Shown: positions 1 through 64,000 of the stretch, one piece after another
Position numbering within the stretch: the stretch's first letter is position 1
Layout: the number at the start of each line of letters is the position of its first letter
Assembly (NCBI RefSeq): GCF_002288635.1
Contig: NZ_NRSW01000001.1
Location: 2,809,852-2,873,851 of the forward strand
Reading direction: 5' to 3'
From: Mucilaginibacter sp. MD40
GTDB lineage: Bacteria > Bacteroidota > Bacteroidia > Sphingobacteriales > Sphingobacteriaceae
Length of the DNA: 64,000 nucleotides
Translations under genes and position numbers: made by a program
Notes under the pieces: generated by a model
What the model was told of the DNA's origin: nothing
Database searches by the model: none
Seen by the model: the letters and a program-made list of their open reading frames with translations, nothing else

Positions 1-953
1 GTAGTCGAATCATTTTTCCCTACCACCTCAAGCCTGCGCGCGGCCCCCTTAAAACTCGTAATATGTTCGTAAAATGCCTCTGTATCAATTCCCAGGCTTT
101 CACATACCAATCGTGCGGCTTGCATGTTAAGCAAATTATGCTGGCCAAAAACCTGTAATGGATATTGCTTATTATTAGAAATAATAGTTGTAATACCATT
201 ATTAATAATATACTCTGGCAGGTTGTAAGGTATTTTTTGAGTAGCAAGCCGTAAGTTATTAACCATATTATTTACAACCTCATCAGTTTGGCTATAAATA
301 AGTTTGCCACCATGCTGTATGCTCTCCGCGAAAATTCTGAATTGATCTATATAATTTTCAAATGTGGGGAAAACATTAATATGGTCCCAAGCGATGCCAC
401 TTATCACACCTATATCTGCCTTATAGATATGAAATTTCGGTCTCCTGTCAATAGGCGAAGCTAAGTATTCATCCCCCTCAATAATAATTACGGGAGCATC
501 ATCAGTAAGGCCAACCATAGTTTCAAAGCCTTCCAATTGTGCGCCTACCAGATAGTCGAACTTTTTACCGGCACATTGTAAAACATGCAGTATCATACTG
601 GTTATAGTAGTTTTACCATGGCTACCACCAATAACTACACGTAATTTATTTTTGGACTGCTCATATATATAATCCGGATAAGAATATATTTTTAAGCCAA
701 GCTCTTGGGCTTTGAGCAATTCCGGATTATCAATACGGGCATGCATGCCCAATATAACCGCATCAAGATCGGCCGTTATTTTTTCAGGGTACCAACCTTC
801 TTTAGCGGGTAATATGCCGTATTTTTTAAGCCGGGAAGCAGATGGTTCAAAAAGTATATCATCTGACCCGGTTATGGTAAATCCCTTTTTGTGAAGGGCA
901 ATGGCTAAGTTATGCATAGCACTACCGCCTATTGCTATAAAATGTACTCTCAT
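1..953 (-). CDS. mpl: UDP-N-acetylmuramate:tripeptide ligase Mpl, partial (C-terminus off the left edge)
   Basis: Open frame of 317 codons starting at the ATG at 953 and running off the left edge without a stop. The start MRVHFIAIGGSAMHNLA is the Rossmann-type N-terminus of Mur ligases, and GGSHGKTT near residues 109-116 is the ATP-binding P-loop. Mpl attaches recycled L-Ala-gamma-D-Glu-meso-Dap tripeptide to UDP-MurNAc in the cytoplasm, bypassing MurC-MurF. The SAMHNLA stretch fits Mpl better than MurC. About a third of the usual 450-460 residues is missing because of the window edge, not a mutation. Confidence 0.93.
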   Translation of the reverse strand, partial: MRVHFIAIGGSAMHNLAIALHKKGFTITGSDDILFEPSASRLKKYGILPAKEGWYPEKITADLDAVILGMHARIDNPELLKAQELGLKIYSYPDYIYEQSKNKLRVVIGGSHGKTTITSMILHVLQCAGKKFDYLVGAQLEGFETMVGLTDDAPVIIIEGDEYLASPIDRRPKFHIYKADIGVISGIAWDHINVFPTFENYIDQFRIFAESIQHGGKLIYSQTDEVVNNMVNNLRLATQKIPYNLPEYIINNGITTIISNNKQYPLQVFGQHNLLNMQAARLVCESLGIDTEAFYEHITSFKGAARRLEVVGKNDST

Positions 954-1020
954 TTTTTTAATGGGTGCAAATAAACACAAAATGCTCTTTCATACCAATT
1001 AAAATTATTAACCATAATGC

Positions 1021-1866
1021 CTATTTTAACAACAAAACAGGCACAGGTGAGCTGGAAGCTAATTGCTGAGAGATACTATTGTGCAAAACTGAACGGAAGA
1101 AGCTATATTTATGTGGTAATGCAATTACAATTTCTGCATGATGCTCATCGGCAAAGTTCAACAAACCCTTTATGATATCGGGAGAATTTATAAAATGGTA
1201 CGTTGGTTTGTAAGTTTGTAGCATGGCTTTTAAGGCGGTTTCTTCTGCCAATTGCTCAACATCGTTGTTATGCTTATGATCAGTATCGATATTGACTACC
1301 AACAGGTCAAAATTTTGCTTACCTAAAAGCTTGTGCAGCACTTCAACCGGCACGTTTTCTTTAACTTTCCTGAAATCGCAGGCGATGATGGCCCGTTCAA
1401 CTTTACGATACTTAAATGCGGGAGGTATAACGATCACCGGTACGGGACTGGCTTTTGAAATGCCAATTACGTGGCTACCTAAGCCATCCCCCTCGCCACT
1501 ACTATTGCCTACACTACCTATTATAACCAGATCGGCATTATAAGTTTCTATGTTATCAACCACTGCCCGGATCAGATGCGAGCGGTTTACCCATACATCT
1601 ATTTGTACACCCGCGCGTACTAATTTTTCTAATTTTCGTTTAAGCTTGTTTAAGCCGTTGTAACGCTCATCTAAGCTCTCAAGTATTTCCTGTTCCCGCA
1701 GCATTACCATATCAGCATTCGGCAATAACTCCTCGTAAGGAGAGATGTAATATGCGTTTAACAGGATGATGCGTTCCACGTTAGTTTGGTTACTTAACCT
1801 GGCAGCAAAGTCGGCGGCATTAAAAGCGGCCTCAGAAAAATCAACAGGTACGAGATAGGTTTTCAT
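1021..1866 (-). CDS. Tandem universal stress protein (two UspA domains)
   Basis: A 281-residue protein with two UspA-like domains, about residues 1-145 and 150-281. The first ends in GSVGN...GLGS, fitting the G-2x-G-9x-G-S ATP-binding signature; the second (ALPHKYSFFRS) has lost it, so only the first half should bind nucleotide. I start at the ATG at 1866 (MKTYLVPVDFS), which begins the first beta strand; a TTG start 10 codons upstream is possible but unneeded. It is transcribed alone from a good -7 box at 1913-1920. UspA proteins are cytoplasmic and respond to stress or energy state; the ligand here is not known. Confidence 0.9.
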   Translation of the reverse strand: MKTYLVPVDFSEAAFNAADFAARLSNQTNVERIILLNAYYISPYEELLPNADMVMLREQEILESLDERYNGLNKLKRKLEKLVRAGVQIDVWVNRSHLIRAVVDNIETYNADLVIIGSVGNSSGEGDGLGSHVIGISKASPVPVIVIPPAFKYRKVERAIIACDFRKVKENVPVEVLHKLLGKQNFDLLVVNIDTDHKHNNDVEQLAEETALKAMLQTYKPTYHFINSPDIIKGLLNFADEHHAEIVIALPHKYSFFRSVLHNSISQQLASSSPVPVLLLK

Positions 1867-1912
1867 GATGATATATTTTAGCGCCTGTTCTTGCAACCGG
1901 CAGTCAATGTGT

Positions 1913-1947
1913 CAAACATAAGCTATACACAAACAACGTTTGTCAAA
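1913..1947 (-). promoter_or_regulatory. Promoter of the universal stress protein gene
   Basis: Read on the minus strand: TTTG at 1947-1944, a 23-bp spacer, then TATGTTTG at 1920-1913, an exact TAnnTTTG -7 box. The spacer is at the long end of the range for Bacteroidota, so the -33 assignment is the weaker half. Confidence 0.5.
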
Positions 1948-1983
1948 ATGGTTTCATAAATCTCTAAGGCATAAATTTACCTA

Positions 1984-2013
1984 TTGCTTTTTCAAGTTAA
2001 CACGCTACATTTG
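1984..2013 (+). promoter_or_regulatory. Promoter of the Rrf2 regulator gene
   Basis: TTG at 1984-1986, a 19-bp spacer, then TACATTTG at 2006-2013, an exact TAnnTTTG match. The predicted transcription start falls inside the palindrome at 2016-2036, which would let the regulator block its own transcription. Confidence 0.55.
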
Positions 2014-2015
2014 TA

Positions 2016-2036
2016 ATGTAATAATTTTTATTACAT
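2016..2036 (+). promoter_or_regulatory. Rrf2 operator, copy 1
   Basis: Inverted repeat ATGTAA-N9-TTACAT (extending to ATGTAAT/ATTACAT) four bases before the regulator's ATG. The same 21-bp architecture recurs at 2463-2483 before the neighbouring oxidoreductase. Shared by the two promoters, it is the best candidate for this regulator's binding site. Confidence 0.65.
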
Positions 2037-2040
2037 ATTT

Positions 2041-2445
2041 ATGAACGGACGATTCTCCATAGCTATGCATATCATGACGTTGCTTTGCGCCGATGCTCGC
2101 CTGCAATCGTCTGATTATTTAGCGGGCAGCATCAATATTAACCCTGTACTGGTTCGTAAGGAACTGAGTAACTTGCTTAAGCATGGCCTCATTAACAGTC
2201 AGTTGGGTAAAAATGGCGGTTATAGCTTAGCTAAGCCAGCAAAAGAAATTACCATAGCCAGCATTTACAAGGCAGTAAAGCCCAATGCCATTTTAGGCCA
2301 AGCTAAAAATGAGCCTAACCCTGCCTGCCCTATTGGTAAACAGATCAACAACCATTTAAAGACTTTGGACGCGGATATTGAGCGGGTAATGGTTAACAAG
2401 CTTGGTGACACTACCCTTGCCGAATTTTACAAAAAATTCGACTGA
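2041..2445 (+). CDS. Rrf2-family transcriptional regulator (YwnA-like)
   Basis: 134 residues with the Rrf2 winged helix: helices in residues 1-50, then a wing with GKNGGYSLAKP at about 56-66. It has only two cysteines (16 and 96), not the three-cysteine loop of IscR, so it is unlikely to carry an Fe-S cluster; Cys96 in NPACPIG could be a redox switch (inference). The next gene is an NAD(P)-binding oxidoreductase, the same pairing I recall for Bacillus ywnA/ywnB. Both genes carry the same 21-bp palindrome upstream, so it probably represses itself and its neighbour. Confidence 0.87.
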   Translation: MNGRFSIAMHIMTLLCADARLQSSDYLAGSININPVLVRKELSNLLKHGLINSQLGKNGGYSLAKPAKEITIASIYKAVKPNAILGQAKNEPNPACPIGKQINNHLKTLDADIERVMVNKLGDTTLAEFYKKFD

Positions 2446-2451
2446 AAAAAA

Positions 2452-2486
2452 TTTGAAACAATATGTAACAAAATAAATTACATTTT
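2452..2486 (+). promoter_or_regulatory. Promoter of the NAD(P)-binding oxidoreductase gene
   Basis: TTTG at 2452-2455, a 23-bp spacer, then TACATTTT at 2479-2486 (seven of eight against TAnnTTTG). The operator at 2463-2483 fills the spacer. The leader would be only a few bases. Confidence 0.4.
2463..2483 (+). promoter_or_regulatory. Rrf2 operator, copy 2
   Basis: ATGTAA-N9-TTACAT, the same arms and spacing as at 2016-2036, ending 13 bases before the oxidoreductase ATG and lying between its presumed -33 and -7 boxes. Confidence 0.65.
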
Positions 2487-2496
2487 AAACATTAAT

Positions 2497-3135
2497 ATGA
2501 AAGTAGCAATTATTGGGGCCACAGGCTTTGTAGGCCCGGAATTAGTAAAAGAAGGTATTTTACGTGGATATGAAGTAACTGCCATTGCCCGCAATACAGA
2601 TAAAGTTAAAAAGCAAGCCGGCGTAACAGCGTTATCGGCAGATGTTAATGATGTGGATGCTTTGGCATCGGCATTATCAGGCCATGATGCGGTGATCAAT
2701 TCATTTAACGCAGGCTGGACTAACCCTAACCTTTATAACGATTTTCTGCAAGGATCAAGAAACATACAACAGGCGGTAAAAAAGGCAGGCGTTAAACGCT
2801 TTGTTACCATTGGTGGTGCAGGCAGTCTGTTTATAGATGGCAAACAATTGGTTGATTCGCCAGAATTCCCTAAAGAGTATTATCCCGGCGCATCAGCCGC
2901 ACGGGATTACCTGAATGAACTACGTAACGAACAGGAATTGGATTGGACCTTCCTCAGCCCTGCTATTAACCTGCACCCGGGTAAGCGCACTGGTGAATTC
3001 CGTTTAAATACTGAGAGCCCTGTATTTAGTGCTGAAGGTAAATCTGACATTTCAACAGCCGACCTTGCCGTTGCCATATTTAATGAATTGGAAAATAACC
3101 AGTTTGTTAAACAGCGCTTTACTGTGGGATATTAA
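2497..3135 (+). CDS. NAD(P)-binding atypical SDR oxidoreductase (NmrA/YwnB-like)
   Basis: 212 residues. It opens with MKVAIIGATGFVGPELVKE, the GxxGxxG dinucleotide-binding loop of atypical short-chain dehydrogenases, followed by IARNTDKV, which favours NADP(H). ITIGGAG and YYPGASAARDYL sit where the active-site strand and helix are in the NmrA-like group. Such proteins may reduce quinones or other electrophiles or act as redox sensors; the substrate cannot be read here. Its operator is identical to that of the preceding Rrf2 regulator, so it is the probable regulated target. A hairpin terminator follows at 3157. Confidence 0.85.
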   Translation: MKVAIIGATGFVGPELVKEGILRGYEVTAIARNTDKVKKQAGVTALSADVNDVDALASALSGHDAVINSFNAGWTNPNLYNDFLQGSRNIQQAVKKAGVKRFVTIGGAGSLFIDGKQLVDSPEFPKEYYPGASAARDYLNELRNEQELDWTFLSPAINLHPGKRTGEFRLNTESPVFSAEGKSDISTADLAVAIFNELENNQFVKQRFTVGY

Positions 3136-3156
3136 TATTATTGATTTGATTAACGG

Positions 3157-3195
3157 ATGATTTCACCGATTAGGGAATCGGTGAAATCATTTTTA
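3157..3195 (+). terminator. Rho-independent terminator after the oxidoreductase gene
   Basis: Perfect 15-bp stem (3157-3171 with 3176-3190) around the loop AGGG, followed by TTTTT. It lies between convergent genes; the T-run suits the plus strand. Confidence 0.85.
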
Positions 3196-3204
3196 AGAGT
3201 AATC

Positions 3205-4041
3205 CTAAAGTACAAATTTTGCTGCCACCCATTCTTTATCTTTTTTGTGGGTGATATATTTAAGGTTGTATTTACGAGCCTCTTCCGTAATAATATCCAG
3301 ATCTGGCGACTCATAAAAACCGCTGAAATATATCTCTCCGCCTGGTGTTAACACTTTAGCGTAGCTCTCCATTTGATCGAGCAGGATGTTGCGGTTAATG
3401 TTGGCCAATATAATATCATATTGTTCGGCAGGGATAACTTCTTTTGAACCACAAAGCGCCTTGATATTGTCTACCTGATTTAGCGTCGCGTTTTCGATAG
3501 TACTTTCATAACAAACGGGATCATAATCGATAGCGGTTAGATCTGTTGCTCCCAGTTTGGCAGCCAGGATGGCAAGTATGCCAGTTCCGCAACCCATATC
3601 CAGTACCTTTTTGCCATCAAAATCATTCTCCAGCATCATTTGCATCATCATAGCAGTGGTTTGATGGTGCCCTGTGCCAAATGCCATTTTCGGGTCGATA
3701 ACGATCTCGTAGGGGAATTCAGGTTTGGCCTCATGGAAGGTAGCACGCACAAACACCTGATCGCCTATTTGTATGGGTTCAAAATTGCTTTCCCATACCT
3801 CGTTCCAGTTTTTTTGAGCAATGAGTGTTATCTCGTAGCTAAATGTGAACATATCACGATAAGGCTCCAGCGCCTCATCCAATACATGCTGGTCAAAGTT
3901 ATCTACGGGGATGTAGGCCTTAAAGCCAAGATCAAGTTCCTCAAAAGTATCAAAACCTATTTCTCCCAAGGCAGCTATCAGCAGGTCCTGCTGGTAATCC
4001 TCAGCAGTAATGGTTGTGAAAAGCAGTTCGTAGTAGTTCAT
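3205..4041 (-). CDS. prmA: Ribosomal protein L11 methyltransferase
   Basis: 278 residues. The C-terminal half holds the S-adenosylmethionine fold: VLDMGCGTGILAILAAKLG (motif I, about residues 145-163), an acidic AIDYDP (motif II) and the NPPF-like ILANINRN. The N-terminal part, with paired FDTFEELD and AYIPVDNFD strands, is the L11-recognition region of PrmA. It trimethylates ribosomal protein L11 in the cytoplasm. It lies downstream of tpiA on the same strand, separated by 119 bases that contain a heptamer-type inverted repeat. Confidence 0.95.
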   Translation of the reverse strand: MNYYELLFTTITAEDYQQDLLIAALGEIGFDTFEELDLGFKAYIPVDNFDQHVLDEALEPYRDMFTFSYEITLIAQKNWNEVWESNFEPIQIGDQVFVRATFHEAKPEFPYEIVIDPKMAFGTGHHQTTAMMMQMMLENDFDGKKVLDMGCGTGILAILAAKLGATDLTAIDYDPVCYESTIENATLNQVDNIKALCGSKEVIPAEQYDIILANINRNILLDQMESYAKVLTPGGEIYFSGFYESPDLDIITEEARKYNLKYITHKKDKEWVAAKFVL

Positions 4042-4046
4042 TATTG

Positions 4047-4154
4047 AAGTATCAAGTATAAAGACATTTACTTTTTACTTGATCAGGATTTATTTAAATC
4101 AACAATTAGCAAGAAATCATGGCTTCTTGATACCCGATACTTGCTACTGATACT
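4047..4154. repeat. Inverted repeat with heptamer-periodic arms, tpiA-prmA gap
   Basis: Left arm: three in-register heptamers AAGTATC, AAGTATA, AAGACAT (4047-4067). Right arm: TCTTGAT, ACCCGAT, ACTTGCT, ACTGATA (4125-4152). The reverse complement of the right arm matches the left arm at about 15 of 20 positions. It fills almost the whole gap. Same architecture as in the isc cluster. Confidence 0.7.
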
Positions 4155-4160
4155 AAACAA

Positions 4161-4925
4161 TTAATTAAACACCTTTACGATATCTGTAAAGTCACGCGAT
4201 TTAAGCGAGGCGCCGCCGATAAGGCCACCGTCTATATCAGGTTGTGCAAATAATTCAGGAGCATTTTTAGCATTGCAGCTACCACCGTAAAGAATGGTGG
4301 TATCATCAGCAACCTGCTGGCCGTATTTTGCTGCCAGTTCCTGGCGTATAAAAGCATGGATCTCCTGGGCCTGCTCTGATGTAGCGGTAACACCGGTACC
4401 AATAGCCCAAACCGGCTCATAAGCCAAAACTATCTGAGAAAATTTATCAGCATCTAAGTGATATACGCCTTCTTGTAGTTGTGTTTTGATAATGTTGAAA
4501 TGCTCGCCCGCCTCACGTTCCTGCAGTGTTTCACCAATGCAAAAAATAGGTTTTAACCCGTTAGCTAAAGCGGTATCAGTTTTCTGAGCAAGCAACTGGT
4601 TAGTTTCGCCAAAGTACTGACGACGTTCCGAGTGGCCCAGGATAACATATGCCGCGCCTACAGATTTTACTTGTTTTGCAGATACCTCGCCTGTATAAGC
4701 ACCACTTTCGGCCTGATGAGCATTTTGTGCACCGATTGATACACGGCCGTTGCCTTTTGCTAACTGTACAAGGCTGTGCAAATGAATAAATGGGCTGCAA
4801 ACCACTACTTCCTGAGTACCGGTGGCTTCGTCTTTAACCATATTAAGCACTTCAGAAAAAAGCGATAAACCTTCGTTGTAATCAAGGTTCATTTTCCAGT
4901 TTCCGGCTACAATTTTTTTTCTCAT
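4161..4925 (-). CDS. tpiA: Triosephosphate isomerase
   Basis: 254 residues, normal length. It interconverts dihydroxyacetone phosphate and glyceraldehyde 3-phosphate in glycolysis and gluconeogenesis. Catalytic residues are visible: Lys11 in GNWKMN, His in ILGHSERR near residue 98, and Glu in AYEPVWAIGTG near 170. The phosphate-gripping LYGGSC and GGLIGGASL are present. It sits between the alternative glmU upstream and prmA downstream, with heptamer-type repeats in both gaps, so the three may be co-transcribed. Confidence 0.98.
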   Translation of the reverse strand: MRKKIVAGNWKMNLDYNEGLSLFSEVLNMVKDEATGTQEVVVCSPFIHLHSLVQLAKGNGRVSIGAQNAHQAESGAYTGEVSAKQVKSVGAAYVILGHSERRQYFGETNQLLAQKTDTALANGLKPIFCIGETLQEREAGEHFNIIKTQLQEGVYHLDADKFSQIVLAYEPVWAIGTGVTATSEQAQEIHAFIRQELAAKYGQQVADDTTILYGGSCNAKNAPELFAQPDIDGGLIGGASLKSRDFTDIVKVFN

Positions 4926-4932
4926 GTTGTCG

Positions 4933-4981
4933 TTTTTAGTTCATAGACTATGGTTGATAGTCCATAGTAGTTAGTTAATAA
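4933..4981. repeat. Heptamer-periodic palindromic repeat, glmU-tpiA gap
   Basis: Six or seven in-register heptamers from 4933: TTTTTAG, TTCATAG, ACTATGG, TTGATAG, TCCATAG, TAGTTAG. ACTATGG (4947-4953) can pair with CCATAGT (4962-4968). It fills nearly the entire 59-base gap just upstream of tpiA. Confidence 0.65.
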
Positions 4982-4984
4982 TAT

Positions 4985-6199
4985 TTATGTAGCTGCGTTA
5001 ATTTTAACGCAACCATTTAGTTCTCTTAATTCTTTTGTTAGCTCAAATACTTCGGTTAGTATTTGCTTCTCAGCATCATCAAATTTACGATGTTCTCTCC
5101 GCGCGAATACCCGTTCTGTAGTTTCCATCATTTTGTTGTAGGCGTATTCCTCAAAACCTTCCGCACCACCCCATGAAAAGTCGGGAATAAAATTGGGCGG
5201 GTAACCACCGCCAAAAACATTAGCCCCCACTCCTACAACTGTACCGGTATTAAACATGGTGTTAATGCCGCACTTGGCATGGTCGGCCATTATTAATCCG
5301 CAAAACTGTAGACCAGTTTTACGCATAGTTTGCGACGCGTAATCCCAAAGCTTTACTTCGGAATAGTTGTTTTTAAGGTTAGAGTTGTTGGTATCTGCGC
5401 CAATATTACACCATTCGCCTACTACAGAGTTACCCAAATACCCCTCATGCCCTTTATTTGAATATCCCCATAAAACCGCATTATTAACCTCACCACCTAC
5501 GCGGCAATAAGGGCCAACGGTAGTGGCGCCGTATATTTTGGTTCCCATTTTTATCTGCGAATTGGAACACAAAGCAAATGGGCCCCTAATGTTAGTACCT
5601 TCCCACACTTCTGAGTTAGCCGAAAGATATATCGGGCCGTTGAGGGTGCTAAAAGTACAACATTCTGCTATGGCGCCTTCTTCCGCAAAGAAATCGGCAC
5701 CTATAATGGTATTGGTACTACTCATAACCGCACTGGTGCGGCCTTTTGTAAGCAAGGTAAAATCCTTCCGTAGTTCTATATCGTTTTTTTTGAAAATATC
5801 CTCAGGGTATTTTATGGTAACCGGGATACGCTCGTGGATAATTGAATTCGGATATACCTGCTGCGCCCCAAAGCCCTTAGCATCGTCAGCATTAAGGCGC
5901 ACTGCTACTAATTGATTACGATAAGTTATTGATTGACCAGTTTTTAATGTAGCGATTGCTTCAACCAATGTTTCATCAGGACAGAATGACCCATTAATGA
6001 AAAGGTTATCATCATTAATGACCGCAGGAAATTTAACATGTAAATATTCTTCTGTAAGAAACGAATAGGATTGGTTAAGATGCTTGCCCCATTTTTCGGC
6101 GATGGTTAAAATACCAATTCGCAGATCGGCAACCGGTCGGGTGTAGGTTAAAGGCAGAAGTGTATTGCGGGCGTTATCGTCGAAAAGAATAATAGCCAT
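4985..6199 (-). CDS. GlmU-like sugar nucleotidyltransferase/acetyltransferase, alternative Bacteroidetes type
   Basis: 404 residues. The N-terminus (MAIILFDDNARNTLLPLTYTRP) takes the place of a nucleotidyltransferase domain but lacks the usual LxxGxGTRM loop. From about residue 170 there is a left-handed beta-helix of hexapeptide repeats (ANSEVWEGTNIRGP, GANVFGGGYPP). This matches the alternative Bacteroidetes GlmU family, proposed to make UDP-GlcNAc for peptidoglycan and outer-membrane glycans. It follows rpmE2 on the same strand but with a terminator between them. The role is by family; activity of the degenerate front half is uncertain. Confidence 0.8.
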   Translation of the reverse strand: MAIILFDDNARNTLLPLTYTRPVADLRIGILTIAEKWGKHLNQSYSFLTEEYLHVKFPAVINDDNLFINGSFCPDETLVEAIATLKTGQSITYRNQLVAVRLNADDAKGFGAQQVYPNSIIHERIPVTIKYPEDIFKKNDIELRKDFTLLTKGRTSAVMSSTNTIIGADFFAEEGAIAECCTFSTLNGPIYLSANSEVWEGTNIRGPFALCSNSQIKMGTKIYGATTVGPYCRVGGEVNNAVLWGYSNKGHEGYLGNSVVGEWCNIGADTNNSNLKNNYSEVKLWDYASQTMRKTGLQFCGLIMADHAKCGINTMFNTGTVVGVGANVFGGGYPPNFIPDFSWGGAEGFEEYAYNKMMETTERVFARREHRKFDDAEKQILTEVFELTKELRELNGCVKINAAT

Positions 6200-6205
6200 G
6201 GGTCA

Positions 6206-6240
6206 AAAATAAAAAAAGTCCCCTGCTTTTGGCGGGGGAC
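6206..6240 (-). terminator. Terminator after rpmE2
   Basis: On the minus strand the stem GTCCCC/GGGGAC (6240-6235 with 6223-6218), extended by an inner GC, is followed by a T-rich run from 6217 to 6206, ending seven bases before the next gene's ATG. It should separate rpmE2 from the glmU-like gene, or attenuate the latter. Confidence 0.75.
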
Positions 6241-6266
6241 CATTGAATATTTTGTTAAGATAACAA

Positions 6267-6515
6267 TTACTTTTTGTTGTAACGGCTACGGAACTTGTCG
6301 ATACGACCAGCAGTGTCAACCAACTTCATTTTACCTGTATAAAACGGGTGTGAAGTGTGTGATATCTCTAATTTAACCAATGGGTATTCATTACCATCTT
6401 CCCATGTAGTTGTTTCACGGGTATCGATGCATGATTTAGTGATGAAAGAATAGTCGTTAGACATATCTTTAAAAACAACTAATCTATAGTTTGATGGATG
6501 CAGATCTTTTTTCAT
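6267..6515 (-). CDS. rpmE2: Ribosomal protein L31 type B
   Basis: 82 residues starting [19 protein letters not shown], a large-subunit ribosomal protein. It has the longer zinc-free (C-minus) form: there is no CxxC pair, and the type B insert around [17 protein letters not shown] is present. The end FRSRYNKK is typical. Type B paralogues replace zinc-binding L31 when zinc is scarce in many bacteria; in Bacteroidota it is usually the only L31. A -7 box lies 30 bases upstream at 6554-6547, and a terminator follows. Confidence 0.95.
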
Positions 6516-6546
6516 TTTCTTATATTCTTTCTTCTCAAAAGAGGCG

Positions 6547-6554
6547 CAAATGTA
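6547..6554 (-). promoter_or_regulatory. -7 box of the rpmE2 promoter
   Basis: TACATTTG on the minus strand, an exact TAnnTTTG match, the same octamer as at rpmH. No convincing -33 TTTG at the usual spacing. Confidence 0.45.
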
Positions 6555-6617
6555 ATTAAAAAACTTAAAACAGAAAAGCTAATGTTTAAAATTTTTCAAC
6601 ATTTACACACAACCGCA

Positions 6618-8075
6618 TTATTGATGTTCAGCAGCACCAATGTCAAATGCAGCTCCAGCCGGCCGCTTAATTCCGTAATAGTCAAAAGTTACACCGTATG
6701 AGCTTGCATTGGTACCTGTATTTATCAATGGCGATGTTGGCTGCAGATGATAGTTTCCGCCATTAAAATCAATAAACTTACAGGCGTTAATATCATTATT
6801 CATATAATTATCTAAAGCCGTAACTTTAACACTACTGTTCATCGGGTGGATAAACACACCGGTTCCGGGTTTAATGATCACATTATTAATAACCAGGTTT
6901 ACGGGAATAATTACTGAGTTTAATTTAATACCATCTTTTGCAGGCGCTATAATGGTATTATTGATAAACCTGAAATATGGCCCCGGCGTGTAGCGCGAAT
7001 CAGCAAAAATTCCATTTTCCCCGGCATTAATAATGTAATTATTAAAAATAGTATTATCACCTAAACCAAGCACGATAATTCCATTGCCAGGTGCGTTCTT
7101 CACGAGGTTGTTGAAGCAACGGCCGCCTGTACCCTCACCTATCTGTATGCCATTATTTTGCCCGCTTGCAAAAGGCGCTGCACCGGGAGAAAAAATGGTA
7201 TTATAATATACTGAGCAATCGGCTACCGCGCTGCCTACCTGTATACCTTCACAACCGGAAAAATTGATAACGTTCTTGTAAATCCTGAGGTTCTTAACAT
7301 CATGTGGCATTACCGTACCGCATGCAGCAGATACCCCATCTTTATAGAAAGAATTTCCTACGTATACCCCTTCGCCGCCAGTGTTATGAATATAATTGTG
7401 ATGAATAATCACATTACTCATGGTAAAGTTTCCACGCTGGGTGGCAGGATCGCATGTCGGGTCGGTTTTAGCCATGATACCGGCGAAACCACTATTTTTT
7501 ACCTCGAGATTGGCTATCTCAAAATCCGTACTCAGATCATCCATAGAAACGCCAAGATTACCACCATCAACCACAAAACCAAAATTTATACCCGCTGTTC
7601 CAGTACCCAGTAATTTAAAATTCTTACAGTTCTGGGTTTTTAAAGCATATGAAGCTGTTTTAGCTGCCGAAAAAACAACCTGACCACCTTTATTAACTAT
7701 AATGATGGGTTTAAGCACGGCACCTTTTATATTTTTTAGCAAAAGCGCGCCTCGTGTACCCGCAGGAATATAAATAATGGCTCCTGCCGGTAAATTTGAG
7801 CCGTCTACATACCATTGCGATGGCTGAACGGAGATGGTTGTAGTAACAGAGTTAGTAATTATTCGCGCCGGGGCTGAAGTATCGGGAAGTGTAGGATCTG
7901 TTCCAACATTTGGTAAGGTACCGATGGCATTATTTGAAGTATCAGGTTTAGCCGAAGGTTGCTGTACCACACTTTGTGGCTTCTCGGGTTTAAGCGTTGG
8001 CTTGGCGCACATCATTAAAGACGAAGCCAATAGCGTAGCGGCAAAAGTATTCAGCATTTTCTTAGCAACTTTCAT
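6618..8075 (-). CDS. Right-handed parallel beta-helix lipoprotein
   Basis: 485 residues. Signal peptide of about 22 residues ending LASSLMMCAKP, so Cys23 is probably lipidated. A Pro/Thr-rich linker (about 25-75) leads into a repetitive domain with many IxNNxI and GIxxG units (IIHHNYIHN, VYYNTIFSP, INNTIIAP), the ladder of a pectate-lyase-like parallel beta-helix. The end PAGAAFDIGAAEHQ resembles the tail of choice-of-anchor-Q proteins. Such proteins bind or cleave polysaccharides at the cell surface. No catalytic residues can be assigned, so the substrate is unknown. Confidence 0.85.
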   Translation of the reverse strand: MKVAKKMLNTFAATLLASSLMMCAKPTLKPEKPQSVVQQPSAKPDTSNNAIGTLPNVGTDPTLPDTSAPARIITNSVTTTISVQPSQWYVDGSNLPAGAIIYIPAGTRGALLLKNIKGAVLKPIIIVNKGGQVVFSAAKTASYALKTQNCKNFKLLGTGTAGINFGFVVDGGNLGVSMDDLSTDFEIANLEVKNSGFAGIMAKTDPTCDPATQRGNFTMSNVIIHHNYIHNTGGEGVYVGNSFYKDGVSAACGTVMPHDVKNLRIYKNVINFSGCEGIQVGSAVADCSVYYNTIFSPGAAPFASGQNNGIQIGEGTGGRCFNNLVKNAPGNGIIVLGLGDNTIFNNYIINAGENGIFADSRYTPGPYFRFINNTIIAPAKDGIKLNSVIIPVNLVINNVIIKPGTGVFIHPMNSSVKVTALDNYMNNDINACKFIDFNGGNYHLQPTSPLINTGTNASSYGVTFDYYGIKRPAGAAFDIGAAEHQ

Positions 8076-8226
8076 TTGCTCAAATAGATTAATAGGGGAT
8101 TTTATAATCTTTTCCAGTTTACTTAACGTTTATACGTAATACTTTATTGGATAGTTGCTTTATCTAACACACTTAAAAATGAATTAAAAAAATGACAAAT
8201 TAGGAATTACAAAGTCAGATATTAGC

Positions 8227-8634
8227 TCATATAAAAAGCCCCTCGTCTCCTCTTTTAAAACTTTCAATAAATTCGGAGAAGTTATTAGCCACTTGCTTGT
8301 AATCGTGTCCAACTATTACATACACGTTGTTAATAGTTGTCGGTTTCTCAAATAATTTAATAGCGTATATGCCACTATGTATCATGTACTCAGCAAAAAC
8401 AAAGCAGTGTTCGTGATCGGGCAATGTTTTAACTATTTTCCTGTAGTTGGGAATGCCTCCGTAATCGCCCACTTCATCTTTCACCGATTTAAATTCATCT
8501 ATACCATAGAAAGTGAATAGAAAATCACCGTAGTCAGCCAATTCCTTCTTATCGGTTTTGTGAAAGTATTCTTTCAAATCCTGCGGAATTAAAAGCTTAT
8601 GTTTAGCTTCAAACATTTCTATCAAGGCATCCAT
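8227..8634 (-). CDS. SMI1/KNR4 (SUKH) family protein
   Basis: 135 residues from the ATG at 8634 (MDALIEMFEAKHKLLIPQDL). An earlier in-frame start would overlap the epimerase gene, so I reject it. The order LIPQDLKEYF, a central YGIDEFKSV, then CFVFAEY...GIYAIKLF and VANNFSEFIESF fits the SUKH fold. Many SUKH proteins are immunity proteins for contact-dependent toxins; others are housekeeping. No toxin gene is nearby. It lies 11 bases after the epimerase stop, so the two are probably co-transcribed, without an obvious functional link. Confidence 0.7.
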   Translation of the reverse strand: MDALIEMFEAKHKLLIPQDLKEYFHKTDKKELADYGDFLFTFYGIDEFKSVKDEVGDYGGIPNYRKIVKTLPDHEHCFVFAEYMIHSGIYAIKLFEKPTTINNVYVIVGHDYKQVANNFSEFIESFKRGDEGLFI

Positions 8635-8645
8635 ATTAAGAATTA

Positions 8646-9044
8646 TTAGATTGACTGGCACAATTCTATCAATACACCATTTGCGCTCTTTGGATGAACA
8701 AAACAAACCAATTTGTTATCTGCACCTCGTTTGGGCTCTTCGTTTAACAGAACAAATCCTTCTGATCTTAAGCGCTCCATCTCGGCTCTGATGTCGTCAA
8801 TATCGAACGCGATATGGTGTATGCCCTCACCCTTTTTTTCAATAAATTTCGCAATAGGGCTATCGGCACTGGTAGCCTCAAGTAACTCTATTTTGTTAGG
8901 GCCGCTTTGCAGAAAAGCTGTTTTAACCCCCTCGCTACGTACTTCTTCAATTTTATAAACACTGGTGTTTAACAACTTAGAGTAAATATCGCCGGCTGTT
9001 TCAATACTGTTTACGGCGATGCCTATGTGCTCTATTTTGTTCAT
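8646..9044 (-). CDS. mce: Methylmalonyl-CoA epimerase
   Basis: 132 residues, a vicinal-oxygen-chelate enzyme. MNKIEHIGIAVNSIETA carries the first metal His (His6), EGIHHIAFDIDD the second, and VLIELCQ the metal Glu near the end. The helical insert GPNKIELLEATSADSPIAKFIEKKG is diagnostic for this epimerase, which interconverts the (R)- and (S)-methylmalonyl-CoA epimers in propionate metabolism. The mutase genes are not in the window. It heads a two-gene unit with the SMI1/KNR4 gene. Confidence 0.95.
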   Translation of the reverse strand: MNKIEHIGIAVNSIETAGDIYSKLLNTSVYKIEEVRSEGVKTAFLQSGPNKIELLEATSADSPIAKFIEKKGEGIHHIAFDIDDIRAEMERLRSEGFVLLNEEPKRGADNKLVCFVHPKSANGVLIELCQSI

Positions 9045-9209
9045 TTATTCTTTGGTGGATTATTATTATGAGTAATGATATTTTAAACTGCAGCTCTATG
9101 CTTTTAGGTTTAGCTTTTACCTTCACCTCCGTCATGTCCAAATATTGTAAATAAATGGCATCTTAAAGCAATTTATAGCTGCCAAAAGATGCAAAAGTAA
9201 AACTTTGCG

Positions 9210-9217
9210 TATATTTG
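9210..9217 (+). promoter_or_regulatory. -7 box of the isc promoter
   Basis: TATATTTG, an exact TAnnTTTG match, 20 bases before the iscS ATG. No clear TTTG at the right distance for -33. No IscR-type palindrome seen. Confidence 0.5.
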
Positions 9218-9237
9218 TATTGTTTAAAATTTACTAC

Positions 9238-10449
9238 ATGAACATCCCAATTTATTTAGATAACAACGCAACTACCCCAATGGACCCAAGGGTGCTTGAA
9301 GCTATGCTGCCTTACTTTACCAACAAATTTGGTAATGCTGCAAGCCGTAACCACCATTTTGGATGGGTAGCCGAAGAGGGCGTTGATTATGCTCGTGAGC
9401 AGGTTGCAAAGTTGATAGGTGCAAGCGAAAAAGAGATCATCTTCACATCAGGCGCTACCGAATCTGATAACCTTGCCATCAAAGGCGTGTTTGAAATGTA
9501 TAAAGACAAAGGTAACCACATTATAACAGCTGTTACTGAACATAAAGCTGTTTTGGATGCCTGCAAACATGTAGAGAAATTGGGCGGTAAAGTAACTTAC
9601 CTGCCTGTTAAGGAAGATGGTTTGGTTGATCTTGGCGAGCTTGAAGCTGCCATGACACCTGAGACCATCCTGGTATCTATCATGTATGGAAATAACGAGA
9701 TAGGTGTTATACAGCCTGTTAAAGAAATTGCGGCCATTGCCCACAAGCATGGTGCTTTGTTTATGACAGATGCTACCCAGGCAGTTGGTAAAATTCCTGT
9801 TGATGTAAACGTTGATGGTATTGACCTTTTAGCATTATCAGCACATAAAATGTATGGCCCTAAGGGTGTAGGTGCTTTGTACGTACGCCGTAAAGGACCA
9901 CGTGTTAAGGTTACTGCCCAGATGGATGGTGGTGGCCACGAGCGCGGTATGCGTTCTGGCACGCTGAACGTTCCAGGTATTGTTGGTTTAGGCAAAGCCT
10001 GCGAAATTGCCGGTCAGGAAATGGAAGCCGAAGCAAAACGTCTTTCTGCTTTGCGCGATAAATTGCAAAACGCCCTTACTGAGCTTGAAGAAAGCTATGT
10101 AAACGGTAACGTTGAACACCGCTTACCGCACGTTGCTAACATATCATTCAAATATGTTGAGGGCGAAGGTTTAATGATGGCCATGAAAGACTTGGCAGTG
10201 TCATCAGGCTCTGCATGTACTTCGGCTTCATTAGAACCATCATATGTGTTAAAAAGCTTGGGTTTGAGCGATGACCTGGCACACTCTTCTATCCGTTTCG
10301 GTTTAGGCCGTTTCACAACAGAAGAAGAGGTTGACTACGCCATTGAAGTAACTAAAAAAGCGGTTAACCACCTGCGCGAACTGTCACCACTTTGGGAAAT
10401 GTTCAAAGAAGGTATTGACCTTAACTCAATTGAGTGGGCAGAACACTAA
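9238..10449 (+). CDS. iscS: Cysteine desulfurase IscS
   Basis: 403 residues. It removes sulfur from cysteine with pyridoxal phosphate and passes it to IscU. Start at the ATG at 9238 ([16 protein letters not shown]); an upstream TTG extension is unlikely. Visible: [12 protein letters not shown] (cofactor phosphate binding), the lysine of [10 protein letters not shown] forming the internal aldimine, and [17 protein letters not shown] with the persulfide cysteine. First gene of iscS-iscU-iscA. The chaperones hscA/hscB, ferredoxin and iscR of proteobacterial clusters are absent here. Confidence 0.96.
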
Positions 10450-10450
10450 A

Positions 10451-10584
10451 TAGATTTTAGATGTTAGATATGAGATTTAAGATTTCATATTAAGCGTCGA
10501 ATCAATAATTTATAATTATAAACACGATTAGAGAGGATAGACAGAGCTCATCTCATATCTAAAATCTCAAATCTTATATCTAAA
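10451..10584. repeat. Large inverted repeat with 5+5 in-register heptamers, iscS-iscU gap
   Basis: Left arm 10451-10485: TAGATTT, TAGATGT, TAGATAT, GAGATTT, AAGATTT. Right arm 10550-10584: ATCTCAT, ATCTAAA, ATCTCAA, ATCTTAT, ATCTAAA. Each right-arm heptamer is the reverse complement of a left-arm type. The central 64 bases are unstructured and AT-rich. The right arm ends five bases before the iscU ATG, so a folded transcript would bury the iscU start region. Confidence 0.85.
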
Positions 10585-10589
10585 ATATT

Positions 10590-11003
10590 ATGGCTTATTC
10601 AGATAAAGTAATTGACCACTACACCAACCCGCGTAACGTGGGTACGTTAGACAAAAGCAGCCACAAGGTTGGTACCGGCCTTGTAGGTGCCCCTGAGTGT
10701 GGCGACGTAATGCGCCTGCAAATCCAGGTTGATGATAACAATATCATCACCGATGCAAAATTTAAAACTTTTGGTTGCGGGTCGGCCATCGCTTCTTCAT
10801 CTTTAGCTACAGAGTGGCTTAAAGGTAAAAGCGTTGACGATGCCATGAAAATAGATAACATGGATATTGTTGAAGAGCTTGCATTGCCACCGGTAAAAAT
10901 TCACTGCTCAGTATTGGCAGAAGATGCTATTAAGGCTGCCATTAACGACTACCGCGTTAAGAACGGCATGGAGCCAATTGAATTAGAAAAATCGCACCAC
11001 TAA
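10590..11003 (+). CDS. iscU: Fe-S cluster scaffold protein IscU
   Basis: 137 residues. It assembles [2Fe-2S] clusters on three conserved cysteines with sulfur from IscS. The cysteines are in APECGDVM (with the ligand Asp), FKTFGCGSAIASSS and KIHCSVLAEDA. The LPPVK chaperone-recognition motif just before the third cysteine (ALPPVKIHC) is kept, although no hscA is near. Second gene of the isc group, with a large heptamer-type inverted repeat on each side. Confidence 0.97.
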   Translation: MAYSDKVIDHYTNPRNVGTLDKSSHKVGTGLVGAPECGDVMRLQIQVDDNNIITDAKFKTFGCGSAIASSSLATEWLKGKSVDDAMKIDNMDIVEELALPPVKIHCSVLAEDAIKAAINDYRVKNGMEPIELEKSHH

Positions 11004-11099
11004 ATTTAGATACAAGAATCAAGAGCCAAGAGCCAAGACCTTTGTTTTTGCTTGAAGGCTTTTATCTTGATTCTTGACTCTTGAGTCTTGATTCTTAAA
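11004..11099. repeat. Large inverted repeat with 5+5 in-register heptamers, iscU-iscA gap
   Basis: Left arm 11004-11038: ATTTAGA, TACAAGA, ATCAAGA, GCCAAGA, GCCAAGA. Right arm 11065-11099: TCTTGAT, TCTTGAC, TCTTGAG, TCTTGAT, TCTTAAA. The arms are reverse-complementary variants of one heptamer, NNCAAGA, and fill the gap to within two bases of the iscA ATG. The heptamer differs from that of the iscS-iscU gap but the count and layout are identical. Confidence 0.85.
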
Positions 11100-11101
11100 C
11101 A

Positions 11102-11428
11102 ATGGTAACTGTAACTGATAAAGCAAAATTGAAAATTGAGCACCTTATGCAGGATAGCGGGCTGGATAGCTCTTATTTTTTGCGTGTGAGTGTGCAGGGA
11201 GGAGGCTGTTCCGGCTTGTCATACAATTTGGATTTTGACAACGAGGAGAAAAAAGGCGATCAGTTTTTTGAAGACAAAGGTGTCCGCATGGCTTTGGATA
11301 TGAAATCTTTCTTATACCTGGCCGGCACAGAGTTGGATTTTAGCGATGGCCTTAATGGTAAGGGTTTTAACTTCCATAACCCTAACGCCACCCGTACCTG
11401 CGGCTGCGGAGAAAGTTTCTCTGTATAG
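11102..11428 (+). CDS. A-type Fe-S carrier protein (IscA/HesB family)
   Basis: 108 residues. The three carrier cysteines are visible: VQGGGCSGLSYNLDF for the first and TRTCGCGESFSV (CxC) at the end. The rest (MVTVTDKAKLKIEHLM, FNFHNPNA) matches the HesB/IscA/SufA fold. It receives clusters from IscU and delivers them to [4Fe-4S] apoproteins. Whether IscA, SufA or ErpA cannot be settled from sequence alone; its place after iscU favours IscA. A palindrome with T-run follows. Confidence 0.95.
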   Translation: MVTVTDKAKLKIEHLMQDSGLDSSYFLRVSVQGGGCSGLSYNLDFDNEEKKGDQFFEDKGVRMALDMKSFLYLAGTELDFSDGLNGKGFNFHNPNATRTCGCGESFSV

Positions 11429-11453
11429 TAATATTAAATTAATTGATATTTTG

Positions 11454-11489
11454 AAAAGGTTGACTATATTTAAATAGTCAACCTTTTGC
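11454..11489 (+). terminator. Hairpin after iscA, probable terminator
   Basis: Perfect 14-bp stem (11454-11467 with 11474-11487) ending in TTTT, loop ATTTAA. The next ATG is at 11496, leaving no room for a separate promoter downstream of the hairpin. It may therefore be a leaky terminator or an operator. Confidence 0.65.
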
Positions 11490-11495
11490 TTTTGT

Positions 11496-11945
11496 ATGGA
11501 AACTAAATCCCTTGTTATACTGGGCAGTAACCGCAAGAACAGCCTTACTGAATCCATTACACGCAAAGCGCTCGCGAATATTGATTTTGACGTTATTGAT
11601 CTGCTCGACCATACTATTGTCCATTATAATTACGATGGTAATTACCCGGATGCGGATGAGTTTGACAATATTATAAAGCGCATACTTCCTTATGATCAGA
11701 TAATCTTTGCAACTCCTGTATACTGGTACAGCATGAGTGGCGTAATGAAGGTTTTCTTCGATCGCCTTACCGATTTGATCACTATAAAAAAGGAACTTGG
11801 GCGAAGCTTGAAGGGTAAAAATGCTTCTATGATTGCTGTTGGAGCAGATCCGCAGATACCCGATGGTTTTGAAGTACCGTTTAAGCACACCGCGGCATAT
11901 TTAGGCATTCATTACCAAGGATGCACTTATTATGCTACTAAATAA
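11496..11945 (+). CDS. NADPH-dependent FMN reductase / flavodoxin-fold protein
   Basis: 149 residues. VILGSNRKNSLTESIT is the phosphate-binding loop of the NADPH-dependent FMN reductase family, and FATPVYWYSMSGVMKVFFDRL is its second flavin-contact segment. It is shorter than the usual 180-200 residues, lacking part of the C-terminal end, but the fold core is complete. Members reduce flavins, quinones or azo compounds. The ATG comes seven bases after a hairpin that follows iscA; its own promoter is not evident. The substrate is unknown. Confidence 0.82.
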   Translation: METKSLVILGSNRKNSLTESITRKALANIDFDVIDLLDHTIVHYNYDGNYPDADEFDNIIKRILPYDQIIFATPVYWYSMSGVMKVFFDRLTDLITIKKELGRSLKGKNASMIAVGADPQIPDGFEVPFKHTAAYLGIHYQGCTYYATK

Positions 11946-11961
11946 ATAGCAGAGTATTATT

Positions 11962-12579
11962 TTAGCGTAACCCTCTTACAAAAACATCAATAAGCAACAG
12001 GCGCTTATTATGTATCTCATCTAAATGTTCTTTACTTGGGAAACTATATTTTTTTTGTGGCATGGCACCACCCACTTTAATACCATGTAATGCATCTAAA
12101 AATACATCGACAATCTCTGCTGCCTCGTAGGTCAAATGCAGGTTTCCCTTATCCACCTCAATTTGTATAGCATCTGTTAACAACTTTATTTCAGCATTAC
12201 GTATATCAGAGATTGTACTCCATATGCTCTCGGGCAAGTTTTGCTCGTTAAGCTTAAAATAATCAAAAAAATTATAGTTGGTTACGATAAAATCATGATG
12301 CTTGTTTACCTGGTACATAAAAGCATCGCGCAAATTACTAAACTGACCAAATTTTTCTTCTAATTGGCGTAGGTAGTCCCCGGCTAATTTTCGCATAACA
12401 GCCACATACAGCTCACTTTTATCAGGGAAGTAATAATAGAGCAGTGCTTTGGACATAGATAAGTCGCCAGCAATTTCATTCATGGTAGTTTTAGAATAAC
12501 CATAATGAAGAAACCTTTGATAAGCTGCCTCTAATATTTTTTCCCGTTTAATATCTTGCTGATCTGTCACCGTACCCAT
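11962..12579 (-). CDS. TetR-family transcriptional regulator
   Basis: 205 residues. The N-terminal TetR helix-turn-helix is clear: IKREKILEAAYQRFLHYGYSKTTMNEIAG, then SMSKALLYYYFPDKSELYVAVM (about 35-57). The C-terminal ligand domain is specific to this protein and its effector cannot be read. It is downstream of, and on the same strand as, the RND pump operon, but a terminator at 12747-12780 and its own -7 box at 12619-12612 indicate an independent unit. Its target may be itself or another locus. Confidence 0.88.
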   Translation of the reverse strand: MGTVTDQQDIKREKILEAAYQRFLHYGYSKTTMNEIAGDLSMSKALLYYYFPDKSELYVAVMRKLAGDYLRQLEEKFGQFSNLRDAFMYQVNKHHDFIVTNYNFFDYFKLNEQNLPESIWSTISDIRNAEIKLLTDAIQIEVDKGNLHLTYEAAEIVDVFLDALHGIKVGGAMPQKKYSFPSKEHLDEIHNKRLLLIDVFVRGLR

Positions 12580-12611
12580 TAAGTATAGCTATATTAAATT
12601 AAGTTTAATTA

Positions 12612-12619
12612 CAAAGTTA
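12612..12619 (-). promoter_or_regulatory. -7 box of the TetR gene at 12579
   Basis: TAACTTTG on the minus strand, an exact TAnnTTTG match 32 bases before the ATG. A weak palindrome TTAAA-N5-TTTAA (12594-12608) lies just downstream. No well-spaced -33. Confidence 0.4.
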
Positions 12620-12746
12620 TCAAACCATAACAATACTCATTCGGTTTGCAAAAAAATATGATTTTTAAATGTTAAAACATTCATCACATGTTATCAACAT
12701 TCAGGTTCGCTAATAGTTATAGCCAAATTATATAAAACCTATAAAT

Positions 12747-12780
12747 AAAAGAGCCGTACCAATTAAGGCACGGCTCTTTA
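12747..12780 (-). terminator. Terminator of the RND efflux operon
   Basis: On the minus strand AAGAGCCGT pairs with ACGGCTCTT around a 12-base loop, followed by TTATTTAT. It lies 24 bases after the permease stop. Confidence 0.85.
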
Positions 12781-12803
12781 CATAATTGATGGTGTACTTA
12801 GCT

Positions 12804-15800
12804 TTATTCTACAGCTAAATCTGTTTTCTCTTCCTCTTTCTTTTTGCCGAAGAAATAGTTTTTAAGGTTAACCCTTATAATGTACATACATGGTACTAAT
12901 ATTAGGGTTATAATAGTAGCGAAACCTAAACCGAAGATCATTGTCCATGCCAGAGGCCCCCAGAAGGCAACGTTATCACCACCGAAGTGAATGTGTGGTT
13001 CAAAATGGGTGAACAGGCCTACAAAGTCGATATTGAAACCTACAGCCAAAGGTATTAAGCCTAATATAGCGGCAGTTGCCGTTAGCAACACCGGTGTCAT
13101 ACGTGTGTGGCCGGCTTCTACTACGGCATCATGAAGACTTGCCCCCTGCTCTATCAGCATATCAGTGAACTCTACGAGTAATATACCATTACGTACCACC
13201 ACACCTGCGAGTGCTATGATACCTACACCGGTCATTACAATGGCCATGGTCATGCCAAAGATGGCGGTACCCAGCAATACGCCGATGATACTAAAGAATA
13301 TCTCGCTGATGATTATAAACGTTTTACCAATGGAGTTGAATTGTATCATTAGGATGATCAGGATCAAACCAAATGATGTTGCCAATGCACCACCAAGAAA
13401 GGTAACTGCTTCTGCCTGGTCTTCCTGGCCACCTCCCTGACGTATCTGTATATCATCGGCTTTTTTGAAGTTAGCTATTGCACGCTTAATATTGGCGTTT
13501 ACATCATTTGGGTTGTATGGCTTAATTACGTTTGAGCCCAGCGTTAATACCCGGCGTTGTTGTTTACGCTTAATGTTACTGTAAGTATTAGTGTAACGAA
13601 TATCACTAAAAGCTGATATAGGCACCTGCCTTATTGCACCACCCGTTGCCAAATCACGATAGGTTTCTTTCATATTACGCAACTCGTCAATACTGCTACG
13701 TTGATCCTCTTTGGCCCTTACCATTATTTTGTAATCGTCTTCTTTGGTATTCCTGAAGTCGGCCGCCTTCCATCCATAAACTGCTGTTAGCAAATCCTGG
13801 GTAACCTGCCCGGTTAAAATACCCTCACGGTTCGCGCGCTCCCTGTCAATATCAAACACAATTTCAGGCTTATCATTCTGCACGTCGGCAATAAGGTTCT
13901 CAATACCTGCAATGTTTTGTTTTTCCAGGTATGCCTTTAAGCGGTTGCCGGTCTTTACCAACGAATCAAGGTTGTCACCGGCTATCTCAATACTAATATC
14001 TTTTTGTACCGGAGGGCCACTATTTTCCTGTGCAACTGATATTTTAGCACCTGGTATGCCTTGTACAGAACTGCGAATTCTTTTCAATATCTCTTTTGTA
14101 TCTTTTCCATTTCGTTTGCCAAACTCTACAAAAGCTACTGTTACCTTACCTTTATTTTGATAGTCGCCCTGATCTTCATCAGTTGGATCGGTTACGCCCT
14201 TGGTAACATTTGATATGATAGACGAAACGATGTCTTTATCACCTTCTACTACCTTTGCTACTTTTTTCTCTATATCCTCAGTAACCGCATTGGTCGTCGC
14301 CTGGTCGGTACCTATAGGCATGGTAATGTACACGTATGCAAAGTTAGGGTCACCGGAAGGGAAAAATTCAGGGGTTTTACCTAACACCGCGGTTAAAACA
14401 ATAGCCAAAACAAATAAGCCAAACGTACCCATCAGCATGGTTACCGGGCGCTTTACGGCACGCTCTAACCATTTAGCATACCAGTTTTGGAACTTAGGCC
14501 ACGCGTTTTTTTGAAAACGGTCTATCACCTTTAGCAAAACGAAATGGTTTAACAGGTACAGTATGATGATCAGTACCATAAAATTACCCAACCCTACGTT
14601 GATAAAGTAGCTAATAACCGTGGCAATACCGAGATATAGCACTGCTTTTTTAGTAGGCTTATCAAATTTAGGATTATCGTGTTCGCCATCATGATGGGGT
14701 TTCATAAAATCAACCGCAAATACCGGGTTCATGATGTAAGCCACAACTAACGATGCCAATAAAGTAATGATCAGAGTGATTGGAAGGAAGAACATAAAGT
14801 GCCCTATCAAACTGTTCCAGAATGCCAAAGGTACGAAAGGTGCAAGGGTGGTCATGGTACCCGAGAATACTGGTAAAAACACCTCTCCTGCCGCCATTTT
14901 AGCTGCTTCTTTAATTGGCACTTTACCATTGGCAAAAATACGGTGTGTATTCTCAATAACCACAATGGCATCATCTACCACAATACCTAACGCCAGCAGG
15001 AATGAGAACAGTACGATCATGTTCAAAGTGAAGCCTATAGCCGGCATTATCAGGAAGGCAATAAAACATGATAACGGAACTGATAATGCTACAAAGATTG
15101 CATTGGTGGTTCCCATAAAGAACATCAGGATAACGGTTACCAGAATAAAGCCGATTACAATGGTATTAATAAGGTCGTTTAACGTGGTGCGTGTCTTGTC
15201 AGACTGGTCACCTGTTACCGTAATGTTTAAACCCTTTGGGAAAACATCTTTCTGTTTCTCTTTTATCAGCGCATTTATCTTATCTGATGCTTCGATAAGG
15301 TTTTCCCCAGCCCTTTTACTAACGTTTAATGTAATTACGTTTTTAAACACATTGCTATTAGGTGTTTTTAAACGGGCATAGCTTTCCTGCTCTAAAAATG
15401 AATCTTTAACTTCGGCTATGTCCCGCAAATAAATGGCCTGCCCTTTAGGGTTACGGATGATCATCGCAGCTACTTCATCGGCATTTTTAAAGTCCTTTTT
15501 GATATCTATACTTCTGCGAATGCCATCTGTTTTAATTGTACCGGCTGAAGAAAGCACATTCTCTTTACCAATAGTATTATAGATATCATAAAATGTTAAT
15601 TGTGCTGCCGCCATTTTATTTAGATCAACATTGATCTGAATTTCCGGTGTCAAAGCCCCAACCTCATCAACTTTTGATATCTCACGAAAGCCCTCTATTT
15701 CATCTTTCAACAGATCGGCATATTCTTTAAGCTTCTTGAGACCATAATCGCCGGAAATGTTAATGTAAAGAATCGGAAGATCGGCAACGTTAATATCCGA

Positions 15801-16214
15801 TATTACCGGCTCTTTTAAATTCACATCACCCTGAGGCAGGTCCTGCTTTGCTTTATCAACAGCATCTTTAACATCTATCTTGGCATCTTTTATCTTAATA
15901 TTAGCCTGAAATTCACAGGTAATAATAGACACATTTTGTACCGAATTGGATGTTACCTTCTTTAAACCCTTAAGCGATTTAAGCTGCTTTTCTAACTGAC
16001 GGGTAACCAGGTTCTCTACGTTTTCCGCAGATTGACCTGCCCAGGTAGTAGTAATAAACACCTTGGATTGCGCTATATCCGGAAAGTTCTCCTTAGGTAA
16101 ATTGTTATAACTGATAAGGCCTAAAACCGTTATCAGGAACATGAGCACATATATGGCAGTTTTATTGTCAATGGCCCAACTTGAGGGCGCAAATTCTTTT
16201 TTAATATCTTTCAT
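12804..16214 (-). CDS. RND efflux transporter permease (AcrB/HAE1 type)
   Basis: 1136 residues, somewhat longer than AcrB. N-terminal transmembrane helix (TAIYVLMFLITVLGLISY), then two periplasmic halves and two bundles of membrane helices. The proton-relay segment LALGIVVDDAIVVIEN in helix 4 carries the paired aspartates. There is an extra hydrophobic insert around residues 510-560. It forms the inner-membrane pump with the adaptor and TolC encoded just upstream (21 bases away). Substrate, drug or metal, is unknown; the GIVVDDAIVVIEN form fits drug/HAE pumps better than CusA. Last gene of the tetR-tolC-adaptor-permease operon. Confidence 0.95.
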   Translation of the reverse strand: MKDIKKEFAPSSWAIDNKTAIYVLMFLITVLGLISYNNLPKENFPDIAQSKVFITTTWAGQSAENVENLVTRQLEKQLKSLKGLKKVTSNSVQNVSIITCEFQANIKIKDAKIDVKDAVDKAKQDLPQGDVNLKEPVISDINVADLPILYINISGDYGLKKLKEYADLLKDEIEGFREISKVDEVGALTPEIQINVDLNKMAAAQLTFYDIYNTIGKENVLSSAGTIKTDGIRRSIDIKKDFKNADEVAAMIIRNPKGQAIYLRDIAEVKDSFLEQESYARLKTPNSNVFKNVITLNVSKRAGENLIEASDKINALIKEKQKDVFPKGLNITVTGDQSDKTRTTLNDLINTIVIGFILVTVILMFFMGTTNAIFVALSVPLSCFIAFLIMPAIGFTLNMIVLFSFLLALGIVVDDAIVVIENTHRIFANGKVPIKEAAKMAAGEVFLPVFSGTMTTLAPFVPLAFWNSLIGHFMFFLPITLIITLLASLVVAYIMNPVFAVDFMKPHHDGEHDNPKFDKPTKKAVLYLGIATVISYFINVGLGNFMVLIIILYLLNHFVLLKVIDRFQKNAWPKFQNWYAKWLERAVKRPVTMLMGTFGLFVLAIVLTAVLGKTPEFFPSGDPNFAYVYITMPIGTDQATTNAVTEDIEKKVAKVVEGDKDIVSSIISNVTKGVTDPTDEDQGDYQNKGKVTVAFVEFGKRNGKDTKEILKRIRSSVQGIPGAKISVAQENSGPPVQKDISIEIAGDNLDSLVKTGNRLKAYLEKQNIAGIENLIADVQNDKPEIVFDIDRERANREGILTGQVTQDLLTAVYGWKAADFRNTKEDDYKIMVRAKEDQRSSIDELRNMKETYRDLATGGAIRQVPISAFSDIRYTNTYSNIKRKQQRRVLTLGSNVIKPYNPNDVNANIKRAIANFKKADDIQIRQGGGQEDQAEAVTFLGGALATSFGLILIILMIQFNSIGKTFIIISEIFFSIIGVLLGTAIFGMTMAIVMTGVGIIALAGVVVRNGILLVEFTDMLIEQGASLHDAVVEAGHTRMTPVLLTATAAILGLIPLAVGFNIDFVGLFTHFEPHIHFGGDNVAFWGPLAWTMIFGLGFATIITLILVPCMYIIRVNLKNYFFGKKKEEEKTDLAVE

Positions 16215-16235
16215 ATCTATATTAGATAAGGGAGG

Positions 16236-17339
16236 TTAAATAGCGGATTTAGAAGCCTTAATTTTATCGCCATCTTCAATATCAGCAGCACCTTCGGTTA
16301 CGATCTGGTCACCTGCTTTAAGTCCCGATAATATCTCGGTAACTCCGCCATAAGTAACGCCTGCTTTAATAGCAGTACGCTTAGCAACACCATTTGCATT
16401 TACATAGACATAATCTCCTTCTTCAGAACGCTGGATGGCTTTAACAGGCACTGTTATGGTGTTTGTTTTTGAATAGTCAGCTATCTTTAAAATAGCCGTC
16501 ATGTTAGGGCGCAGCGTTTTACGCTGGGGTAACTTTACTTCAACCGCAAAACTGCGTGATGTGGGATCAATAGCTTTTGCAGCAAAAGTAATATTGGTTG
16601 TTAATGAATCATTAGCATCCGGCACCACTACATTCACCTTATTACCTGTGGCTACACTGCCAGAGTATGATTCAGGAACATCTGCTTTAACTTTTAATAC
16701 ATCAGCATTTACGATGCGGATACCGGTTTGCCCGGGTTGAGCAACCTGGCCCAGTTTAAGATCCATTTGGTCAACTGTACCGTTAATTGGCGATACAATG
16801 CGGTACATAGCAGACTGCTCTCTTAAGCTGCCCAATGCTTTTTTGCTGGCTTGTAAATTGGTTTGCGCTTGAAGGAATTGAACTTCAGTACCTATCTTCT
16901 GATCCCACAATGCCTTTTGGCGGTTATATAATTGCTGGTTAAGGGCAACCTGCGCTTCTGATTGCGCTATATTTTGCCTTAACACGCTGTTATCTAATTG
17001 CACAAGCGTTTGCCCCTTTGAAACATGCTGGCCTGCTTTAACAAATATACCTGTAATAGTACCTGGCGATTGCGGATAAGCAGTTACGTTGTCCTGGGCA
17101 TCAATTTTACCTTGTATTTGTACATAATTGGTAAATGCGCCACTTTTCACTTCAACTACACCTACCTCAGTTGTTTTTGCCGAATCGGTACTACCCACCT
17201 CGGCCTGTAGCTTGGTAATTTTAGCATTTATTTCCTGCTGTTGCTTTTGCAAGTCGGCAAGTTCGGCCTTCTTATCTTTAGGCTTGTTTGAGCATGCTGC
17301 CAGTAAAACAAGCGCTGGTATGTATAAATATTTTTTCAT
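16236..17339 (-). CDS. RND periplasmic adaptor lipoprotein
   Basis: 367 residues. Signal peptide with lipobox ALVLLAACSN, so Cys16 is probably lipidated. A coiled-coil stretch (KAELADLQKQQQEINAKIT) follows. The lipoyl half-motifs GIFVKAGQHVSKGQTLVQLD and MDLKLGQVAQPGQTGIRI flank the alpha-hairpin (AQSEAQVALNQQLYNRQ), then beta-barrel and membrane-proximal domains. It links the permease to TolC across the periplasm. Third of four genes; 33 bases from the tolC gene and 21 from the permease gene. Confidence 0.95.
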   Translation of the reverse strand: MKKYLYIPALVLLAACSNKPKDKKAELADLQKQQQEINAKITKLQAEVGSTDSAKTTEVGVVEVKSGAFTNYVQIQGKIDAQDNVTAYPQSPGTITGIFVKAGQHVSKGQTLVQLDNSVLRQNIAQSEAQVALNQQLYNRQKALWDQKIGTEVQFLQAQTNLQASKKALGSLREQSAMYRIVSPINGTVDQMDLKLGQVAQPGQTGIRIVNADVLKVKADVPESYSGSVATGNKVNVVVPDANDSLTTNITFAAKAIDPTSRSFAVEVKLPQRKTLRPNMTAILKIADYSKTNTITVPVKAIQRSEEGDYVYVNANGVAKRTAIKAGVTYGGVTEILSGLKAGDQIVTEGAADIEDGDKIKASKSAI

Positions 17340-17372
17340 GTTGAGTTTTGTATGAGTGATTGAGTTTATCGT

Positions 17373-18719
17373 TTATTGTATTCTTCCGTATGCTTTGTCT
17401 AAATCTACTTTGCTCACTAAAGCGTCGTATAAGCTTTGCACATATGAGTTATCGGCGTTTTCGAGCCCTGTTTGGGCTTGGGTAACTTCAATGCTCGATC
17501 CTACGCCTTGCTCATATTTTATTTTAGCTACACGTAATACCTCTCGCGCAAGCTCCTGGTTACGTTTTTGGTTATTAAGCGATTGCAAACTGTTAATGTA
17601 GGTAATCTTCGCTTGCTCGGCCTGTAGCGCAAGTGCGTTTTTGATGCTATTAAGATTATTCTGATTTTTTTGAACGGTTATAGCCGATTGCTTTACACGG
17701 TTTGTACGCTGGAACCCACTAAATATGGGCACGTTAAGCGTTAAACCAATGTAAGACGACGGAAAGCTGGTGCTGTAAAGGTTTCTGAAACTATTATTCT
17801 GATATGACGATGCATAACTTGCATTAGCCGATAAGGTGGGTAAAAACTGTGCTTTCTGCCGCTTTAGGTCAAACTCACTTAACTTAAGGTTGGTTTCCAG
17901 TAAACCGTATTCAATACGTTTTTTATAAAAAGTTGTGTCGGTTGCTGTTTCTGCCGCATTTTCGTCAATGTTTACATCAGTGAGCTTATCTTTTAATGTA
18001 AGATTAGCGTTAATAGGCATCCCAATTTGAAACTTAAGCAGTTGATAGTTTAAAGCAAGCAACCTTAAGGTATTCTCCCGGTTGGTCACGAGGTTGTTAT
18101 ATTGTACCGCTATCCTGTCAACATCTATCTTTTCAACAAAGCCTTGCTTGTTTTGGGCTGTTGTTTGGTCAACCTGTTGTTTAAGCTGCGCAATATTGGC
18201 ATCTAACAGTTTTATTTGTTCGTTACTCACCAAAACCTGGTAATAAGCTTTGGTAACATTGCTGATAACATCAATTTTTGTGCGTGTGTAAGCCCTGTTA
18301 TAAAGTTCTTTGTAAGTTTTACGACTTTGCAATCCAACTATGTAGCTGGGATCAAACAATAACTGCGAGGCACTAACTGCTAAATTAGATTGATATTTCA
18401 CACCAAATTTAACCGGTATAAAAGTACCGGCTGGCTGCCCAAAAAATTCACCGGGAAGCAACGTGGTTGGCACTTTAAGATAATCCTGAAAACTGGCCTG
18501 TCCGTTAATTTGCGGCAAGCCCTGGCCGATAATTTCTTTTACGCGATAGTCGGCACTGGTAACATCAAGCCTTGCATTCACCACCGAGTCTTTATGATTA
18601 AGCGCGTAATCAACAGCTTCCTGAACCGAAAAATTATAAGTCACCGGTTCGGGTGGTGTTTGCGAAAAACCTTTAATGCTAACCGTTAGGCACATTAGTA
18701 GGGTAAGTATTCGTTTCAT
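17373..18719 (-). CDS. TolC-family outer membrane efflux protein
   Basis: 448 residues. Signal peptide MKRILTLLMCLTVSIKGFSQ. Two repeated halves of long alpha-helices, each with short beta strands, as in TolC: first half LDVTSADYRVKEIIGQGLPQ, second LETNLKLSEFDLKRQKAQFLP. There is no lipobox, unlike the NodT-type protein at 60427. It forms the trimeric exit duct for the pump encoded downstream. It lies 80 bases after the tetR gene; that gap has no clear promoter. Confidence 0.93.
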   Translation of the reverse strand: MKRILTLLMCLTVSIKGFSQTPPEPVTYNFSVQEAVDYALNHKDSVVNARLDVTSADYRVKEIIGQGLPQINGQASFQDYLKVPTTLLPGEFFGQPAGTFIPVKFGVKYQSNLAVSASQLLFDPSYIVGLQSRKTYKELYNRAYTRTKIDVISNVTKAYYQVLVSNEQIKLLDANIAQLKQQVDQTTAQNKQGFVEKIDVDRIAVQYNNLVTNRENTLRLLALNYQLLKFQIGMPINANLTLKDKLTDVNIDENAAETATDTTFYKKRIEYGLLETNLKLSEFDLKRQKAQFLPTLSANASYASSYQNNSFRNLYSTSFPSSYIGLTLNVPIFSGFQRTNRVKQSAITVQKNQNNLNSIKNALALQAEQAKITYINSLQSLNNQKRNQELAREVLRVAKIKYEQGVGSSIEVTQAQTGLENADNSYVQSLYDALVSKVDLDKAYGRIQ

Positions 18720-18799
18720 TTTTTGAGTGAGTAGTTTATTGTTCGTTTTTATGTTGCAAATTAAACAGAGCTTATTGACAGCCCTATGTCAGCAGTTGT

Positions 18800-19429
18800 T
18801 TAACCAACCATTTTTTCTATGTGTTCGGCCTTATATTTATCTAATAGCTCATGGCCTTTCAACGTACAGATACCATAATTAAAATGCTCTAAAAGTTGAT
18901 ACTGCACTTTCCATGGGCTAAACTGCGATACAGGAAAAATAGCCGTATTAAAGCCCATTTCCACTTGGTTAACACGCATTTTAGCGAGTATGCGGACATC
19001 AATATCTGGCCTGATGAACCCTTGATGTATGCCTTTGGTTAAAAGTTCCTCAAGCGTATGTACCAATACTTCTGATTTAAACTTCTGGAATTCGCTCCAG
19101 GCGGAAGGATGATACTTTTGCATATCGTGTATGACGATAGGATTGATACGACTGAATATTTCTTCAGAGCATTTCATCATATTGATCATCTCTTCCATAA
19201 CATTTGCAGAGGAATTGATAATATCCTGTATCTGGCATTCGTCTTCTATCAATTTCTTCTTTACTAAGGCTATCACCAGGTCATTTTTATCGTTAAAAAA
19301 ATGATAAATGGTTTTTTTAGACATTCCCAAGTGTTTGGCAATGTCATCCATAGTAACACTCTTTATTCCGGCTTGTAAAAAAAGCTCTTCGGCACCTAAT
19401 ATTATACGCTCTATTTGACCATTCGACAT
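18800..19429 (-). CDS. TetR-family regulator of the RND efflux operon
   Basis: 209 residues. TetR helix-turn-helix in residues 6-50 (IERIILGAEELFLQAGIKSVTMDDIAKHLG, MSKKTIYHFFNDKNDLV). First gene of the operon, followed by tolC, adaptor and permease on the same strand, so it most likely controls its own operon. The promoter has exact -33 and -7 boxes, and a palindrome TGGAAAC-N16-GTTTCCA covers the -33 box. The -7 box ends eight bases before the ATG, so the message is probably leaderless or nearly so. The effector is unknown. Confidence 0.92.
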   Translation of the reverse strand: MSNGQIERIILGAEELFLQAGIKSVTMDDIAKHLGMSKKTIYHFFNDKNDLVIALVKKKLIEDECQIQDIINSSANVMEEMINMMKCSEEIFSRINPIVIHDMQKYHPSAWSEFQKFKSEVLVHTLEELLTKGIHQGFIRPDIDVRILAKMRVNQVEMGFNTAIFPVSQFSPWKVQYQLLEHFNYGICTLKGHELLDKYKAEHIEKMVG

Positions 19430-19436
19430 GATGGGT

Positions 19437-19467
19437 CAAAACTATGGAAACATTTTTAGATTTCAAA
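19437..19467 (-). promoter_or_regulatory. Promoter of the tetR-tolC-adaptor-RND operon
   Basis: On the minus strand TTTG (19467-19464), a 19-bp spacer, then TAGTTTTG (19444-19437). Both boxes are exact and the spacer is the canonical length. The ATG is at 19429, leaving almost no leader. Confidence 0.75.
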
Positions 19468-19474
19468 GTTTCCA
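19445..19474. promoter_or_regulatory. Probable TetR operator
   Basis: TGGAAAC (19445-19451), N16, GTTTCCA (19468-19474). It starts next to the -7 box and covers the spacer and -33 box of the efflux operon. Binding there would block RNA polymerase. It is 69 bases from the divergent purB start. Confidence 0.65.
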
Positions 19475-19520
19475 ATATAAATTACTTCCGGATTACAATC
19501 ATGCTTTTTCCACATTTGTC

Positions 19521-19528
19521 TATCTTTG
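19521..19528 (+). promoter_or_regulatory. -7 box of the purB promoter
   Basis: TATCTTTG, an exact TAnnTTTG match 14 bases before the purB ATG. No clear -33 TTTG. Confidence 0.5.
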
Positions 19529-19542
19529 CAAAAAATCTTTAA

Positions 19543-20886
19543 ATGGCTTTAACTTCCCTAACCGCTATATCGCCTATTGATGGCCGTTATCGTACTGCAT
19601 CATCCGCGCTCGCATCTTATTTCTCAGAATTTGCGCTTATCAAATACAGGGTATTTGTTGAAATAGAATATTTTATAGCCCTGTGCGAGCAACCTCTGCC
19701 ACAACTGCTTAATTTTGATAACAGTAAAACCGAAAAGTTACGCGACATCTATAAAAACTTCTCAGAGCAGGATGCCAATGATATTAAGGAGATTGAAAAG
19801 ACCACTAACCACGACGTAAAAGCGGTAGAATATTTTATAAAATCCGAATTTGATAAATTAGGTTTAAGTGAATACAAGGAATTTATTCATTTCGGGTTAA
19901 CATCCCAAGATATCAACAACACGGCCATACCTTATTCATTTAAAGCCGCACTTGAGGAAGTATACCTGCCAGAACTTAACAAACTCATTAGCCAACTAAA
20001 GCAGTATGCCGACGAATGGGCTAATATACCTATGCTGGCACACACACATGGGCAGCCGGCCTCACCTACACGCCTGGGTAAAGAGATAATGGTTTTTGTG
20101 GAGCGTTTGGAGAAACAGCTAAATCAACTTTTGGCTGTACCGCATTCGGCAAAATTTGGTGGCGCCACAGGTAACTTTAATGCTCATCATGTAGCTTATC
20201 CGGAAATTGACTGGCAAGCTTTCGGTAATAAATTTGTTGACGAAACATTAAAGCTTAATCGCTCACAGTACACTACACAGATAGAGCATTATGACAATTT
20301 TGCCGCGCAGTGCGATGCCATGAAACGCATTAACAACATTATTATTGATCTTGACCGCGATATGTGGACCTACATCAGCATGAATTTCTTTAAACAGAAA
20401 ATAAAAAAAGGAGAAGTAGGTTCCTCGGCCATGCCTCACAAGGTTAATCCGATAGATTTTGAGAACAGCGAAGGTAACCTGGGTATTGCCAATGCCTTGT
20501 TTGAGCACCTGGCTGCTAAATTACCTGTCTCACGCCTGCAACGTGACCTAACCGACTCAACCGTACTGCGCAATATTGGCGTACCTGTGGCGCATAGTCT
20601 TATTGCATTCAAATCTACCTTGCGCGGATTGAACAAGTTATTATTGAATGAGACTGTCATAAATGCAAGCCTGGAGGCCAACTGGGCTGTAGTAGCAGAA
20701 GCTATTCAAACTATTTTACGCCGTGAAGGATATGCTAACCCATATGAAGCGCTGAAGGGCTTAACACGTACCAACAGCCAGGTAAACGCGCAAATTATTG
20801 CTGAGTTTGTGGATACCTTAAATGTAAGCGACACCATTAAGCAAGAATTGAAGCAGATAACGCCGCAAAACTATACGGGTATATAA
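19543..20886 (+). CDS. purB: Adenylosuccinate lyase
   Basis: 447 residues. It cleaves SAICAR and adenylosuccinate, releasing fumarate, in purine synthesis. The superfamily signature GSSAMPHKVNPIDFEN, holding the flexible catalytic-serine loop, lies near residues 290-305; TSQDINNTA and AHTHGQPASPTRLGKE are the other two substrate-binding regions. The length and the NHDVKAVEYFIK segment match the E. coli-type PurB rather than the shorter Bacillus type. Transcribed alone, divergent from the efflux operon. Confidence 0.97.
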   Translation: MALTSLTAISPIDGRYRTASSALASYFSEFALIKYRVFVEIEYFIALCEQPLPQLLNFDNSKTEKLRDIYKNFSEQDANDIKEIEKTTNHDVKAVEYFIKSEFDKLGLSEYKEFIHFGLTSQDINNTAIPYSFKAALEEVYLPELNKLISQLKQYADEWANIPMLAHTHGQPASPTRLGKEIMVFVERLEKQLNQLLAVPHSAKFGGATGNFNAHHVAYPEIDWQAFGNKFVDETLKLNRSQYTTQIEHYDNFAAQCDAMKRINNIIIDLDRDMWTYISMNFFKQKIKKGEVGSSAMPHKVNPIDFENSEGNLGIANALFEHLAAKLPVSRLQRDLTDSTVLRNIGVPVAHSLIAFKSTLRGLNKLLLNETVINASLEANWAVVAEAIQTILRREGYANPYEALKGLTRTNSQVNAQIIAEFVDTLNVSDTIKQELKQITPQNYTGI

Positions 20887-20903
20887 TATGTATATTTCAA
20901 ATC

Positions 20904-20948
20904 TGCAGATATGCAGATAATAGAAAGATTTAAATCCGCACATCTGAA
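20904..20948. repeat. Imperfect inverted repeat in the purB-nfu gap
   Basis: TGCAGATATGC (20904-20914) against GCACATCTGAA (20938-20948). The repeated units are partly 7- and partly 8-base spaced (CTGAAAG, CTGAATA). A weak relative of the heptamer repeats elsewhere in the window. Confidence 0.4.
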
Positions 20949-21028
20949 AGCTGAATAATTGCACATCAGAGCATCGTCATTAACAGGTCAAAAGCGATTT
21001 GAATATATGCTTAAACAAAAAGCCTGTT

Positions 21029-21036
21029 TATATTTG
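21029..21036 (+). promoter_or_regulatory. -7 box of the nfu promoter
   Basis: TATATTTG, the same octamer as at iscS, 22 bases before the nfu ATG. The nearest TTTG (20998-21001) is 27 bases upstream, too far for a standard -33. Confidence 0.5.
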
Positions 21037-21058
21037 TTCTACTTATAAATTAGAAAAG

Positions 21059-21610
21059 ATGAATATCAACGTATATACAGAAACTACTCCTAATCCGGCA
21101 ACCATGAAGTTCATTGTGAACAAGTTGCTTATTAATGGTAGTGTGGATTTCCCAACCAGGGAAAGTGCAGATAAATCGCAATTCGCGAAGGAACTGTACA
21201 AATTTAACTTTGTTAACGGTGTGTTCTTTGCCAGCAACTTTGTTACGGTTACCAAAACAGAAGGTACCGAATGGGAAGACATTCAACCCATATTAAAAGA
21301 ATTTGTTAAAGGAGCTGTAGAAGCCGAATATAAAATACAAGAAACAGAAGCACCCGCTGATGTAGAATTTGAAGGTACTGAAACCGAAATAAAAATCCAG
21401 CAGATACTAAATGATTACGTTCGCCCGGCTGTTGAACAGGATGGTGGCGCCATTGCTTACCGTTCTTTTGACGAGGGCGTAGTAACTGTAGAGCTTCGTG
21501 GCTCATGCAGTGGCTGCCCATCATCAACTATTACTCTTAAAGCAGGTATCGAAAATCTTTTAAAACGTATGGTGCCTGAAGTTACCGAAGTAGTTTCTGA
21601 AGCTATGTAA
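21059..21610 (+). CDS. Nfu-type Fe-S cluster carrier (Nfu_N plus NifU C-terminal domain)
   Basis: 183 residues from the ATG at 21059 (MNINVYTETTPNPATMKF). Residues 1-85 are the Nfu_N domain of mitochondrial and bacterial NFU1-like carriers; residues 110-183 are the NifU C-terminal domain with CSGC in RGSCSGCPSSTITLK, where two monomers hold a [4Fe-4S] cluster. It passes clusters from IscU/IscA to client enzymes. It lies 10 kb from the isc group, transcribed alone with its own terminator. Confidence 0.95.
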   Translation: MNINVYTETTPNPATMKFIVNKLLINGSVDFPTRESADKSQFAKELYKFNFVNGVFFASNFVTVTKTEGTEWEDIQPILKEFVKGAVEAEYKIQETEAPADVEFEGTETEIKIQQILNDYVRPAVEQDGGAIAYRSFDEGVVTVELRGSCSGCPSSTITLKAGIENLLKRMVPEVTEVVSEAM

Positions 21611-21630
21611 TTTACGCCAGGCATTATTTA

Positions 21631-21664
21631 AAAACGCCGGAACAATAATTCCGGCGTTTTTTTA
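21631..21664 (+). terminator. Terminator after nfu
   Basis: Perfect 12-bp stem AAAACGCCGGAA / TTCCGGCGTTTT around CAATAA, followed by more T. Textbook rho-independent form. Confidence 0.93.
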
Positions 21665-21691
21665 TGCTATTATAATTATTTGTAAAATAGT

Positions 21692-21699
21692 TAGTTTTG
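21692..21699 (+). promoter_or_regulatory. -7 box of the acyl-CoA synthetase promoter
   Basis: TAGTTTTG, an exact TAnnTTTG match 28 bases before the ATG. No well-placed -33. Confidence 0.45.
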
Positions 21700-21727
21700 T
21701 AGTTACCAAAAATTCAATTATAACTAA

Positions 21728-23641
21728 ATGACTAACATAGCTGAGCAATCAACTATACCCGGCCTTATCCGCACTATAGTAGCTAATATTCATCCGGATA
21801 CCCATACTTTCCTGATTCATAAAGTTCAGGACAACTGGGTGGAGATATCATACAAAGAAGCACTTGAAAAAATCGACGCTATATCTGCATGGTTTATCAG
21901 CATTGGTATACAAAAAGGCGACCGCCTTGCGCTTATTATTGAGAACGGCCCTGACTACATTTATTATGACCAGGCCTTGCAGCAAATAGGAGCTATCAAT
22001 ACCTCTATCTACCCTACTCTTTCAGAAGCAGAGATAGCGTATATATTAAATGATTCGGAGGCTAAAACTATCATTACGGGCAATCCCTTCCTGTGCCGTA
22101 AAGTGCTCAAGATTGCCAACAATTGTCCGTCGTTACAATATATATTGCCAGCATTTGATGATTACCAAAAGTTTACAGAAAAACTTGAGTTAAACGCTAA
22201 ATTGGTTGGCTTTAAGGATGTAATTGAGCAGGGCAAAGTATTGATCACTGAATATAGCCAGGCCATTAACAATTCGCGTGCTGCCGTACAACCAACAGAC
22301 CTTTCCTGCCTTATTTATACATCAGGTACTACCGGTACCCCTAAAGGTGTGATGTTGAGCCATTACAACCTGGTTGAGAACTGCCGTACCAGCTTAATCC
22401 AATTGCCTATTATTGAGAATACGGACATGTTCTTATCGTTCCTGCCGTTATCACACGTGTTTGAGCGTACAGCAACATACTACATCTGTTTAACCATGGG
22501 CTGCCAGATAGCATTTGCTCAAAGCCTTGACCTGCTGGCACGCAACATGGCAGAGGTAAAGCCGACGGTGATGTACTGCGTACCACGCTTGTTGGAACGT
22601 ATCCATGACCGCGCCCTGAAGAACGGTTTATCTGCGGGCGGTGTAAAAACAAAAATATTCAAGTGGGCGCTGGCAATCGGGCGTAAACGCCGACTGTTGA
22701 GCGAGGCTAACAAAAAACCAGGACTTATATTAGGCTTGCAACTGAAACTGGCCGAAAAACTGGTTTTTAGTAAGATCAAAGAAAAAACAGGCGGCCGATT
22801 GAAAGTACTATTATCCGGAGGCGGTGCCTTGCCAAAAAATATTGGTGAGTTTTTTGGTGATATAGGTATTAAATTGCTTGAGGGATTTGGTTTAACAGAA
22901 ACCTCGCCGGTGATGGCTGTAACAGAAAATGACCGGATCATTTATGGTACGGTTGGTCGTATTATCCCGGGTATAGAGGTGGCCATACAAAATGTAGATA
23001 CTAAAGAGATTTACACTATTCAAACGCACCACAATTTTGATCCTGATTTTACGAGCGAGGAAGGTGAAATTATTGTTCGCGGTCATTGTGTAATGCAGGG
23101 CTATTGGAAAAAGCCAGAAGAAACCGCGGCAGTAATTGACGCAGATGGTTGGTTCCATACCGGTGATATTGGCCGGTTTTTCCGCGGCAACCTGCAAATT
23201 ACCGACAGGTTAAAGAACATGCTGGTGAATGCGTACGGGAAAAACGTATATCCTACTCCTGTGGAGAACAACTACCTCAAAAGCCCCAAAATAGAACAGG
23301 TATTTTTAATAGGTGACAAACGCGAATATATCACCGCTATTATCGTTCCTTCAAAAGAAAGCCTGCAGGAAACATTTAAACTTGATGATGCTTTCTTTGA
23401 AAAACCGGAGCTTTTTATTGAGGATAAAGAGATAACGGACTGGATAGCGCAGGATATCAAACGCCTCTCAACAGAGTTAGCAAAATTTGAACGTATCAAG
23501 AATTTCAAGGTAAAACGCGTACCGTTTAGCATGGAAGCGGGTGAGATAACCCCTACCTTAAAAGCCAAACGTAAGGTGATTGAAAAAAAGTATGCGGACG
23601 CGATTGATGAACTATATCTGCAAGAGACAGACGAAGATTAA
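21728..23641 (+). CDS. Long-chain fatty acid-CoA ligase (AMP-forming)
   Basis: 637 residues. It activates fatty acids to acyl-CoA through an acyl-adenylate. The P-loop-like motif YTSGTTGTPKGVMLSHYN is near residue 200, GFGLTETSPVM holds the adenine/acyl site, and HTGDIGRF plus the LKNMLVNAYGKNVYP region give the hinge and catalytic-lysine domain. A long middle insert resembles eukaryotic ACSL/FAA1 and Bacteroidetes AMP-dependent synthetases rather than E. coli FadD. Transcribed alone; no beta-oxidation genes adjoin it. Confidence 0.94.
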   Translation: MTNIAEQSTIPGLIRTIVANIHPDTHTFLIHKVQDNWVEISYKEALEKIDAISAWFISIGIQKGDRLALIIENGPDYIYYDQALQQIGAINTSIYPTLSEAEIAYILNDSEAKTIITGNPFLCRKVLKIANNCPSLQYILPAFDDYQKFTEKLELNAKLVGFKDVIEQGKVLITEYSQAINNSRAAVQPTDLSCLIYTSGTTGTPKGVMLSHYNLVENCRTSLIQLPIIENTDMFLSFLPLSHVFERTATYYICLTMGCQIAFAQSLDLLARNMAEVKPTVMYCVPRLLERIHDRALKNGLSAGGVKTKIFKWALAIGRKRRLLSEANKKPGLILGLQLKLAEKLVFSKIKEKTGGRLKVLLSGGGALPKNIGEFFGDIGIKLLEGFGLTETSPVMAVTENDRIIYGTVGRIIPGIEVAIQNVDTKEIYTIQTHHNFDPDFTSEEGEIIVRGHCVMQGYWKKPEETAAVIDADGWFHTGDIGRFFRGNLQITDRLKNMLVNAYGKNVYPTPVENNYLKSPKIEQVFLIGDKREYITAIIVPSKESLQETFKLDDAFFEKPELFIEDKEITDWIAQDIKRLSTELAKFERIKNFKVKRVPFSMEAGEITPTLKAKRKVIEKKYADAIDELYLQETDED

Positions 23642-23663
23642 CTGTAATTTCTTCCGTTTTAGT

Positions 23664-24671
23664 TTATTTCTTAGTGGGTGTAAACTTCCATATATCGTTT
23701 AGCTGACCGGGGTTACCTGTACCGATGTAGCCGATATTATTGATGGTAAAAGCGATCATATCATAACGTGCAGGGCCATCCAGATAGGTTGATTTTAGCC
23801 AGGTATTGCTATCCGCATTATATCGGTACCAATCTGTAGCGGTTTCTTTTGGTGTTGACCCCATGCCAATGTAAGCTGTATTACCGATAACAAATTGCCC
23901 GCTAAAAGCCCTGGCCGAACCTGGAAAATCAGCCAGTTTTATCCATTTATCTGTTGAGGGATCATATTGCCATAGGTCTTTCGCGGCAATATCAGGCGAG
24001 GCCCCGCCTAATCCAACATAAGCCTTATCACCTATCGCAAAGCCTATTGCTCCAAAGCTCCCCTGCCCCGGATAATCAGCAACCCGTGTCCAGGTATCTG
24101 CAACAACATTATAGCGCCATATATCTTTATAATTGGAAGCATAGGCGTTGTCAGTACCTAAGCCCAGATAGCCCGCACCATTTAATGTGAAAGCTATTAC
24201 ATTTTCTCTCTTCCCGCCTGCAAAGGATGCTTTCTGCGTCCACTTATCAGCCAAAGGATCATATTCCCAAAAATCATCGTTTTGAGGTAAACTACTTCCT
24301 GGTAAAGCCAATCTTTGCCCGTAACCAGTGCCCACGTAAGCTTTTCCGTTTATAACAAAACCGCGAATATATTCTCCCGATTGCCCCGGATAATCAGCCT
24401 TTCTTATCCAACTATCAGCACCCGGGTCGTACTCCCACAAGTCGTTAAGCAGATGAGAATCAAAACCACCGGCTGCATTTCCGCCTATGATGTAACCTTT
24501 ACCATTTATGCTGAACCCAAATGCGCGTACTCTGCCAAGACCGGGAAAATCACCAAGGCGCTTCCATAACCCGGGTAGCGCATTTTCTGTATTGGGTACA
24601 AAAGCCTGCTTTTTACAAGAAAAGCAGAAGACGACAAGTACAACTATCAGGGCAATTCTTTTCAGCAACAT
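23664..24671 (-). CDS. Kelch-repeat beta-propeller lipoprotein
   Basis: 335 residues. The signal peptide ends VVFCFSCKKQ, so Cys19 is probably the lipid anchor. Six Kelch repeats follow, each with GYIIGG-, AYVGTG- or AYVGLGG-type strands and a DLWEYDP/WxRxADYPG unit, a single propeller facing the periplasm or cell surface. Kelch propellers bind proteins or glycans; no catalytic residues are seen. It converges with the acyl-CoA synthetase gene and lies upstream of none on its strand, so it seems to be a single-gene unit. Confidence 0.88.
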   Translation of the reverse strand: MLLKRIALIVVLVVFCFSCKKQAFVPNTENALPGLWKRLGDFPGLGRVRAFGFSINGKGYIIGGNAAGGFDSHLLNDLWEYDPGADSWIRKADYPGQSGEYIRGFVINGKAYVGTGYGQRLALPGSSLPQNDDFWEYDPLADKWTQKASFAGGKRENVIAFTLNGAGYLGLGTDNAYASNYKDIWRYNVVADTWTRVADYPGQGSFGAIGFAIGDKAYVGLGGASPDIAAKDLWQYDPSTDKWIKLADFPGSARAFSGQFVIGNTAYIGMGSTPKETATDWYRYNADSNTWLKSTYLDGPARYDMIAFTINNIGYIGTGNPGQLNDIWKFTPTKK

Positions 24672-24708
24672 AACCGTGGTTTATATGTAAATATAATTTT
24701 TCTCGCCG

Positions 24709-25329
24709 TTAGTTATTGAGTAGCTCCTGAAATAAAGCTACAAAATCGCCCAAGTGCTTACCATCGACTAAGCCATGATGAACGGTCACCGAAACAGGCA
24801 TGGTCTTAACACCATTATTGTCGGTCATTTTACCATAGGATACTTTAGGCATGCTATCCTCAAACTGGAAACCCCGTGCGTGAGTAAGCCCAGTGAAGTT
24901 AAGCCAGGGGATGGCTGATATGTGCATAACATTAGTTACCGGCCGCAGCTCAATGCCTGTACCTGCAGCAACCCGCTCCATTTCTTTTTTCGCATGAGTG
25001 GCAAATTCCGAAAGATCCGGATAGTAATCAATGTAAGAAAATCCGAACGTATCATTCGGCCTGCTCACTGTTGCCGAAGCGCCAATGTTATCATATAAAT
25101 AAACATCGCCATTCTCCACCCGGTATCTGAAATGAACCAGACTATTAGCCGCTTTAAGTGTACAGTGCAGGTAATATAAAAAGAAGGATACGCCCAGCTC
25201 TTTCGCTCTTACATAAGCTTTTGTACAATCAACATTTACCGTTGCGCCAAAAAATGATTCCTCAAAACTGTTAAAGAATTTAAAGTGTTCTGTACGTTCC
25301 CAGTTGTCAAAGTCGATTTTGGTTTTCAT
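24709..25329 (-). CDS. Chloramphenicol acetyltransferase-like (CatA family) protein
   Basis: 206 residues, the normal CAT length. The catalytic motif VHHGLVDGKHLGDF is present near the end, matching HHxxxDG with the catalytic histidine. The N-terminus YDFDNW-type start (KIDFDNWERTEHFKFF) and FTWLNF-like IPWLNFTG are family features. True chloramphenicol resistance cannot be claimed: many chromosomal members have other or unknown acyl acceptors. The ATG overlaps the stop of the HAD gene by one base (TAATG), so the two are translationally coupled. Confidence 0.88.
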   Translation of the reverse strand: MKTKIDFDNWERTEHFKFFNSFEESFFGATVNVDCTKAYVRAKELGVSFFLYYLHCTLKAANSLVHFRYRVENGDVYLYDNIGASATVSRPNDTFGFSYIDYYPDLSEFATHAKKEMERVAAGTGIELRPVTNVMHISAIPWLNFTGLTHARGFQFEDSMPKVSYGKMTDNNGVKTMPVSVTVHHGLVDGKHLGDFVALFQELLNN

Positions 25330-26012
25330 TATAGATAATCCAATATTTCGGTGATGTGCTCCACGTTGCGGAAACGTTCGCTATCAATGCTGTCTTCAAT
25401 CTGTTCATGCGCCCAGGTAATGTGGTATGGCACATGTACGCCATGCCCTCCTATGTTTAGCACTGGCAAGATATCACTCTTAAGCGAGTTACCTATCATC
25501 AGGAACTCGTCCGCTTTAACATCCAAGTGTTTTAGCAATTTTAAGTAGTTGGCATCATCCTTCTCACTCATGATCTCGATGTGATGAAAATAACTGCTCA
25601 AACCTGAACGTTTTAGCTTTCGTTCCTGGTCGAGCAGGTCGCCTTTGGTAGCAACTACCAACCTGTACTTATCCTTTAGCGTTTGCAAAACCTGTTCAAC
25701 ACCTTCTAATAGCTCAATAGGCTGATTGAGCATTTGCTTGCCCAACTCGGTGATTTGTTCAACAATGGCAGAGGTCACCGTATTACAGCTTACTTTAAGC
25801 GCGGTTTCAATCATAGATAGTACAAAACCTTTTATACCGTACCCGTAAAGCGCCAGATTTTCTATTTCTGTTTTAAATAGCTCCCGCTCTAACTCATGCT
25901 GAGAAGCGTATTCGCTTAATAGTGCACAAAACTTTTCTTCTGACGCACGGAAGTAAGGCTCGTTTACCCAAAGCGTATCATCGGCATCAAAAGCAATTAC
26001 TTTTATGTTCAT
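25329..26012 (-). CDS. HAD-superfamily hydrolase
   Basis: 227 residues. Motif I is VIAFDADDTLW (Asp9 nucleophile, Asp11 acid), motif II VATKGD, and motif IV MIGNSLKSDI. A helical cap (about 20-95) puts it in the phosphoglycolate phosphatase-like subfamily. It dephosphorylates a small cytoplasmic substrate that cannot be named. One-base overlap with the downstream CAT-like gene suggests the products work in one pathway or are at least made in fixed ratio. Confidence 0.9.
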   Translation of the reverse strand: MNIKVIAFDADDTLWVNEPYFRASEEKFCALLSEYASQHELERELFKTEIENLALYGYGIKGFVLSMIETALKVSCNTVTSAIVEQITELGKQMLNQPIELLEGVEQVLQTLKDKYRLVVATKGDLLDQERKLKRSGLSSYFHHIEIMSEKDDANYLKLLKHLDVKADEFLMIGNSLKSDILPVLNIGGHGVHVPYHITWAHEQIEDSIDSERFRNVEHITEILDYL

Positions 26013-26130
26013 GATGGTTTATTAAGTTGCAATATTACTCAATTGATGCAAGTTTTGTGAAGTTCGCGACATAAAGTGGTGTTAAGAGAGCTTTAATTTT
26101 ATTTTACTGGCCTGCAAGTAAAAAGCAAAT

Positions 26131-26226
26131 ATGTCATTGAGAGGAGCGACAATTACTTGGCAATCTTACAGACTAATTAAATATGCTTATCCTACGAGAC
26201 TGCCTCGTTACCGATTGCAATGATAT
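26131..26226. repeat. Degenerate dispersed palindromic repeat (TGTCATTG...CAATGATA)
   Basis: Outer arms TGTCATTG and CAATGATA, then GAGGAGCGAC near the left and GCCTCGTTACC near the right, with CAATCTTACAGACTAATTA in the middle. I recognise this as a decayed copy of the non-coding repeat with TGTCATTGCGAGG ends that is common in bacterial genomes including Bacteroidota; family identity is from memory. It occupies the middle of the 296-base gap between the HAD and lysS genes. The rest of that gap shows only the lysS promoter. Confidence 0.6.
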
Positions 26227-26275
26227 GAGCGTTCAATAAGATGCACCCAAACGCTCGTTTCTAAGTTAAAAATTA

Positions 26276-26283
26276 TATTTTTG
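26276..26283 (+). promoter_or_regulatory. -7 box of the lysS promoter
   Basis: TATTTTTG, an exact TAnnTTTG match 25 bases before the lysS ATG. Confidence 0.45.
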
Positions 26284-26308
26284 CACCCTTATTTAATACG
26301 TTTCTACA

Positions 26309-28030
26309 ATGAGTATTGCGTTATCCGAACAGGAAATTTTACGTCGTAAATCGTTAAACGATCTTCGCGAATTAGGTATCAACCCATACCCTGCCGAAGC
26401 TTACCCGGTAAACGCCTGGGCTAAAGAGATTACTGAAAACTTTGAAGCCGATCCCGATAAGTATAAACAGGTGATAGTTGCCGGCCGTATCATGACGCGC
26501 CGCATTATGGGCAGCGCCTCTTTCTTTGAATTACAGGATAGCACAGGCCGTATACAGATCTACATTAAACGCGATGATATCTGCCCGGATGAAGACAAAA
26601 CGCTTTACAACACCGTATTTAAAAAGCTTTTAGATATTGGCGATTATGTTGGTATTAAAGGTTACGCATTTATTACCCAAACTGGCGAACTATCCATCCA
26701 TACCCAGGAACTAACTATTCTATCCAAGTCGCTTAAACCACTACCGATAGTGAAACGGGAGGATGATGGTACTGTGCATGATGGCTTTACTGACCCTGAA
26801 CTACGTTACCGCCAGCGTTATGTAGACCTGACCGTAAACCCCGATTTTAGACAAATCTTCATCAACCGTTCAAAAGTGATTACCGCTATGCGTAATTACT
26901 TTAACGCGCAAGGCTGGATGGAAGTGGAAACACCGATCCTGCAGTCTATACACGGTGGTGCTGCGGCGCGCCCGTTTGCTACACACCACAATACGCTGGA
27001 TATGCCATTGTTCCTACGTATTGCCAACGAGCTTTACTTGAAACGATTAATCGTTGCCGGTTTTGATGGCGTATATGAATTCGGTAAAATGTTCCGTAAT
27101 GAGGGTATGGACCGTACCCACAACCCTGAATATACCGCTATGGAGATCTATGTAGCTTATAAAGACTACATATGGATGATGGCCATGGTTGAGGAATGTT
27201 TAGAAACCGTTGCGCGTGCCGTGCATGGCGTACCGGTAGTACAGGTTGGCCAACACGAAATAAACTTTGCTGGCCCGTACGAAAAATTATCTATGTACGA
27301 GTCGATACAAAAATATACCGGCATTGATGTTTCAGCTATGGATGAAGCCGGCTTACGCAAAACCTGCGGAGAGTTGGGCATTGAAGTTGATGACAGCATG
27401 GGTAAAGGCAAACTGGTTGATGAGATCTTCAGTGCCAAAGTTGAGGCTAACCTTATCCAGCCTACCTATATTACCGATTACCCTATTGAGATGACGCCGC
27501 TTGCTAAAAAACACCGCAGTAAAGAAGGTTTGGTTGAGCGATTTGAATTATTTGTGAACGGTAAAGAAATAGGCAACGCATATTCTGAACTGAACGACCC
27601 TATAGACCAACGCGAACGCTTTGAGGAGCAGTTGGTACTGGCCGGTCGCGGTGACGAAGAAGCGATGGCAATGGATGACGACTTCTTGCGCGCACTGGAA
27701 TACGGTATGCCGCCTACATCGGGCCTTGGTATAGGTATTGATCGTTTAGTGATGTTGATGACCAACCAGAGCACCATACAGGAAGTATTATTCTTCCCAC
27801 AGATGCGCCCTGAGAAAAAGGCTAAAGCACCAAGCATAGAGGACTTTACCGCAATAGGCATCCCTTCAGAATGGGTACCTGTATTAAATAAAATGGGGTT
27901 CAACAGCGTTGAAGAGTTAAAGGTGGGCAACCCAAATAAGGTATTTAACGACCTTGGCGGTATGCGTAAAAAGCTGAAACTGGAAATAGCTATGCCTGCT
28001 AAAGATGAGGTAATGGCCTGGTTCGCATAA
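26309..28030 (+). CDS. lysS: Lysyl-tRNA synthetase, class II
   Basis: 573 residues. It charges tRNA-Lys. The OB-fold anticodon-binding domain is in residues 50-165. Class II motif 2 ([15 protein letters not shown]) and motif 3 ([14 protein letters not shown]) are intact, as is [13 protein letters not shown]. Past the usual end, at about residue 500, there is an extra 65-residue tail ([20 protein letters not shown] onward) that looks like a helix-hairpin-helix or TfoX-like segment, common in Bacteroidota LysS. A strong terminator follows. Confidence 0.97.
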
Positions 28031-28044
28031 TAACACTATAGTTT

Positions 28045-28092
28045 ATATCGAAATAGCCGCAAAACACATCATGCGGCTATTTCGATATTTTA
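28045..28092 (+). terminator. Terminator after lysS
   Basis: Perfect 17-bp stem (28045-28061 with 28072-28088), 10-base loop, followed by TTTTA. A weaker U-tract than usual but a very long stem. Confidence 0.8.
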
Positions 28093-28211
28093 CCATATGT
28101 AAACAACCAGTTATTTATTTCAATAAATCTCCACAATCCTTAACAAAAAAATAAACTGGTAAAAACTTTCATTTAATAGTGGTTGTTGATTTTTATAGCA
28201 ATACACTATAA

Positions 28212-28478
28212 ATGAACGTTATGACTAACTCCATCCTTGAAATAAACGAAAACGAATACCTGATCAAACTAAACAGGAGAAGTTTTGATCTTTCATTTAT
28301 TCGCAGTTTGCTGAAAATGGTTGAAGTATCAGCACCTGTTAAAGCTGAACAGCAAAATAAAGAAGAGACTTTTGAAAGCTTTGTATTTGCACCGGCCCCA
28401 CTAGTTGACAGGCACATTGAACCGAGCGAGAACAACTCTGCTGAGCCCGATTATTTCAGCAAACTCGACGAGAAGTAA
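28212..28478 (+). CDS. Small hypothetical protein
   Basis: 88 residues, or 85 from the second ATG at 28221. I do not recognise it. The first half (ILEINENEYLIKLNRRSFDLSF) alternates polar and hydrophobic residues like a short beta-alpha unit; the second half is acidic and proline-rich with no predicted fold. No signal peptide or membrane segment. The codon usage looks like its neighbours, and it lies alone between the lysS terminator and a convergent membrane-protein gene. No clear promoter was seen, so whether it is expressed is open. Confidence 0.5.
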   Translation: MNVMTNSILEINENEYLIKLNRRSFDLSFIRSLLKMVEVSAPVKAEQQNKEETFESFVFAPAPLVDRHIEPSENNSAEPDYFSKLDEK

Positions 28479-28496
28479 TTCTGATATTTTTCTTTC

Positions 28497-29048
28497 TTAG
28501 AATTTCGGGCGGTAGTTGCGCACAACCTGTTGCTTATCCATTTGCGCCATTTGTGCCTTCATCATTTTTATCTGATCGGCCAGTAGTTTGTTCTTGTCGT
28601 CTTTTGCGGCTTCTTTCATGTACATTTCCGCCTCACGCTTGTTGCGCTTAGCCATTGATATACCCGCCAGGCTCAATTTCGCCAATGCATTATTATGAGA
28701 CATGCTCATACCCAACTGTAGCGCTTTCTTGAAGTACTTTTCGGCCTTTAACGGCGCGGTACGCGATTCTATCAAACCAATAAGCATATTGTAATACCCC
28801 CATTGGTTCTTGTTCAATTCTTTCTCGTAGTTTTTTATACGGTTTAAAAATTCTTCGGCTTTAGTTGTATTCTCTTTACGCAGATAAAACTGCGCTATGA
28901 TCATATTTTCATTAAAGAAAAAGGTAAGCAGTGTAATGCCACCTAATAAAAAAACGGTTATTCCCCATCCCCAAAAACCAAAGGCACAAAGCGTTACACC
29001 GGCACCCATTATAACACAGGCAATAACTAACCTAACTATATTCGACAT
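28497..29048 (-). CDS. Membrane protein with TPR-like C-terminal domain
   Basis: 183 residues from the ATG at 29048 (MSNIVRLVIACVIMG); an upstream TTG extension is rejected. Two membrane helices fill residues 5-50 (IVRLVIACVIMGAGVTLCAF, then the WGITVFLLGGITLLTFFF segment). The remainder is helical, with repeats such as AEEFLNRIKNYEKELNKNQW and AEKYFKKALQLGMSM that look like tetratricopeptide units. The C-terminus is rich in Lys, Met and Gln. Function unknown; probably a cytoplasm-facing scaffold on the inner membrane. Divergent from ung. Confidence 0.7.
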   Translation of the reverse strand: MSNIVRLVIACVIMGAGVTLCAFGFWGWGITVFLLGGITLLTFFFNENMIIAQFYLRKENTTKAEEFLNRIKNYEKELNKNQWGYYNMLIGLIESRTAPLKAEKYFKKALQLGMSMSHNNALAKLSLAGISMAKRNKREAEMYMKEAAKDDKNKLLADQIKMMKAQMAQMDKQQVVRNYRPKF

Positions 29049-29122
29049 AATTTGTATTACTATAAAAACAGTGCGCAAATATCGTTATTTGTACGCTAAA
29101 TAAACATCAGTATTTAATATTT

Positions 29123-29803
29123 ATGGCAGGAGAATTAGACCCTACGTGGAAGCAGCATTTAAGTGCAGAATTTGATAAACCATACATGCAGCAACTGAAA
29201 ACTTTTTTAAAGGAAGAAAAGGAAGCTGGCCACATCATTTATCCGCGCAATGCTGATATTTTCAATGCTTTTAATATAACGCCATTTGACGATGTTAAGG
29301 TGGTGATCTTAGGGCAGGATCCTTATCACGGGCCAAACCAGGCACATGGCCTATCCTTTTCGGTACAAAAGGGTGTAGCCGTGCCACCGTCATTAAAGAA
29401 CATCTACAAAGAGCTGTCTACCGATATCCCCGGGTTTGTAATACCCAACACCGGCGACTTAACGAAATGGGCGCAACAAGGCGTGCTGTTATTGAACGCT
29501 ACCTTAACTGTACGTGCGGCAACGGCAGGTTCGCACCAGAAAAAAGGTTGGGAGAAATTTACCGATGCTGCCATCAAAACACTTTCGGACGAGAAGCAAG
29601 GGATCGTATTCATCTTGTGGGGCGCATATGCGCAATCGAAAGCAGCCCTTATCAACCCTAACAACCATCACCTTATTATTAAATCAACACACCCATCGCC
29701 ATTGGCAGTAAGCCATGGCGGGTTCTTTGGTTCAAAACCATTTTCAAAAGCGAATGACTTTTTAGAAAAGCAGGGTAAGAAACCGATTGATTGGCAGATA
29801 TAA
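29123..29803 (+). CDS. ung: Uracil-DNA glycosylase, family 1
   Basis: 226 residues. It removes uracil from DNA as the first step of base excision repair. The water-activating loop [18 protein letters not shown] (catalytic Asp near residue 65) and the [14 protein letters not shown] minor-groove intercalation loop are intact, as is LLNATLTV. Start at the ATG at 29123; the divergent membrane-protein gene begins 74 bases away. No sign of truncation. Confidence 0.98.
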
Positions 29804-29841
29804 TAGTATGGGTGCTTTGTATAATAACATTGTTAGGTTGG

Positions 29842-30477
29842 TTAGTTTAAGGGAGTATTTACATTTTTCTGCCTGTTGTTGATAATGATAAGCGCAACAA
29901 TCAAATTAGGTACCCAACATAACCAGGAGACCACACGGTAAGCCGGGAGAAAATCATGAAATATAAACATGATTAACAAGGGCAAAAATACACGTAAAGT
30001 GACTGCTGCAAAGGTAAGAGCATAATTTAATGTCATCCAGTTTTGGTGTTGCAGGATATTGCCCCTCTGGATAGTGATGTAGGCTTTAATATTACTGATA
30101 AGCCAAATAATAGCCAACGAACTGAAGCCTAACACACAAACCAGCCCACCGGTAGCAAAGAAAGCAATGTATAAACCTGCTACGCTGCTGAGAGTTACTG
30201 CAGCAACATAAAATTTACCCATTAATCTATGCGCGTTTATATACCGCTGGCGTAAGTTGGCGCTAAATTGTGCCCAACCGATAAGCAAAGCTATTCCCCC
30301 AAATGTAATGTGCGTATAAAAAGTTGCGTTCCAACAAGCACTATTTAAAACAGCTTTAGGCTTTGATTGAAGTAAGCCGCTCGTACGCATATCTACAAAA
30401 AAATACAATAACGGATACAAGCCGATAATAACAGCAAAAATTGCAATCGCGATCCAGGGTAGGTTTTTAATCTTCAT
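29842..30477 (-). CDS. DUF2306 family membrane protein
   Basis: 211 residues with about six transmembrane helices (WIAIAIFAVIIGLYPLLYFF near the start; ITFGGIALLIGWAQF; VAGLYIAFFATGGL). Conserved family histidines appear in FYTHITFGG, INAHRLMGKFYV and ILQHQNWM, a pattern reminiscent of haem- or metal-binding membrane proteins. No function is established. Transcribed alone, convergent with ung; the 172-base gap on its other side up to the Lrp gene holds nothing I can identify. Confidence 0.78.
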   Translation of the reverse strand: MKIKNLPWIAIAIFAVIIGLYPLLYFFVDMRTSGLLQSKPKAVLNSACWNATFYTHITFGGIALLIGWAQFSANLRQRYINAHRLMGKFYVAAVTLSSVAGLYIAFFATGGLVCVLGFSSLAIIWLISNIKAYITIQRGNILQHQNWMTLNYALTFAAVTLRVFLPLLIMFIFHDFLPAYRVVSWLCWVPNLIVALIIINNRQKNVNTPLN

Positions 30478-30649
30478 GATAACTTAGACGATAAGTTGGA
30501 TGAATCGGTTGCACGAAGATTGGAGCGGAATAATTAAATACCTAAAGACAAGATAAGCTACCCTTGGTATTAAGCAAAACTGTACAATATGAAGGCAGAA
30601 CTAATCTTGCGGTGTTTCAGCCGAGGTGCAAGAGCTATTGTATTGGTCT

Positions 30650-31120
30650 TTAATATTCCAACGGAACTATTGGCTCTTTTTTGCTGGTGCTCATGATCAT
30701 CATGGTTTGGAAGGTTTTAACAACCGATATACGGCTGATCTTTTCCATGATCAATTGTTCGTATGATTTAATGTCGCGTACATAAACCTTCAGCAGAAAA
30801 TCACACTGTCCGGTCACGTGGTGGCATTCGGTTACTTCTTTAATGGTTTTTATTTCATCTAAAAAAGTTTGTATGGTGTTTTTCTGGTGAAAATCCAGCG
30901 ATATCTGTATAAATGTTTTGATACCCAGGCCGAGTTTTTCTTCATCTACCAATGCATGGTAACTTTTAATGTACTGTGCATTTTCCAGTTTCCGAACACG
31001 TTCAAGAGTTGGGGCTGGTGATAACCCAATTTCATTAGACAACTGCAAATTAGTTATGCGGCCGTTTTCCTGTAATATCTTGAGTATCTGTAGGTCTATT
31101 TTATCTAATTCTGACGCCAT
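30650..31120 (-). CDS. Lrp/AsnC-family transcriptional regulator
   Basis: 156 residues. N-terminal AsnC-type helix-turn-helix (LDKIDLQILKILQENGRITN, LSNEIGLSPAPTLERVRKLE), followed by the RAM amino-acid-sensing domain (FIQISLDFHQKN, VTECHHVTGQCDFLLKVYV). It is expected to form octamers and respond to an amino acid. It has an independent promoter with both boxes and stands alone, so target genes cannot be assigned from context. Confidence 0.93.
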   Translation of the reverse strand: MASELDKIDLQILKILQENGRITNLQLSNEIGLSPAPTLERVRKLENAQYIKSYHALVDEEKLGLGIKTFIQISLDFHQKNTIQTFLDEIKTIKEVTECHHVTGQCDFLLKVYVRDIKSYEQLIMEKISRISVVKTFQTMMIMSTSKKEPIVPLEY

Positions 31121-31128
31121 GGTAAATG

Positions 31129-31157
31129 CAAATATATACTATTCTCTATCTCACAAA
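31129..31157 (-). promoter_or_regulatory. Promoter of the Lrp-family gene
   Basis: On the minus strand TTTG (31157-31154), a 17-bp spacer, then TATATTTG (31136-31129), nine bases before the ATG. Both boxes exact. Confidence 0.6.
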
Positions 31158-31211
31158 ATATAATTTTTTTTAAATATCTCACAACAAAACAATTCAAATA
31201 CGTGTTTATAA

Positions 31212-31229
31212 TTTTAGGCGAGTCTAAAA
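31212..31229. promoter_or_regulatory. Probable operator of the DtxR-type regulator
   Basis: TTTTAG-GCGAGT-CTAAAA, an 18-bp palindrome ending 20 bases before the regulator ATG. The TTTAGG..CTAAA form resembles known DtxR/MntR boxes. It overlaps a possible -7 box TAATTTTA at 31209-31216. Confidence 0.6.
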
Positions 31230-31249
31230 AAATTATTAGATTTACTTAA

Positions 31250-31900
31250 ATGAATACATTAGCCGAGGAAAATTATTTAAAAGCCATATACAAATTATCT
31301 CTTACTGCAAGGAACGTAAGTACTAACCAAATAGCTGCAGAACTGGCTACTAAAGCATCGTCTGTTACGGATATGGTGCGTAAACTGGCTGACAAAGCAT
31401 TAGTTAATTATGCCCGATATCAGGGTGTAAGCTTAACTAAAGCCGGCGAAAAGGTGGCATTGAATATAGTGAGAAGGCACAGACTATGGGAACATTTCTT
31501 GGTTGAAAAGCTTCATTTTAAATGGCATGAAGTACATGATATGGCCGAAGAAATGGAACATATATCATCAACTGAATTAATAAACCGCCTCGATGCCTTT
31601 ATGGGGCACCCTACCCGCGACCCGCATGGCGACCCGATACCGGATTGTGATGGTAATATAAAAGCAACAGCCTTAAAGCCGATTTCGGCTGTGAAGCCCA
31701 ATACTTCAGGGGTTATATCCGGCGTGGGCGACCACACTACTCCGTTCTTACAGTATCTGGAGCAACAAAAGCTTACGATAGGCAAGCGGGTGACGATAAA
31801 AGAGATCATCGGTTATGATAACACCGTAATACTGGAAATGGATAATAAACAATTACAAATAAGCCGCGATGTGGCCAACAATATATTAATAGCAATATGA
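31250..31900 (+). CDS. DtxR/MntR-family metal-dependent regulator
   Basis: 216 residues. Residues 1-70 form the winged helix (LAEENYLKAIYKLS, KASSVTDMVRKLADKALVNY), 70-140 the metal-binding dimerisation domain (RRHRLWEHFLVEKLHFKWHEVHDMAEEMEH, with the His/Glu ligands), and 150-216 a FeoA/SH3-like domain. It shares four bases with the downstream Nramp-UspA gene (ATGA), so it almost certainly controls manganese or iron uptake through it. A DtxR-like palindrome precedes it. Manganese rather than iron specificity is inferred from the Nramp partner. Confidence 0.92.
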   Translation: MNTLAEENYLKAIYKLSLTARNVSTNQIAAELATKASSVTDMVRKLADKALVNYARYQGVSLTKAGEKVALNIVRRHRLWEHFLVEKLHFKWHEVHDMAEEMEHISSTELINRLDAFMGHPTRDPHGDPIPDCDGNIKATALKPISAVKPNTSGVISGVGDHTTPFLQYLEQQKLTIGKRVTIKEIIGYDNTVILEMDNKQLQISRDVANNILIAI

Positions 31901-33783
31901 CGCAGCACGACTCGCATTCATTAGGTAACGTACACAACACTGTTACTACAGAAAATAAAACCGGCTGGCGAAAAGTGTTATCATTCCTCGGTCCGGCTTA
32001 CCTGGTTAGCGTGGGTTATATGGACCCGGGCAATTGGGCTACCGACCTTGCCGCCGGCAGCCAGTTTGGTTATAAATTAATATGGGTACTGCTGTTATCT
32101 AATCTTATTGCGTTGTTACTGCAGAACCTTTGCGTTAGGTTAGGTATCGTACGTGGCTTAGATCTGGCGCAGGCATCAAAACACACCTATCCGCCATTCG
32201 TGAATTTCTGCCTTTACGTAATGGCGCAAATAGCCATTGTAGCTTGCGACCTGGCCGAGATTATTGGTATGGCCATAGGGCTTAATTTATTATTCGGCCT
32301 GCCGCTGATCTGGGGGGTATGTATCACCTTGCTTGATACTTTGCTCCTTTTACTATTACTCAATAAAGGCATGCGCAAGTTGGAGGGTTTTATCATCTCA
32401 TTGATATTCATTGTAGGCGTGGCATTTCTGGCGCAGATGTTTATTGTTAAACCTCATATGATGGATGTTGCCAAAGGTTTTATCCCAACACAATTGAACA
32501 GTCAGGCACTGTACATTGCTATTGGTATCATCGGTGCCACGGTAATGCCGCATAATTTATACCTGCATTCTTCATTGGTGCAAACCCGCAAGATAGACCG
32601 CTCGGCCGATGGTATTAAAAAAGCCATCACCTATAACTTTTGGGATACCACTATTGCCTTGAACCTGGCTTTCTTTGTGAATGCAGCGATCCTAATATTA
32701 GCTGCAGCTGCCTTTTACTATCGCGGGTTCCATGAAGTTGCCGAAATACAGGATGCGCATAAATTGCTCACCAACATTTTCGGTAAGTTGGCCCCTGCGT
32801 TATTTGCCATTGCCTTGATTGCCGCCGGGCAAAGCTCAACGGTAACTGGTACTTTGGCCGGGCAGATCATTATGGAAGGTCACCTTAACCTGAGGATTGC
32901 CCCATGGCTACGTCGTTTGCTTACCAGGCTGCTGGCTATTATACCGGCTTTCTGTACCATTTTACATGCAGGCGATGAAGGATTAGGCAAATTGCTGATA
33001 TTAAGCCAGGTAGTATTGAGCTTGCAATTAGGCTTCGCGGTGATACCACTGATACACTTTACATCAGACAAGAAGCGTATGGGCGAGTTTGCTAACAGCG
33101 TGCCCATGAAAATTGCGGCCTGGTTCTTCGCGGTAGTTATTGTTGGGCTTAACGTGCGTTTGGTGATACAGGAAATAGATACCTGGGCTACGGAAGGGCC
33201 GGGTGCTGCAAATCTGGTTCATTTTGTGATCAGTCCCATCGCTGTATGTATTGGTGTACTTATGCTTTACGTTTTTCTGAGGCCGCTACTATATAAACAT
33301 GCTAACCAACCGGTGCGGGTACCACACGGTTTGGCATCAACCCTTGATAACCTCGAAGCAGTGCATTATAAGCAGATAGGCATTACTATTGATTTTTCAA
33401 GAAATGATCAGGATACGATAAGGCATGCATTGATGCAGGGTGGCAAGCGGGCACATTATAGTCTTATACACATAGTAGAAACAGCCGGAGCCCGTTATTA
33501 CGGAAAACAGGTTATGGACAGCGAAACTCAAAGCGACGTAGATAATCTGGATAAGTATGTAAAAACACTCAACGACCTGGGTTATAAGGCTGAGGCTAAA
33601 ATTGGTTTTGGCGGCGCAGCCGGCGCAATCTCGCAAATCACCAAAGAAATGCAAATAGACTTCCTGGTAATGGGTTCGCACGGGCATAAGGTTTTAAAAG
33701 ATCTGATATTTGGCACAACGGTTGATGCAGTAAGGCATAAGGTTAACGTACCGGTACTGGTTGTTAAACCGCAAAAGAAGTGA
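31897..33783 (+). CDS. Nramp divalent metal transporter fused to an ATP-binding UspA domain
   Basis: 628 residues. About 1-470 is an Nramp/MntH transporter with 11-12 helices: helix 1 carries the metal-binding GYMDPGNWATD and helix 6 GATVMPHNLYLHSS. Residues 490-628 are a complete universal stress domain with GSHGHKVLKDLIFGTT, a full G-2x-G-9x-G-T nucleotide-binding signature. The transporter brings Mn2+ (or Fe2+) in with protons; the cytoplasmic tail may tune transport to ATP or stress state (inference). Translationally coupled to the DtxR-type regulator by an ATGA overlap. Confidence 0.93.
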   Translation: MTQHDSHSLGNVHNTVTTENKTGWRKVLSFLGPAYLVSVGYMDPGNWATDLAAGSQFGYKLIWVLLLSNLIALLLQNLCVRLGIVRGLDLAQASKHTYPPFVNFCLYVMAQIAIVACDLAEIIGMAIGLNLLFGLPLIWGVCITLLDTLLLLLLLNKGMRKLEGFIISLIFIVGVAFLAQMFIVKPHMMDVAKGFIPTQLNSQALYIAIGIIGATVMPHNLYLHSSLVQTRKIDRSADGIKKAITYNFWDTTIALNLAFFVNAAILILAAAAFYYRGFHEVAEIQDAHKLLTNIFGKLAPALFAIALIAAGQSSTVTGTLAGQIIMEGHLNLRIAPWLRRLLTRLLAIIPAFCTILHAGDEGLGKLLILSQVVLSLQLGFAVIPLIHFTSDKKRMGEFANSVPMKIAAWFFAVVIVGLNVRLVIQEIDTWATEGPGAANLVHFVISPIAVCIGVLMLYVFLRPLLYKHANQPVRVPHGLASTLDNLEAVHYKQIGITIDFSRNDQDTIRHALMQGGKRAHYSLIHIVETAGARYYGKQVMDSETQSDVDNLDKYVKTLNDLGYKAEAKIGFGGAAGAISQITKEMQIDFLVMGSHGHKVLKDLIFGTTVDAVRHKVNVPVLVVKPQKK

Positions 33784-33788
33784 GGCAG

Positions 33789-33892
33789 GACTTAAAGAGT
33801 CAGGAGTTAAGAAATGAAAATCGCGAGCCGAAAAAAATTGGATGGCTGTTGGTTGTCTTGATTCGTGATTCCCTTTAATCTTGATTCGCTTA
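33789..33892. repeat. Heptamer-periodic repeats, nramp-smpB gap
   Basis: Left: GACTTAA, AGAGTCA, GGAGTTA, AGAAATG in register (33789-33816). Right: TCTTGAT, TCGTGAT (33856-33869), then TCTTGAT, TCGCTTA (33879-33892), two bases out of register with the first pair. The heptamer TCTTGAT is the one used in the iscU-iscA gap and at 4125. The arms pair only poorly. Confidence 0.55.
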
Positions 33893-33927
33893 AATAATTG
33901 CATATTTGCAATCCCAAAAGTTTAAGG

Positions 33928-34377
33928 ATGGAGCAGAACGTATATATCAAGAATAAAAAAGCCTACTTTGAGTACAGCATACTGGATAAGTATGTGGCCG
34001 GCATACAGCTTTTGGGTACTGAGATCAAATCTATCCGTAATGGCAAGGCCAACATAAATGATGCATTTTGCACTTTTATTGATGGACAGTTATATGTGCG
34101 CAACCTGCATATTTCCGAATATTCTTACGGTTCGTTCTACAATCACGAGGCCAAGCGCGACCGTGTGCTTTTGCTTCATAAAAAAGAACTGAAAAAGCTG
34201 CAGACCCGCGGTGAAGAAAAGGGTTTAACCATAGTTCCTTTAGCATTGTTCATTAGCGAACGCGGATTTGCCAAACTGGAGATAGGACTTGCCCAGGGTA
34301 AAAAAACCTACGACAAACGCGAAACCTTGAAAGAGCGTGATACCAAACTGGAAATGGATAGAGCGATGAAGCGGTAG
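33928..34377 (+). CDS. smpB: SsrA-binding protein SmpB
   Basis: 149 residues. It binds tmRNA and brings it to stalled ribosomes for trans-translation. Start at the ATG at 33928; upstream in-frame codons are not protein-like. The OB core (YIKNKKAYFEYSILDKYVAG, LLGTEIKSIRNGKANINDAF) and the basic C-terminal tail (KKTYDKRETLKERDTKLEM) are intact. A near-consensus -7 box CATATTTG lies at 33901-33908. The tmRNA gene itself is not seen in the window. Confidence 0.97.
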   Translation: MEQNVYIKNKKAYFEYSILDKYVAGIQLLGTEIKSIRNGKANINDAFCTFIDGQLYVRNLHISEYSYGSFYNHEAKRDRVLLLHKKELKKLQTRGEEKGLTIVPLALFISERGFAKLEIGLAQGKKTYDKRETLKERDTKLEMDRAMKR

Positions 34378-34381
34378 TTTT

Positions 34382-34445
34382 CAGTTTTAAGTCCGCAGTT
34401 TGCATGAGAAAACTGCTGGTTATAAATTGCTAACTGCAAACTATC
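34382..34445. repeat. Heptamer-periodic inverted repeat, smpB-pcm gap
   Basis: Right part 34411-34445 is five in-register heptamers: AACTGCT, GGTTATA, AATTGCT, AACTGCA, AACTATC. Left part has CAGTTTT, AAGTCCG, CAGTTTG (34382-34402). CCGCAGTTTGCA and GCTAACTGCAAACT are largely reverse-complementary. It lies between convergent genes and could act as a terminator. Confidence 0.65.
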
Positions 34446-34460
34446 TATTGCCTACTAAAG

Positions 34461-35117
34461 CTACCACGCCCTATCGCCTACCAAAGGCACAAACCTAAAG
34501 GTGTCTAACACATGGCGTTCATAATCATGTTCGCTGGTTTTAAGCACGGTAACCATTTTTTGTGATTTCTCGTCGCCTACCGGTATTACAATGATGCCGC
34601 CAATTTTAAGTTGTTTTAATAAGATTTCGGGCACGGTCGGGGCGCCTGCCGTAACAATGATTTTATCATACGGTGCATCTGAGGCAATGCCAATAGAACC
34701 ATCACCTAAAAAGAATTTGGGCTTATAACCCATGTATGGCAAAACCTGGATAGTACGTTCATAAAGCTTTTCCTGGCGTTCAATGGTAAATACTTTTGCG
34801 CCAAGTTCTAACAATATACAGGTTTGATAACCACAACCTGTTCCTATTTCCAGTACTTTATCACCTTTGCTTATATGCAATAATTCCGTTTGGTAAGCCA
34901 CGGTATAGGGTTGTGATATGGTTTGCCCCTCACCTATCGGGAAAGCAATATCTTTATAGGCCTGGTTCCAAAATGTTTCATCGAAAAAATAATGCCGGGG
35001 CACCTTACCAATAGCCGCTAATACTTTTTCATCCTCGATGCCCTTTTTACGCAATAGCTCAACCAATCGCTTACGGGCCCCTTGCTCGCGGTAATTATCA
35101 ATAAACTTGTACGCCAT
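34461..35117 (-). CDS. pcm: Protein-L-isoaspartate O-methyltransferase
   Basis: 218 residues. It methylates isoaspartyl residues in damaged proteins using S-adenosylmethionine. Motif I is VLEIGTGCGYQTCILLELG; the family-specific GEGQTISQPYTVA and the IIVTAGAPTVPE and GGIIVIPVG segments are all present. Convergent with smpB. The 145-base gap on its upstream side, before the priA stop, shows no recognisable element. Confidence 0.95.
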   Translation of the reverse strand: MAYKFIDNYREQGARKRLVELLRKKGIEDEKVLAAIGKVPRHYFFDETFWNQAYKDIAFPIGEGQTISQPYTVAYQTELLHISKGDKVLEIGTGCGYQTCILLELGAKVFTIERQEKLYERTIQVLPYMGYKPKFFLGDGSIGIASDAPYDKIIVTAGAPTVPEILLKQLKIGGIIVIPVGDEKSQKMVTVLKTSEHDYERHVLDTFRFVPLVGDRAW

Positions 35118-35262
35118 AATCCAGTGCTAAAATACTACGAATTGGCCAGTTATTAAGGAGCGCCTTAGCAAATAAACTTTTATCAATTGATTTTAAGAGA
35201 GATTATTTTTACACATACACCAAAGCATTTCTCACTAATAGAGGATGTAATAAACCATACAA

Positions 35263-37752
35263 TTAATATGGATCAACATCGGGTTGTACAATACACCCTT
35301 TACTTAGTTTTGTGGTTTGAAATAAGGTGATCACCTCTTTTATGAGGGCCTTGGCCTTTACAATAGAAATACTATCGCGCTCAAATTTGAGCATGACCGA
35401 TTTGATATAAAAGTTACGAATGCGGTTAATTAGCGGTGCCTCAGGCCCAACAACACGCTCCCCAAAGTGTTTACGAAGTTCTGTAGCCAGATATTCGGCC
35501 TGGTTATACAATACATCAGGGTCCTTATGCTTGATATACAAATTAATAATACGATAGTAAGGGGGATATTTGAAGCTTTTTCTCTCCTCCATCTCGGTGA
35601 AATAAAGATCAGCGTAATCATTATTGATCACCTGCTTAATTACCCGGTGATTAGGGTCATAAGTTTGTATAACTACTTTACCCTGTTTCCCCCGCCTGCC
35701 TGCTCTCCCGCTCACCTGTGCCAGCATCTGATAACTGCGCTCGTTTGCCCGGTAGTCCGGATATTTTAACAAACTATCTGCATTAATAATACCTATCACT
35801 GTAACATCGGCAAAATCGAGCCCTTTAGCTACCATTTGTGTACCTACCAATATATCTATTTTCTTTTCCTCCAGGTTGTTGAGTATGTTTTGTAACGCAT
35901 TACGTGAGCGCGTGGTATCCAGGTCCATCCGTGCCAGCTTGGCCTCAGGAATTAAAATTGATAATTCATCCTCCACCTTTTCTGTGCCAAAGCCCTTATA
36001 TTCCAGGTGAGTTGATCCGCATGCAGGACAAATATTTGGTGGATCTTCCTTGTAACCACAGTAATGACAATGCAGTTTATGCGAATGCTTATGATAGGTA
36101 AGGCTTACATCACAGTTAACACATTTCGGTGTATAAGCACAAACTTTACACATAAGTACCGGTGCATAACCGCGCCTGTTTTGGAAAAGTATTACCTGCT
36201 CTTTTTGGTCAAGAGCCTGGTAAATATCCTGCACCAGCACACTACTAAAATGCGATTGCATGGTTTTACGCTTAACCTCTTCTGTTATGCTCACCACCTG
36301 TATTAGCGGCAGCTGCACACCGCCATAGCGTTCGGTAAGTTCAACTAAACCGTACTTACCTACCCTGGCATTGTAATAACTTTCAAAAGATGGTGTTGCC
36401 GAACCCAACAATACCTTGCCTCCGTATTTGTTAGCTAAATAAATGGCCGCGTCGCGGGCATTGTAGCGAGGAGCCGGGTCAAACTGTTTATAAGATGTTT
36501 CATGCTCTTCATCCACAATGATGAGCCCTAGGTCTGTAAATGGCAAAAAAACCGATGAGCGGGCGCCGAGAACTACGTTATACTCGCCGTTCAATACTTT
36601 CTGCCAAACCTCTACCCGCTCGTTATCATTAAAGCGCGAATGATATACACCAATCGAACTTCCGAAATAGATCCGTAAACGTTCTATAATATGCGTGGTA
36701 AGCGCTATCTCCGGTAACAAATACAAAACAGGTCTCCCGGCAGCCATTGCAGCTTCAATTTGCTTTATGTATATCTGCGTTTTCCCGGATGAAGTGACGC
36801 CATGCAGCAACACCACATCTTTATGTTCAAATTGTTGCTGTATACTCTCCAATGCATCTTGCTGGGCATCACTTAAAACAAAATTGCTTATGGTGTCTTC
36901 ATCCTCATCATCGCCCAGGCGCGAAACTGTTTTCTCCTCGATCAGAAAAACATCCTTTTCTACCAGCGAACGGACACTCGAGTCGCCTGCACCGCTCGCT
37001 TCAAGCAATTCAGCCTTTGTAACAGTTTTTTGCTGACGCGATAGCTTCATATAAGCCAATACCGCGTCGGCCTGCTTAGGCGCTTTTTTTTCGAGTATGA
37101 TAAACAGTTCTTCCAGTTTTCCCTGGTTGTAGTATTCGGGATTTAGCTTTATATAAGTGCGTTTACGGGGTTTATAACGATCCGCGACCTCCTCTGATAT
37201 ATGGATAATATTTTTCTCAAATAATGATTTCAATATGGGCATTACCGTTTTTTGCCCCAGCAATTTCACAATATCGCTTACCGTTAACTCCGGCTGAATA
37301 TCCAGCGCCTCAGTAATTAAATATTCCTTATCATTAAGTTGTGCCTTATCGTACGCCTGCTCTTTGTTGAGCATAACTTTAGTTTCACTGGCCAGCTTAA
37401 GGGCCGATGGCAGTGCGGCATTCATTACCTCACCCTCGTTACACAGGTAGTATTCGGCCAGCCATCGCCAAAACTCCAATTGCTTTAACGTTACTACAGG
37501 CCTGTCATCCAATATGTCGAGCAAGTATTTAGCCTCATATTTTTCAGGGGCGTGTTCAGTAACCGCGGCTACAATTGCTGTATACAACTTGCTTTTGCCG
37601 AATTGCACCACCACCCTTTTTCCTATGGCTATGGAATTATTAAGCTCATAGGGTACACGATAGGTGTAATTTATGCTTATTGCCAAAGGCAATATTACTT
37701 CAACAAAAAGCGTTTTACGTGTACCTGAAGCACCTTCGGCGAGCTCTAACAT
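35263..37752 (-). CDS. priA: Primosomal protein N' (replication restart helicase)
   Basis: 829 residues. It reloads the replisome at stalled forks. The 3'-end-binding domain is near the N-terminus (ISINYTYRVPYELN). Walker A LLHGVTSSGKTQIY, the DEEH box IIVDEEHETSYKQ, GSATPSFESY and the SGRAGRRGKQGKVVIQT helicase motif VI are intact. Eight zinc-binding cysteines lie in CKVCAYTPKCVNCD and CHYCGYKEDPPNICPACG. It follows the DUF423 gene by seven bases. Confidence 0.97.
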   Translation of the reverse strand: MLELAEGASGTRKTLFVEVILPLAISINYTYRVPYELNNSIAIGKRVVVQFGKSKLYTAIVAAVTEHAPEKYEAKYLLDILDDRPVVTLKQLEFWRWLAEYYLCNEGEVMNAALPSALKLASETKVMLNKEQAYDKAQLNDKEYLITEALDIQPELTVSDIVKLLGQKTVMPILKSLFEKNIIHISEEVADRYKPRKRTYIKLNPEYYNQGKLEELFIILEKKAPKQADAVLAYMKLSRQQKTVTKAELLEASGAGDSSVRSLVEKDVFLIEEKTVSRLGDDEDEDTISNFVLSDAQQDALESIQQQFEHKDVVLLHGVTSSGKTQIYIKQIEAAMAAGRPVLYLLPEIALTTHIIERLRIYFGSSIGVYHSRFNDNERVEVWQKVLNGEYNVVLGARSSVFLPFTDLGLIIVDEEHETSYKQFDPAPRYNARDAAIYLANKYGGKVLLGSATPSFESYYNARVGKYGLVELTERYGGVQLPLIQVVSITEEVKRKTMQSHFSSVLVQDIYQALDQKEQVILFQNRRGYAPVLMCKVCAYTPKCVNCDVSLTYHKHSHKLHCHYCGYKEDPPNICPACGSTHLEYKGFGTEKVEDELSILIPEAKLARMDLDTTRSRNALQNILNNLEEKKIDILVGTQMVAKGLDFADVTVIGIINADSLLKYPDYRANERSYQMLAQVSGRAGRRGKQGKVVIQTYDPNHRVIKQVINNDYADLYFTEMEERKSFKYPPYYRIINLYIKHKDPDVLYNQAEYLATELRKHFGERVVGPEAPLINRIRNFYIKSVMLKFERDSISIVKAKALIKEVITLFQTTKLSKGCIVQPDVDPY

Positions 37753-37759
37753 ATACCAA

Positions 37760-38146
37760 TTATTTATTCCGGAAAGCCGCTAAGGCCAGAACAACCCATC
37801 CTATTATAAACAGCAAGCCACCAATGGGGGTTATTGGCCCAAGAGCTGCTAAACCAGGCATGCCTAACAATTCACGCGTGGATAATAAATAAAGAGATCC
37901 TGAAAAAAACACAATGCCCAGTGTGAACATGTAATAGGCAACCGAGATAAGTTTATTTTTAAAACGGGTAAAGGTAGACAGGAACAGCAAAGCAAACACA
38001 TGGTAAAACTGGTATTGCACAGCGGTATGCCATACTTCCAATTGCTTAGCCGATAGCGAACTTTTTAATGCGTGGGCACCAAAAGCGCCGGCAACAACCG
38101 CAATTGCACCCAGCAGCGATGCTGTAATGATGATTTGTTTGTTCAT
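37760..38146 (-). CDS. DUF423 family small membrane protein (YgdD-like)
   Basis: 128 residues from the ATG at 38146 (MNKQIIITASLLGAIAVVAG). Four transmembrane helices. The family features GAFGAHALK near residue 22 and YHVFALLF, ITPIGGLLFIIGW later are present. Function is not established; relatives are inner-membrane proteins of unknown role. It precedes priA by seven bases on the same strand and probably shares its transcript, though no functional tie is evident. Confidence 0.9.
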   Translation of the reverse strand: MNKQIIITASLLGAIAVVAGAFGAHALKSSLSAKQLEVWHTAVQYQFYHVFALLFLSTFTRFKNKLISVAYYMFTLGIVFFSGSLYLLSTRELLGMPGLAALGPITPIGGLLFIIGWVVLALAAFRNK

Positions 38147-38232
38147 GCAGATATAAAAGGCTAAGTTAACCAAATGAAAGTATTACTTTATTGTGGTACG
38201 GTAAAATTCTAAATTGCGCCACAAACACAGGA

Positions 38233-39825
38233 ATGAAACGACTGATTGTTATTACATTAATTTTGATTGCAGCCATAGCTTATGTAACGGTTAAATATTT
38301 CACTAACCTAAGTACATCAGCTGCACATGCCGGCAATGTTATCCGTACTATTCCTGATGACGCGGCGCTTGTATTTGAATTTACCAATGAAAACAGCTTT
38401 TACGATATTTATAAGGGCAACACCATTCTTGGTAACCTTATAGGCAGAGATCAACTGAGCGAACTTGAAGTTGTAAAGAAGGTTTTGATTGATAACTCGT
38501 TACTCAATAAAGCATTTAACGGGCATAACGCGTTCATATCTGTACACCCGGGGGCTAATAACGATTTGCCCTTATTGTTGACCATTTCTGCTAAAAATAT
38601 AGATGCAGAAAGTATTGATGATATTTCCAAACAGCACCCGGCAGGAATGCTGATCAATCCTTTGAAATTAGGTGAAAGAAAAGGGTATACCATATATTTT
38701 AATCAGCTTAAAAAGCGTTTGTTTGTTTTTCACAATGGAGGGAATGTTTTTACCGCCAGTTTTTCTAAAGAATTAGTAGAAAGAGCAGCATCTTACACTG
38801 CACCAAAAGAACAGCATCATTTCATGCTGCTTCCAGATCAGCAAAACTCCAACTCACTTATTAATCTTTACGTTAACTACGAGCATTTACAGCCAATTTT
38901 TGATCGCCTTTTTATTGCTAATACCGAGATATTCAAACCCTTTAGATTATTAGCCGCATCATCCGCACTCAACCTTAATTATAAAAACGATGCGATCATG
39001 TTTAGCGGCTATACTATGCTGCAAACTAATAAACCCGGCAGCTATCTGAGTATTTTCACGCAACAACAACCTGTAGAAAACCATCTGAGAGATCTTTATC
39101 CTGTTACAACAGCGTATGCCACAGGATTGGCCGTTTCAGACATTCCGCGTTACTTTGAAAACCTGTCAACATTCCAACAAAAAGCCGGCTTACAGGCGGA
39201 AAAAGACGCGTTATTATCAAAAATAAAAACAGAAACTGGTATAAAAATAGAACCGGAATTTGAAAAACTTTCCGGTAACGAATTCGCAGTTATCACTACT
39301 CGTTTTAATGAACGTTTCGCTTTAATAGCTGTGAAAAACGGCTCAGAGTTAAGGCCGTTTATGACCAATATCAGCACCATGGTCAATGATGATATTGGCC
39401 AATTTAATTACGCCAAAATACCTTATTTTTTACTTGGCGATGTATTCAGCATATTTAAAAAGCCGTATTTCCGCATTATTGATAACTATCTCATACTCGC
39501 CAACTCAGTTAATGAGCTTCAAAGTTTCAGCGAAAGTTATTTTAAACGGAGTTTTCTGAGTAAAACCGATAAGTACCTGCCATTTAATAAACTGCTTGCC
39601 GAACGGAGCAATATTAACTTTTTGCTGCATTTTAAAAATGCGCAGCAAATACTTAAACAATCGTTAAAGCCACAATTTTTTATTGCTTTTAAAAACAGCG
39701 ATTTATCTTTTAGTAATTTTTATGGCGCAAGTTTACAGTTTAGCGCAAGTGACAAAAACTACTATACCAATTTTTTCCTTTTACAAAACCCGCCGGATAG
39801 CACTGCCACTGTAAAAACCGAATAA
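38233..39825 (+). CDS. Membrane-anchored envelope protein of unknown function (DUF3352-like)
   Basis: 530 residues from the ATG at 38233 (MKRLIVITLILIAAIAYVTV). One N-terminal membrane helix; the rest is probably periplasmic, with alternating strands and helices and an early RTIPDDAALVFEF typical of DUF3352-like proteins. No catalytic motif, lipobox or repeat stands out. A poorly conserved low-complexity end (FLLQNPPDSTATVKTE) follows. Upstream and same-strand to the barrel protein at 39935, 109 bases apart, so they may form a pair. Confidence 0.6.
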   Translation: MKRLIVITLILIAAIAYVTVKYFTNLSTSAAHAGNVIRTIPDDAALVFEFTNENSFYDIYKGNTILGNLIGRDQLSELEVVKKVLIDNSLLNKAFNGHNAFISVHPGANNDLPLLLTISAKNIDAESIDDISKQHPAGMLINPLKLGERKGYTIYFNQLKKRLFVFHNGGNVFTASFSKELVERAASYTAPKEQHHFMLLPDQQNSNSLINLYVNYEHLQPIFDRLFIANTEIFKPFRLLAASSALNLNYKNDAIMFSGYTMLQTNKPGSYLSIFTQQQPVENHLRDLYPVTTAYATGLAVSDIPRYFENLSTFQQKAGLQAEKDALLSKIKTETGIKIEPEFEKLSGNEFAVITTRFNERFALIAVKNGSELRPFMTNISTMVNDDIGQFNYAKIPYFLLGDVFSIFKKPYFRIIDNYLILANSVNELQSFSESYFKRSFLSKTDKYLPFNKLLAERSNINFLLHFKNAQQILKQSLKPQFFIAFKNSDLSFSNFYGASLQFSASDKNYYTNFFLLQNPPDSTATVKTE

Positions 39826-39934
39826 ATAATATAAAAAACACAACCCACTGTCTTCAAAATCCGTTTAAAAACAGATATTAGTAACCTATTAAGCCTATTG
39901 GCAATATTAAGATAGACAGGCATTGCACACATAT

Positions 39935-41389
39935 ATGAAGCGTTTATTACTGGCTGTATTTTTACTCACTATCTCAGCTACAGTATTTGGCCAGCAGTTT
40001 TCTCAATACAATACCGGTACCCTTTTTGATTCTTTTGAAAACCCTGCGCAAACTACCTTTGTGCCGGATACGAGCCGGTATATTGCGTTTAATTTTTTTA
40101 TACCTAACCTTGGCAGCAATTTCTTTTTAACGGGCAATGGTCAAGTACCGCTTAAAAGCAGGGCGTTTAACGGAACTTATATAACCGACAACCTGGTTAT
40201 GGGCCAAAATAAATTTAGCCGGGCTAAAGTTGATGCGATTACTTATTGGTTGATGCTCCGGATTTTTAAAAGCCTTGATGGCGACCAGGAAATAGGTTTT
40301 TCGGCACAAACCCGTGCAGAAGGTACAGGCCTTTTTACTGATGAAACCCTACTGTTGCTTAACGGAACAAAAAACTTTGTTGACGGCGCACCATATATTA
40401 ACGTACTTAATAACAACTTCCGTTACCAGGCTTATCACCAGTTTAGCTTTGCTTACCGTGAAAAGTTCAGCAAACAATTTGCTTTAGGTATAAAATTAAG
40501 TGCTTTGTTAGGAATTCAATATCAGAGACTTAATATAGATCAATCTTACCTGCAGATAGACAATGCAGCGAATAATGCCCAATTAGGCCTACAGGGGGAT
40601 TATAGAATAAGCTATACACCAGGCAAATTTAGCGGTCATGATCTATTGCCGTCATTCCGCAACCCCGGTGCTTCTATTAGCATTGGTACGCTGATCAAAA
40701 CACGTGATAACTTCAATATACAGGCAAATCTTAAAGATCTTGGTTTTATTCACTGGAGTAACAAATCAATACAAAGTTTATTTAATGATGTAAATAATCC
40801 CTATGTTATTCCCAACGCTAATGATGGTTACAAGCTTGAGGAAAAATTATACGGAAGCGCACGCGAAATTGTAAGATCAGGCGATAAAACAACCGGTTTT
40901 ATGTCGCCAACCAATGCTAAATTTGAGCTAAGCGCTAATAAATCTTACTGGTTGGATAACCAGATGACCTTAAGGTACTCACCTACCCTTATTGTTCAAA
41001 AAGAGCTTTTTTATGATGGCTATACAGCGGCGCTATCTAACCCCATTCAATACAAAAACTTCACCGGAACAGTTGTAGCAGCTTATAATAATTACAAAGT
41101 TTTTAATGCCGGTTTACAGTTGATGGTTAAATCGCCCAACGCCGAATTTTTTATTGGCAGCGACAGGCTATTTCAAAGTGTGAGTTTTGCAAGTGCCGCA
41201 AGTAAAAACAATAGTAGTATTAATAGTAACCCATTTTACACCGGGGCCGATTTCTTTTTGGGATTCTCCGTTAAATTCGGCAACGTAATAGAGCATCCGC
41301 TTAATTCCAGCCATATACCACTTGGAGAAAAGCCGGGATTAATTAAACGTATGTGGAATGGTATATGGGGAAAAGATAACGGCGATTAA
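39935..41389 (+). CDS. Outer-membrane beta-barrel protein (DUF5723-like)
   Basis: 484 residues from the ATG at 39935. Signal peptide MKRLLLAVFLLTISATVFGQ, then QFSQYNTGTLFDSFENPA, a start typical of Bacteroidetes barrel proteins with missing-plug features. Many amphipathic strands follow (ASISIGTLIKTRDNFNIQA, DFFLGFSVKFGNVIEH). I assign it to the DUF5723 group from general resemblance. The last four bases overlap the 3' end of the convergent tsaB gene. Role unknown. Confidence 0.65.
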   Translation: MKRLLLAVFLLTISATVFGQQFSQYNTGTLFDSFENPAQTTFVPDTSRYIAFNFFIPNLGSNFFLTGNGQVPLKSRAFNGTYITDNLVMGQNKFSRAKVDAITYWLMLRIFKSLDGDQEIGFSAQTRAEGTGLFTDETLLLLNGTKNFVDGAPYINVLNNNFRYQAYHQFSFAYREKFSKQFALGIKLSALLGIQYQRLNIDQSYLQIDNAANNAQLGLQGDYRISYTPGKFSGHDLLPSFRNPGASISIGTLIKTRDNFNIQANLKDLGFIHWSNKSIQSLFNDVNNPYVIPNANDGYKLEEKLYGSAREIVRSGDKTTGFMSPTNAKFELSANKSYWLDNQMTLRYSPTLIVQKELFYDGYTAALSNPIQYKNFTGTVVAAYNNYKVFNAGLQLMVKSPNAEFFIGSDRLFQSVSFASAASKNNSSINSNPFYTGADFFLGFSVKFGNVIEHPLNSSHIPLGEKPGLIKRMWNGIWGKDNGD

Positions 41390-42069
41390 CTAATCGCTTT
41401 TTTACCGGCAATAAAATCTTTTAAATAGTAGGGCTCAAAATAGGCAACATCTTCAAACAGCCCTTTTTCAAACTTATTTTGTACTATTTGAGTTAAATGC
41501 CTGGCAGAATTGGTAAACCCTTCAATAAAGATAGCGTTGGGATGTGTATCTAATAACTCGCGGCATTTTTCTGAACCATCGCCGAAAAAAGAAATCTTAT
41601 TTTCCCGCAATATATCGGCAAAACTTTCCGGTGTTATAATTTCAGCGGCTATAGGCTTTATTTGATTGCCACTTTGGTCATAAATAGCGGTATAAACCTC
41701 CATTCGCCTTGCATCAATCATAGGGCATAATAGCGTGTTGCTTTCTATGGTTTTAGTAGAAGCCAGTCCGCTTGCCATGGATGCCAGTGTATCCACAGAT
41801 ATTAGCGGCTTGTCTAAAGCAAAGCATAAACCTTTGGCAGTTGAAACCCCAATACGTAACCCCGTATATGAACCCGGTCCACTGCTTACGGCTATCGCAT
41901 CAATATCGTTATAATTATAATTCCCTTGTTTCAATATCTCATCTATATATAAAGTAATTACCTCGGCATGTACATTGCGCATGTTTATCTCCCGGTAAGC
42001 AATTACTTTACCAGCTTTGGCAATAGCAACAGAACAAGATGTAGTGGCAGTTTCTATCTGTAAAATCAT
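41386..42069 (-). CDS. tsaB: tRNA threonylcarbamoyladenosine biosynthesis protein TsaB
   Basis: 227 residues from the ATG at 42069 (MILQIETATTSCSVAIAKAG). An ASKHA-fold protein lacking the metal site of TsaD; it scaffolds TsaD and TsaE in making t6A37 of tRNAs. SSGPGSYTGLRIGVSTAKG is the family signature near residue 65. It is the last gene of rpmH-rnpA-yidD-tsaB, 86 bases after yidD, with a heptamer-type repeat between. Its stop overlaps the convergent barrel gene by four bases. Confidence 0.95.
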   Translation of the reverse strand: MILQIETATTSCSVAIAKAGKVIAYREINMRNVHAEVITLYIDEILKQGNYNYNDIDAIAVSSGPGSYTGLRIGVSTAKGLCFALDKPLISVDTLASMASGLASTKTIESNTLLCPMIDARRMEVYTAIYDQSGNQIKPIAAEIITPESFADILRENKISFFGDGSEKCRELLDTHPNAIFIEGFTNSARHLTQIVQNKFEKGLFEDVAYFEPYYLKDFIAGKKAIS

Positions 42070-42073
42070 AATG

Positions 42074-42151
42074 AAATTCAAAAGTAGAAATTCAAAAGTA
42101 GAAATTGAGGATCGTGCATTATTTTTGACTTCTTAATTTGAATCCTGACTT
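42074..42151. repeat. 14-mer tandem repeat and inverted heptamer repeat, yidD-tsaB gap
   Basis: AAATTCAAAAGTAG is exactly repeated at 42074-42087 and 42088-42101, followed by a partial third copy; 14 is twice the seven-base period. The right side (42121-42151) has TTGACTT, TGAATCC, TGACTT, roughly reverse-complementary. It fills the gap just upstream of tsaB. Confidence 0.6.
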
Positions 42152-42155
42152 AATG

Positions 42156-42398
42156 TCAAGGCACCGGATCATGGCCATGACCTCCCCAGGGATTACAACG
42201 CGCTATACGCTTTAAAGTGAGCCAACCGCCTTTAAAAGGGCCATATTTACGGATAGCTTCTACACCATATTGCGAACAGGTAGGCGTATACCGGCAAGAA
42301 TTAGGTAATATGGGTGAGATGAGATATTGGTACAGCCTTATCAACAGCAAAAAAAAAGCGCTGAAGATGGCTTTTATACCACTCCACAGCGCATTCAT
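42156..42398 (-). CDS. yidD: Membrane protein insertion efficiency factor YidD
   Basis: 80 residues. [35 protein letters not shown] carries the conserved cysteines, and [24 protein letters not shown] is the family C-terminus. A short amphipathic membrane-associated protein that helps YidC insert proteins. Its ATG overlaps the rnpA stop (ATGA), the usual arrangement. yidC is not in the window. Confidence 0.96.
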
Positions 42399-42778
42399 TT
42401 GGTAGCCTCCGCAGCAAGTTGAGCTAAAAGCTTTACCATTTTCTTTTCAAAAAAATCATATTGGGCAATTTCTTTACCAATATAATTTACTGACAATATG
42501 AGCCTTTTACCGTTATCGTTTAAATGCTGATATAAAATTTGGTGCTTGTTTAGGCGATAAGCTTCACGCATACGCCGTTTAACCACGTTACGGTCAACAG
42601 CGCGTTTGTAGCGTTTTTTTGATACCGCGAAAACTATCTGCACGGGGTATAACTGCTCCTCAGCAGTGTACATCCACGATACACGGAAGGGATAACATAA
42701 AAAAGAAGAACCGTTATGAAAAAGCCCATCAATAAGCTTCTTATTACATAACCGTTCTTCTTTTTTAAAAGTATACAT
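42395..42778 (-). CDS. rnpA: Ribonuclease P protein component
   Basis: 127 residues. It is the protein subunit that helps the catalytic RNA process tRNA 5' ends. [26 protein letters not shown] is the RNR signature with the basic helix, and the central strand [10 protein letters not shown] fits the fold. It sits between rpmH and yidD in conserved order. The RNase P RNA gene is not seen here. Confidence 0.95.
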
Positions 42779-42853
42779 AGTTGTTAATGCTGAACCGGAG
42801 CTATGAGATAATCAATCGGTTAGCTTTCTGCACGTGCAGAAAAACAACCATGA

Positions 42854-43012
42854 TTAAGCTTTGTGGCTGCGCTCGTCAGATACAGTTAATCTTTTTCTGC
42901 CTTTAGCTCTTCTTGCAGCAAGTACTCTTCTGCCATTGGCAGATGACATACGCTCACGGAAACCGTGTTTATTTTTTCTTTTCCTCTGTGAAGGCTGGAA
43001 CGTTCTTTTCAT
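42854..43012 (-). CDS. rpmH: Ribosomal protein L34
   Basis: 52 residues, found by reading the minus strand from the ATG at 43012: [18 protein letters not shown], then [23 protein letters not shown] and SDERSHKA before the TAA at 42854. This is the classic L34 sequence with a short acidic C-terminal extension. It heads the rpmH-rnpA-yidD-tsaB group, 76 bases before rnpA. Its promoter has exact -33 and -7 boxes. Confidence 0.98.
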
Positions 43013-43066
43013 GGCTATATTTTATTCTATTCGTCTTCTAAATCGTTGGGTTTAAAAACAAGAGTG

Positions 43067-43097
43067 CAAATGTAGTGTAATTTTTAGTTTTTTCAAA
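43067..43097 (-). promoter_or_regulatory. Promoter of the rpmH-rnpA-yidD group
   Basis: On the minus strand TTTG (43097-43094), a 19-bp spacer, then TACATTTG (43074-43067). Both boxes and the spacer fit the Bacteroidota consensus exactly. The ATG is 54 bases downstream. Confidence 0.8.
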
Positions 43098-43151
43098 TAC
43101 TTATGCAGTTATTTGGCTAAATTTATTAACAGTCAGTTCAACTACCAACGC

Positions 43152-44030
43152 ATGAAAAAACTTGTAGCCATACTATTTTTAATTGTGCCGTTAATTACTG
43201 TGGCGCAAGAAGACATGTCTGCGCACTATAAAATTTATAACACCGCAAAAAAAGCGCCCGCCACAATAGATGATATTGTGAACGCTTTGGCTAAAGCTGA
43301 TGTGCTCTTTTTTGGCGAAGAACATAACGACTCAACGGGCCATTACCTTGAAGCATTATTGTTACAGAAGATCGTTGAGAAATACCCTGACAAATCAGCT
43401 TTATCCCTGGAGATGTTCCAGACGGATTGCCAAACTGTACTGGACGAATACCTGGCAGGGTTTATCCGCGAAAAAAACCTCATAACAGAAGGCCGTGCCT
43501 GGAATAACTATAAAGATTACCGCTCTATGATTGAACAGGCAAAAGCAGCGCACATACCTGTAATTGCAGCTAATGCGCCTATCCGCTACACCAATATGGT
43601 TACCCGCGATGGGCTGGAAACTTTAAACCGGCTAAGCAAGCAGGCCAAAAGCTGGTTGGCGCCGCTGCCAATTGATACTGCAACAGGGGCTTATTACGAA
43701 AAATTTGTGACTATTATGGGCGGGCATAATGCCATGGGTAACATGAAGATCTATCAGTCGCAAAATGTGTGGGACGCTACCATGGCTTACCATATTGCTC
43801 AATTTCTTAAAACGCATAAAGGCTTTAAAGTAATGCAGGTAAACGGAGGTTTCCATAGCGAAGAAAAGCTGGGCGTTGCCGCCCAGCTTAAAAAATATCT
43901 ATCGACCGTTCGTATGGTCAACATTGCAGCCTACGCTGATGACAGCTTTGAAAACCCCGACTGGGCCAAATTTGAAAAAATGGCCGACTTTATTGTACTT
44001 ACGGACCCTAAATTACCAAAGACGTTTTAA
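43152..44030 (+). CDS. ChaN/DUF399 family protein
   Basis: 292 residues from the ATG at 43152, with signal peptide MKKLVAILFLIVPLITVAQE. An upstream TTG extension would destroy the signal peptide. LFFGEEHNDSTGHYLEALLL is the signature of the ChaN family, whose E. coli-type members bind haem at the outer membrane. Another conserved stretch is LSLEMFQTDCQ, and MGGHNAM and NGGFHSE carry His residues. There is no lipobox, so it is probably periplasmic. Haem binding is family inference only. Convergent with mscL. Confidence 0.85.
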   Translation: MKKLVAILFLIVPLITVAQEDMSAHYKIYNTAKKAPATIDDIVNALAKADVLFFGEEHNDSTGHYLEALLLQKIVEKYPDKSALSLEMFQTDCQTVLDEYLAGFIREKNLITEGRAWNNYKDYRSMIEQAKAAHIPVIAANAPIRYTNMVTRDGLETLNRLSKQAKSWLAPLPIDTATGAYYEKFVTIMGGHNAMGNMKIYQSQNVWDATMAYHIAQFLKTHKGFKVMQVNGGFHSEEKLGVAAQLKKYLSTVRMVNIAAYADDSFENPDWAKFEKMADFIVLTDPKLPKTF

Positions 44031-44137
44031 TTTGGGGGCATTCGGTCGTTAAGGAGTTCTCAAACCCATTATTGCTATAGTATATCAATAGTGACTCAAT
44101 GACAGAGAAGCGTAATGACCCAATGACCAAAATAAGT

Positions 44138-44527
44138 TTAAGCCTTTTTAGCTAACAAATCTCTTATCTCGGTTAATAATACTTCTTCTTTAGTTGGAGT
44201 TGGCTCTACTGTAGGTGCAACAGCTTCTTTCTTTTTAAAGCTATTAAGGCCTTTAATGATAATGAACAACGCTAACGCGATAATGATGAATGAAATAACT
44301 TGAGAGATAAAGTTACCGTATTTAATAGCTGTACCGGGTATTACCAGCTCGCTTAGGTTACTTAAATGAGCAGCCTTTAATGCAGGCGTAAGTATTGCAG
44401 GAGTAATAATATCATCAACCAATGATTTTACGATACTACCAAAAGCACCACCGATTACTACTGCAACTGCCAGATCTAATACGTTGCCTTTAACGGCAAA
44501 TTCTTTAAACTCTTTTACAAATCCCAT
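44138..44527 (-). CDS. mscL: Large-conductance mechanosensitive channel
   Basis: 129 residues. It opens under membrane tension to release solutes in hypo-osmotic shock. The N-terminus MGFVKEFKEFAVKGNVLDLAVAVVIGGAFG is the amphipathic helix and gate-lining TM1; TM2 is ISQVISFIIIALALFIIIKG, then a cytoplasmic helix with EVLLTEIRDLLAKK. Full length. The gap to the convergent ChaN gene (44031-44137) holds only short AATGACC-like repeats. Confidence 0.97.
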   Translation of the reverse strand: MGFVKEFKEFAVKGNVLDLAVAVVIGGAFGSIVKSLVDDIITPAILTPALKAAHLSNLSELVIPGTAIKYGNFISQVISFIIIALALFIIIKGLNSFKKKEAVAPTVEPTPTKEEVLLTEIRDLLAKKA

Positions 44528-44637
44528 AATGTTTTCCGTTTGTTGTTTTAACTAAAGTTAACAATAAATATCTCTTTACGCCAAACAAAAGCACACCCAA
44601 AAACATTTTACAACGTAAATGCGGCTTTTATAAGTTA

Positions 44638-44670
44638 TTTTAAAACTTACACGTAATTGCTGTATTTTTG
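44638..44670 (+). promoter_or_regulatory. Promoter of rpoN
   Basis: TATTTTTG at 44663-44670 is an exact -7 box; TTTT at 44638-44641 with a 21-bp spacer is a weak -33. The ATG follows 20 bases later. Confidence 0.45.
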
Positions 44671-44690
44671 GCTCCGCGTCTATTTTTATT

Positions 44691-46163
44691 ATGCTAAAAC
44701 AAAATCTTCAACAGAAACTTTTACAAAAGCTTTCGCCGCAGCAAATACAATTCATCAAATTGCTGCAGGTGCCTACCGTATCATTAGATACCCGTATCAA
44801 GGAAGAACTGGAAGAGAACCCGGCACTTGAAGATATGAGCCTCACCAATATAAATGAGCCTGAGGAGCAATACCCGGATCGTGATCCTGATGATAATTAT
44901 GATAACGATAACGAGGGTGGTGAAATGGACGAATTTAACATTGACGACTATTTACAGGACGACAGTGTAAATGATTATGGCAGCCGTTACGATAATAATG
45001 GCGATGACGACGACGACCGCAAAGAAATACCAATAGCTGTACAAAGTTCATTTTTTGAAAACTTACAAGCTCAGTTAGATCTGTTACCGTTATCTGATAA
45101 AGATTTTTCTATTGGCAAACAGATCATTGGCAGCCTTGATGATGATGGCTATCTCAGACGCCCTATTATGTCGCTCACAGACGACCTGGCATTTTCGCAA
45201 AATGTGATGGCCGAGGATGAGGAAGTTGAAGACATGCTGAAAGTGATACAGGGTTTTGACCCGGCAGGGGTTGGCGCACGAACATTACAAGAGTGCCTGC
45301 TTATACAACTACGCCGTAAGGATGTAAATGACCCGGTAATTAAAAAAGCCATTTTAGTGGTAGAAAATTACCTTGAAGAGTTTACCCGTAAACATTACGA
45401 TAAGCTGGAAAGAGCGCTCAGCATGAACGCTCATGAATTACGGGCTGTAGTAGGAGAAATCCTTAAACTTAACCCTAAGCCTGGCGATAGTAATGAGGTA
45501 AGTACCAAACAAATGCAGGTTATACCCGATTTTCATATCAAAAACAATGATGGTGTACTGGTACTTACACTGAACTCTAAAAACGCGCCCGAATTAAGAG
45601 TAAGCCGCTCTTATCAGGAAATGTTTCAACATTATGATAAAGCTTCACAAAAAGATAAAAAGCTAAAAGAGGCCGTTCAGTTTGTTAAACAAAAGCTCGA
45701 TTCGGCAAAATGGTTTATTGATGCTATTAAGCAAAGGCAGCAAACTTTGCTTAAAACCATGAATGCCATTATGCAATATCAATACGATTTCTTTTTAACC
45801 GGCGATGATAAGAATCTGAAGCCAATGATCCTGAAAGATATTGCCGACCGTATAGGTATGGATATATCAACGGTATCACGTGTGGCTAATTCCAAATATG
45901 TACAAACAGAGCATGGCACCTTTCTGCTAAAATCATTCTTTAGCGAAGCTATACAAACGGAAAGCGGCGAAGAGGTTTCTAACAAAGAAGTTAAAAAAAT
46001 ACTGGAAGAGCATATAGGCAAGGAGGATAAACGCCATCCATTAGCCGATGAAAAACTTACAGAAATTTTAAAGGAAGCCGGTTATAATATTGCCCGCCGT
46101 ACGGTTGCTAAATACCGCGAACAGATGAACATACCGGTTGCAAGGCTAAGGAAAGAGTTATAA
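44691..46163 (+). CDS. rpoN: RNA polymerase sigma-54 factor
   Basis: 490 residues. The glutamine-rich activator-interacting region I (LKQNLQQKLLQKLSPQQIQF, residues 2-21) is followed by an acidic region II (about 60-110, with runs of Asp and Asn), the core-binding domain, and at the C-terminus the RpoN box ARRTVAKYREQM that reads the -24 element. Sigma-54 promoters need bEBP activators; none is encoded here and no TGGCAC-N5-TTGC promoter was noticed in the gaps. Monocistronic. Confidence 0.97.
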   Translation: MLKQNLQQKLLQKLSPQQIQFIKLLQVPTVSLDTRIKEELEENPALEDMSLTNINEPEEQYPDRDPDDNYDNDNEGGEMDEFNIDDYLQDDSVNDYGSRYDNNGDDDDDRKEIPIAVQSSFFENLQAQLDLLPLSDKDFSIGKQIIGSLDDDGYLRRPIMSLTDDLAFSQNVMAEDEEVEDMLKVIQGFDPAGVGARTLQECLLIQLRRKDVNDPVIKKAILVVENYLEEFTRKHYDKLERALSMNAHELRAVVGEILKLNPKPGDSNEVSTKQMQVIPDFHIKNNDGVLVLTLNSKNAPELRVSRSYQEMFQHYDKASQKDKKLKEAVQFVKQKLDSAKWFIDAIKQRQQTLLKTMNAIMQYQYDFFLTGDDKNLKPMILKDIADRIGMDISTVSRVANSKYVQTEHGTFLLKSFFSEAIQTESGEEVSNKEVKKILEEHIGKEDKRHPLADEKLTEILKEAGYNIARRTVAKYREQMNIPVARLRKEL

Positions 46164-46229
46164 GATTTGAGCTTTTTTACTGCCGGAAAAATATCCGAAA
46201 ATACAGAGCTGTAAGCTTAAATAATACTG

Positions 46230-47246
46230 TTACCAACCATGTTGCGGGCCCGTAAGCTTATATTTATTATTGAGTAGTATCCCCAATACCAGCTCGTGTG
46301 AGCCGTTGCTTACCGTTCTGAGCGGTGATGTGGTAGCATCGTAAGCGTAACTCACATTAATAAGTGAACTGAGGTTAAAACCTGCCAATACGCCAAAGGA
46401 ATCATTACGCCTGTAAGAGCCTCCAAACCAAAACCTCTCTCTAAAAGACATCTTCACATTTACATCAAATGTAGCCGGTAGCGGATCAATAAACTTTAGC
46501 AATGCCGATGGCAGTATCGAAACGTCATCAGAAAGATAAAGCCGTACCCCTGCCGTTACAAAGTAATGCGGAACAGTTTTATTAATGTTAGCATTATTGG
46601 TAGAGGTAGAAATATATTGTGTTTGAGGTAATATTTGCTGCGCCGAAACACCAAAATAATAGTTGGCAGAGTATGCCCACAACCCTAACCCTAAATCCGG
46701 CTTCCATTTATTATTTTCAAGATAATTAAGTACGGGGTCATTTGGGTTTTCAAAGGTTAACTGCGATGTATTTAAATGCAGGTGATTGGCACCTGCTGAT
46801 ACACCAACCGCTAAATTAAGTTTACTGGTAATACCCAAGTGATAGGCATATGTCACGGCAACATTTGTTTGATCTAATGGCCCTGCCTTATCAGTTACCA
46901 ACATAAACCCTATGCCGTGGTGCGGCTCTGCCGCGCGATAGTCACTGGTGTATAAACGGCTGTATGGGCTTTCCCCTCCCATCGGCTCTAAACCGGCAGC
47001 ATCACCCTGTGTAAACGCTGTTCCTATCGGCGCATTTATGGTAGCGAACGCTGTGACAGGTGCGCCGTCTATCCCGCTCCACTGGCTTCTGTAACCGAGC
47101 TTAACATCTGTATAATTCTCAATGCCAGTAACAGCGGGGTTCAATAAAAAGTTATTAAGAACATACTGTGTGTATTGAGGTTTTTGCTGCGCGTTTACCA
47201 ATGCAGCAAAACTTACAAGAATAATAAGTGATAAGGCTCTTTTCAA
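46230..47246 (-). CDS. PorP/SprF family type IX secretion-associated membrane protein
   Basis: 338 residues. Signal peptide MKRALSLIILVSFAALVNAQ, then QKPQYTQYVLNNFLLNPAVTGIENYTDVKLGYRSQW, a strong PorP/SprF start, and barrel strands ending GILLNNKYKL. The start codon is TTG at 47246: the preceding codon is a stop and the next in-frame ATG lies past the signal peptide. Members assist secretion or surface attachment of gliding adhesins. No adhesin gene adjoins it. Confidence 0.92.
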   Translation of the reverse strand: MKRALSLIILVSFAALVNAQQKPQYTQYVLNNFLLNPAVTGIENYTDVKLGYRSQWSGIDGAPVTAFATINAPIGTAFTQGDAAGLEPMGGESPYSRLYTSDYRAAEPHHGIGFMLVTDKAGPLDQTNVAVTYAYHLGITSKLNLAVGVSAGANHLHLNTSQLTFENPNDPVLNYLENNKWKPDLGLGLWAYSANYYFGVSAQQILPQTQYISTSTNNANINKTVPHYFVTAGVRLYLSDDVSILPSALLKFIDPLPATFDVNVKMSFRERFWFGGSYRRNDSFGVLAGFNLSSLINVSYAYDATTSPLRTVSNGSHELVLGILLNNKYKLTGPQHGW

Positions 47247-47297
47247 TTAAATTGCAGGAATAATTACCGTAACAGTTAACAGGCTAACTCCGTAAAA

Positions 47298-48002
47298 TTA
47301 TATAAATTTATCTGGGTTAGGTACCAGGTTAAGAAATTTTTCGATGTTCTTTTCATAACTTGATTGATCGAGCTGATAATAAAAAGCGCCTTTTTTTGAT
47401 GATTGCTTATCTTTCTCGTTCTGCTTGATGAGTAAACCGGTTGATAATAATTTACGGCTAAAATTTCGGTCGTCAAATTTGGTTTGGTAAACCCCTTCGT
47501 AGAGTGTTTGCAATTGCGGTATGGTAAATTTACCCGGCAATAACTGAAATAGTATAGGATGCAAAGCGGCCTTATAGCGTAATTGCTTTAAAGCAAGCTT
47601 AACCATTTCGCTGTGGTCAAAAATAAGTTCGGGCATTTCTGTAAGCAGGAACCACTCCGGATGGTTTACATCCACCAATTGTTTCTCGTATTGATGGATA
47701 TCTATCAACGCAAAGTAGGCTATAGATATCGTACGGTCTACAGGGTCGCGGTCTGGGTTACCAAAAACCCTAAACTGCTCCATGTATACATTTTTTAAAC
47801 CGGTGCGCTCATACAAAACCCGGTTGGCGGCATCTTCGGGGCTTTCGGTTGGGTTAATAAAACCACCCATCAGGCTCCACTTCCCTATTCCCGGTTCAAT
47901 GGCACGTTGTACCAGCAAAAGTTTTACGTTCTGCCCGTCAAATCCAAAAATGATACAATCTACAGCAACTAATATTTTTTTTTGACCCGGATACTGGTGC
48001 AT
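47298..48002 (-). CDS. Nudix-domain transcriptional regulator (NrtR/AraR-like)
   Basis: 234 residues. The Nudix domain (10-140) has lost catalytic residues: the box G47...E53...R61 has Val62 and Arg66 where the hydrolase has glutamates. A winged helix with QLQTLYEGVYQTKFDDRNFSRKLL (about 170-200) follows. This is the architecture of NrtR and the Bacteroides AraR-type sugar regulators. It lies 27 bases after the sugar MFS gene on the same strand, so it probably senses a sugar or its phosphate and controls that permease. Confidence 0.88.
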   Translation of the reverse strand: MHQYPGQKKILVAVDCIIFGFDGQNVKLLLVQRAIEPGIGKWSLMGGFINPTESPEDAANRVLYERTGLKNVYMEQFRVFGNPDRDPVDRTISIAYFALIDIHQYEKQLVDVNHPEWFLLTEMPELIFDHSEMVKLALKQLRYKAALHPILFQLLPGKFTIPQLQTLYEGVYQTKFDDRNFSRKLLSTGLLIKQNEKDKQSSKKGAFYYQLDQSSYEKNIEKFLNLVPNPDKFI

Positions 48003-48029
48003 TTTTCTATAGTTTATTGATCTGAATAC

Positions 48030-49304
48030 TTAATGAGCGTTAACTACATCAAGCTTTTTAACACGCAGGTTTTTAATGCCAAACCACAGTATGGCCGCAA
48101 AACATATACATGGTACAATATACGAAAATTGGATGTTGGTTAAATCGGATATCTTACCCATTATTGGAGGCAGCACGGCACCGCCAACAATACCCATAAT
48201 AACCAGTGATGAGCCCAGCTTCGTTTTCTTACCAAGATCACGGATACTTAATGAGAATATGGTTGGAAACATAATCGACATAAAGAACCAAACTGCCATT
48301 AACACATATATAGCTGCATGGCCTTCTATGTTAATTGCTGTGATAATTAAAGCGATATTGATGATAGCATAAGTAACTAACAGCCTAACCGGGTTAAATA
48401 TCAACATAAGCCCTGTGCCCGAAAGCCTACCGATCATAAATAGCAGGAACGCAATACTTAATAGTTCAGCAGCATCTTTTTCGCCAATACCTGCAACGTG
48501 ATAGCTATAACGTATAAAAAAGCTGCTTACACAAGCTTGTGCGCCAACATAAAAAAATTCGGCCAGCACACCAGACATCAGATGTTTATCTTTCAATAGT
48601 TCACCAATACGTGCAGACAAAGGCATCTTGTTATCGAGCGCCTCATCTGTTTCTTCTTTTACTTTCGGAAAATGAGTACGCCATACCATCACTGCAACCG
48701 AAAAAACAAGCAGGCCGATCACCAGGTAAGGTATTTGTACCGAAGAGGCTTCATGCGTAAGGTAAGCATCCAGTTGCTGAGGTGACATTGCCTTTTCTTC
48801 GGCCGGACCAAGCAGTTTACCCGATAAAATAAAACGGCCGCCAATTAACGGCGCCAAAGTAGCTGCAAGCCCATTGAAGGTTTGAGCCAGGTTAATTCGC
48901 ACTGTAGCGCCTTTGGGTTCACCTACCAATGTTATAAGCGGGTTGGCAGCAGTTTCGAGGAAAGCCATTCCTGAAAACACAATAAAAAGCGAGCCCAAAA
49001 AAAACGCGTAATTACGTACAGCAGCAGCCGGGTAAAACAATATGGCGCCTACAGAAAAAAGCAATAGTCCAAGAATGATCCCTCCCTTGTAGCTATATTT
49101 TTTCATGAACTGGGCTGCCGGTATGGGTAAAATAAAATAAGCGATGTATGACGCGGAATCAATTAACGATGATTGGAAATCTGATAACTGGCAGGCTTTT
49201 TTTAAATGCGGTATGAGTATAGGGTTAAGGTTTAACGCTAATCCCCACATAAAAAAAAGAGATGTAATAAGGGCCACTGCGGCCAGGCTCTTGTCTTTTG
49301 ACAT
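48030..49304 (-). CDS. Sugar MFS transporter (FucP/glucose-galactose type)
   Basis: 424 residues with 12 membrane helices. FFMWGLALNLNPILIPHLKKA in the first helix region, FLETAANPLITLVGEP and RINLAQTFNGLAATLAPLIGG mark the FucP-like family of sugar:proton symporters. The sugar is unknown. The Nudix-type regulator gene follows directly, an arrangement seen with AraR-like regulators of sugar use. Divergent from the DEAD-box-like gene; the 168-base gap between has no clear operator. Confidence 0.92.
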   Translation of the reverse strand: MSKDKSLAAVALITSLFFMWGLALNLNPILIPHLKKACQLSDFQSSLIDSASYIAYFILPIPAAQFMKKYSYKGGIILGLLLFSVGAILFYPAAAVRNYAFFLGSLFIVFSGMAFLETAANPLITLVGEPKGATVRINLAQTFNGLAATLAPLIGGRFILSGKLLGPAEEKAMSPQQLDAYLTHEASSVQIPYLVIGLLVFSVAVMVWRTHFPKVKEETDEALDNKMPLSARIGELLKDKHLMSGVLAEFFYVGAQACVSSFFIRYSYHVAGIGEKDAAELLSIAFLLFMIGRLSGTGLMLIFNPVRLLVTYAIINIALIITAINIEGHAAIYVLMAVWFFMSIMFPTIFSLSIRDLGKKTKLGSSLVIMGIVGGAVLPPIMGKISDLTNIQFSYIVPCICFAAILWFGIKNLRVKKLDVVNAH

Positions 49305-49444
49305 TATAGGTATAATTGGTAAAATTAAGCGCTGAATATAAATATTTAAAGGCAGCTAAATAAATAAAGCTGTAAAGAATTAATTACCATCATAAATAAA
49401 GGCGTCCTTGGTGTTGCATGGGCATAATTGCACTTGTGTTTTGG

Positions 49445-49452
49445 TATCTTTG
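49445..49452 (+). promoter_or_regulatory. -7 box of the DEAD-box-like gene promoter
   Basis: TATCTTTG, an exact TAnnTTTG match 20 bases before the ATG; no convincing -33. Confidence 0.45.
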
Positions 49453-49472
49453 CAAATTCTATACATAATCAT

Positions 49473-50786
49473 ATGGCCTGGGCAGAAAAAATTAAGCTAA
49501 ATAAACAATTGATAAGAGCGGTAACTGAAGCGGGATTCAATGCTCCAAAAGAAATTCAATTAAGAACGCTTAACAGGATTATTGGCGGGCAGGATGTAAT
49601 AGCCATTGCACCACAGCAAAGTGGGAAAACAACTACGCTTGTATTAGCAACGCTTAACCGCTTTAAGCATAGTGCCGACAATGTGCCAAAGGCCCTCATT
49701 TTGGCCCCCGACCAGGAAACGGTTGAAAACATATACAACTCTTTCGACCTTATTAATCGCAACAAAACTATACGTATCATTACATTACATAATGGAGCTG
49801 GGGTTGATAGCCAATTGGATGAACTGGCCGAAGGTGCTGATATTGTCATAGCTACCCCAGATCGTGCCCGGGCTATTTACCTTAAACTCGGCCTCAATCT
49901 CAATAAAGTTGAATTACTGATTATTGATGATGCCCATGCCATAGTAAAAAAGGGCCTGCAACTTCCGGTTGCTGAATTATCAAACAGCATTGATAAAGCA
50001 CAACGACTGGTATTTACCGAAGTGATGCATGATAAGATTGATAAAATGGTAACGCCGCTGATGGTACAACCCGCTACAATAGAAATTGACGAGTTGGGTT
50101 TAGAACAGGTGCCGGTATACCCGCAGATGTTATATCATGTACCCAATTTTGGCACCAAATTAAACCTGCTTAATCTTTTTTTACAAGATAGCGAAGTGTT
50201 TACAAAAGTGGTTGTTTTTACTAATACCAGGCTAACTGCGGAAACTGTTTTTAAAAGCTTGTTGAGAAAGCCACGGCTTGCCACAGCCTTTATTAAACCG
50301 CTTTCATTTGAGTATAAAGCAGTAAATACTATAAGCGAGTTTATGCACGATGATAAACTGAGGGTTTTATTAATAGCAAATGAGCTTGAAGAGCAACATG
50401 CGCTTGATGAAATTCCCTTTATTATCCACTTTGACCTGCCGGATGACAAACAGGTTTACATCAATCACATTGAAGCGCGGGATACCGATAATAATGAAAC
50501 TATCGCGCTAACCTTTGCAACCGATCTTGAACTTGACCAGGTACGCAGGATAGAACAGGTTACAGGGCATAAATTGCAACGAGCCGATCTGCCTGATGAT
50601 CTGGTTATTGAAAAAGACCGCAAAGAAAAAGAGGCTCTAAAGGCTGCAAAACAAAAACAGGTACATAAAGTGGCAGAAAAGTATGTACCCGGAGAAGCCT
50701 TTCATGAAAAGAAGCCTGAAAACGCGAAAAATTACAACTATAGTTCTTCAAAAAAAGCAAAAATGAACAAGAAAAAAAATCATTAA
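49473..50786 (+). CDS. Degenerate DEAD-box RNA helicase-like protein
   Basis: 437 residues from the ATG at 49473. The Q-motif glutamine (FNAPKEIQ, residue 29) and Walker A GKT (51-53) are kept, and motif II reads IIDDAH (DDAH at 152-155) instead of DEAD. Motif III (SAT) is replaced by FTE, motif V by [12 protein letters not shown] and motif VI (HRxGRxxR) by NHIEARDT, so both arginine fingers are gone. A Lys-rich tail ends NKKKNH, as in RNA-binding helicases. It probably binds ATP and RNA but may not unwind. Convergent with the VF530 gene, overlapping it by four bases. Confidence 0.85.
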
Positions 50787-51010
50787 TTTTTTAGCTCCGG
50801 GGCATATTGCAGATACAAATCTTCTACTTTCTTACGTGCCCAGGGTGTTTTTCTGAGGAACTTAAGGCTTGAATTAATACTGGGATTGTCTAAAAAGCAG
50901 TTTATATGTATCCTGTATCCCAGCTCGGCCCAACCCAAATGCGCTACAAGTGATTTTAATATTGCTTCAAGGGTTTTACCATGCAAGGGATTATTAGGCT
51001 GTTCGTTCAT
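50783..51010 (-). CDS. VF530 family DNA-binding protein
   Basis: 75 residues. [24 protein letters not shown], then [32 protein letters not shown] match the small VF530 family, whose solved member folds as a compact alpha protein and was proposed to bind DNA. Role unestablished. It ends four bases inside the convergent helicase-like gene and lies 35 bases after the DUF4920 stop, so it may share that gene's transcript. Confidence 0.9.
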
Positions 51011-51045
51011 TCCTTAAGTAGTAAAAGTTAAATAGTGTGTGTGTA

Positions 51046-51519
51046 TTACTTCACTACCAACACGCCATCGGCCATAATTCCAATATCGCGCTTGGGTTCT
51101 TTTATGGCAGCAATCTCCTCTTTTGTTTTACCAGCATCAGCCGCGTAATGGCGTAACCGTTCAACAGGTGTTTCTTTCACTTTTGCTTTTCCCTCAACTA
51201 CAACGGTTTTCCCTACAATATCCTGAGGCATAAAGTAAGCATAGTCTGTAAACTGAACCATTATGGGCGCGCCATTAGCTTGTTCCAACTTCATAAAACA
51301 ACCTTTTTTCTTACAAACCTCAACTACACGCCCCGTTATCTTGCCGTTGTATACACTATCATTTAGCAATGCTTTATTTAACACTTCCGTATTTATGGCG
51401 TTTTGCACTGTAATGGTTTTACCATAGCTTACACCTGCCTGCGCGGGTTTTATCTGCGCCTGTACAACACCCATAACACATAACATAAGTAAAACAGCAA
51501 GTTGGAATATCTTTTTCAT
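51046..51519 (-). CDS. DUF4920 family exported protein
   Basis: 157 residues from the ATG at 51519, signal peptide MKKIFQLAVLLMLCVMGVVQAQ. The mature part is a small beta-barrel like an OB fold (GKITGRVVEVCKKKGCFMKLE, KTVVVEGKAKVKE) with a Cys pair in VCKKKGCFM that could bind metal. The family is exported in Bacteroidota and has no known function. An earlier in-frame start runs into the GAF gene and is rejected. Confidence 0.82.
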   Translation of the reverse strand: MKKIFQLAVLLMLCVMGVVQAQIKPAQAGVSYGKTITVQNAINTEVLNKALLNDSVYNGKITGRVVEVCKKKGCFMKLEQANGAPIMVQFTDYAYFMPQDIVGKTVVVEGKAKVKETPVERLRHYAADAGKTKEEIAAIKEPKRDIGIMADGVLVVK

Positions 51520-51562
51520 ATGTTGGAGAAAAAAGTATAAAAGTAAATATATTATTAAAAAA

Positions 51563-53938
51563 TTAAGCCGTGATAATTTTCTTTTGATGATCAAGCATCT
51601 CCTTGTAAGTATAAAACTTTCTGACAGGCAAGCTTGCATTATAACAAATGCCTACACGCAGCGCCTTTAAACCTGAAACTCCCTGGAGATCCTCCACCTC
51701 CAACATCCCGATATCATTTTCAAGTAATTGCTTTTGCTGTAAAAAATGCAAATACTGCAGGTATTCTTCTTCCTCATCATGGTTGGAGTATACGATGGTT
51801 AACTTACCTACCATAGTAAGCCGCTCCGTTGTACCCTTTATCACAGCCTTATCTATACGCTTCTTCACAATCTCAAAACGTGCATTATAGCTACCATCAA
51901 CATCAAAATGCTTTTCGTCCATTCTAAAGCGTATAGACATTTCCTGACTATAGACAAGTATAAGAGAAGCTACCTCAAGCGCGTACGGAAGATCGGCCTG
52001 TAAGAACCGGTGTTCAAGCTCCATCTGGCACATGATCTGTAGCTGCCATAGCCTAAGGTTATAAAGCTTGGTATCATCGTACGTTTTGGCTGGTACAATT
52101 GAAGCACCTATGTACATATTGTGCTCAATGCCATCGGTTTTAAAACGCTCATAATAGTGAGGAAAGGCAGCTTGCGCATCTATTTGTGCCTTATCAATCA
52201 AACTCGCCATCTTTTGGTTGATGACAGAAACTGTCTCCTCGTATTTACGCCTGTTTTTATGAAAATCTCCTGTTTTGCCAGCCTCCATAAAATATGTATT
52301 CACACGCTCTCGTTGGTTATCATCTAAATTTTCAGCATTCCTAAGCAGCGGGTGAATATGTGTATCCAGGTAATTTTGAATAAGTTGCTCGGTATCAGCC
52401 TTCAGCGCGCTTTGTACATCCATAACCAGTTCCTGCAGGTTATGTATATTTTGCCTGAGGTTTTCATCGCTGCTTGCCGAGCAGATCTCTTCAACAATAG
52501 GGATCAGCGCTGTAAGCTGATCCTGCAGGTCGATCTGTACACTTCTGTTGCGTGTTTCCGACGATCCTTTAATATCTATTTGCCCGTATAGTGGGGTAAC
52601 GTCCGTAAACGTGATCTCCTTTAAAGTATATGGCCTTTTCTCAGCATGGGCTGTAATGGCCTTCATGGCCTCTTTCCTGAATTTCCAGTACACGCTTGGG
52701 TGTATGGTGGTATACTCGTTCTGGATTATGGCCTGTATCTGGCTTTGCATGTAACTAAGCTGCCTGTCAATTGTGTCAGTAATATAGGGCATTACGATTT
52801 GCAATTGATTAGCATTAACACTATTCAGATCACCTATGTTGGGTGATACTAATTCAATAACACCTAACAAGTGGTTATTCTTCACGACAGGCGCCATTAT
52901 CACACTCTTGATGCCCTGCTCGATGAAACGCCTTGCCATTACATTACCAGGGCTATCACTTAAAAATTTTGGCACGTCAGCTATCGCGAAATATTTCCTA
53001 TCGAAAACGATGCGCGACATCGATCTTTCGCAGATAGCCTCAAAACACTCTTCCTGTCCTTCATTATTTAACAGGTAACTTTTTACAGCAGGTGTAAAGG
53101 CTGATACGTTAAATTTATTATCTGCCTCGTCAAATGAGGTAAAACCAAGCTTCATGTCCGGCAATTTGTATATAGACCGGAACACTTCCAAGATTTTAAC
53201 ATGCAGTTCATCATCATAATCAATGCCCAGCAACGAACCTTTTAAAGCTGATATTGCGTTCTCAACCGTAGCATCATATAAATTAACAATGGCAAAGCCT
53301 TTCAATATCCAGCTCCCCGGAGGAAAGAATTTTTTCCATAGCTCAAGATCTTCAAAGTTGTCACGTAACAACTCAATGTCATCAGGTGTAATTTTAACGG
53401 CTCGTTCGGTAGGGATCATTTCCATATAATCCGCATTATATAAAATGCGGTAATGCTTCATGATGCCCTGAGCATTGGGTATATCATAGAACAGCGGGCG
53501 CGAGAAATTGAAATTGGTGCCGTAGTGCTCATTAAGAATGATACAACAGGTGTTCACGTACATCTGATGGTCATTAAAATCGCGTATAGTGATATCAAAA
53601 GCCGGGCCCGCCTCTGCTAAAATTTGCTGTAATCTCTTAGTTGGGTTAATTAAAATATCCTGAAATGGTACCGTTATGGCCTTTATCTCATTGCGTGTAA
53701 GCATCTCAGGAAAAAGATCTGCCAGAAGTTCACTTATAATGTTAACATGGGCGGCTATCCAGTCTGCATTATCTGTTCCTGCGCGGAACTCAGGATAGGG
53801 TTCAATTAATTTTAGCAGATACTGCGCCCTTTGCGCTGGGAAACCTTCGCCCCGGGCTATTTCTTCCAACTGCTCAATCACCATATGGAATGAAATACTC
53901 AGCTGTAAAGGTGTTTCAGTGTATCTTTTAAAATTCAT
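51563..53938 (-). CDS. Large GAF-domain protein of unknown function
   Basis: 791 residues, cytoplasmic, no membrane segment. A GAF-like domain spans about residues 275-400: AFTPAVKSYLLNNEGQ, then RRFIEQGIKSVIMAPVV and HLLGVIELVSPN. The long flanks are mostly helical and match no family I know by name beyond Bacteroidetes GAF proteins of this size. It has no kinase, cyclase or output domain. It may sense a ligand and act through its helical ends. Upstream, same strand, of the DUF4920 gene. Confidence 0.7.
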   Translation of the reverse strand: MNFKRYTETPLQLSISFHMVIEQLEEIARGEGFPAQRAQYLLKLIEPYPEFRAGTDNADWIAAHVNIISELLADLFPEMLTRNEIKAITVPFQDILINPTKRLQQILAEAGPAFDITIRDFNDHQMYVNTCCIILNEHYGTNFNFSRPLFYDIPNAQGIMKHYRILYNADYMEMIPTERAVKITPDDIELLRDNFEDLELWKKFFPPGSWILKGFAIVNLYDATVENAISALKGSLLGIDYDDELHVKILEVFRSIYKLPDMKLGFTSFDEADNKFNVSAFTPAVKSYLLNNEGQEECFEAICERSMSRIVFDRKYFAIADVPKFLSDSPGNVMARRFIEQGIKSVIMAPVVKNNHLLGVIELVSPNIGDLNSVNANQLQIVMPYITDTIDRQLSYMQSQIQAIIQNEYTTIHPSVYWKFRKEAMKAITAHAEKRPYTLKEITFTDVTPLYGQIDIKGSSETRNRSVQIDLQDQLTALIPIVEEICSASSDENLRQNIHNLQELVMDVQSALKADTEQLIQNYLDTHIHPLLRNAENLDDNQRERVNTYFMEAGKTGDFHKNRRKYEETVSVINQKMASLIDKAQIDAQAAFPHYYERFKTDGIEHNMYIGASIVPAKTYDDTKLYNLRLWQLQIMCQMELEHRFLQADLPYALEVASLILVYSQEMSIRFRMDEKHFDVDGSYNARFEIVKKRIDKAVIKGTTERLTMVGKLTIVYSNHDEEEEYLQYLHFLQQKQLLENDIGMLEVEDLQGVSGLKALRVGICYNASLPVRKFYTYKEMLDHQKKIITA

Positions 53939-54067
53939 ATGTATTACGGCGCATAAATTGCCCGCACGTTAAAACTAATGCGAAGTTATGCAATATCTCA
54001 CCTCAATATACGTGATAATTACATTTTTGACTTTTACAGGAAGAACATTTTTTCAGGATTCTGCGGC

Positions 54068-54682
54068 TTAGTTTTTTATTGGTTGTAATAACAATGCTGT
54101 GCCTGTGCCTAATATAGCACCAGCCGTAACATCTGTAGGATAATGAACACCCAAATACATACGTGAATAGGCCACAGAACCAGCCCACAAATAGGATGGC
54201 GCAATAACATACCATTTAGGATAAGCCCTGGATAATGCCGTAGCTGTAGAAAAAGTACTTGTTGCATGCCCGGATGGGAATGATGTACTGCTGGCTCTGT
54301 AAACGGGTACAATATTAATATTCTGCACAAAGGGACGACGGCGCTTGGTAATATGCTTTATAAGCAGCATGGCACCATATGAAATAGCTGTGCTGCTGGC
54401 AATATATAAAGCATTTTGGCGCATCTGGCTGTCATTAGTTATGATGCCGCCAATAAGCAGCCCGGCCGGCACGCCAACATCAACGTACTTATAGCTACGT
54501 GATAAAAAGAGCATTACCTCTGTTTGCCCGGGCGTGCGGCTTGCAGCAAGATCAAGCATTACTCTGTCATCAAACTGCTGAATTTTTGATTGCGCACAAG
54601 AGATGTTTACAAATGACACAAATATCATTACGTATATGGCAACAACCAATACCTTCATTAACCGATAACAACCCTGCTTCAT
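54068..54682 (-). CDS. PAP2-family phosphatase
   Basis: 204 residues. Signal-peptide-like start (VLVVAIYVMIFVSFVNISCAQ), then the three phosphatase motifs: KHITKRRRPF, SFPSGHATSTFSTA with the catalytic His, and SRMYLGVHYPTDVTAG. It hydrolyses a lipid or inorganic phosphate at the periplasmic face. The start is the ATG at 54682, or the one at 54658. Divergent from ppk1, 195 bases apart, which suggests but does not prove a link to phosphate metabolism. Confidence 0.92.
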   Translation of the reverse strand: MKQGCYRLMKVLVVAIYVMIFVSFVNISCAQSKIQQFDDRVMLDLAASRTPGQTEVMLFLSRSYKYVDVGVPAGLLIGGIITNDSQMRQNALYIASSTAISYGAMLLIKHITKRRRPFVQNINIVPVYRASSTSFPSGHATSTFSTATALSRAYPKWYVIAPSYLWAGSVAYSRMYLGVHYPTDVTAGAILGTGTALLLQPIKN

Positions 54683-54877
54683 TGATTGAGCCTTTCTGTT
54701 AATTTTTTATTTTTACCAAAGTAAAACAAAAAGGCAATACATGGTTAATTATCGGTAAAGTAACAGAGTACTATCCTTACAAGATACTTATTTTTAGTAA
54801 TTAGGGCTTATATTACTTATTGAAGAACACATCATGACTGATGCTTTAATTTATACATCAAAAACCGGCCATTGATA

Positions 54878-56920
54878 ATGATAGATCCTCCATATTTTAA
54901 CCGCGATATCAGTTGGCTAACATTTAACGGAAGAGTACTTGAAGAAGCTGCTAACGAGCGCGTACCAGTGATGGAACGAATACGCTTCCTGTCAATCTTT
55001 TCTTCCAATCTCGACGAATTTTACCGTGTGCGTTTTCCCGTAATTAAAGCGTTGAAAAAGATAGGTGAAAAAAACAGTGAACATGCTGACGCCGGTGAAC
55101 AGGAAAATATTATACAAAAAGCCAATAAGTTAATACTCAAACAACAAATACACTTTGGGCAGCTACTCACACAGAAATTGATACCCGCTTTAAGCGAAAA
55201 TAATATTAACCTTGTTTATAATAATGCGCTGCCAGAAGAACTAAACGGCGAGACCACCGCCTATTTCCTTTCGGAGGTGTTGGCATTTCTCCAGCCGGTA
55301 TACATTGCAGAAGACACCGCCTTTTTCCCCGAGAATAATAAGCTGTATTTCCTTGTTCAGTTGTATGATGGTGTACAGCAGGAAAAACTGGTATTATTGA
55401 ATATCCCTTCAGACCATCTGCCCCGCTTTTTTAGCAGTGTTGCAGATGGTGTACAGCATATTTGTTTCCTCGATGATATCATACGTGCAAATCTTTCAAA
55501 AATCTTCCGTGATGTAACTATCGGAGGCTGCTATAGCATAAAGATCACCCGCGATGCAGAGCTGGATTTGAAGGACGAATATTCGGGCGAATTATCTGAA
55601 CAAATTGAAAAGCAACTGCAAAAGCGGGATCAGGGCCTTGCTACCCGTTTTTTGTACCAGGCAGATATGCCGCTACGTATGCTGCAAATGTTAAATGAAC
55701 ATTTAGGACTACAAAACGCGAATGCTGTTGAAGGCGGCCACTATCATAATCTTAAAGACTTTTATGGTTTACCGGTAAATAATAAAGCGCTCTTTTACAA
55801 CCAATGGCCCGCACTGCCACTTAATTTAACCGACAAAGAATTGTTGGCTGATATCATTTCCCGTAATGACCTGTTAGTGAATACTCCTTATCAGTCGTAC
55901 GATACCATTTTGCGCTTTTTTAATGAGGCCGCGGTAAACCCGGCTGTAGAGGAAATAAATGTTACTTTATACCGCGTTGCAAGTGATTCAAAAATTGTAA
56001 ATGCGCTTATAAGTGCTGCTAAGAATGGTAAATCCGTTAAAGTTGTTATAGAGCTTAAGGCAAGGTTTGATGAAGAAAACAACCTTAAATGGGCTAAAAA
56101 AATGAAAAATGCCGGCGTGCAGATCATTTACAGCGTTACAGCGCTTAAGGTACATGCTAAAATCGCGCTTGTAAAAACCCGCCGTAATAACCGGATAGTT
56201 TATACCGGCCTGCTGGCTACCGGGAACTTTAATGAAGGCACCGCCCGCTTTTACACCGATCATATCTTACTTACGGCCAACCATAAACTGCTGCGCGAAG
56301 TTGAATTGTTATTCATTTTCCTGGCTAAACGCGAAAAACCGACGTCGGATAATCAGATAAATTTTAAAGAGTTATTGGTTGCCGGCTTTAATTTGCATAA
56401 ACGTTTTATAGATCTTATTGATAGGGAAATTGACCTGGCAAAAAATGGTCACCCGGCATCTATCACTATTAAATTAAACAATCTCGAAGAACGGGTGCTC
56501 ATTGATAAGCTTTACGAGGCGTCTGTGGCTGGTGTTAAGATCAGGCTGATTGTACGGAGTATATGTTGCCTTGTACCCGGCGTGCCTGGACTAAGCGAAA
56601 ACATTTGTATAAAACGTATTGTTGACCGCTATCTGGAACATGGGCGTATATTTATATTTGGTAATGGTGGCAACGCGGAAGTGTTTATGGGTTCGTCCGA
56701 CTGGATGAACCGCAATATCTATCATCGTATAGAAGTTTGTTTCCCGGTTGAAGATACCAACATTAAAAAGCAGGTAAGCGATCTGGTAGAAATTCAGTGG
56801 AATGATACCGAGCAGGCCGTAATAATTAATGACCAGCTAAACCAGGTAAAGCCTGTTATTGAAGGACAGCCATTAGCTTCCCAGGAAAGTATTTATCAAT
56901 ATCTCAAAACGATTGTATGA
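54878..56920 (+). CDS. ppk1: Polyphosphate kinase 1
   Basis: 680 residues from the ATG at 54878 (MIDPPYFNRDISWLTFNGRV). It makes polyphosphate from ATP, reversibly. The catalytic histidines are in TALKVHAKIALVK and RYLEHGRIFIFGNGG, the phospholipase-D-like motifs. Length and domains (N, head, C1, C2) are normal. The stop overlaps the lipoprotein ATG (ATGA), making a probable three-gene operon with the lipoprotein and the kinase-like barrel gene 15 bases after it. Confidence 0.96.
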   Translation: MIDPPYFNRDISWLTFNGRVLEEAANERVPVMERIRFLSIFSSNLDEFYRVRFPVIKALKKIGEKNSEHADAGEQENIIQKANKLILKQQIHFGQLLTQKLIPALSENNINLVYNNALPEELNGETTAYFLSEVLAFLQPVYIAEDTAFFPENNKLYFLVQLYDGVQQEKLVLLNIPSDHLPRFFSSVADGVQHICFLDDIIRANLSKIFRDVTIGGCYSIKITRDAELDLKDEYSGELSEQIEKQLQKRDQGLATRFLYQADMPLRMLQMLNEHLGLQNANAVEGGHYHNLKDFYGLPVNNKALFYNQWPALPLNLTDKELLADIISRNDLLVNTPYQSYDTILRFFNEAAVNPAVEEINVTLYRVASDSKIVNALISAAKNGKSVKVVIELKARFDEENNLKWAKKMKNAGVQIIYSVTALKVHAKIALVKTRRNNRIVYTGLLATGNFNEGTARFYTDHILLTANHKLLREVELLFIFLAKREKPTSDNQINFKELLVAGFNLHKRFIDLIDREIDLAKNGHPASITIKLNNLEERVLIDKLYEASVAGVKIRLIVRSICCLVPGVPGLSENICIKRIVDRYLEHGRIFIFGNGGNAEVFMGSSDWMNRNIYHRIEVCFPVEDTNIKKQVSDLVEIQWNDTEQAVIINDQLNQVKPVIEGQPLASQESIYQYLKTIV

Positions 56921-57768
56921 AAAAACTGAATCTGATTTTACTGGGGGGCTTTTTAAGTTTAAGTGTGGCTTCATGCGGGCAAAACCGAAACAGTTATAAA
57001 AGCCCCGCAGGTTATGATTTGAATCACCCGGTTAAGTATAACATGCCCGCTGATCTACTGGAAATTTCGGGTATAGCCTTTAATAATGGCGATGCTAATA
57101 CCATTTATGCCGAACAGGATGAGGATGGCAAGCTTTTTTATTTTAAGCCCGGCGACAAAAACATCAGGCATACCAAATTTGCCAAACATGGCGACTATGA
57201 AGATGTGGCTGTTATTAATAATTATGCAGTCTTAATGCGAAGCGATGCTACCTTTTTTACATTCCCCTTAAGTGGCATAAAAAATAAGGACGCCGAAAAT
57301 GTACAAGAATTTAAAAAAATACTACCCGATGGCGAATACGAAGGTATGCATGCCAACGGTGGCAAACTCTATGTACTGTGCAAAATAGGCACCGGGGTTG
57401 ACCATAACAAGTGGTGTAACGGCTATATATTAAATATTGATGCAGAAGGCAAACTGGAGCAATCCGGTAACTTTGTAATCGCTGTTAAAAATATTGCTGC
57501 CAAATTAGGCGAAAAAAAGATGAAGTTTCACCCTTCGGCGCTGGCAAGAAATCCAATTACCGGCCAATGGTATATTTTATCGTCAGTTAATAAAATCATC
57601 GTAACAACGGATAATAACTGGAACGTACAACAAGTTTATCCCATAGATCCTAAAATTTTTCTGCAACCCGAAGGTATGGCCTTTGACCGTCAGGGCAACC
57701 TGTATATATCTAACGAAGGCAACAAAACACAGCCGGGCAACATACTTTTCTTTAAACACCATCCCTAA
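56917..57768 (+). CDS. SdiA-regulated-domain-like lipoprotein
   Basis: 283 residues. Signal peptide with lipobox LSVASCGQ (Cys20). A six-bladed-propeller-like domain follows: ADLLEISGIAFNNGDANTIYAEQDEDG near the start and FLQPEGMAFDRQGNLYISNEG near the end match the SdiA-regulated family. It is translationally coupled to ppk1 through an ATGA overlap. Members are esterase- or lactonase-like propellers of unknown substrate; here it is probably on the periplasmic face of a membrane. Confidence 0.85.
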   Translation: MKKLNLILLGGFLSLSVASCGQNRNSYKSPAGYDLNHPVKYNMPADLLEISGIAFNNGDANTIYAEQDEDGKLFYFKPGDKNIRHTKFAKHGDYEDVAVINNYAVLMRSDATFFTFPLSGIKNKDAENVQEFKKILPDGEYEGMHANGGKLYVLCKIGTGVDHNKWCNGYILNIDAEGKLEQSGNFVIAVKNIAAKLGEKKMKFHPSALARNPITGQWYILSSVNKIIVTTDNNWNVQQVYPIDPKIFLQPEGMAFDRQGNLYISNEGNKTQPGNILFFKHHP

Positions 57769-57783
57769 AGCTTATCTCATTAT

Positions 57784-60360
57784 ATGACCTGCAAGAAGCA
57801 ACTGCTTACCACTATATTTTTGATTACTATCACTTTTGCCGCATACGCCCAAAAGGATGTAGAGCCCGATTACCATTTCCGGGACAGCACAGTAGTAAAG
57901 GTACACCCAAGATATAATGATGCCGGGAAGGTTCATCGTTGGTTGTTCGGTAATAACCACCGCACCGAGTGGGCAACTGCTGTAAAACTTCCGGTGATAC
58001 ATATATCAGAAGTAATGGGCGGTCTTGTTCCTGAAAAAGAAGGCGGTGGCATGCAATCAAAGTCTTTAAGATTAAAAGACAAAACCGGGAAAGAATGGGT
58101 GATCCGCAGCGTGGAAAAAACACCGGATAAATTATTACCACCTACATTAAGGCAAACCTTTGTAATTGATTGGCTCGACGATGCCTTAAGTGGACAGCAT
58201 CCATTTTCGGCGTTAGTAGTTCCGCCATTGGCCAAAGCGGTTAATGTACCCCACTCGCATCCGGTTATAGGCGTTATTGCGGCTGATAAAGCCTTGGGAG
58301 AATATAGCGATAAGTTTGCAGGCATGGTTTGCCTATTAGAAGAACGCGAACCTATTGGCGATTCTGACAATACCCTAAAAATGCTGGATAAACTGGTTGA
58401 TGATAACGACAACCATTTTGATGGCGACGAGTTTTTGCGCGCACGCATGCTTGATTTGCTGATTGGAGATTGGGACAGGCATGAAGATCAATGGAGATGG
58501 GCCGACCTTCAAAAGGGTAAGGGAAAAATGTATGTAGGCGTACCACGTGACCGCGACCAGGTTTTTCACCTTGAAGAGGGTCTGTTCCCTACCATTGCCG
58601 CCCTACCCTATATCAGCCCCTTACTGGGCGATTTCAGTTACGACTTACCAAAGGTAAAATATAACCTGGCTAAAACACGGTTTCTGAACCCCTATTCTGA
58701 TTTCCAGATGTCGCACGAACACTGGATGCAGGTAGTAGATGACTTTGTAGCTAAACAAACGGACGCTGTTTTTGAAGAAGCATTAAAACGGTTGCCCGGC
58801 GATACCTATAAAATGGGGCATGATGTTTTACTGGCCAAGTTGAAATCGCGCAGAGCCGCTTTGCCCGAAGCTATGGACCGTTATTACAAGTTCATATACC
58901 GTATTGTTGACCTCAGATTAAGCGATAAGAATGAACAGGTACTTATAACCGGCCAGCCCGACAGTAGCTTGCTCATACAGATAAATAAAATAAGTAAGGA
59001 AGGAAAAATTAAAGACACTTTGTTGTACCATGCTTATCTGCCGCGTTATACTCACGAGATACGACTTTATACATCAAAAGGTGACGACCAGGTAACTGTT
59101 GATAATAAAACTTCGCCTATACATGTGCGCCTGATTGGGACCGACGGTGAAAAAACCTATAACATTGTTAATTCAGATGCTATACTGCAGGTTTATACCC
59201 CACCGGGTGCAAAATTTGAAGGTTTGGACAGAAAAGTAAGTAAGCATATTTCCGCAGATACCACCAATACACGCTTCCTGCAAACCAACTTATATAATAT
59301 ATGGATGCCTTTAGCCACAGCGGGACTTAATGCCGACGATGGCTTATTGTTAGGCGCCGGTGTTAAATACATTAAAAAAGACGGCTTCCGCAAGTTACCT
59401 TATACCAGTTCGCAGCAGATAATGCTTACTCATGCCTTTGCTACAGATGCATTCAGAATAAAATATAATGGTGAGTGGATAAAAGCCATTGGGAATGCGG
59501 ACATTACTATGCAGGCCTACATACAAGCGCCTGATAATACTACAAATTTTTTCGGGTTGGGTAATGGTACGCCTATCAATAAAAACCAGCCTAATTACCG
59601 CCGGTATTATCGTACCCGATTTGATACTTACCAGCTTGACCCTGCTCTAAGATGGGTAACGAACAATAACACCACTTTTAGTATCGGGCCCTCGTTTCAG
59701 TTTTATCACCTGGACCTTAGGGATAATGAGGGTCGTTTTATTACCCAAACAGCCAGGATAGGCTCCTACGACAGCCTGATATTGGATAAAGATAAAGCTC
59801 ATTTGGGGATAGTGCTCAATTACAATTCCAATCAGCGTAAAGGTAGCATACTTCCGGTTGGAGGTTATTATTTCAATATTAATGTACAGGGGTATAATGG
59901 CTTAAATAATTATTCTAAGTCTTACATTCAAATACGGCCCGAATTTAGTTTTTATCAGAAATTGAATAATAAAGGCACCATAGTTTTATCAGACCGTGTG
60001 GGCGGTGGAGTAACATTTGGAAATCCGGCGTTTTACCAGTCTATGTTTTTAGGTGGGCAGGGCAACCTCTTAGGTTATTTGCAGTACCGTTTTGCAGGAA
60101 AGCATATGATATATAACAATTTACAGGCACGGATAAAACTATTTAATATTGCCAGTTATATTGTGCCCGGCCAAATGGGTATTACCGGATTTTATGATGC
60201 CGGGCGCGTTTGGGCCGAAAGTGAGAATTCGGATAAAATACACCAGGGTGTTGGTGGCGGCATATACTTCTCCCCTGCAGGCTTAACCGTTTTACAGGTG
60301 CTAATGGGCCATTCAGAAGAAGGTTGGTACCCATATATATCCATGAATTTCAGAATCTGA
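57784..60360 (+). CDS. Kinase-like periplasmic domain fused to an Omp85/BamA-type barrel
   Basis: 858 residues. Signal peptide to about residue 22 (FAAYAQ). Residues 75-330 resemble an atypical kinase lobe pair: GGGMQSKSLRLKDKTGKEW (Gly-rich loop and strand, 87-105) then VIRSV, a DWDRHEDQ loop (229-236) like the DRHxxN catalytic loop of HipA/CotH-type kinases, and PRDRDQVF (254-261) like the metal-binding loop. About 500-858 is an Omp85-type barrel (GGQGNLLGYLQYRFAGKH, TGFYDAGRVW, YISMNFRI at the end). Third gene of the ppk1 operon. The kinase reading is inference. Confidence 0.75.
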   Translation: MTCKKQLLTTIFLITITFAAYAQKDVEPDYHFRDSTVVKVHPRYNDAGKVHRWLFGNNHRTEWATAVKLPVIHISEVMGGLVPEKEGGGMQSKSLRLKDKTGKEWVIRSVEKTPDKLLPPTLRQTFVIDWLDDALSGQHPFSALVVPPLAKAVNVPHSHPVIGVIAADKALGEYSDKFAGMVCLLEEREPIGDSDNTLKMLDKLVDDNDNHFDGDEFLRARMLDLLIGDWDRHEDQWRWADLQKGKGKMYVGVPRDRDQVFHLEEGLFPTIAALPYISPLLGDFSYDLPKVKYNLAKTRFLNPYSDFQMSHEHWMQVVDDFVAKQTDAVFEEALKRLPGDTYKMGHDVLLAKLKSRRAALPEAMDRYYKFIYRIVDLRLSDKNEQVLITGQPDSSLLIQINKISKEGKIKDTLLYHAYLPRYTHEIRLYTSKGDDQVTVDNKTSPIHVRLIGTDGEKTYNIVNSDAILQVYTPPGAKFEGLDRKVSKHISADTTNTRFLQTNLYNIWMPLATAGLNADDGLLLGAGVKYIKKDGFRKLPYTSSQQIMLTHAFATDAFRIKYNGEWIKAIGNADITMQAYIQAPDNTTNFFGLGNGTPINKNQPNYRRYYRTRFDTYQLDPALRWVTNNNTTFSIGPSFQFYHLDLRDNEGRFITQTARIGSYDSLILDKDKAHLGIVLNYNSNQRKGSILPVGGYYFNINVQGYNGLNNYSKSYIQIRPEFSFYQKLNNKGTIVLSDRVGGGVTFGNPAFYQSMFLGGQGNLLGYLQYRFAGKHMIYNNLQARIKLFNIASYIVPGQMGITGFYDAGRVWAESENSDKIHQGVGGGIYFSPAGLTVLQVLMGHSEEGWYPYISMNFRI

Positions 60361-60364
60361 TAAT

Positions 60365-60401
60365 TAAAAAAGCCGCTCCCAACTTGCGTCGGGATGCGGC
60401 T
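60365..60401 (-). terminator. Terminator of the RND outer-membrane-factor gene
   Basis: On the minus strand AGCCGC-A-TCCC pairs with GGGA-GCGGCT around a 10-base loop, followed by a six-T run. It ends the minus-strand efflux unit, 26 bases after the stop. Confidence 0.85.
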
Positions 60402-60426
60402 CCTCAGATCACTCATCAACAAGAGA

Positions 60427-61836
60427 TCATTTCCAGCCACCACCAAGCGAGCGATAAAGCTCTGCCACGGCGCTTAGCTGCTGGCGTTTAATGGAAGCCA
60501 GTTCCAGTTCGCTTTGCAACACATTACTTTGGGCAGTTATCACCTCAAGGTAATTGGCCATGCCGTTTTTAAACAGCAGGTTAGCATTGCCGGTTGCCTG
60601 CTGCAAGGTTTTTACCCTGTTAGCAGCAATGGCTTGTTGCGCTTTTAGCTTTTCTATTTTTACCATTGCATCTGATACTTCGCCAACGGCATTTAGTACT
60701 GATTGACGGAACTGTAGTACAGTTTTTTCGCGTTCAACCTTAGCTACTTCGTATTGGGTTTTTAACCTTTTGCGGTTGAATATCGGTTGTGTGATACCAC
60801 CGGCCACCGTACCAAATAAAGAAGCAGGCAGGCTGAACCAGTTGCTTGCCCTGAAGGAGTTTACACCACCCTGCGCGGTAATGGTTAGTGACGGGTACAT
60901 ATTGGCAGCAGCTATACCCACGTTGGCATTAGCTACATTTAGTTCCAGTTCCGCGCTGCGCACATCCGGCCTGCGGCTCACAATGGCTGATGGCAAACCG
61001 GTAGGTACATTCTCAGCTACAGGTAACTGATCTAAACGAGTATTGCGCTCAATTGCGGAAGGCAAGGCACCTGCAAGTATGCGTAAGGCATTTTCCTGTA
61101 TGATGATGTTTTGCTCAAACTCGGGCACCAGTTGTGCAGCTGCCAGGCGCTGTGCCTCAGCTTGCTGTACAGCCAATGAAGTAACCTGCCCCGATTTGAA
61201 TTGCAGGTTTAAAATCCGCAAAGTGCTATCGGTCAGTGTTACATTACGTTTAGCAATTTGCAACTGCTCATCCAGCATCAGCAGGTTATAGTAACCTTGA
61301 GAAACGGATGCGACTATGTTAGTTTGAATGGCCTTGCGCGCCTCATATGTTTGCAAATACTGCGCTAAAGCGGCGCTGGTTTGATTGCGGATCTTACCCC
61401 AAATGTCTGCCTCCCATGATAAGCCGAGGTTAGCGTTGTAATCCTCTATATGTTTTGAGCCAAGAAACTGACCAAGGCTTAAGCCGTTAAGGCTGTTATC
61501 ACTTGGGCGGGTGGTGTTGGCGGTAACGTTAAGGTTTACCTGCGGGGTGTAATTAAACTTGATCTGGTTGAACAATAACCGTGACGATTCAATATTTTTC
61601 AAAGCGATCTGCAAATCATAGTTGTTGCGGATGGCATCGTCTATCAGCTTTTGCAAAGTTGCATCAGCAAAAAAGTTTTTCCACTGGACATCTGCAATAC
61701 TGCTGGTATCCGCAGTGGTTACTGCATTCCTGAAAGCCACAGGCAGTTCAGGTTTTGGTGTTTTAACGTTTTTTGAAACGTTGCAGGCGCTTATGATCAG
61801 TGACAATACAAATAGCCCGCTTAATATCTTTTTCAT
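60427..61836 (-). CDS. NodT-type RND outer membrane factor lipoprotein
   Basis: 469 residues from the ATG at 61836 (MKKILSGLFVLSLIISACNV), lipobox LIISAC with Cys18. NodT-family motifs: FRNAVTTADTSSIADVQWKNFFADATLQKLI and IEDYNANLGLSWEADIWGKIRNQ; SRRPDVRSAELELNVANANVG begins the second half; it ends VAELYRSLGGGWK. The exit duct for the RND pump encoded upstream on the same strand, 102 bases away with a palindromic repeat doublet between. A longer TTG/ATG start at 61878 would lie in that repeat and is rejected. Confidence 0.95.
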   Translation of the reverse strand: MKKILSGLFVLSLIISACNVSKNVKTPKPELPVAFRNAVTTADTSSIADVQWKNFFADATLQKLIDDAIRNNYDLQIALKNIESSRLLFNQIKFNYTPQVNLNVTANTTRPSDNSLNGLSLGQFLGSKHIEDYNANLGLSWEADIWGKIRNQTSAALAQYLQTYEARKAIQTNIVASVSQGYYNLLMLDEQLQIAKRNVTLTDSTLRILNLQFKSGQVTSLAVQQAEAQRLAAAQLVPEFEQNIIIQENALRILAGALPSAIERNTRLDQLPVAENVPTGLPSAIVSRRPDVRSAELELNVANANVGIAAANMYPSLTITAQGGVNSFRASNWFSLPASLFGTVAGGITQPIFNRKRLKTQYEVAKVEREKTVLQFRQSVLNAVGEVSDAMVKIEKLKAQQAIAANRVKTLQQATGNANLLFKNGMANYLEVITAQSNVLQSELELASIKRQQLSAVAELYRSLGGGWK

Positions 61837-61867
61837 TTTGTTGTTGTGTTGAGGAGCCTCTACCCAA

Positions 61868-61923
61868 CCCCTCTCCAAAGGAGAGGGGCTAAGATATTCC
61901 TGAACCCTCTCCTTTGGAGAGGG
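61868..61923. repeat. Palindrome doublet between RND permease and outer membrane factor genes
   Basis: CCCCTCTCC-AAA-GGAGAGGGG (61868-61888) and CCCTCTCC-TTT-GGAGAGGG (61905-61923). Each is a hairpin; because the loops are AAA and TTT, the second is also the reverse complement of the first, giving a larger inverted repeat with flanks ACCCAA and CAGGGT. This is the style of REP-like dispersed elements common in Bacteroidota. Confidence 0.75.
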
Positions 61924-61938
61924 CAGGGTGAGGCATTT

Positions 61939-64000
61939 TTAATTTAATTCCGGTTCCAATTGTTTAGCGTGTTGGTCGTGGTTAGTACCGTCAAGGTGCT
62001 TTTCTATGGGCGTACCGCTTATTTTTTCCTGTAAATGCTGGAAGATGACAAACAGTACCGGTATAATAAATAATCCTAATACTACACCGCTCACCATACC
62101 TCCGGCAGCACCAATACTGATAGAGTGGTTACCTTGTGCTGATGGCCCTGTTGCAATACTCATCGGGAATAAACCGAACACGAATGCAAGTGAGGTCATT
62201 ACGATAGGGCGAATCCTTAGTCGTGACGCTTCTATTGCCGCGTTAACTAAGCTCATACCCTGGCGGCGTTTCTGTACCGCGAACTCCACAATCAAAATAG
62301 CGTTCTTGGCCAGCAAGCCGATAAGCATGATGAGCGCTACCTGCACGTAAATATTATTCTCGATACCAGTTAAGCCCAATACAGCAAACGTACCGAAGAT
62401 ACCCGTAGGGATCGATAGAATAACGGCCAACGGCAGGATGTAGCTCTCATATTGTGCCGATAGCAGGAAATACACAAATACCAAACACAGCAAAAACACT
62501 ACGGTTGATTGTCCGCCTGATGAGATCTCCTCACGGGTTTGACCCGAAAACTCGTAGGCGTAACCCGCAGGTAACTCCTCTTTAGCAGTTTCTTCAATCG
62601 CCTTAATAGCATCACCGGAGCTGTAGCCGGGTTTTGGTATGGCGTTCACCTCAATTGAGTTGAACAGGTTGTAACGAGAGGCGGTTTCCGAACCATATAC
62701 GCGGGTGAGTTTAACCAGGGTGTTAATAGGCACGGTTTCGCCTGCTTTGTTTTTCACGAATACACGGTCGATAGTTGTAGGGTCGGTGCGGTCGGCAATA
62801 TCAGCTTGTACAACCACACGGTAGTACTTACCAAAGCGGTTAAAGTCTGATGCCTGTGCGGTACCGAAGTAAGCCTGCATGGTAGATAGGATGTCTTTTA
62901 CGCTCACACCCAATTGGTTGGCTTTTTCGTCGTCGATCTCTAATTGCAGTTGCGGATAATCCGCCTTGTATGAAGTGAAGGCATAAGCAACAGCAGGTTT
63001 TTGCATCAGTTTAGCAATGAAATTATTAGCCACACCGCTGAATTTATCAAGCTTGCCGTTTGTCTTATCCTGCAGCATTACGTCAAGCGCTTCTACGTTG
63101 CTGAAACCGGGCACTGTTGGGAAGCTGAACACGAAGAATGTACCGCCTGTTACAGCGCCTAACTTACCACGAACAATATTTTGTATCTCATCAATGTTCT
63201 TTACTTCGCCGCGTTCTTCGGTAGGCTTCAATAACAGGAATATAACACCCGCTGATGGACTGCTTGATTGCGTTAAGAAGTTAAAACCTGATAGCGCAGT
63301 AACAAACCTTGCGGATGGCAGTGTTTTTAACTGGTCCTCTGCATCTTTAAAGATTTTGTTAGTACCTGCAAGTGATGTACCTGATGGTGTTGATACCGCA
63401 ATGGCCACAAAGCCCTGGTCTTCGGTAGGGATAAAGCCTGTTTTGGTGCGGTTCACCATAAATATGGTGATAGCAGTCAGCAATACAAGGCCGGCAACGC
63501 TTATCCATTTGTTTTTGATCAACACTTTAATACCACCAACGTATTTGTTGGTCATGTAATTAAAGCTGCCGTTAAAGCCTGCATAAAACCTTTGTACAAA
63601 GCCTTGTTTTGGCGCGTTATGGTCGCGGCCGGTATGGTTGTTCTTTAAAAATAAAGCAGCCAGTGCAGGACTAAGCGTTAATGCATTTACCGCAGATATG
63701 ATGATAGCAATAGCCATGGTCAACGCAAATTGGCGGTAGAAAATACCGGTTGAGCCTGTCATGAAACTTACTGGCAGGAACACTGCTGCCATCACCAACG
63801 TAATGGAGATAATTGCGCCGGTAATTTCGTGCATGGCTTCGGTAGTAGCCTTCTTAGGCGTAAGGCTCGGGTCGTGCTCCATTTTGGCGTGCACGGCCTC
63901 CACCACCACAATCGCGTCATCCACTACAATACCGATGGCAAGCACCAGTGCGAAGAGCGTAAGCAGGTTAATGGAGAACCCGAAGAGGCTCATGAAGAAA
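61939..64000 (-). CDS. RND efflux transporter permease (AcrB/HAE1), partial
   Basis: The reading frame continues past the right edge of the window; 687 residues of the C-terminal two thirds are seen. It begins in helix 4, with LTLFALVLAIGIVVDDAIVVVE, the proton-relay aspartates. VSTPSGTSLAGTNK, the second porter half and the final helices (GLLAKNAILIVEFAVQKRRQG, ASLAFVFGLFPMSIATGPS-type segment) follow. The stop is 102 bases before the outer membrane factor gene. Any adaptor gene lies upstream, off the window. Closer to E. coli AcrB than the pump at 12804. Confidence 0.95.
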   Translation of the reverse strand, partial: FFMSLFGFSINLLTLFALVLAIGIVVDDAIVVVEAVHAKMEHDPSLTPKKATTEAMHEITGAIISITLVMAAVFLPVSFMTGSTGIFYRQFALTMAIAIIISAVNALTLSPALAALFLKNNHTGRDHNAPKQGFVQRFYAGFNGSFNYMTNKYVGGIKVLIKNKWISVAGLVLLTAITIFMVNRTKTGFIPTEDQGFVAIAVSTPSGTSLAGTNKIFKDAEDQLKTLPSARFVTALSGFNFLTQSSSPSAGVIFLLLKPTEERGEVKNIDEIQNIVRGKLGAVTGGTFFVFSFPTVPGFSNVEALDVMLQDKTNGKLDKFSGVANNFIAKLMQKPAVAYAFTSYKADYPQLQLEIDDEKANQLGVSVKDILSTMQAYFGTAQASDFNRFGKYYRVVVQADIADRTDPTTIDRVFVKNKAGETVPINTLVKLTRVYGSETASRYNLFNSIEVNAIPKPGYSSGDAIKAIEETAKEELPAGYAYEFSGQTREEISSGGQSTVVFLLCLVFVYFLLSAQYESYILPLAVILSIPTGIFGTFAVLGLTGIENNIYVQVALIMLIGLLAKNAILIVEFAVQKRRQGMSLVNAAIEASRLRIRPIVMTSLAFVFGLFPMSIATGPSAQGNHSISIGAAGGMVSGVVLGLFIIPVLFVIFQHLQEKISGTPIEKHLDGTNHDQHAKQLEPELN

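Follow-up and report, generated by a model that had tools for sequence, protein, structure and literature searches.

The gap between iscS and iscU in Mucilaginibacter sp. MD40 holds an inverted repeat whose two arms are built of heptamers in register, and this raises the question of what kind of structure it is and where it comes from. A sequence-only reading of the window, i.e., the whole stretch of 64,000 nucleotides analyzed here, had described two mirrored arms of five heptamers each in a strict 7-base register, with the right arm ending five bases before the iscU ATG. Both statements are exact. The left arm of this hairpin (here named element 1) reads TAGATTT, TAGATGT, TAGATAT, GAGATTT, and AAGATTT, and the right arm reads ATCTCAT, ATCTAAA, ATCTCAA, ATCTTAT, and ATCTAAA. 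The locus is organized as follows:

9241 to 10449, + strand: iscS-type cysteine desulfurase gene, upstream context (from the list of open reading frames [ORFs])
10451 to 10485, + strand: left arm of element 1, AGATNTN flavor with five heptamers in register, 1 nt past the iscS stop codon
10486 to 10549, no strand: loop of element 1, 64 nt, without an ORF (from the sequence and the ORF list)
10550 to 10584, - strand: right arm of element 1, five reverse-complement heptamers, ending 5 nt before the iscU ATG
10590 to 11003, + strand: iscU, context gene, with its ATG at 10590

Both arms were called as period-7/14 arrays by TRF. The gap reaches a mirror score of 23 and 48 lag-7 matches, each of which was equaled in 0 of 2,000 dinucleotide shuffles, and as RNA it is predicted to form a stem of -32.4 kcal/mol (z = -3.3). 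Autocorrelation of the 64-kb window at lags 4 to 21 yielded strong peaks at 7, 14, and 21 only, which were located in the two isc gaps and, at lag 14, at 42067 to 42110. The window holds two further hairpins: a second mirrored heptamer hairpin fills the iscU-iscA gap (11008 to 11096; RNA fold z = -4.6), and a third, more decayed one (42074 to 42151) lies between two genes on the - strand that we take to be yidD and tsaB from reading their translated sequences without a search. Their features are listed below:

11008 to 11038, + strand: left arm of element 2, AAGANNC flavor, 4 nt past the iscU stop codon
11039 to 11064, no strand: loop of element 2, 26 nt, without an ORF (from the sequence)
11065 to 11096, - strand: right arm of element 2, separated by 5 nt from the iscA ATG (11102)
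11102 to 11428, + strand: iscA-type gene, context (from the ORF list)
42074 to 42110, + strand: left arm of element 3, AAATTCAAAAGTAG flavor, in the yidD-tsaB gap, matching the arms of locus L066 of the same genome
42122 to 42151, - strand: right arm of element 3, degenerate (from arm search and shuffles)

The AAGA-heptad pattern matched 64 times genome-wide, compared with 0 matches for the reversed control pattern. Only the AAGA version provides a valid reversed control; the general AGA x4 pattern reads the same when reversed, which makes its control equal to its matches and leaves it uninformative. Counting stretches around pattern matches against mechanically called ORFs gave about 34 heptad clusters: tandem gaps hold 23, convergent gaps 10, an ORF (leuS) one, and divergent gaps none. 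Most lie within a few bases of a stop or start codon, and both arms are present in 17 of the 34 under a strict criterion. Since 9 of the 36 gaps of the window are divergent, the absence of all 33 intergenic clusters from divergent gaps is unlikely to be due to chance (0.75^33, i.e., about 1e-4). Six loci (L032, L033, L034, L036, L048, and L060) are one-armed arrays of up to ten heptads beside gene ends, with no clear mirror partner, and the loops of three other copies (L039, L055, and L058) harbor a separate terminator-like hairpin. The distant genome G037 contains 1,867 AGA-heptad matches (AGAGCAG/AGAGTAG), and the one S23 locus examined there (L208) carries telomere-like GGGTTTC arrays on both sides.

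At one locus of the Mucilaginibacter sp. MD40 genome (L035/L063), AAGANNC arms enclose a complete gene of the S23/23S-rRNA-IVP four-helix-bundle family (PF05635, TIGR02436). With two more hairpins in the window, about 34 clusters in the genome, and complete members that carry an S23/IVP gene, the hairpin is not the isolated, isc-specific structure for which it had been taken. Seven S23 genes are present in the studied genome, and 58 of 60 Bacteroidia genomes have at least one. In the immediate flanks of Bacteroidia S23 loci, autocorrelation at lag 7 is 0.385 on the upstream side and 0.369 on the downstream side, compared with 0.244 far away, and besides lag 7 only lags 14 and 21 are clearly raised. 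When the upstream flank was matched locally against the reverse-complemented downstream flank, 96 Bacteroidia S23 loci gave a mean score of 20.9 with their own partner and 10.2 for mismatched loci; the own-arm score exceeded the 95th percentile of the null in 74 of the 96. Arms of S23 elements are about 33 nt long. Of 79 well-armed elements, 66 had a best period of 7, 11 of 8, and 2 of 6, and in 76 G exceeded C in the inward-read arm. Octamer arms (e.g., AGTCCGAA) in the same mirrored layout were seen at L065, L096, L162, L176, L181, L182, and L188.

The flavor of the arms varies from one S23 locus to the next (AAGANNC, AGATNTG, AGTATCA, AGTTCAT, AAAGTTG, AGTCCGAA, and others), and the seven S23 elements of genome G000 alone show about seven flavors. 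Across different sites and genomes, arm similarity tracks the similarity of the S23 proteins (Mantel r = 0.48; 0 of 500 permutations), with a mean arm score of 18.2 at a protein similarity of at least 0.7 and of about 6 below 0.4. That the flavor follows the protein at unrelated sites argues that gene and arms move together as one unit; this correlation is a prediction of a mobile unit and not of slippage in place. The pattern extends beyond the Bacteroidia. For 80 named S23 loci (GTDB) together with eight cyanobacterial plasmid loci, lag-7 autocorrelation of the flanks was 0.394 and 0.396, compared with 0.260 far away. Fourteen S23 genes on cyanobacterial plasmids gave an own-arm score of 22.1 versus 11.0, with clear heptamer arrays (e.g., GGGAGTA, GGGAACA, and AAAAGCT) at most of them. 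The arms exist, they flank S23 genes in Bacteroidota and Cyanobacteria, and they are locus specific and accompany particular S23 lineages. Some S23 elements of cyanobacterial plasmids sit within CRISPR operons, between cas6 and cas4 or between cas10 and cmr3 (L247, L249, and L336). A comparison of S23 with phage records returned no match.

How do the hairpins of the window relate to these elements? No S23 ORF was found in the loops of elements 1 and 2 (64 and 26 nt). The arms of element 1 matched best those of AGATNTG S23 elements of related species (score of up to 25; shuffle maximum of 19), and S23-bearing partners of its AGATNTN flavor occur in relatives, with none in its own genome. Element 3 scored 23 against L066, an S23 element of its own genome (shuffle maximum of 16). 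Element 2 reached 22 against L094 of a relative and 16, equal to the shuffle maximum, against L063 of its own genome; its AAGANNC core is common to S23 elements at one site in four species (L063, L094, L179, and L201). Compared with shuffles, these scores give good support for reading elements 1 and 3 as gene-less copies of S23 elements and make this reading plausible for element 2. We therefore read the iscS-iscU hairpin, with a probability of roughly 0.7, as a gene-less copy of a small, apparently mobile element of the S23/IVP family. A possible S23 remnant (the last bases of the ORF) beside a lone arm in the metF gap of G014 did not match above shuffles and is a hint at most.

Among 30 Mucilaginibacter genomes, the iscS-iscU heptad hairpin occurs in this genome only, while the iscU-iscA gap carries a mirrored hairpin above all shuffles in about 25, in at least four flavors. 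The expectation that the register would be kept in the orthologous gaps of close relatives thus failed for iscS-iscU (1 of 30 genomes) and held for the neighboring iscU-iscA gap, with switching of flavor. Whole gap elements differ between close relatives. G013 and G031 have 98% identical iscU genes, identical iscS-iscU gaps, and nearly identical iscA starts; the stretch from the iscU stop to the iscA start is wholly different, an AGATTTG hairpin in one and a GTGAGTG hairpin in the other. Similar exchanges of the whole gap were found in the close pairs G017/G031, G021/G028, and G023/G033. After an element has arisen, recombination between homologous flanks could pass a swapped gap on, but every flavor must first come into being as a whole mirrored unit. 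Within genomes, gap flavor and S23 flavor showed a modest association (53 of 5,000 permutations), a value obtained with incomplete S23 sampling and no control for phylogeny. The iscS-iscU gap of G013, G017, and G031 has GATTTCG heptads on the left and nonmatching ACTTAGA heptads on the right, perhaps as a chimera of two elements.

Exchange of this kind is also visible elsewhere. In the metF gap of the genus, some species have S23 elements of several flavors, and others have mirrored repeats of different families. The loop of LeuRS between FPI and IEVFTTR contains AAGANNC heptads in frame in this species and in a few more; further species have different heptads or palindromes there, and in G036 and G025 the loop is short. 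No transposition event was seen, and no target-site duplication was identified in the exchanged gaps or in leuS. As side observations, the metF and iscS-iscU gaps of Mucilaginibacter spp. (L127 to L156 and L098 to L101) show paired CCCCCTGAAGGGGG palindromes at both edges as well as GTCATTGCGAG...CTCGCAATGAC repeats, and the LeuRS loop (leuS, L217 to L246) is a hot spot of species-specific in-frame repeat inserts, including mirrored TTTCGGA heptads and CTCTCC/GGAGAG palindromes.

Several other explanations have to be weighed against a mobile origin. The isc stem might be an RNA hairpin that serves the host by tuning processing, stability, or translation of iscU/iscA, so that selection keeps a hairpin whatever its sequence. 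Mirrored heptads persisting in iscU-iscA of about 25 of 30 species despite flavor switching would fit this, as would the position of the elements in transcribed and never in divergent gaps and their stable predicted stems. However, the iscS-iscU hairpin is present in 1 of 30 genomes only, the family is spread over unrelated genes and even inside leuS, and the arms track S23 lineage at unrelated sites; we consider a host-serving origin unlikely. A hairpin useful to the host would nevertheless be compatible with a mobile origin, as a possible secondary development. It is more improbable still that the hairpin is a mutational scar, in which slippage and template-switch correction of quasi-palindromes make and homogenize mirrored heptads in place, without a mobile element. 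The units are indeed degenerate tandem copies, and some arrays consist of one long arm; moreover, literature cited in PMC4679880 ranks heptanucleotides first among the long simple repeats of many bacteria and has invoked slippage as their source. Such a scar leaves unexplained why S23 genes lie between the arms in many taxa, why arm flavor and S23 protein are correlated at unrelated sites, and how whole gaps are exchanged at 98% iscU identity.

A dedicated regulator that recognizes the heptads as an array of sites on DNA or RNA would account for the strict register and for a conserved core with variable positions, but the core switches freely between species at one locus and many flavors coexist in one genome (about seven for the seven S23 elements of G000), which makes such a regulator very improbable. 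The persistence of a hairpin with switching flavor in iscU-iscA is better fitted by an exchangeable mobile cassette than by either the conserved binding array or the local slippage scar that the sequence-only reading had offered. That reading was right to set aside an intrinsic terminator or a REP/BIME element: although the inverted repeat lies near gene ends and the loops of some other copies hold a terminator-like hairpin, the stems are AT rich, imperfect, longer than 30 bp, and made of tandem heptads in gaps of codirectional operons, no T-run follows the right arm, and no Rfam family matched at its gathering score. Weak matches to microRNA and intron families lay far below this score and were discarded. 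We regard this explanation as hardly conceivable. Local slippage alone, a terminator, a REP element, and a binding array were each rejected as the main reading.

The predicted fold of the S23 protein (pLDDT of 96.8) agrees with the known S23 structures 2GSC and 2RLD; a weaker match is to Avd of diversity-generating retroelements (TM of about 0.8; Foldseek E of 0.1 to 0.2; sequence identity of about 9%). S23 thus shares a predicted four-helix fold with Avd; unlike Avd systems, S23 elements have no adjacent reverse transcriptase and no template or variable repeat. Neither a recombinase nor a reverse transcriptase was found inside an S23 element. A reverse transcriptase acting in trans was rejected as a general requirement, as RVT_1 occurs sporadically and several S23-rich genomes lack it, with no match in G011, G013, and G026, each of which is essentially one contig. 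A dedicated reverse transcriptase is therefore not the general answer, and a route via host replication or repair is favored.

In this reading, a complete element consists of one S23 gene in a loop between two arms, the first being about 33 nt of degenerate tandem heptads whose G-containing strand runs inward and the second its reverse complement. The elements lie in transcribed spacers, directly past a stop codon and frequently ahead of the following start. S23, as an Avd-like oligomer, may bind the hairpin in its RNA form or in the form of extruded or single-stranded DNA, and may aid its copying into new spacers via host or other enzymes; the favored, unproven route is through host enzymes of replication or repair that act on hairpins in extruded or single-stranded form. 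Gene-less copies could have been moved in trans or could be remnants after gene loss, and the tandem units would let the number of units per arm slip. The long stem in mRNA is presumably tolerated, and RNase III may cut it, as it does the intervening sequences (IVSs) of 23S rRNA. It is conceivable, though we hold it only tentatively, that this reflects a cross-phylum class of recombinase-free mobile elements, in which an Avd-like S23 recognizes heptad hairpins and drives their copying into transcribed spacers, with cyanobacterial heptanucleotide tandem repeats (STRRs), the Bacteroidota hairpins, and 23S rRNA IVSs all being forms of it.

To our knowledge, S23/IVP genes (annotated as "four helix bundle protein") have no known function, and the cyanobacterial STRRs and the origin of 23S rRNA IVSs are old open questions. 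One architecture would link all three and would suggest a testable function for S23 in maintenance or mobility of the element. S23 elements would account for many intergenic heptamer repeats, giving them an origin across several phyla, as well as for the variation of operon spacers and of the LeuRS surface loop among close species, and they hint at movement of DNA without a recognizable transposase.

Among known systems, MITEs and REP/RAYT resemble S23 elements as small dispersed inverted repeats with gene-less beside gene-bearing copies. Unlike in these, S23 is neither a transposase nor a RAYT, the arms are tandem heptads, and no target duplication was seen. TAACTGA repeats of Beggiatoaceae are intergenic heptamers near start codons, some of them in Bacteroidetes, but they consist of one fixed heptamer that is nearly always direct, with a single inverted case (PMC4679880). 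The STRRs of filamentous cyanobacteria are 7-bp intergenic tandem repeats that are capable of forming hairpins and whose function is unknown (PMC2670836). They share with the hairpins of the window the many degenerate tandem 7-bp copies in intergenic regions, and the comparison drawn by the sequence-only reading was apt, as STRR-like heptamers bracket cyanobacterial plasmid S23 genes in mirrored arms. STRRs differ in that, in the literature consulted, they have been described as repeats only, with no link to S23 or mirrored arms, and in that the host of the window is Mucilaginibacter, a member of the Bacteroidota. The open-access literature yielded no paper joining S23 genes with heptamer arms (subscription papers and preprints lay outside the search) and, in line with the earlier reading, no description of any class that has two mirrored arms of heptamers.

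S23 elements are also akin to the IVSs of 23S rRNA. The IVS of Coxiella contains an S23p ORF, and its terminal stem spans 28 bp; the heptameric repeats that it holds in tandem differ in number between strains, and the IVS is excised by RNase III (PMC4990558). Like S23 elements, the IVSs of Coxiella and Leptospira carry an S23/IVP ORF in a hairpin loop with terminal inverted repeats, and the hairpins of the window share with them a long (predicted) stem of such repeats. IVSs, however, sit in rRNA helices and are excised by RNase III, whereas S23 elements occupy spacers of protein genes, with many copies that lack the ORF and many heptad flavors. Because location in rRNA was checked and the site lies between iscS and iscU, we do not claim membership in the IVS family proper. 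Our verdict is that S23 elements are related to 23S rRNA IVSs but reside outside rRNA.
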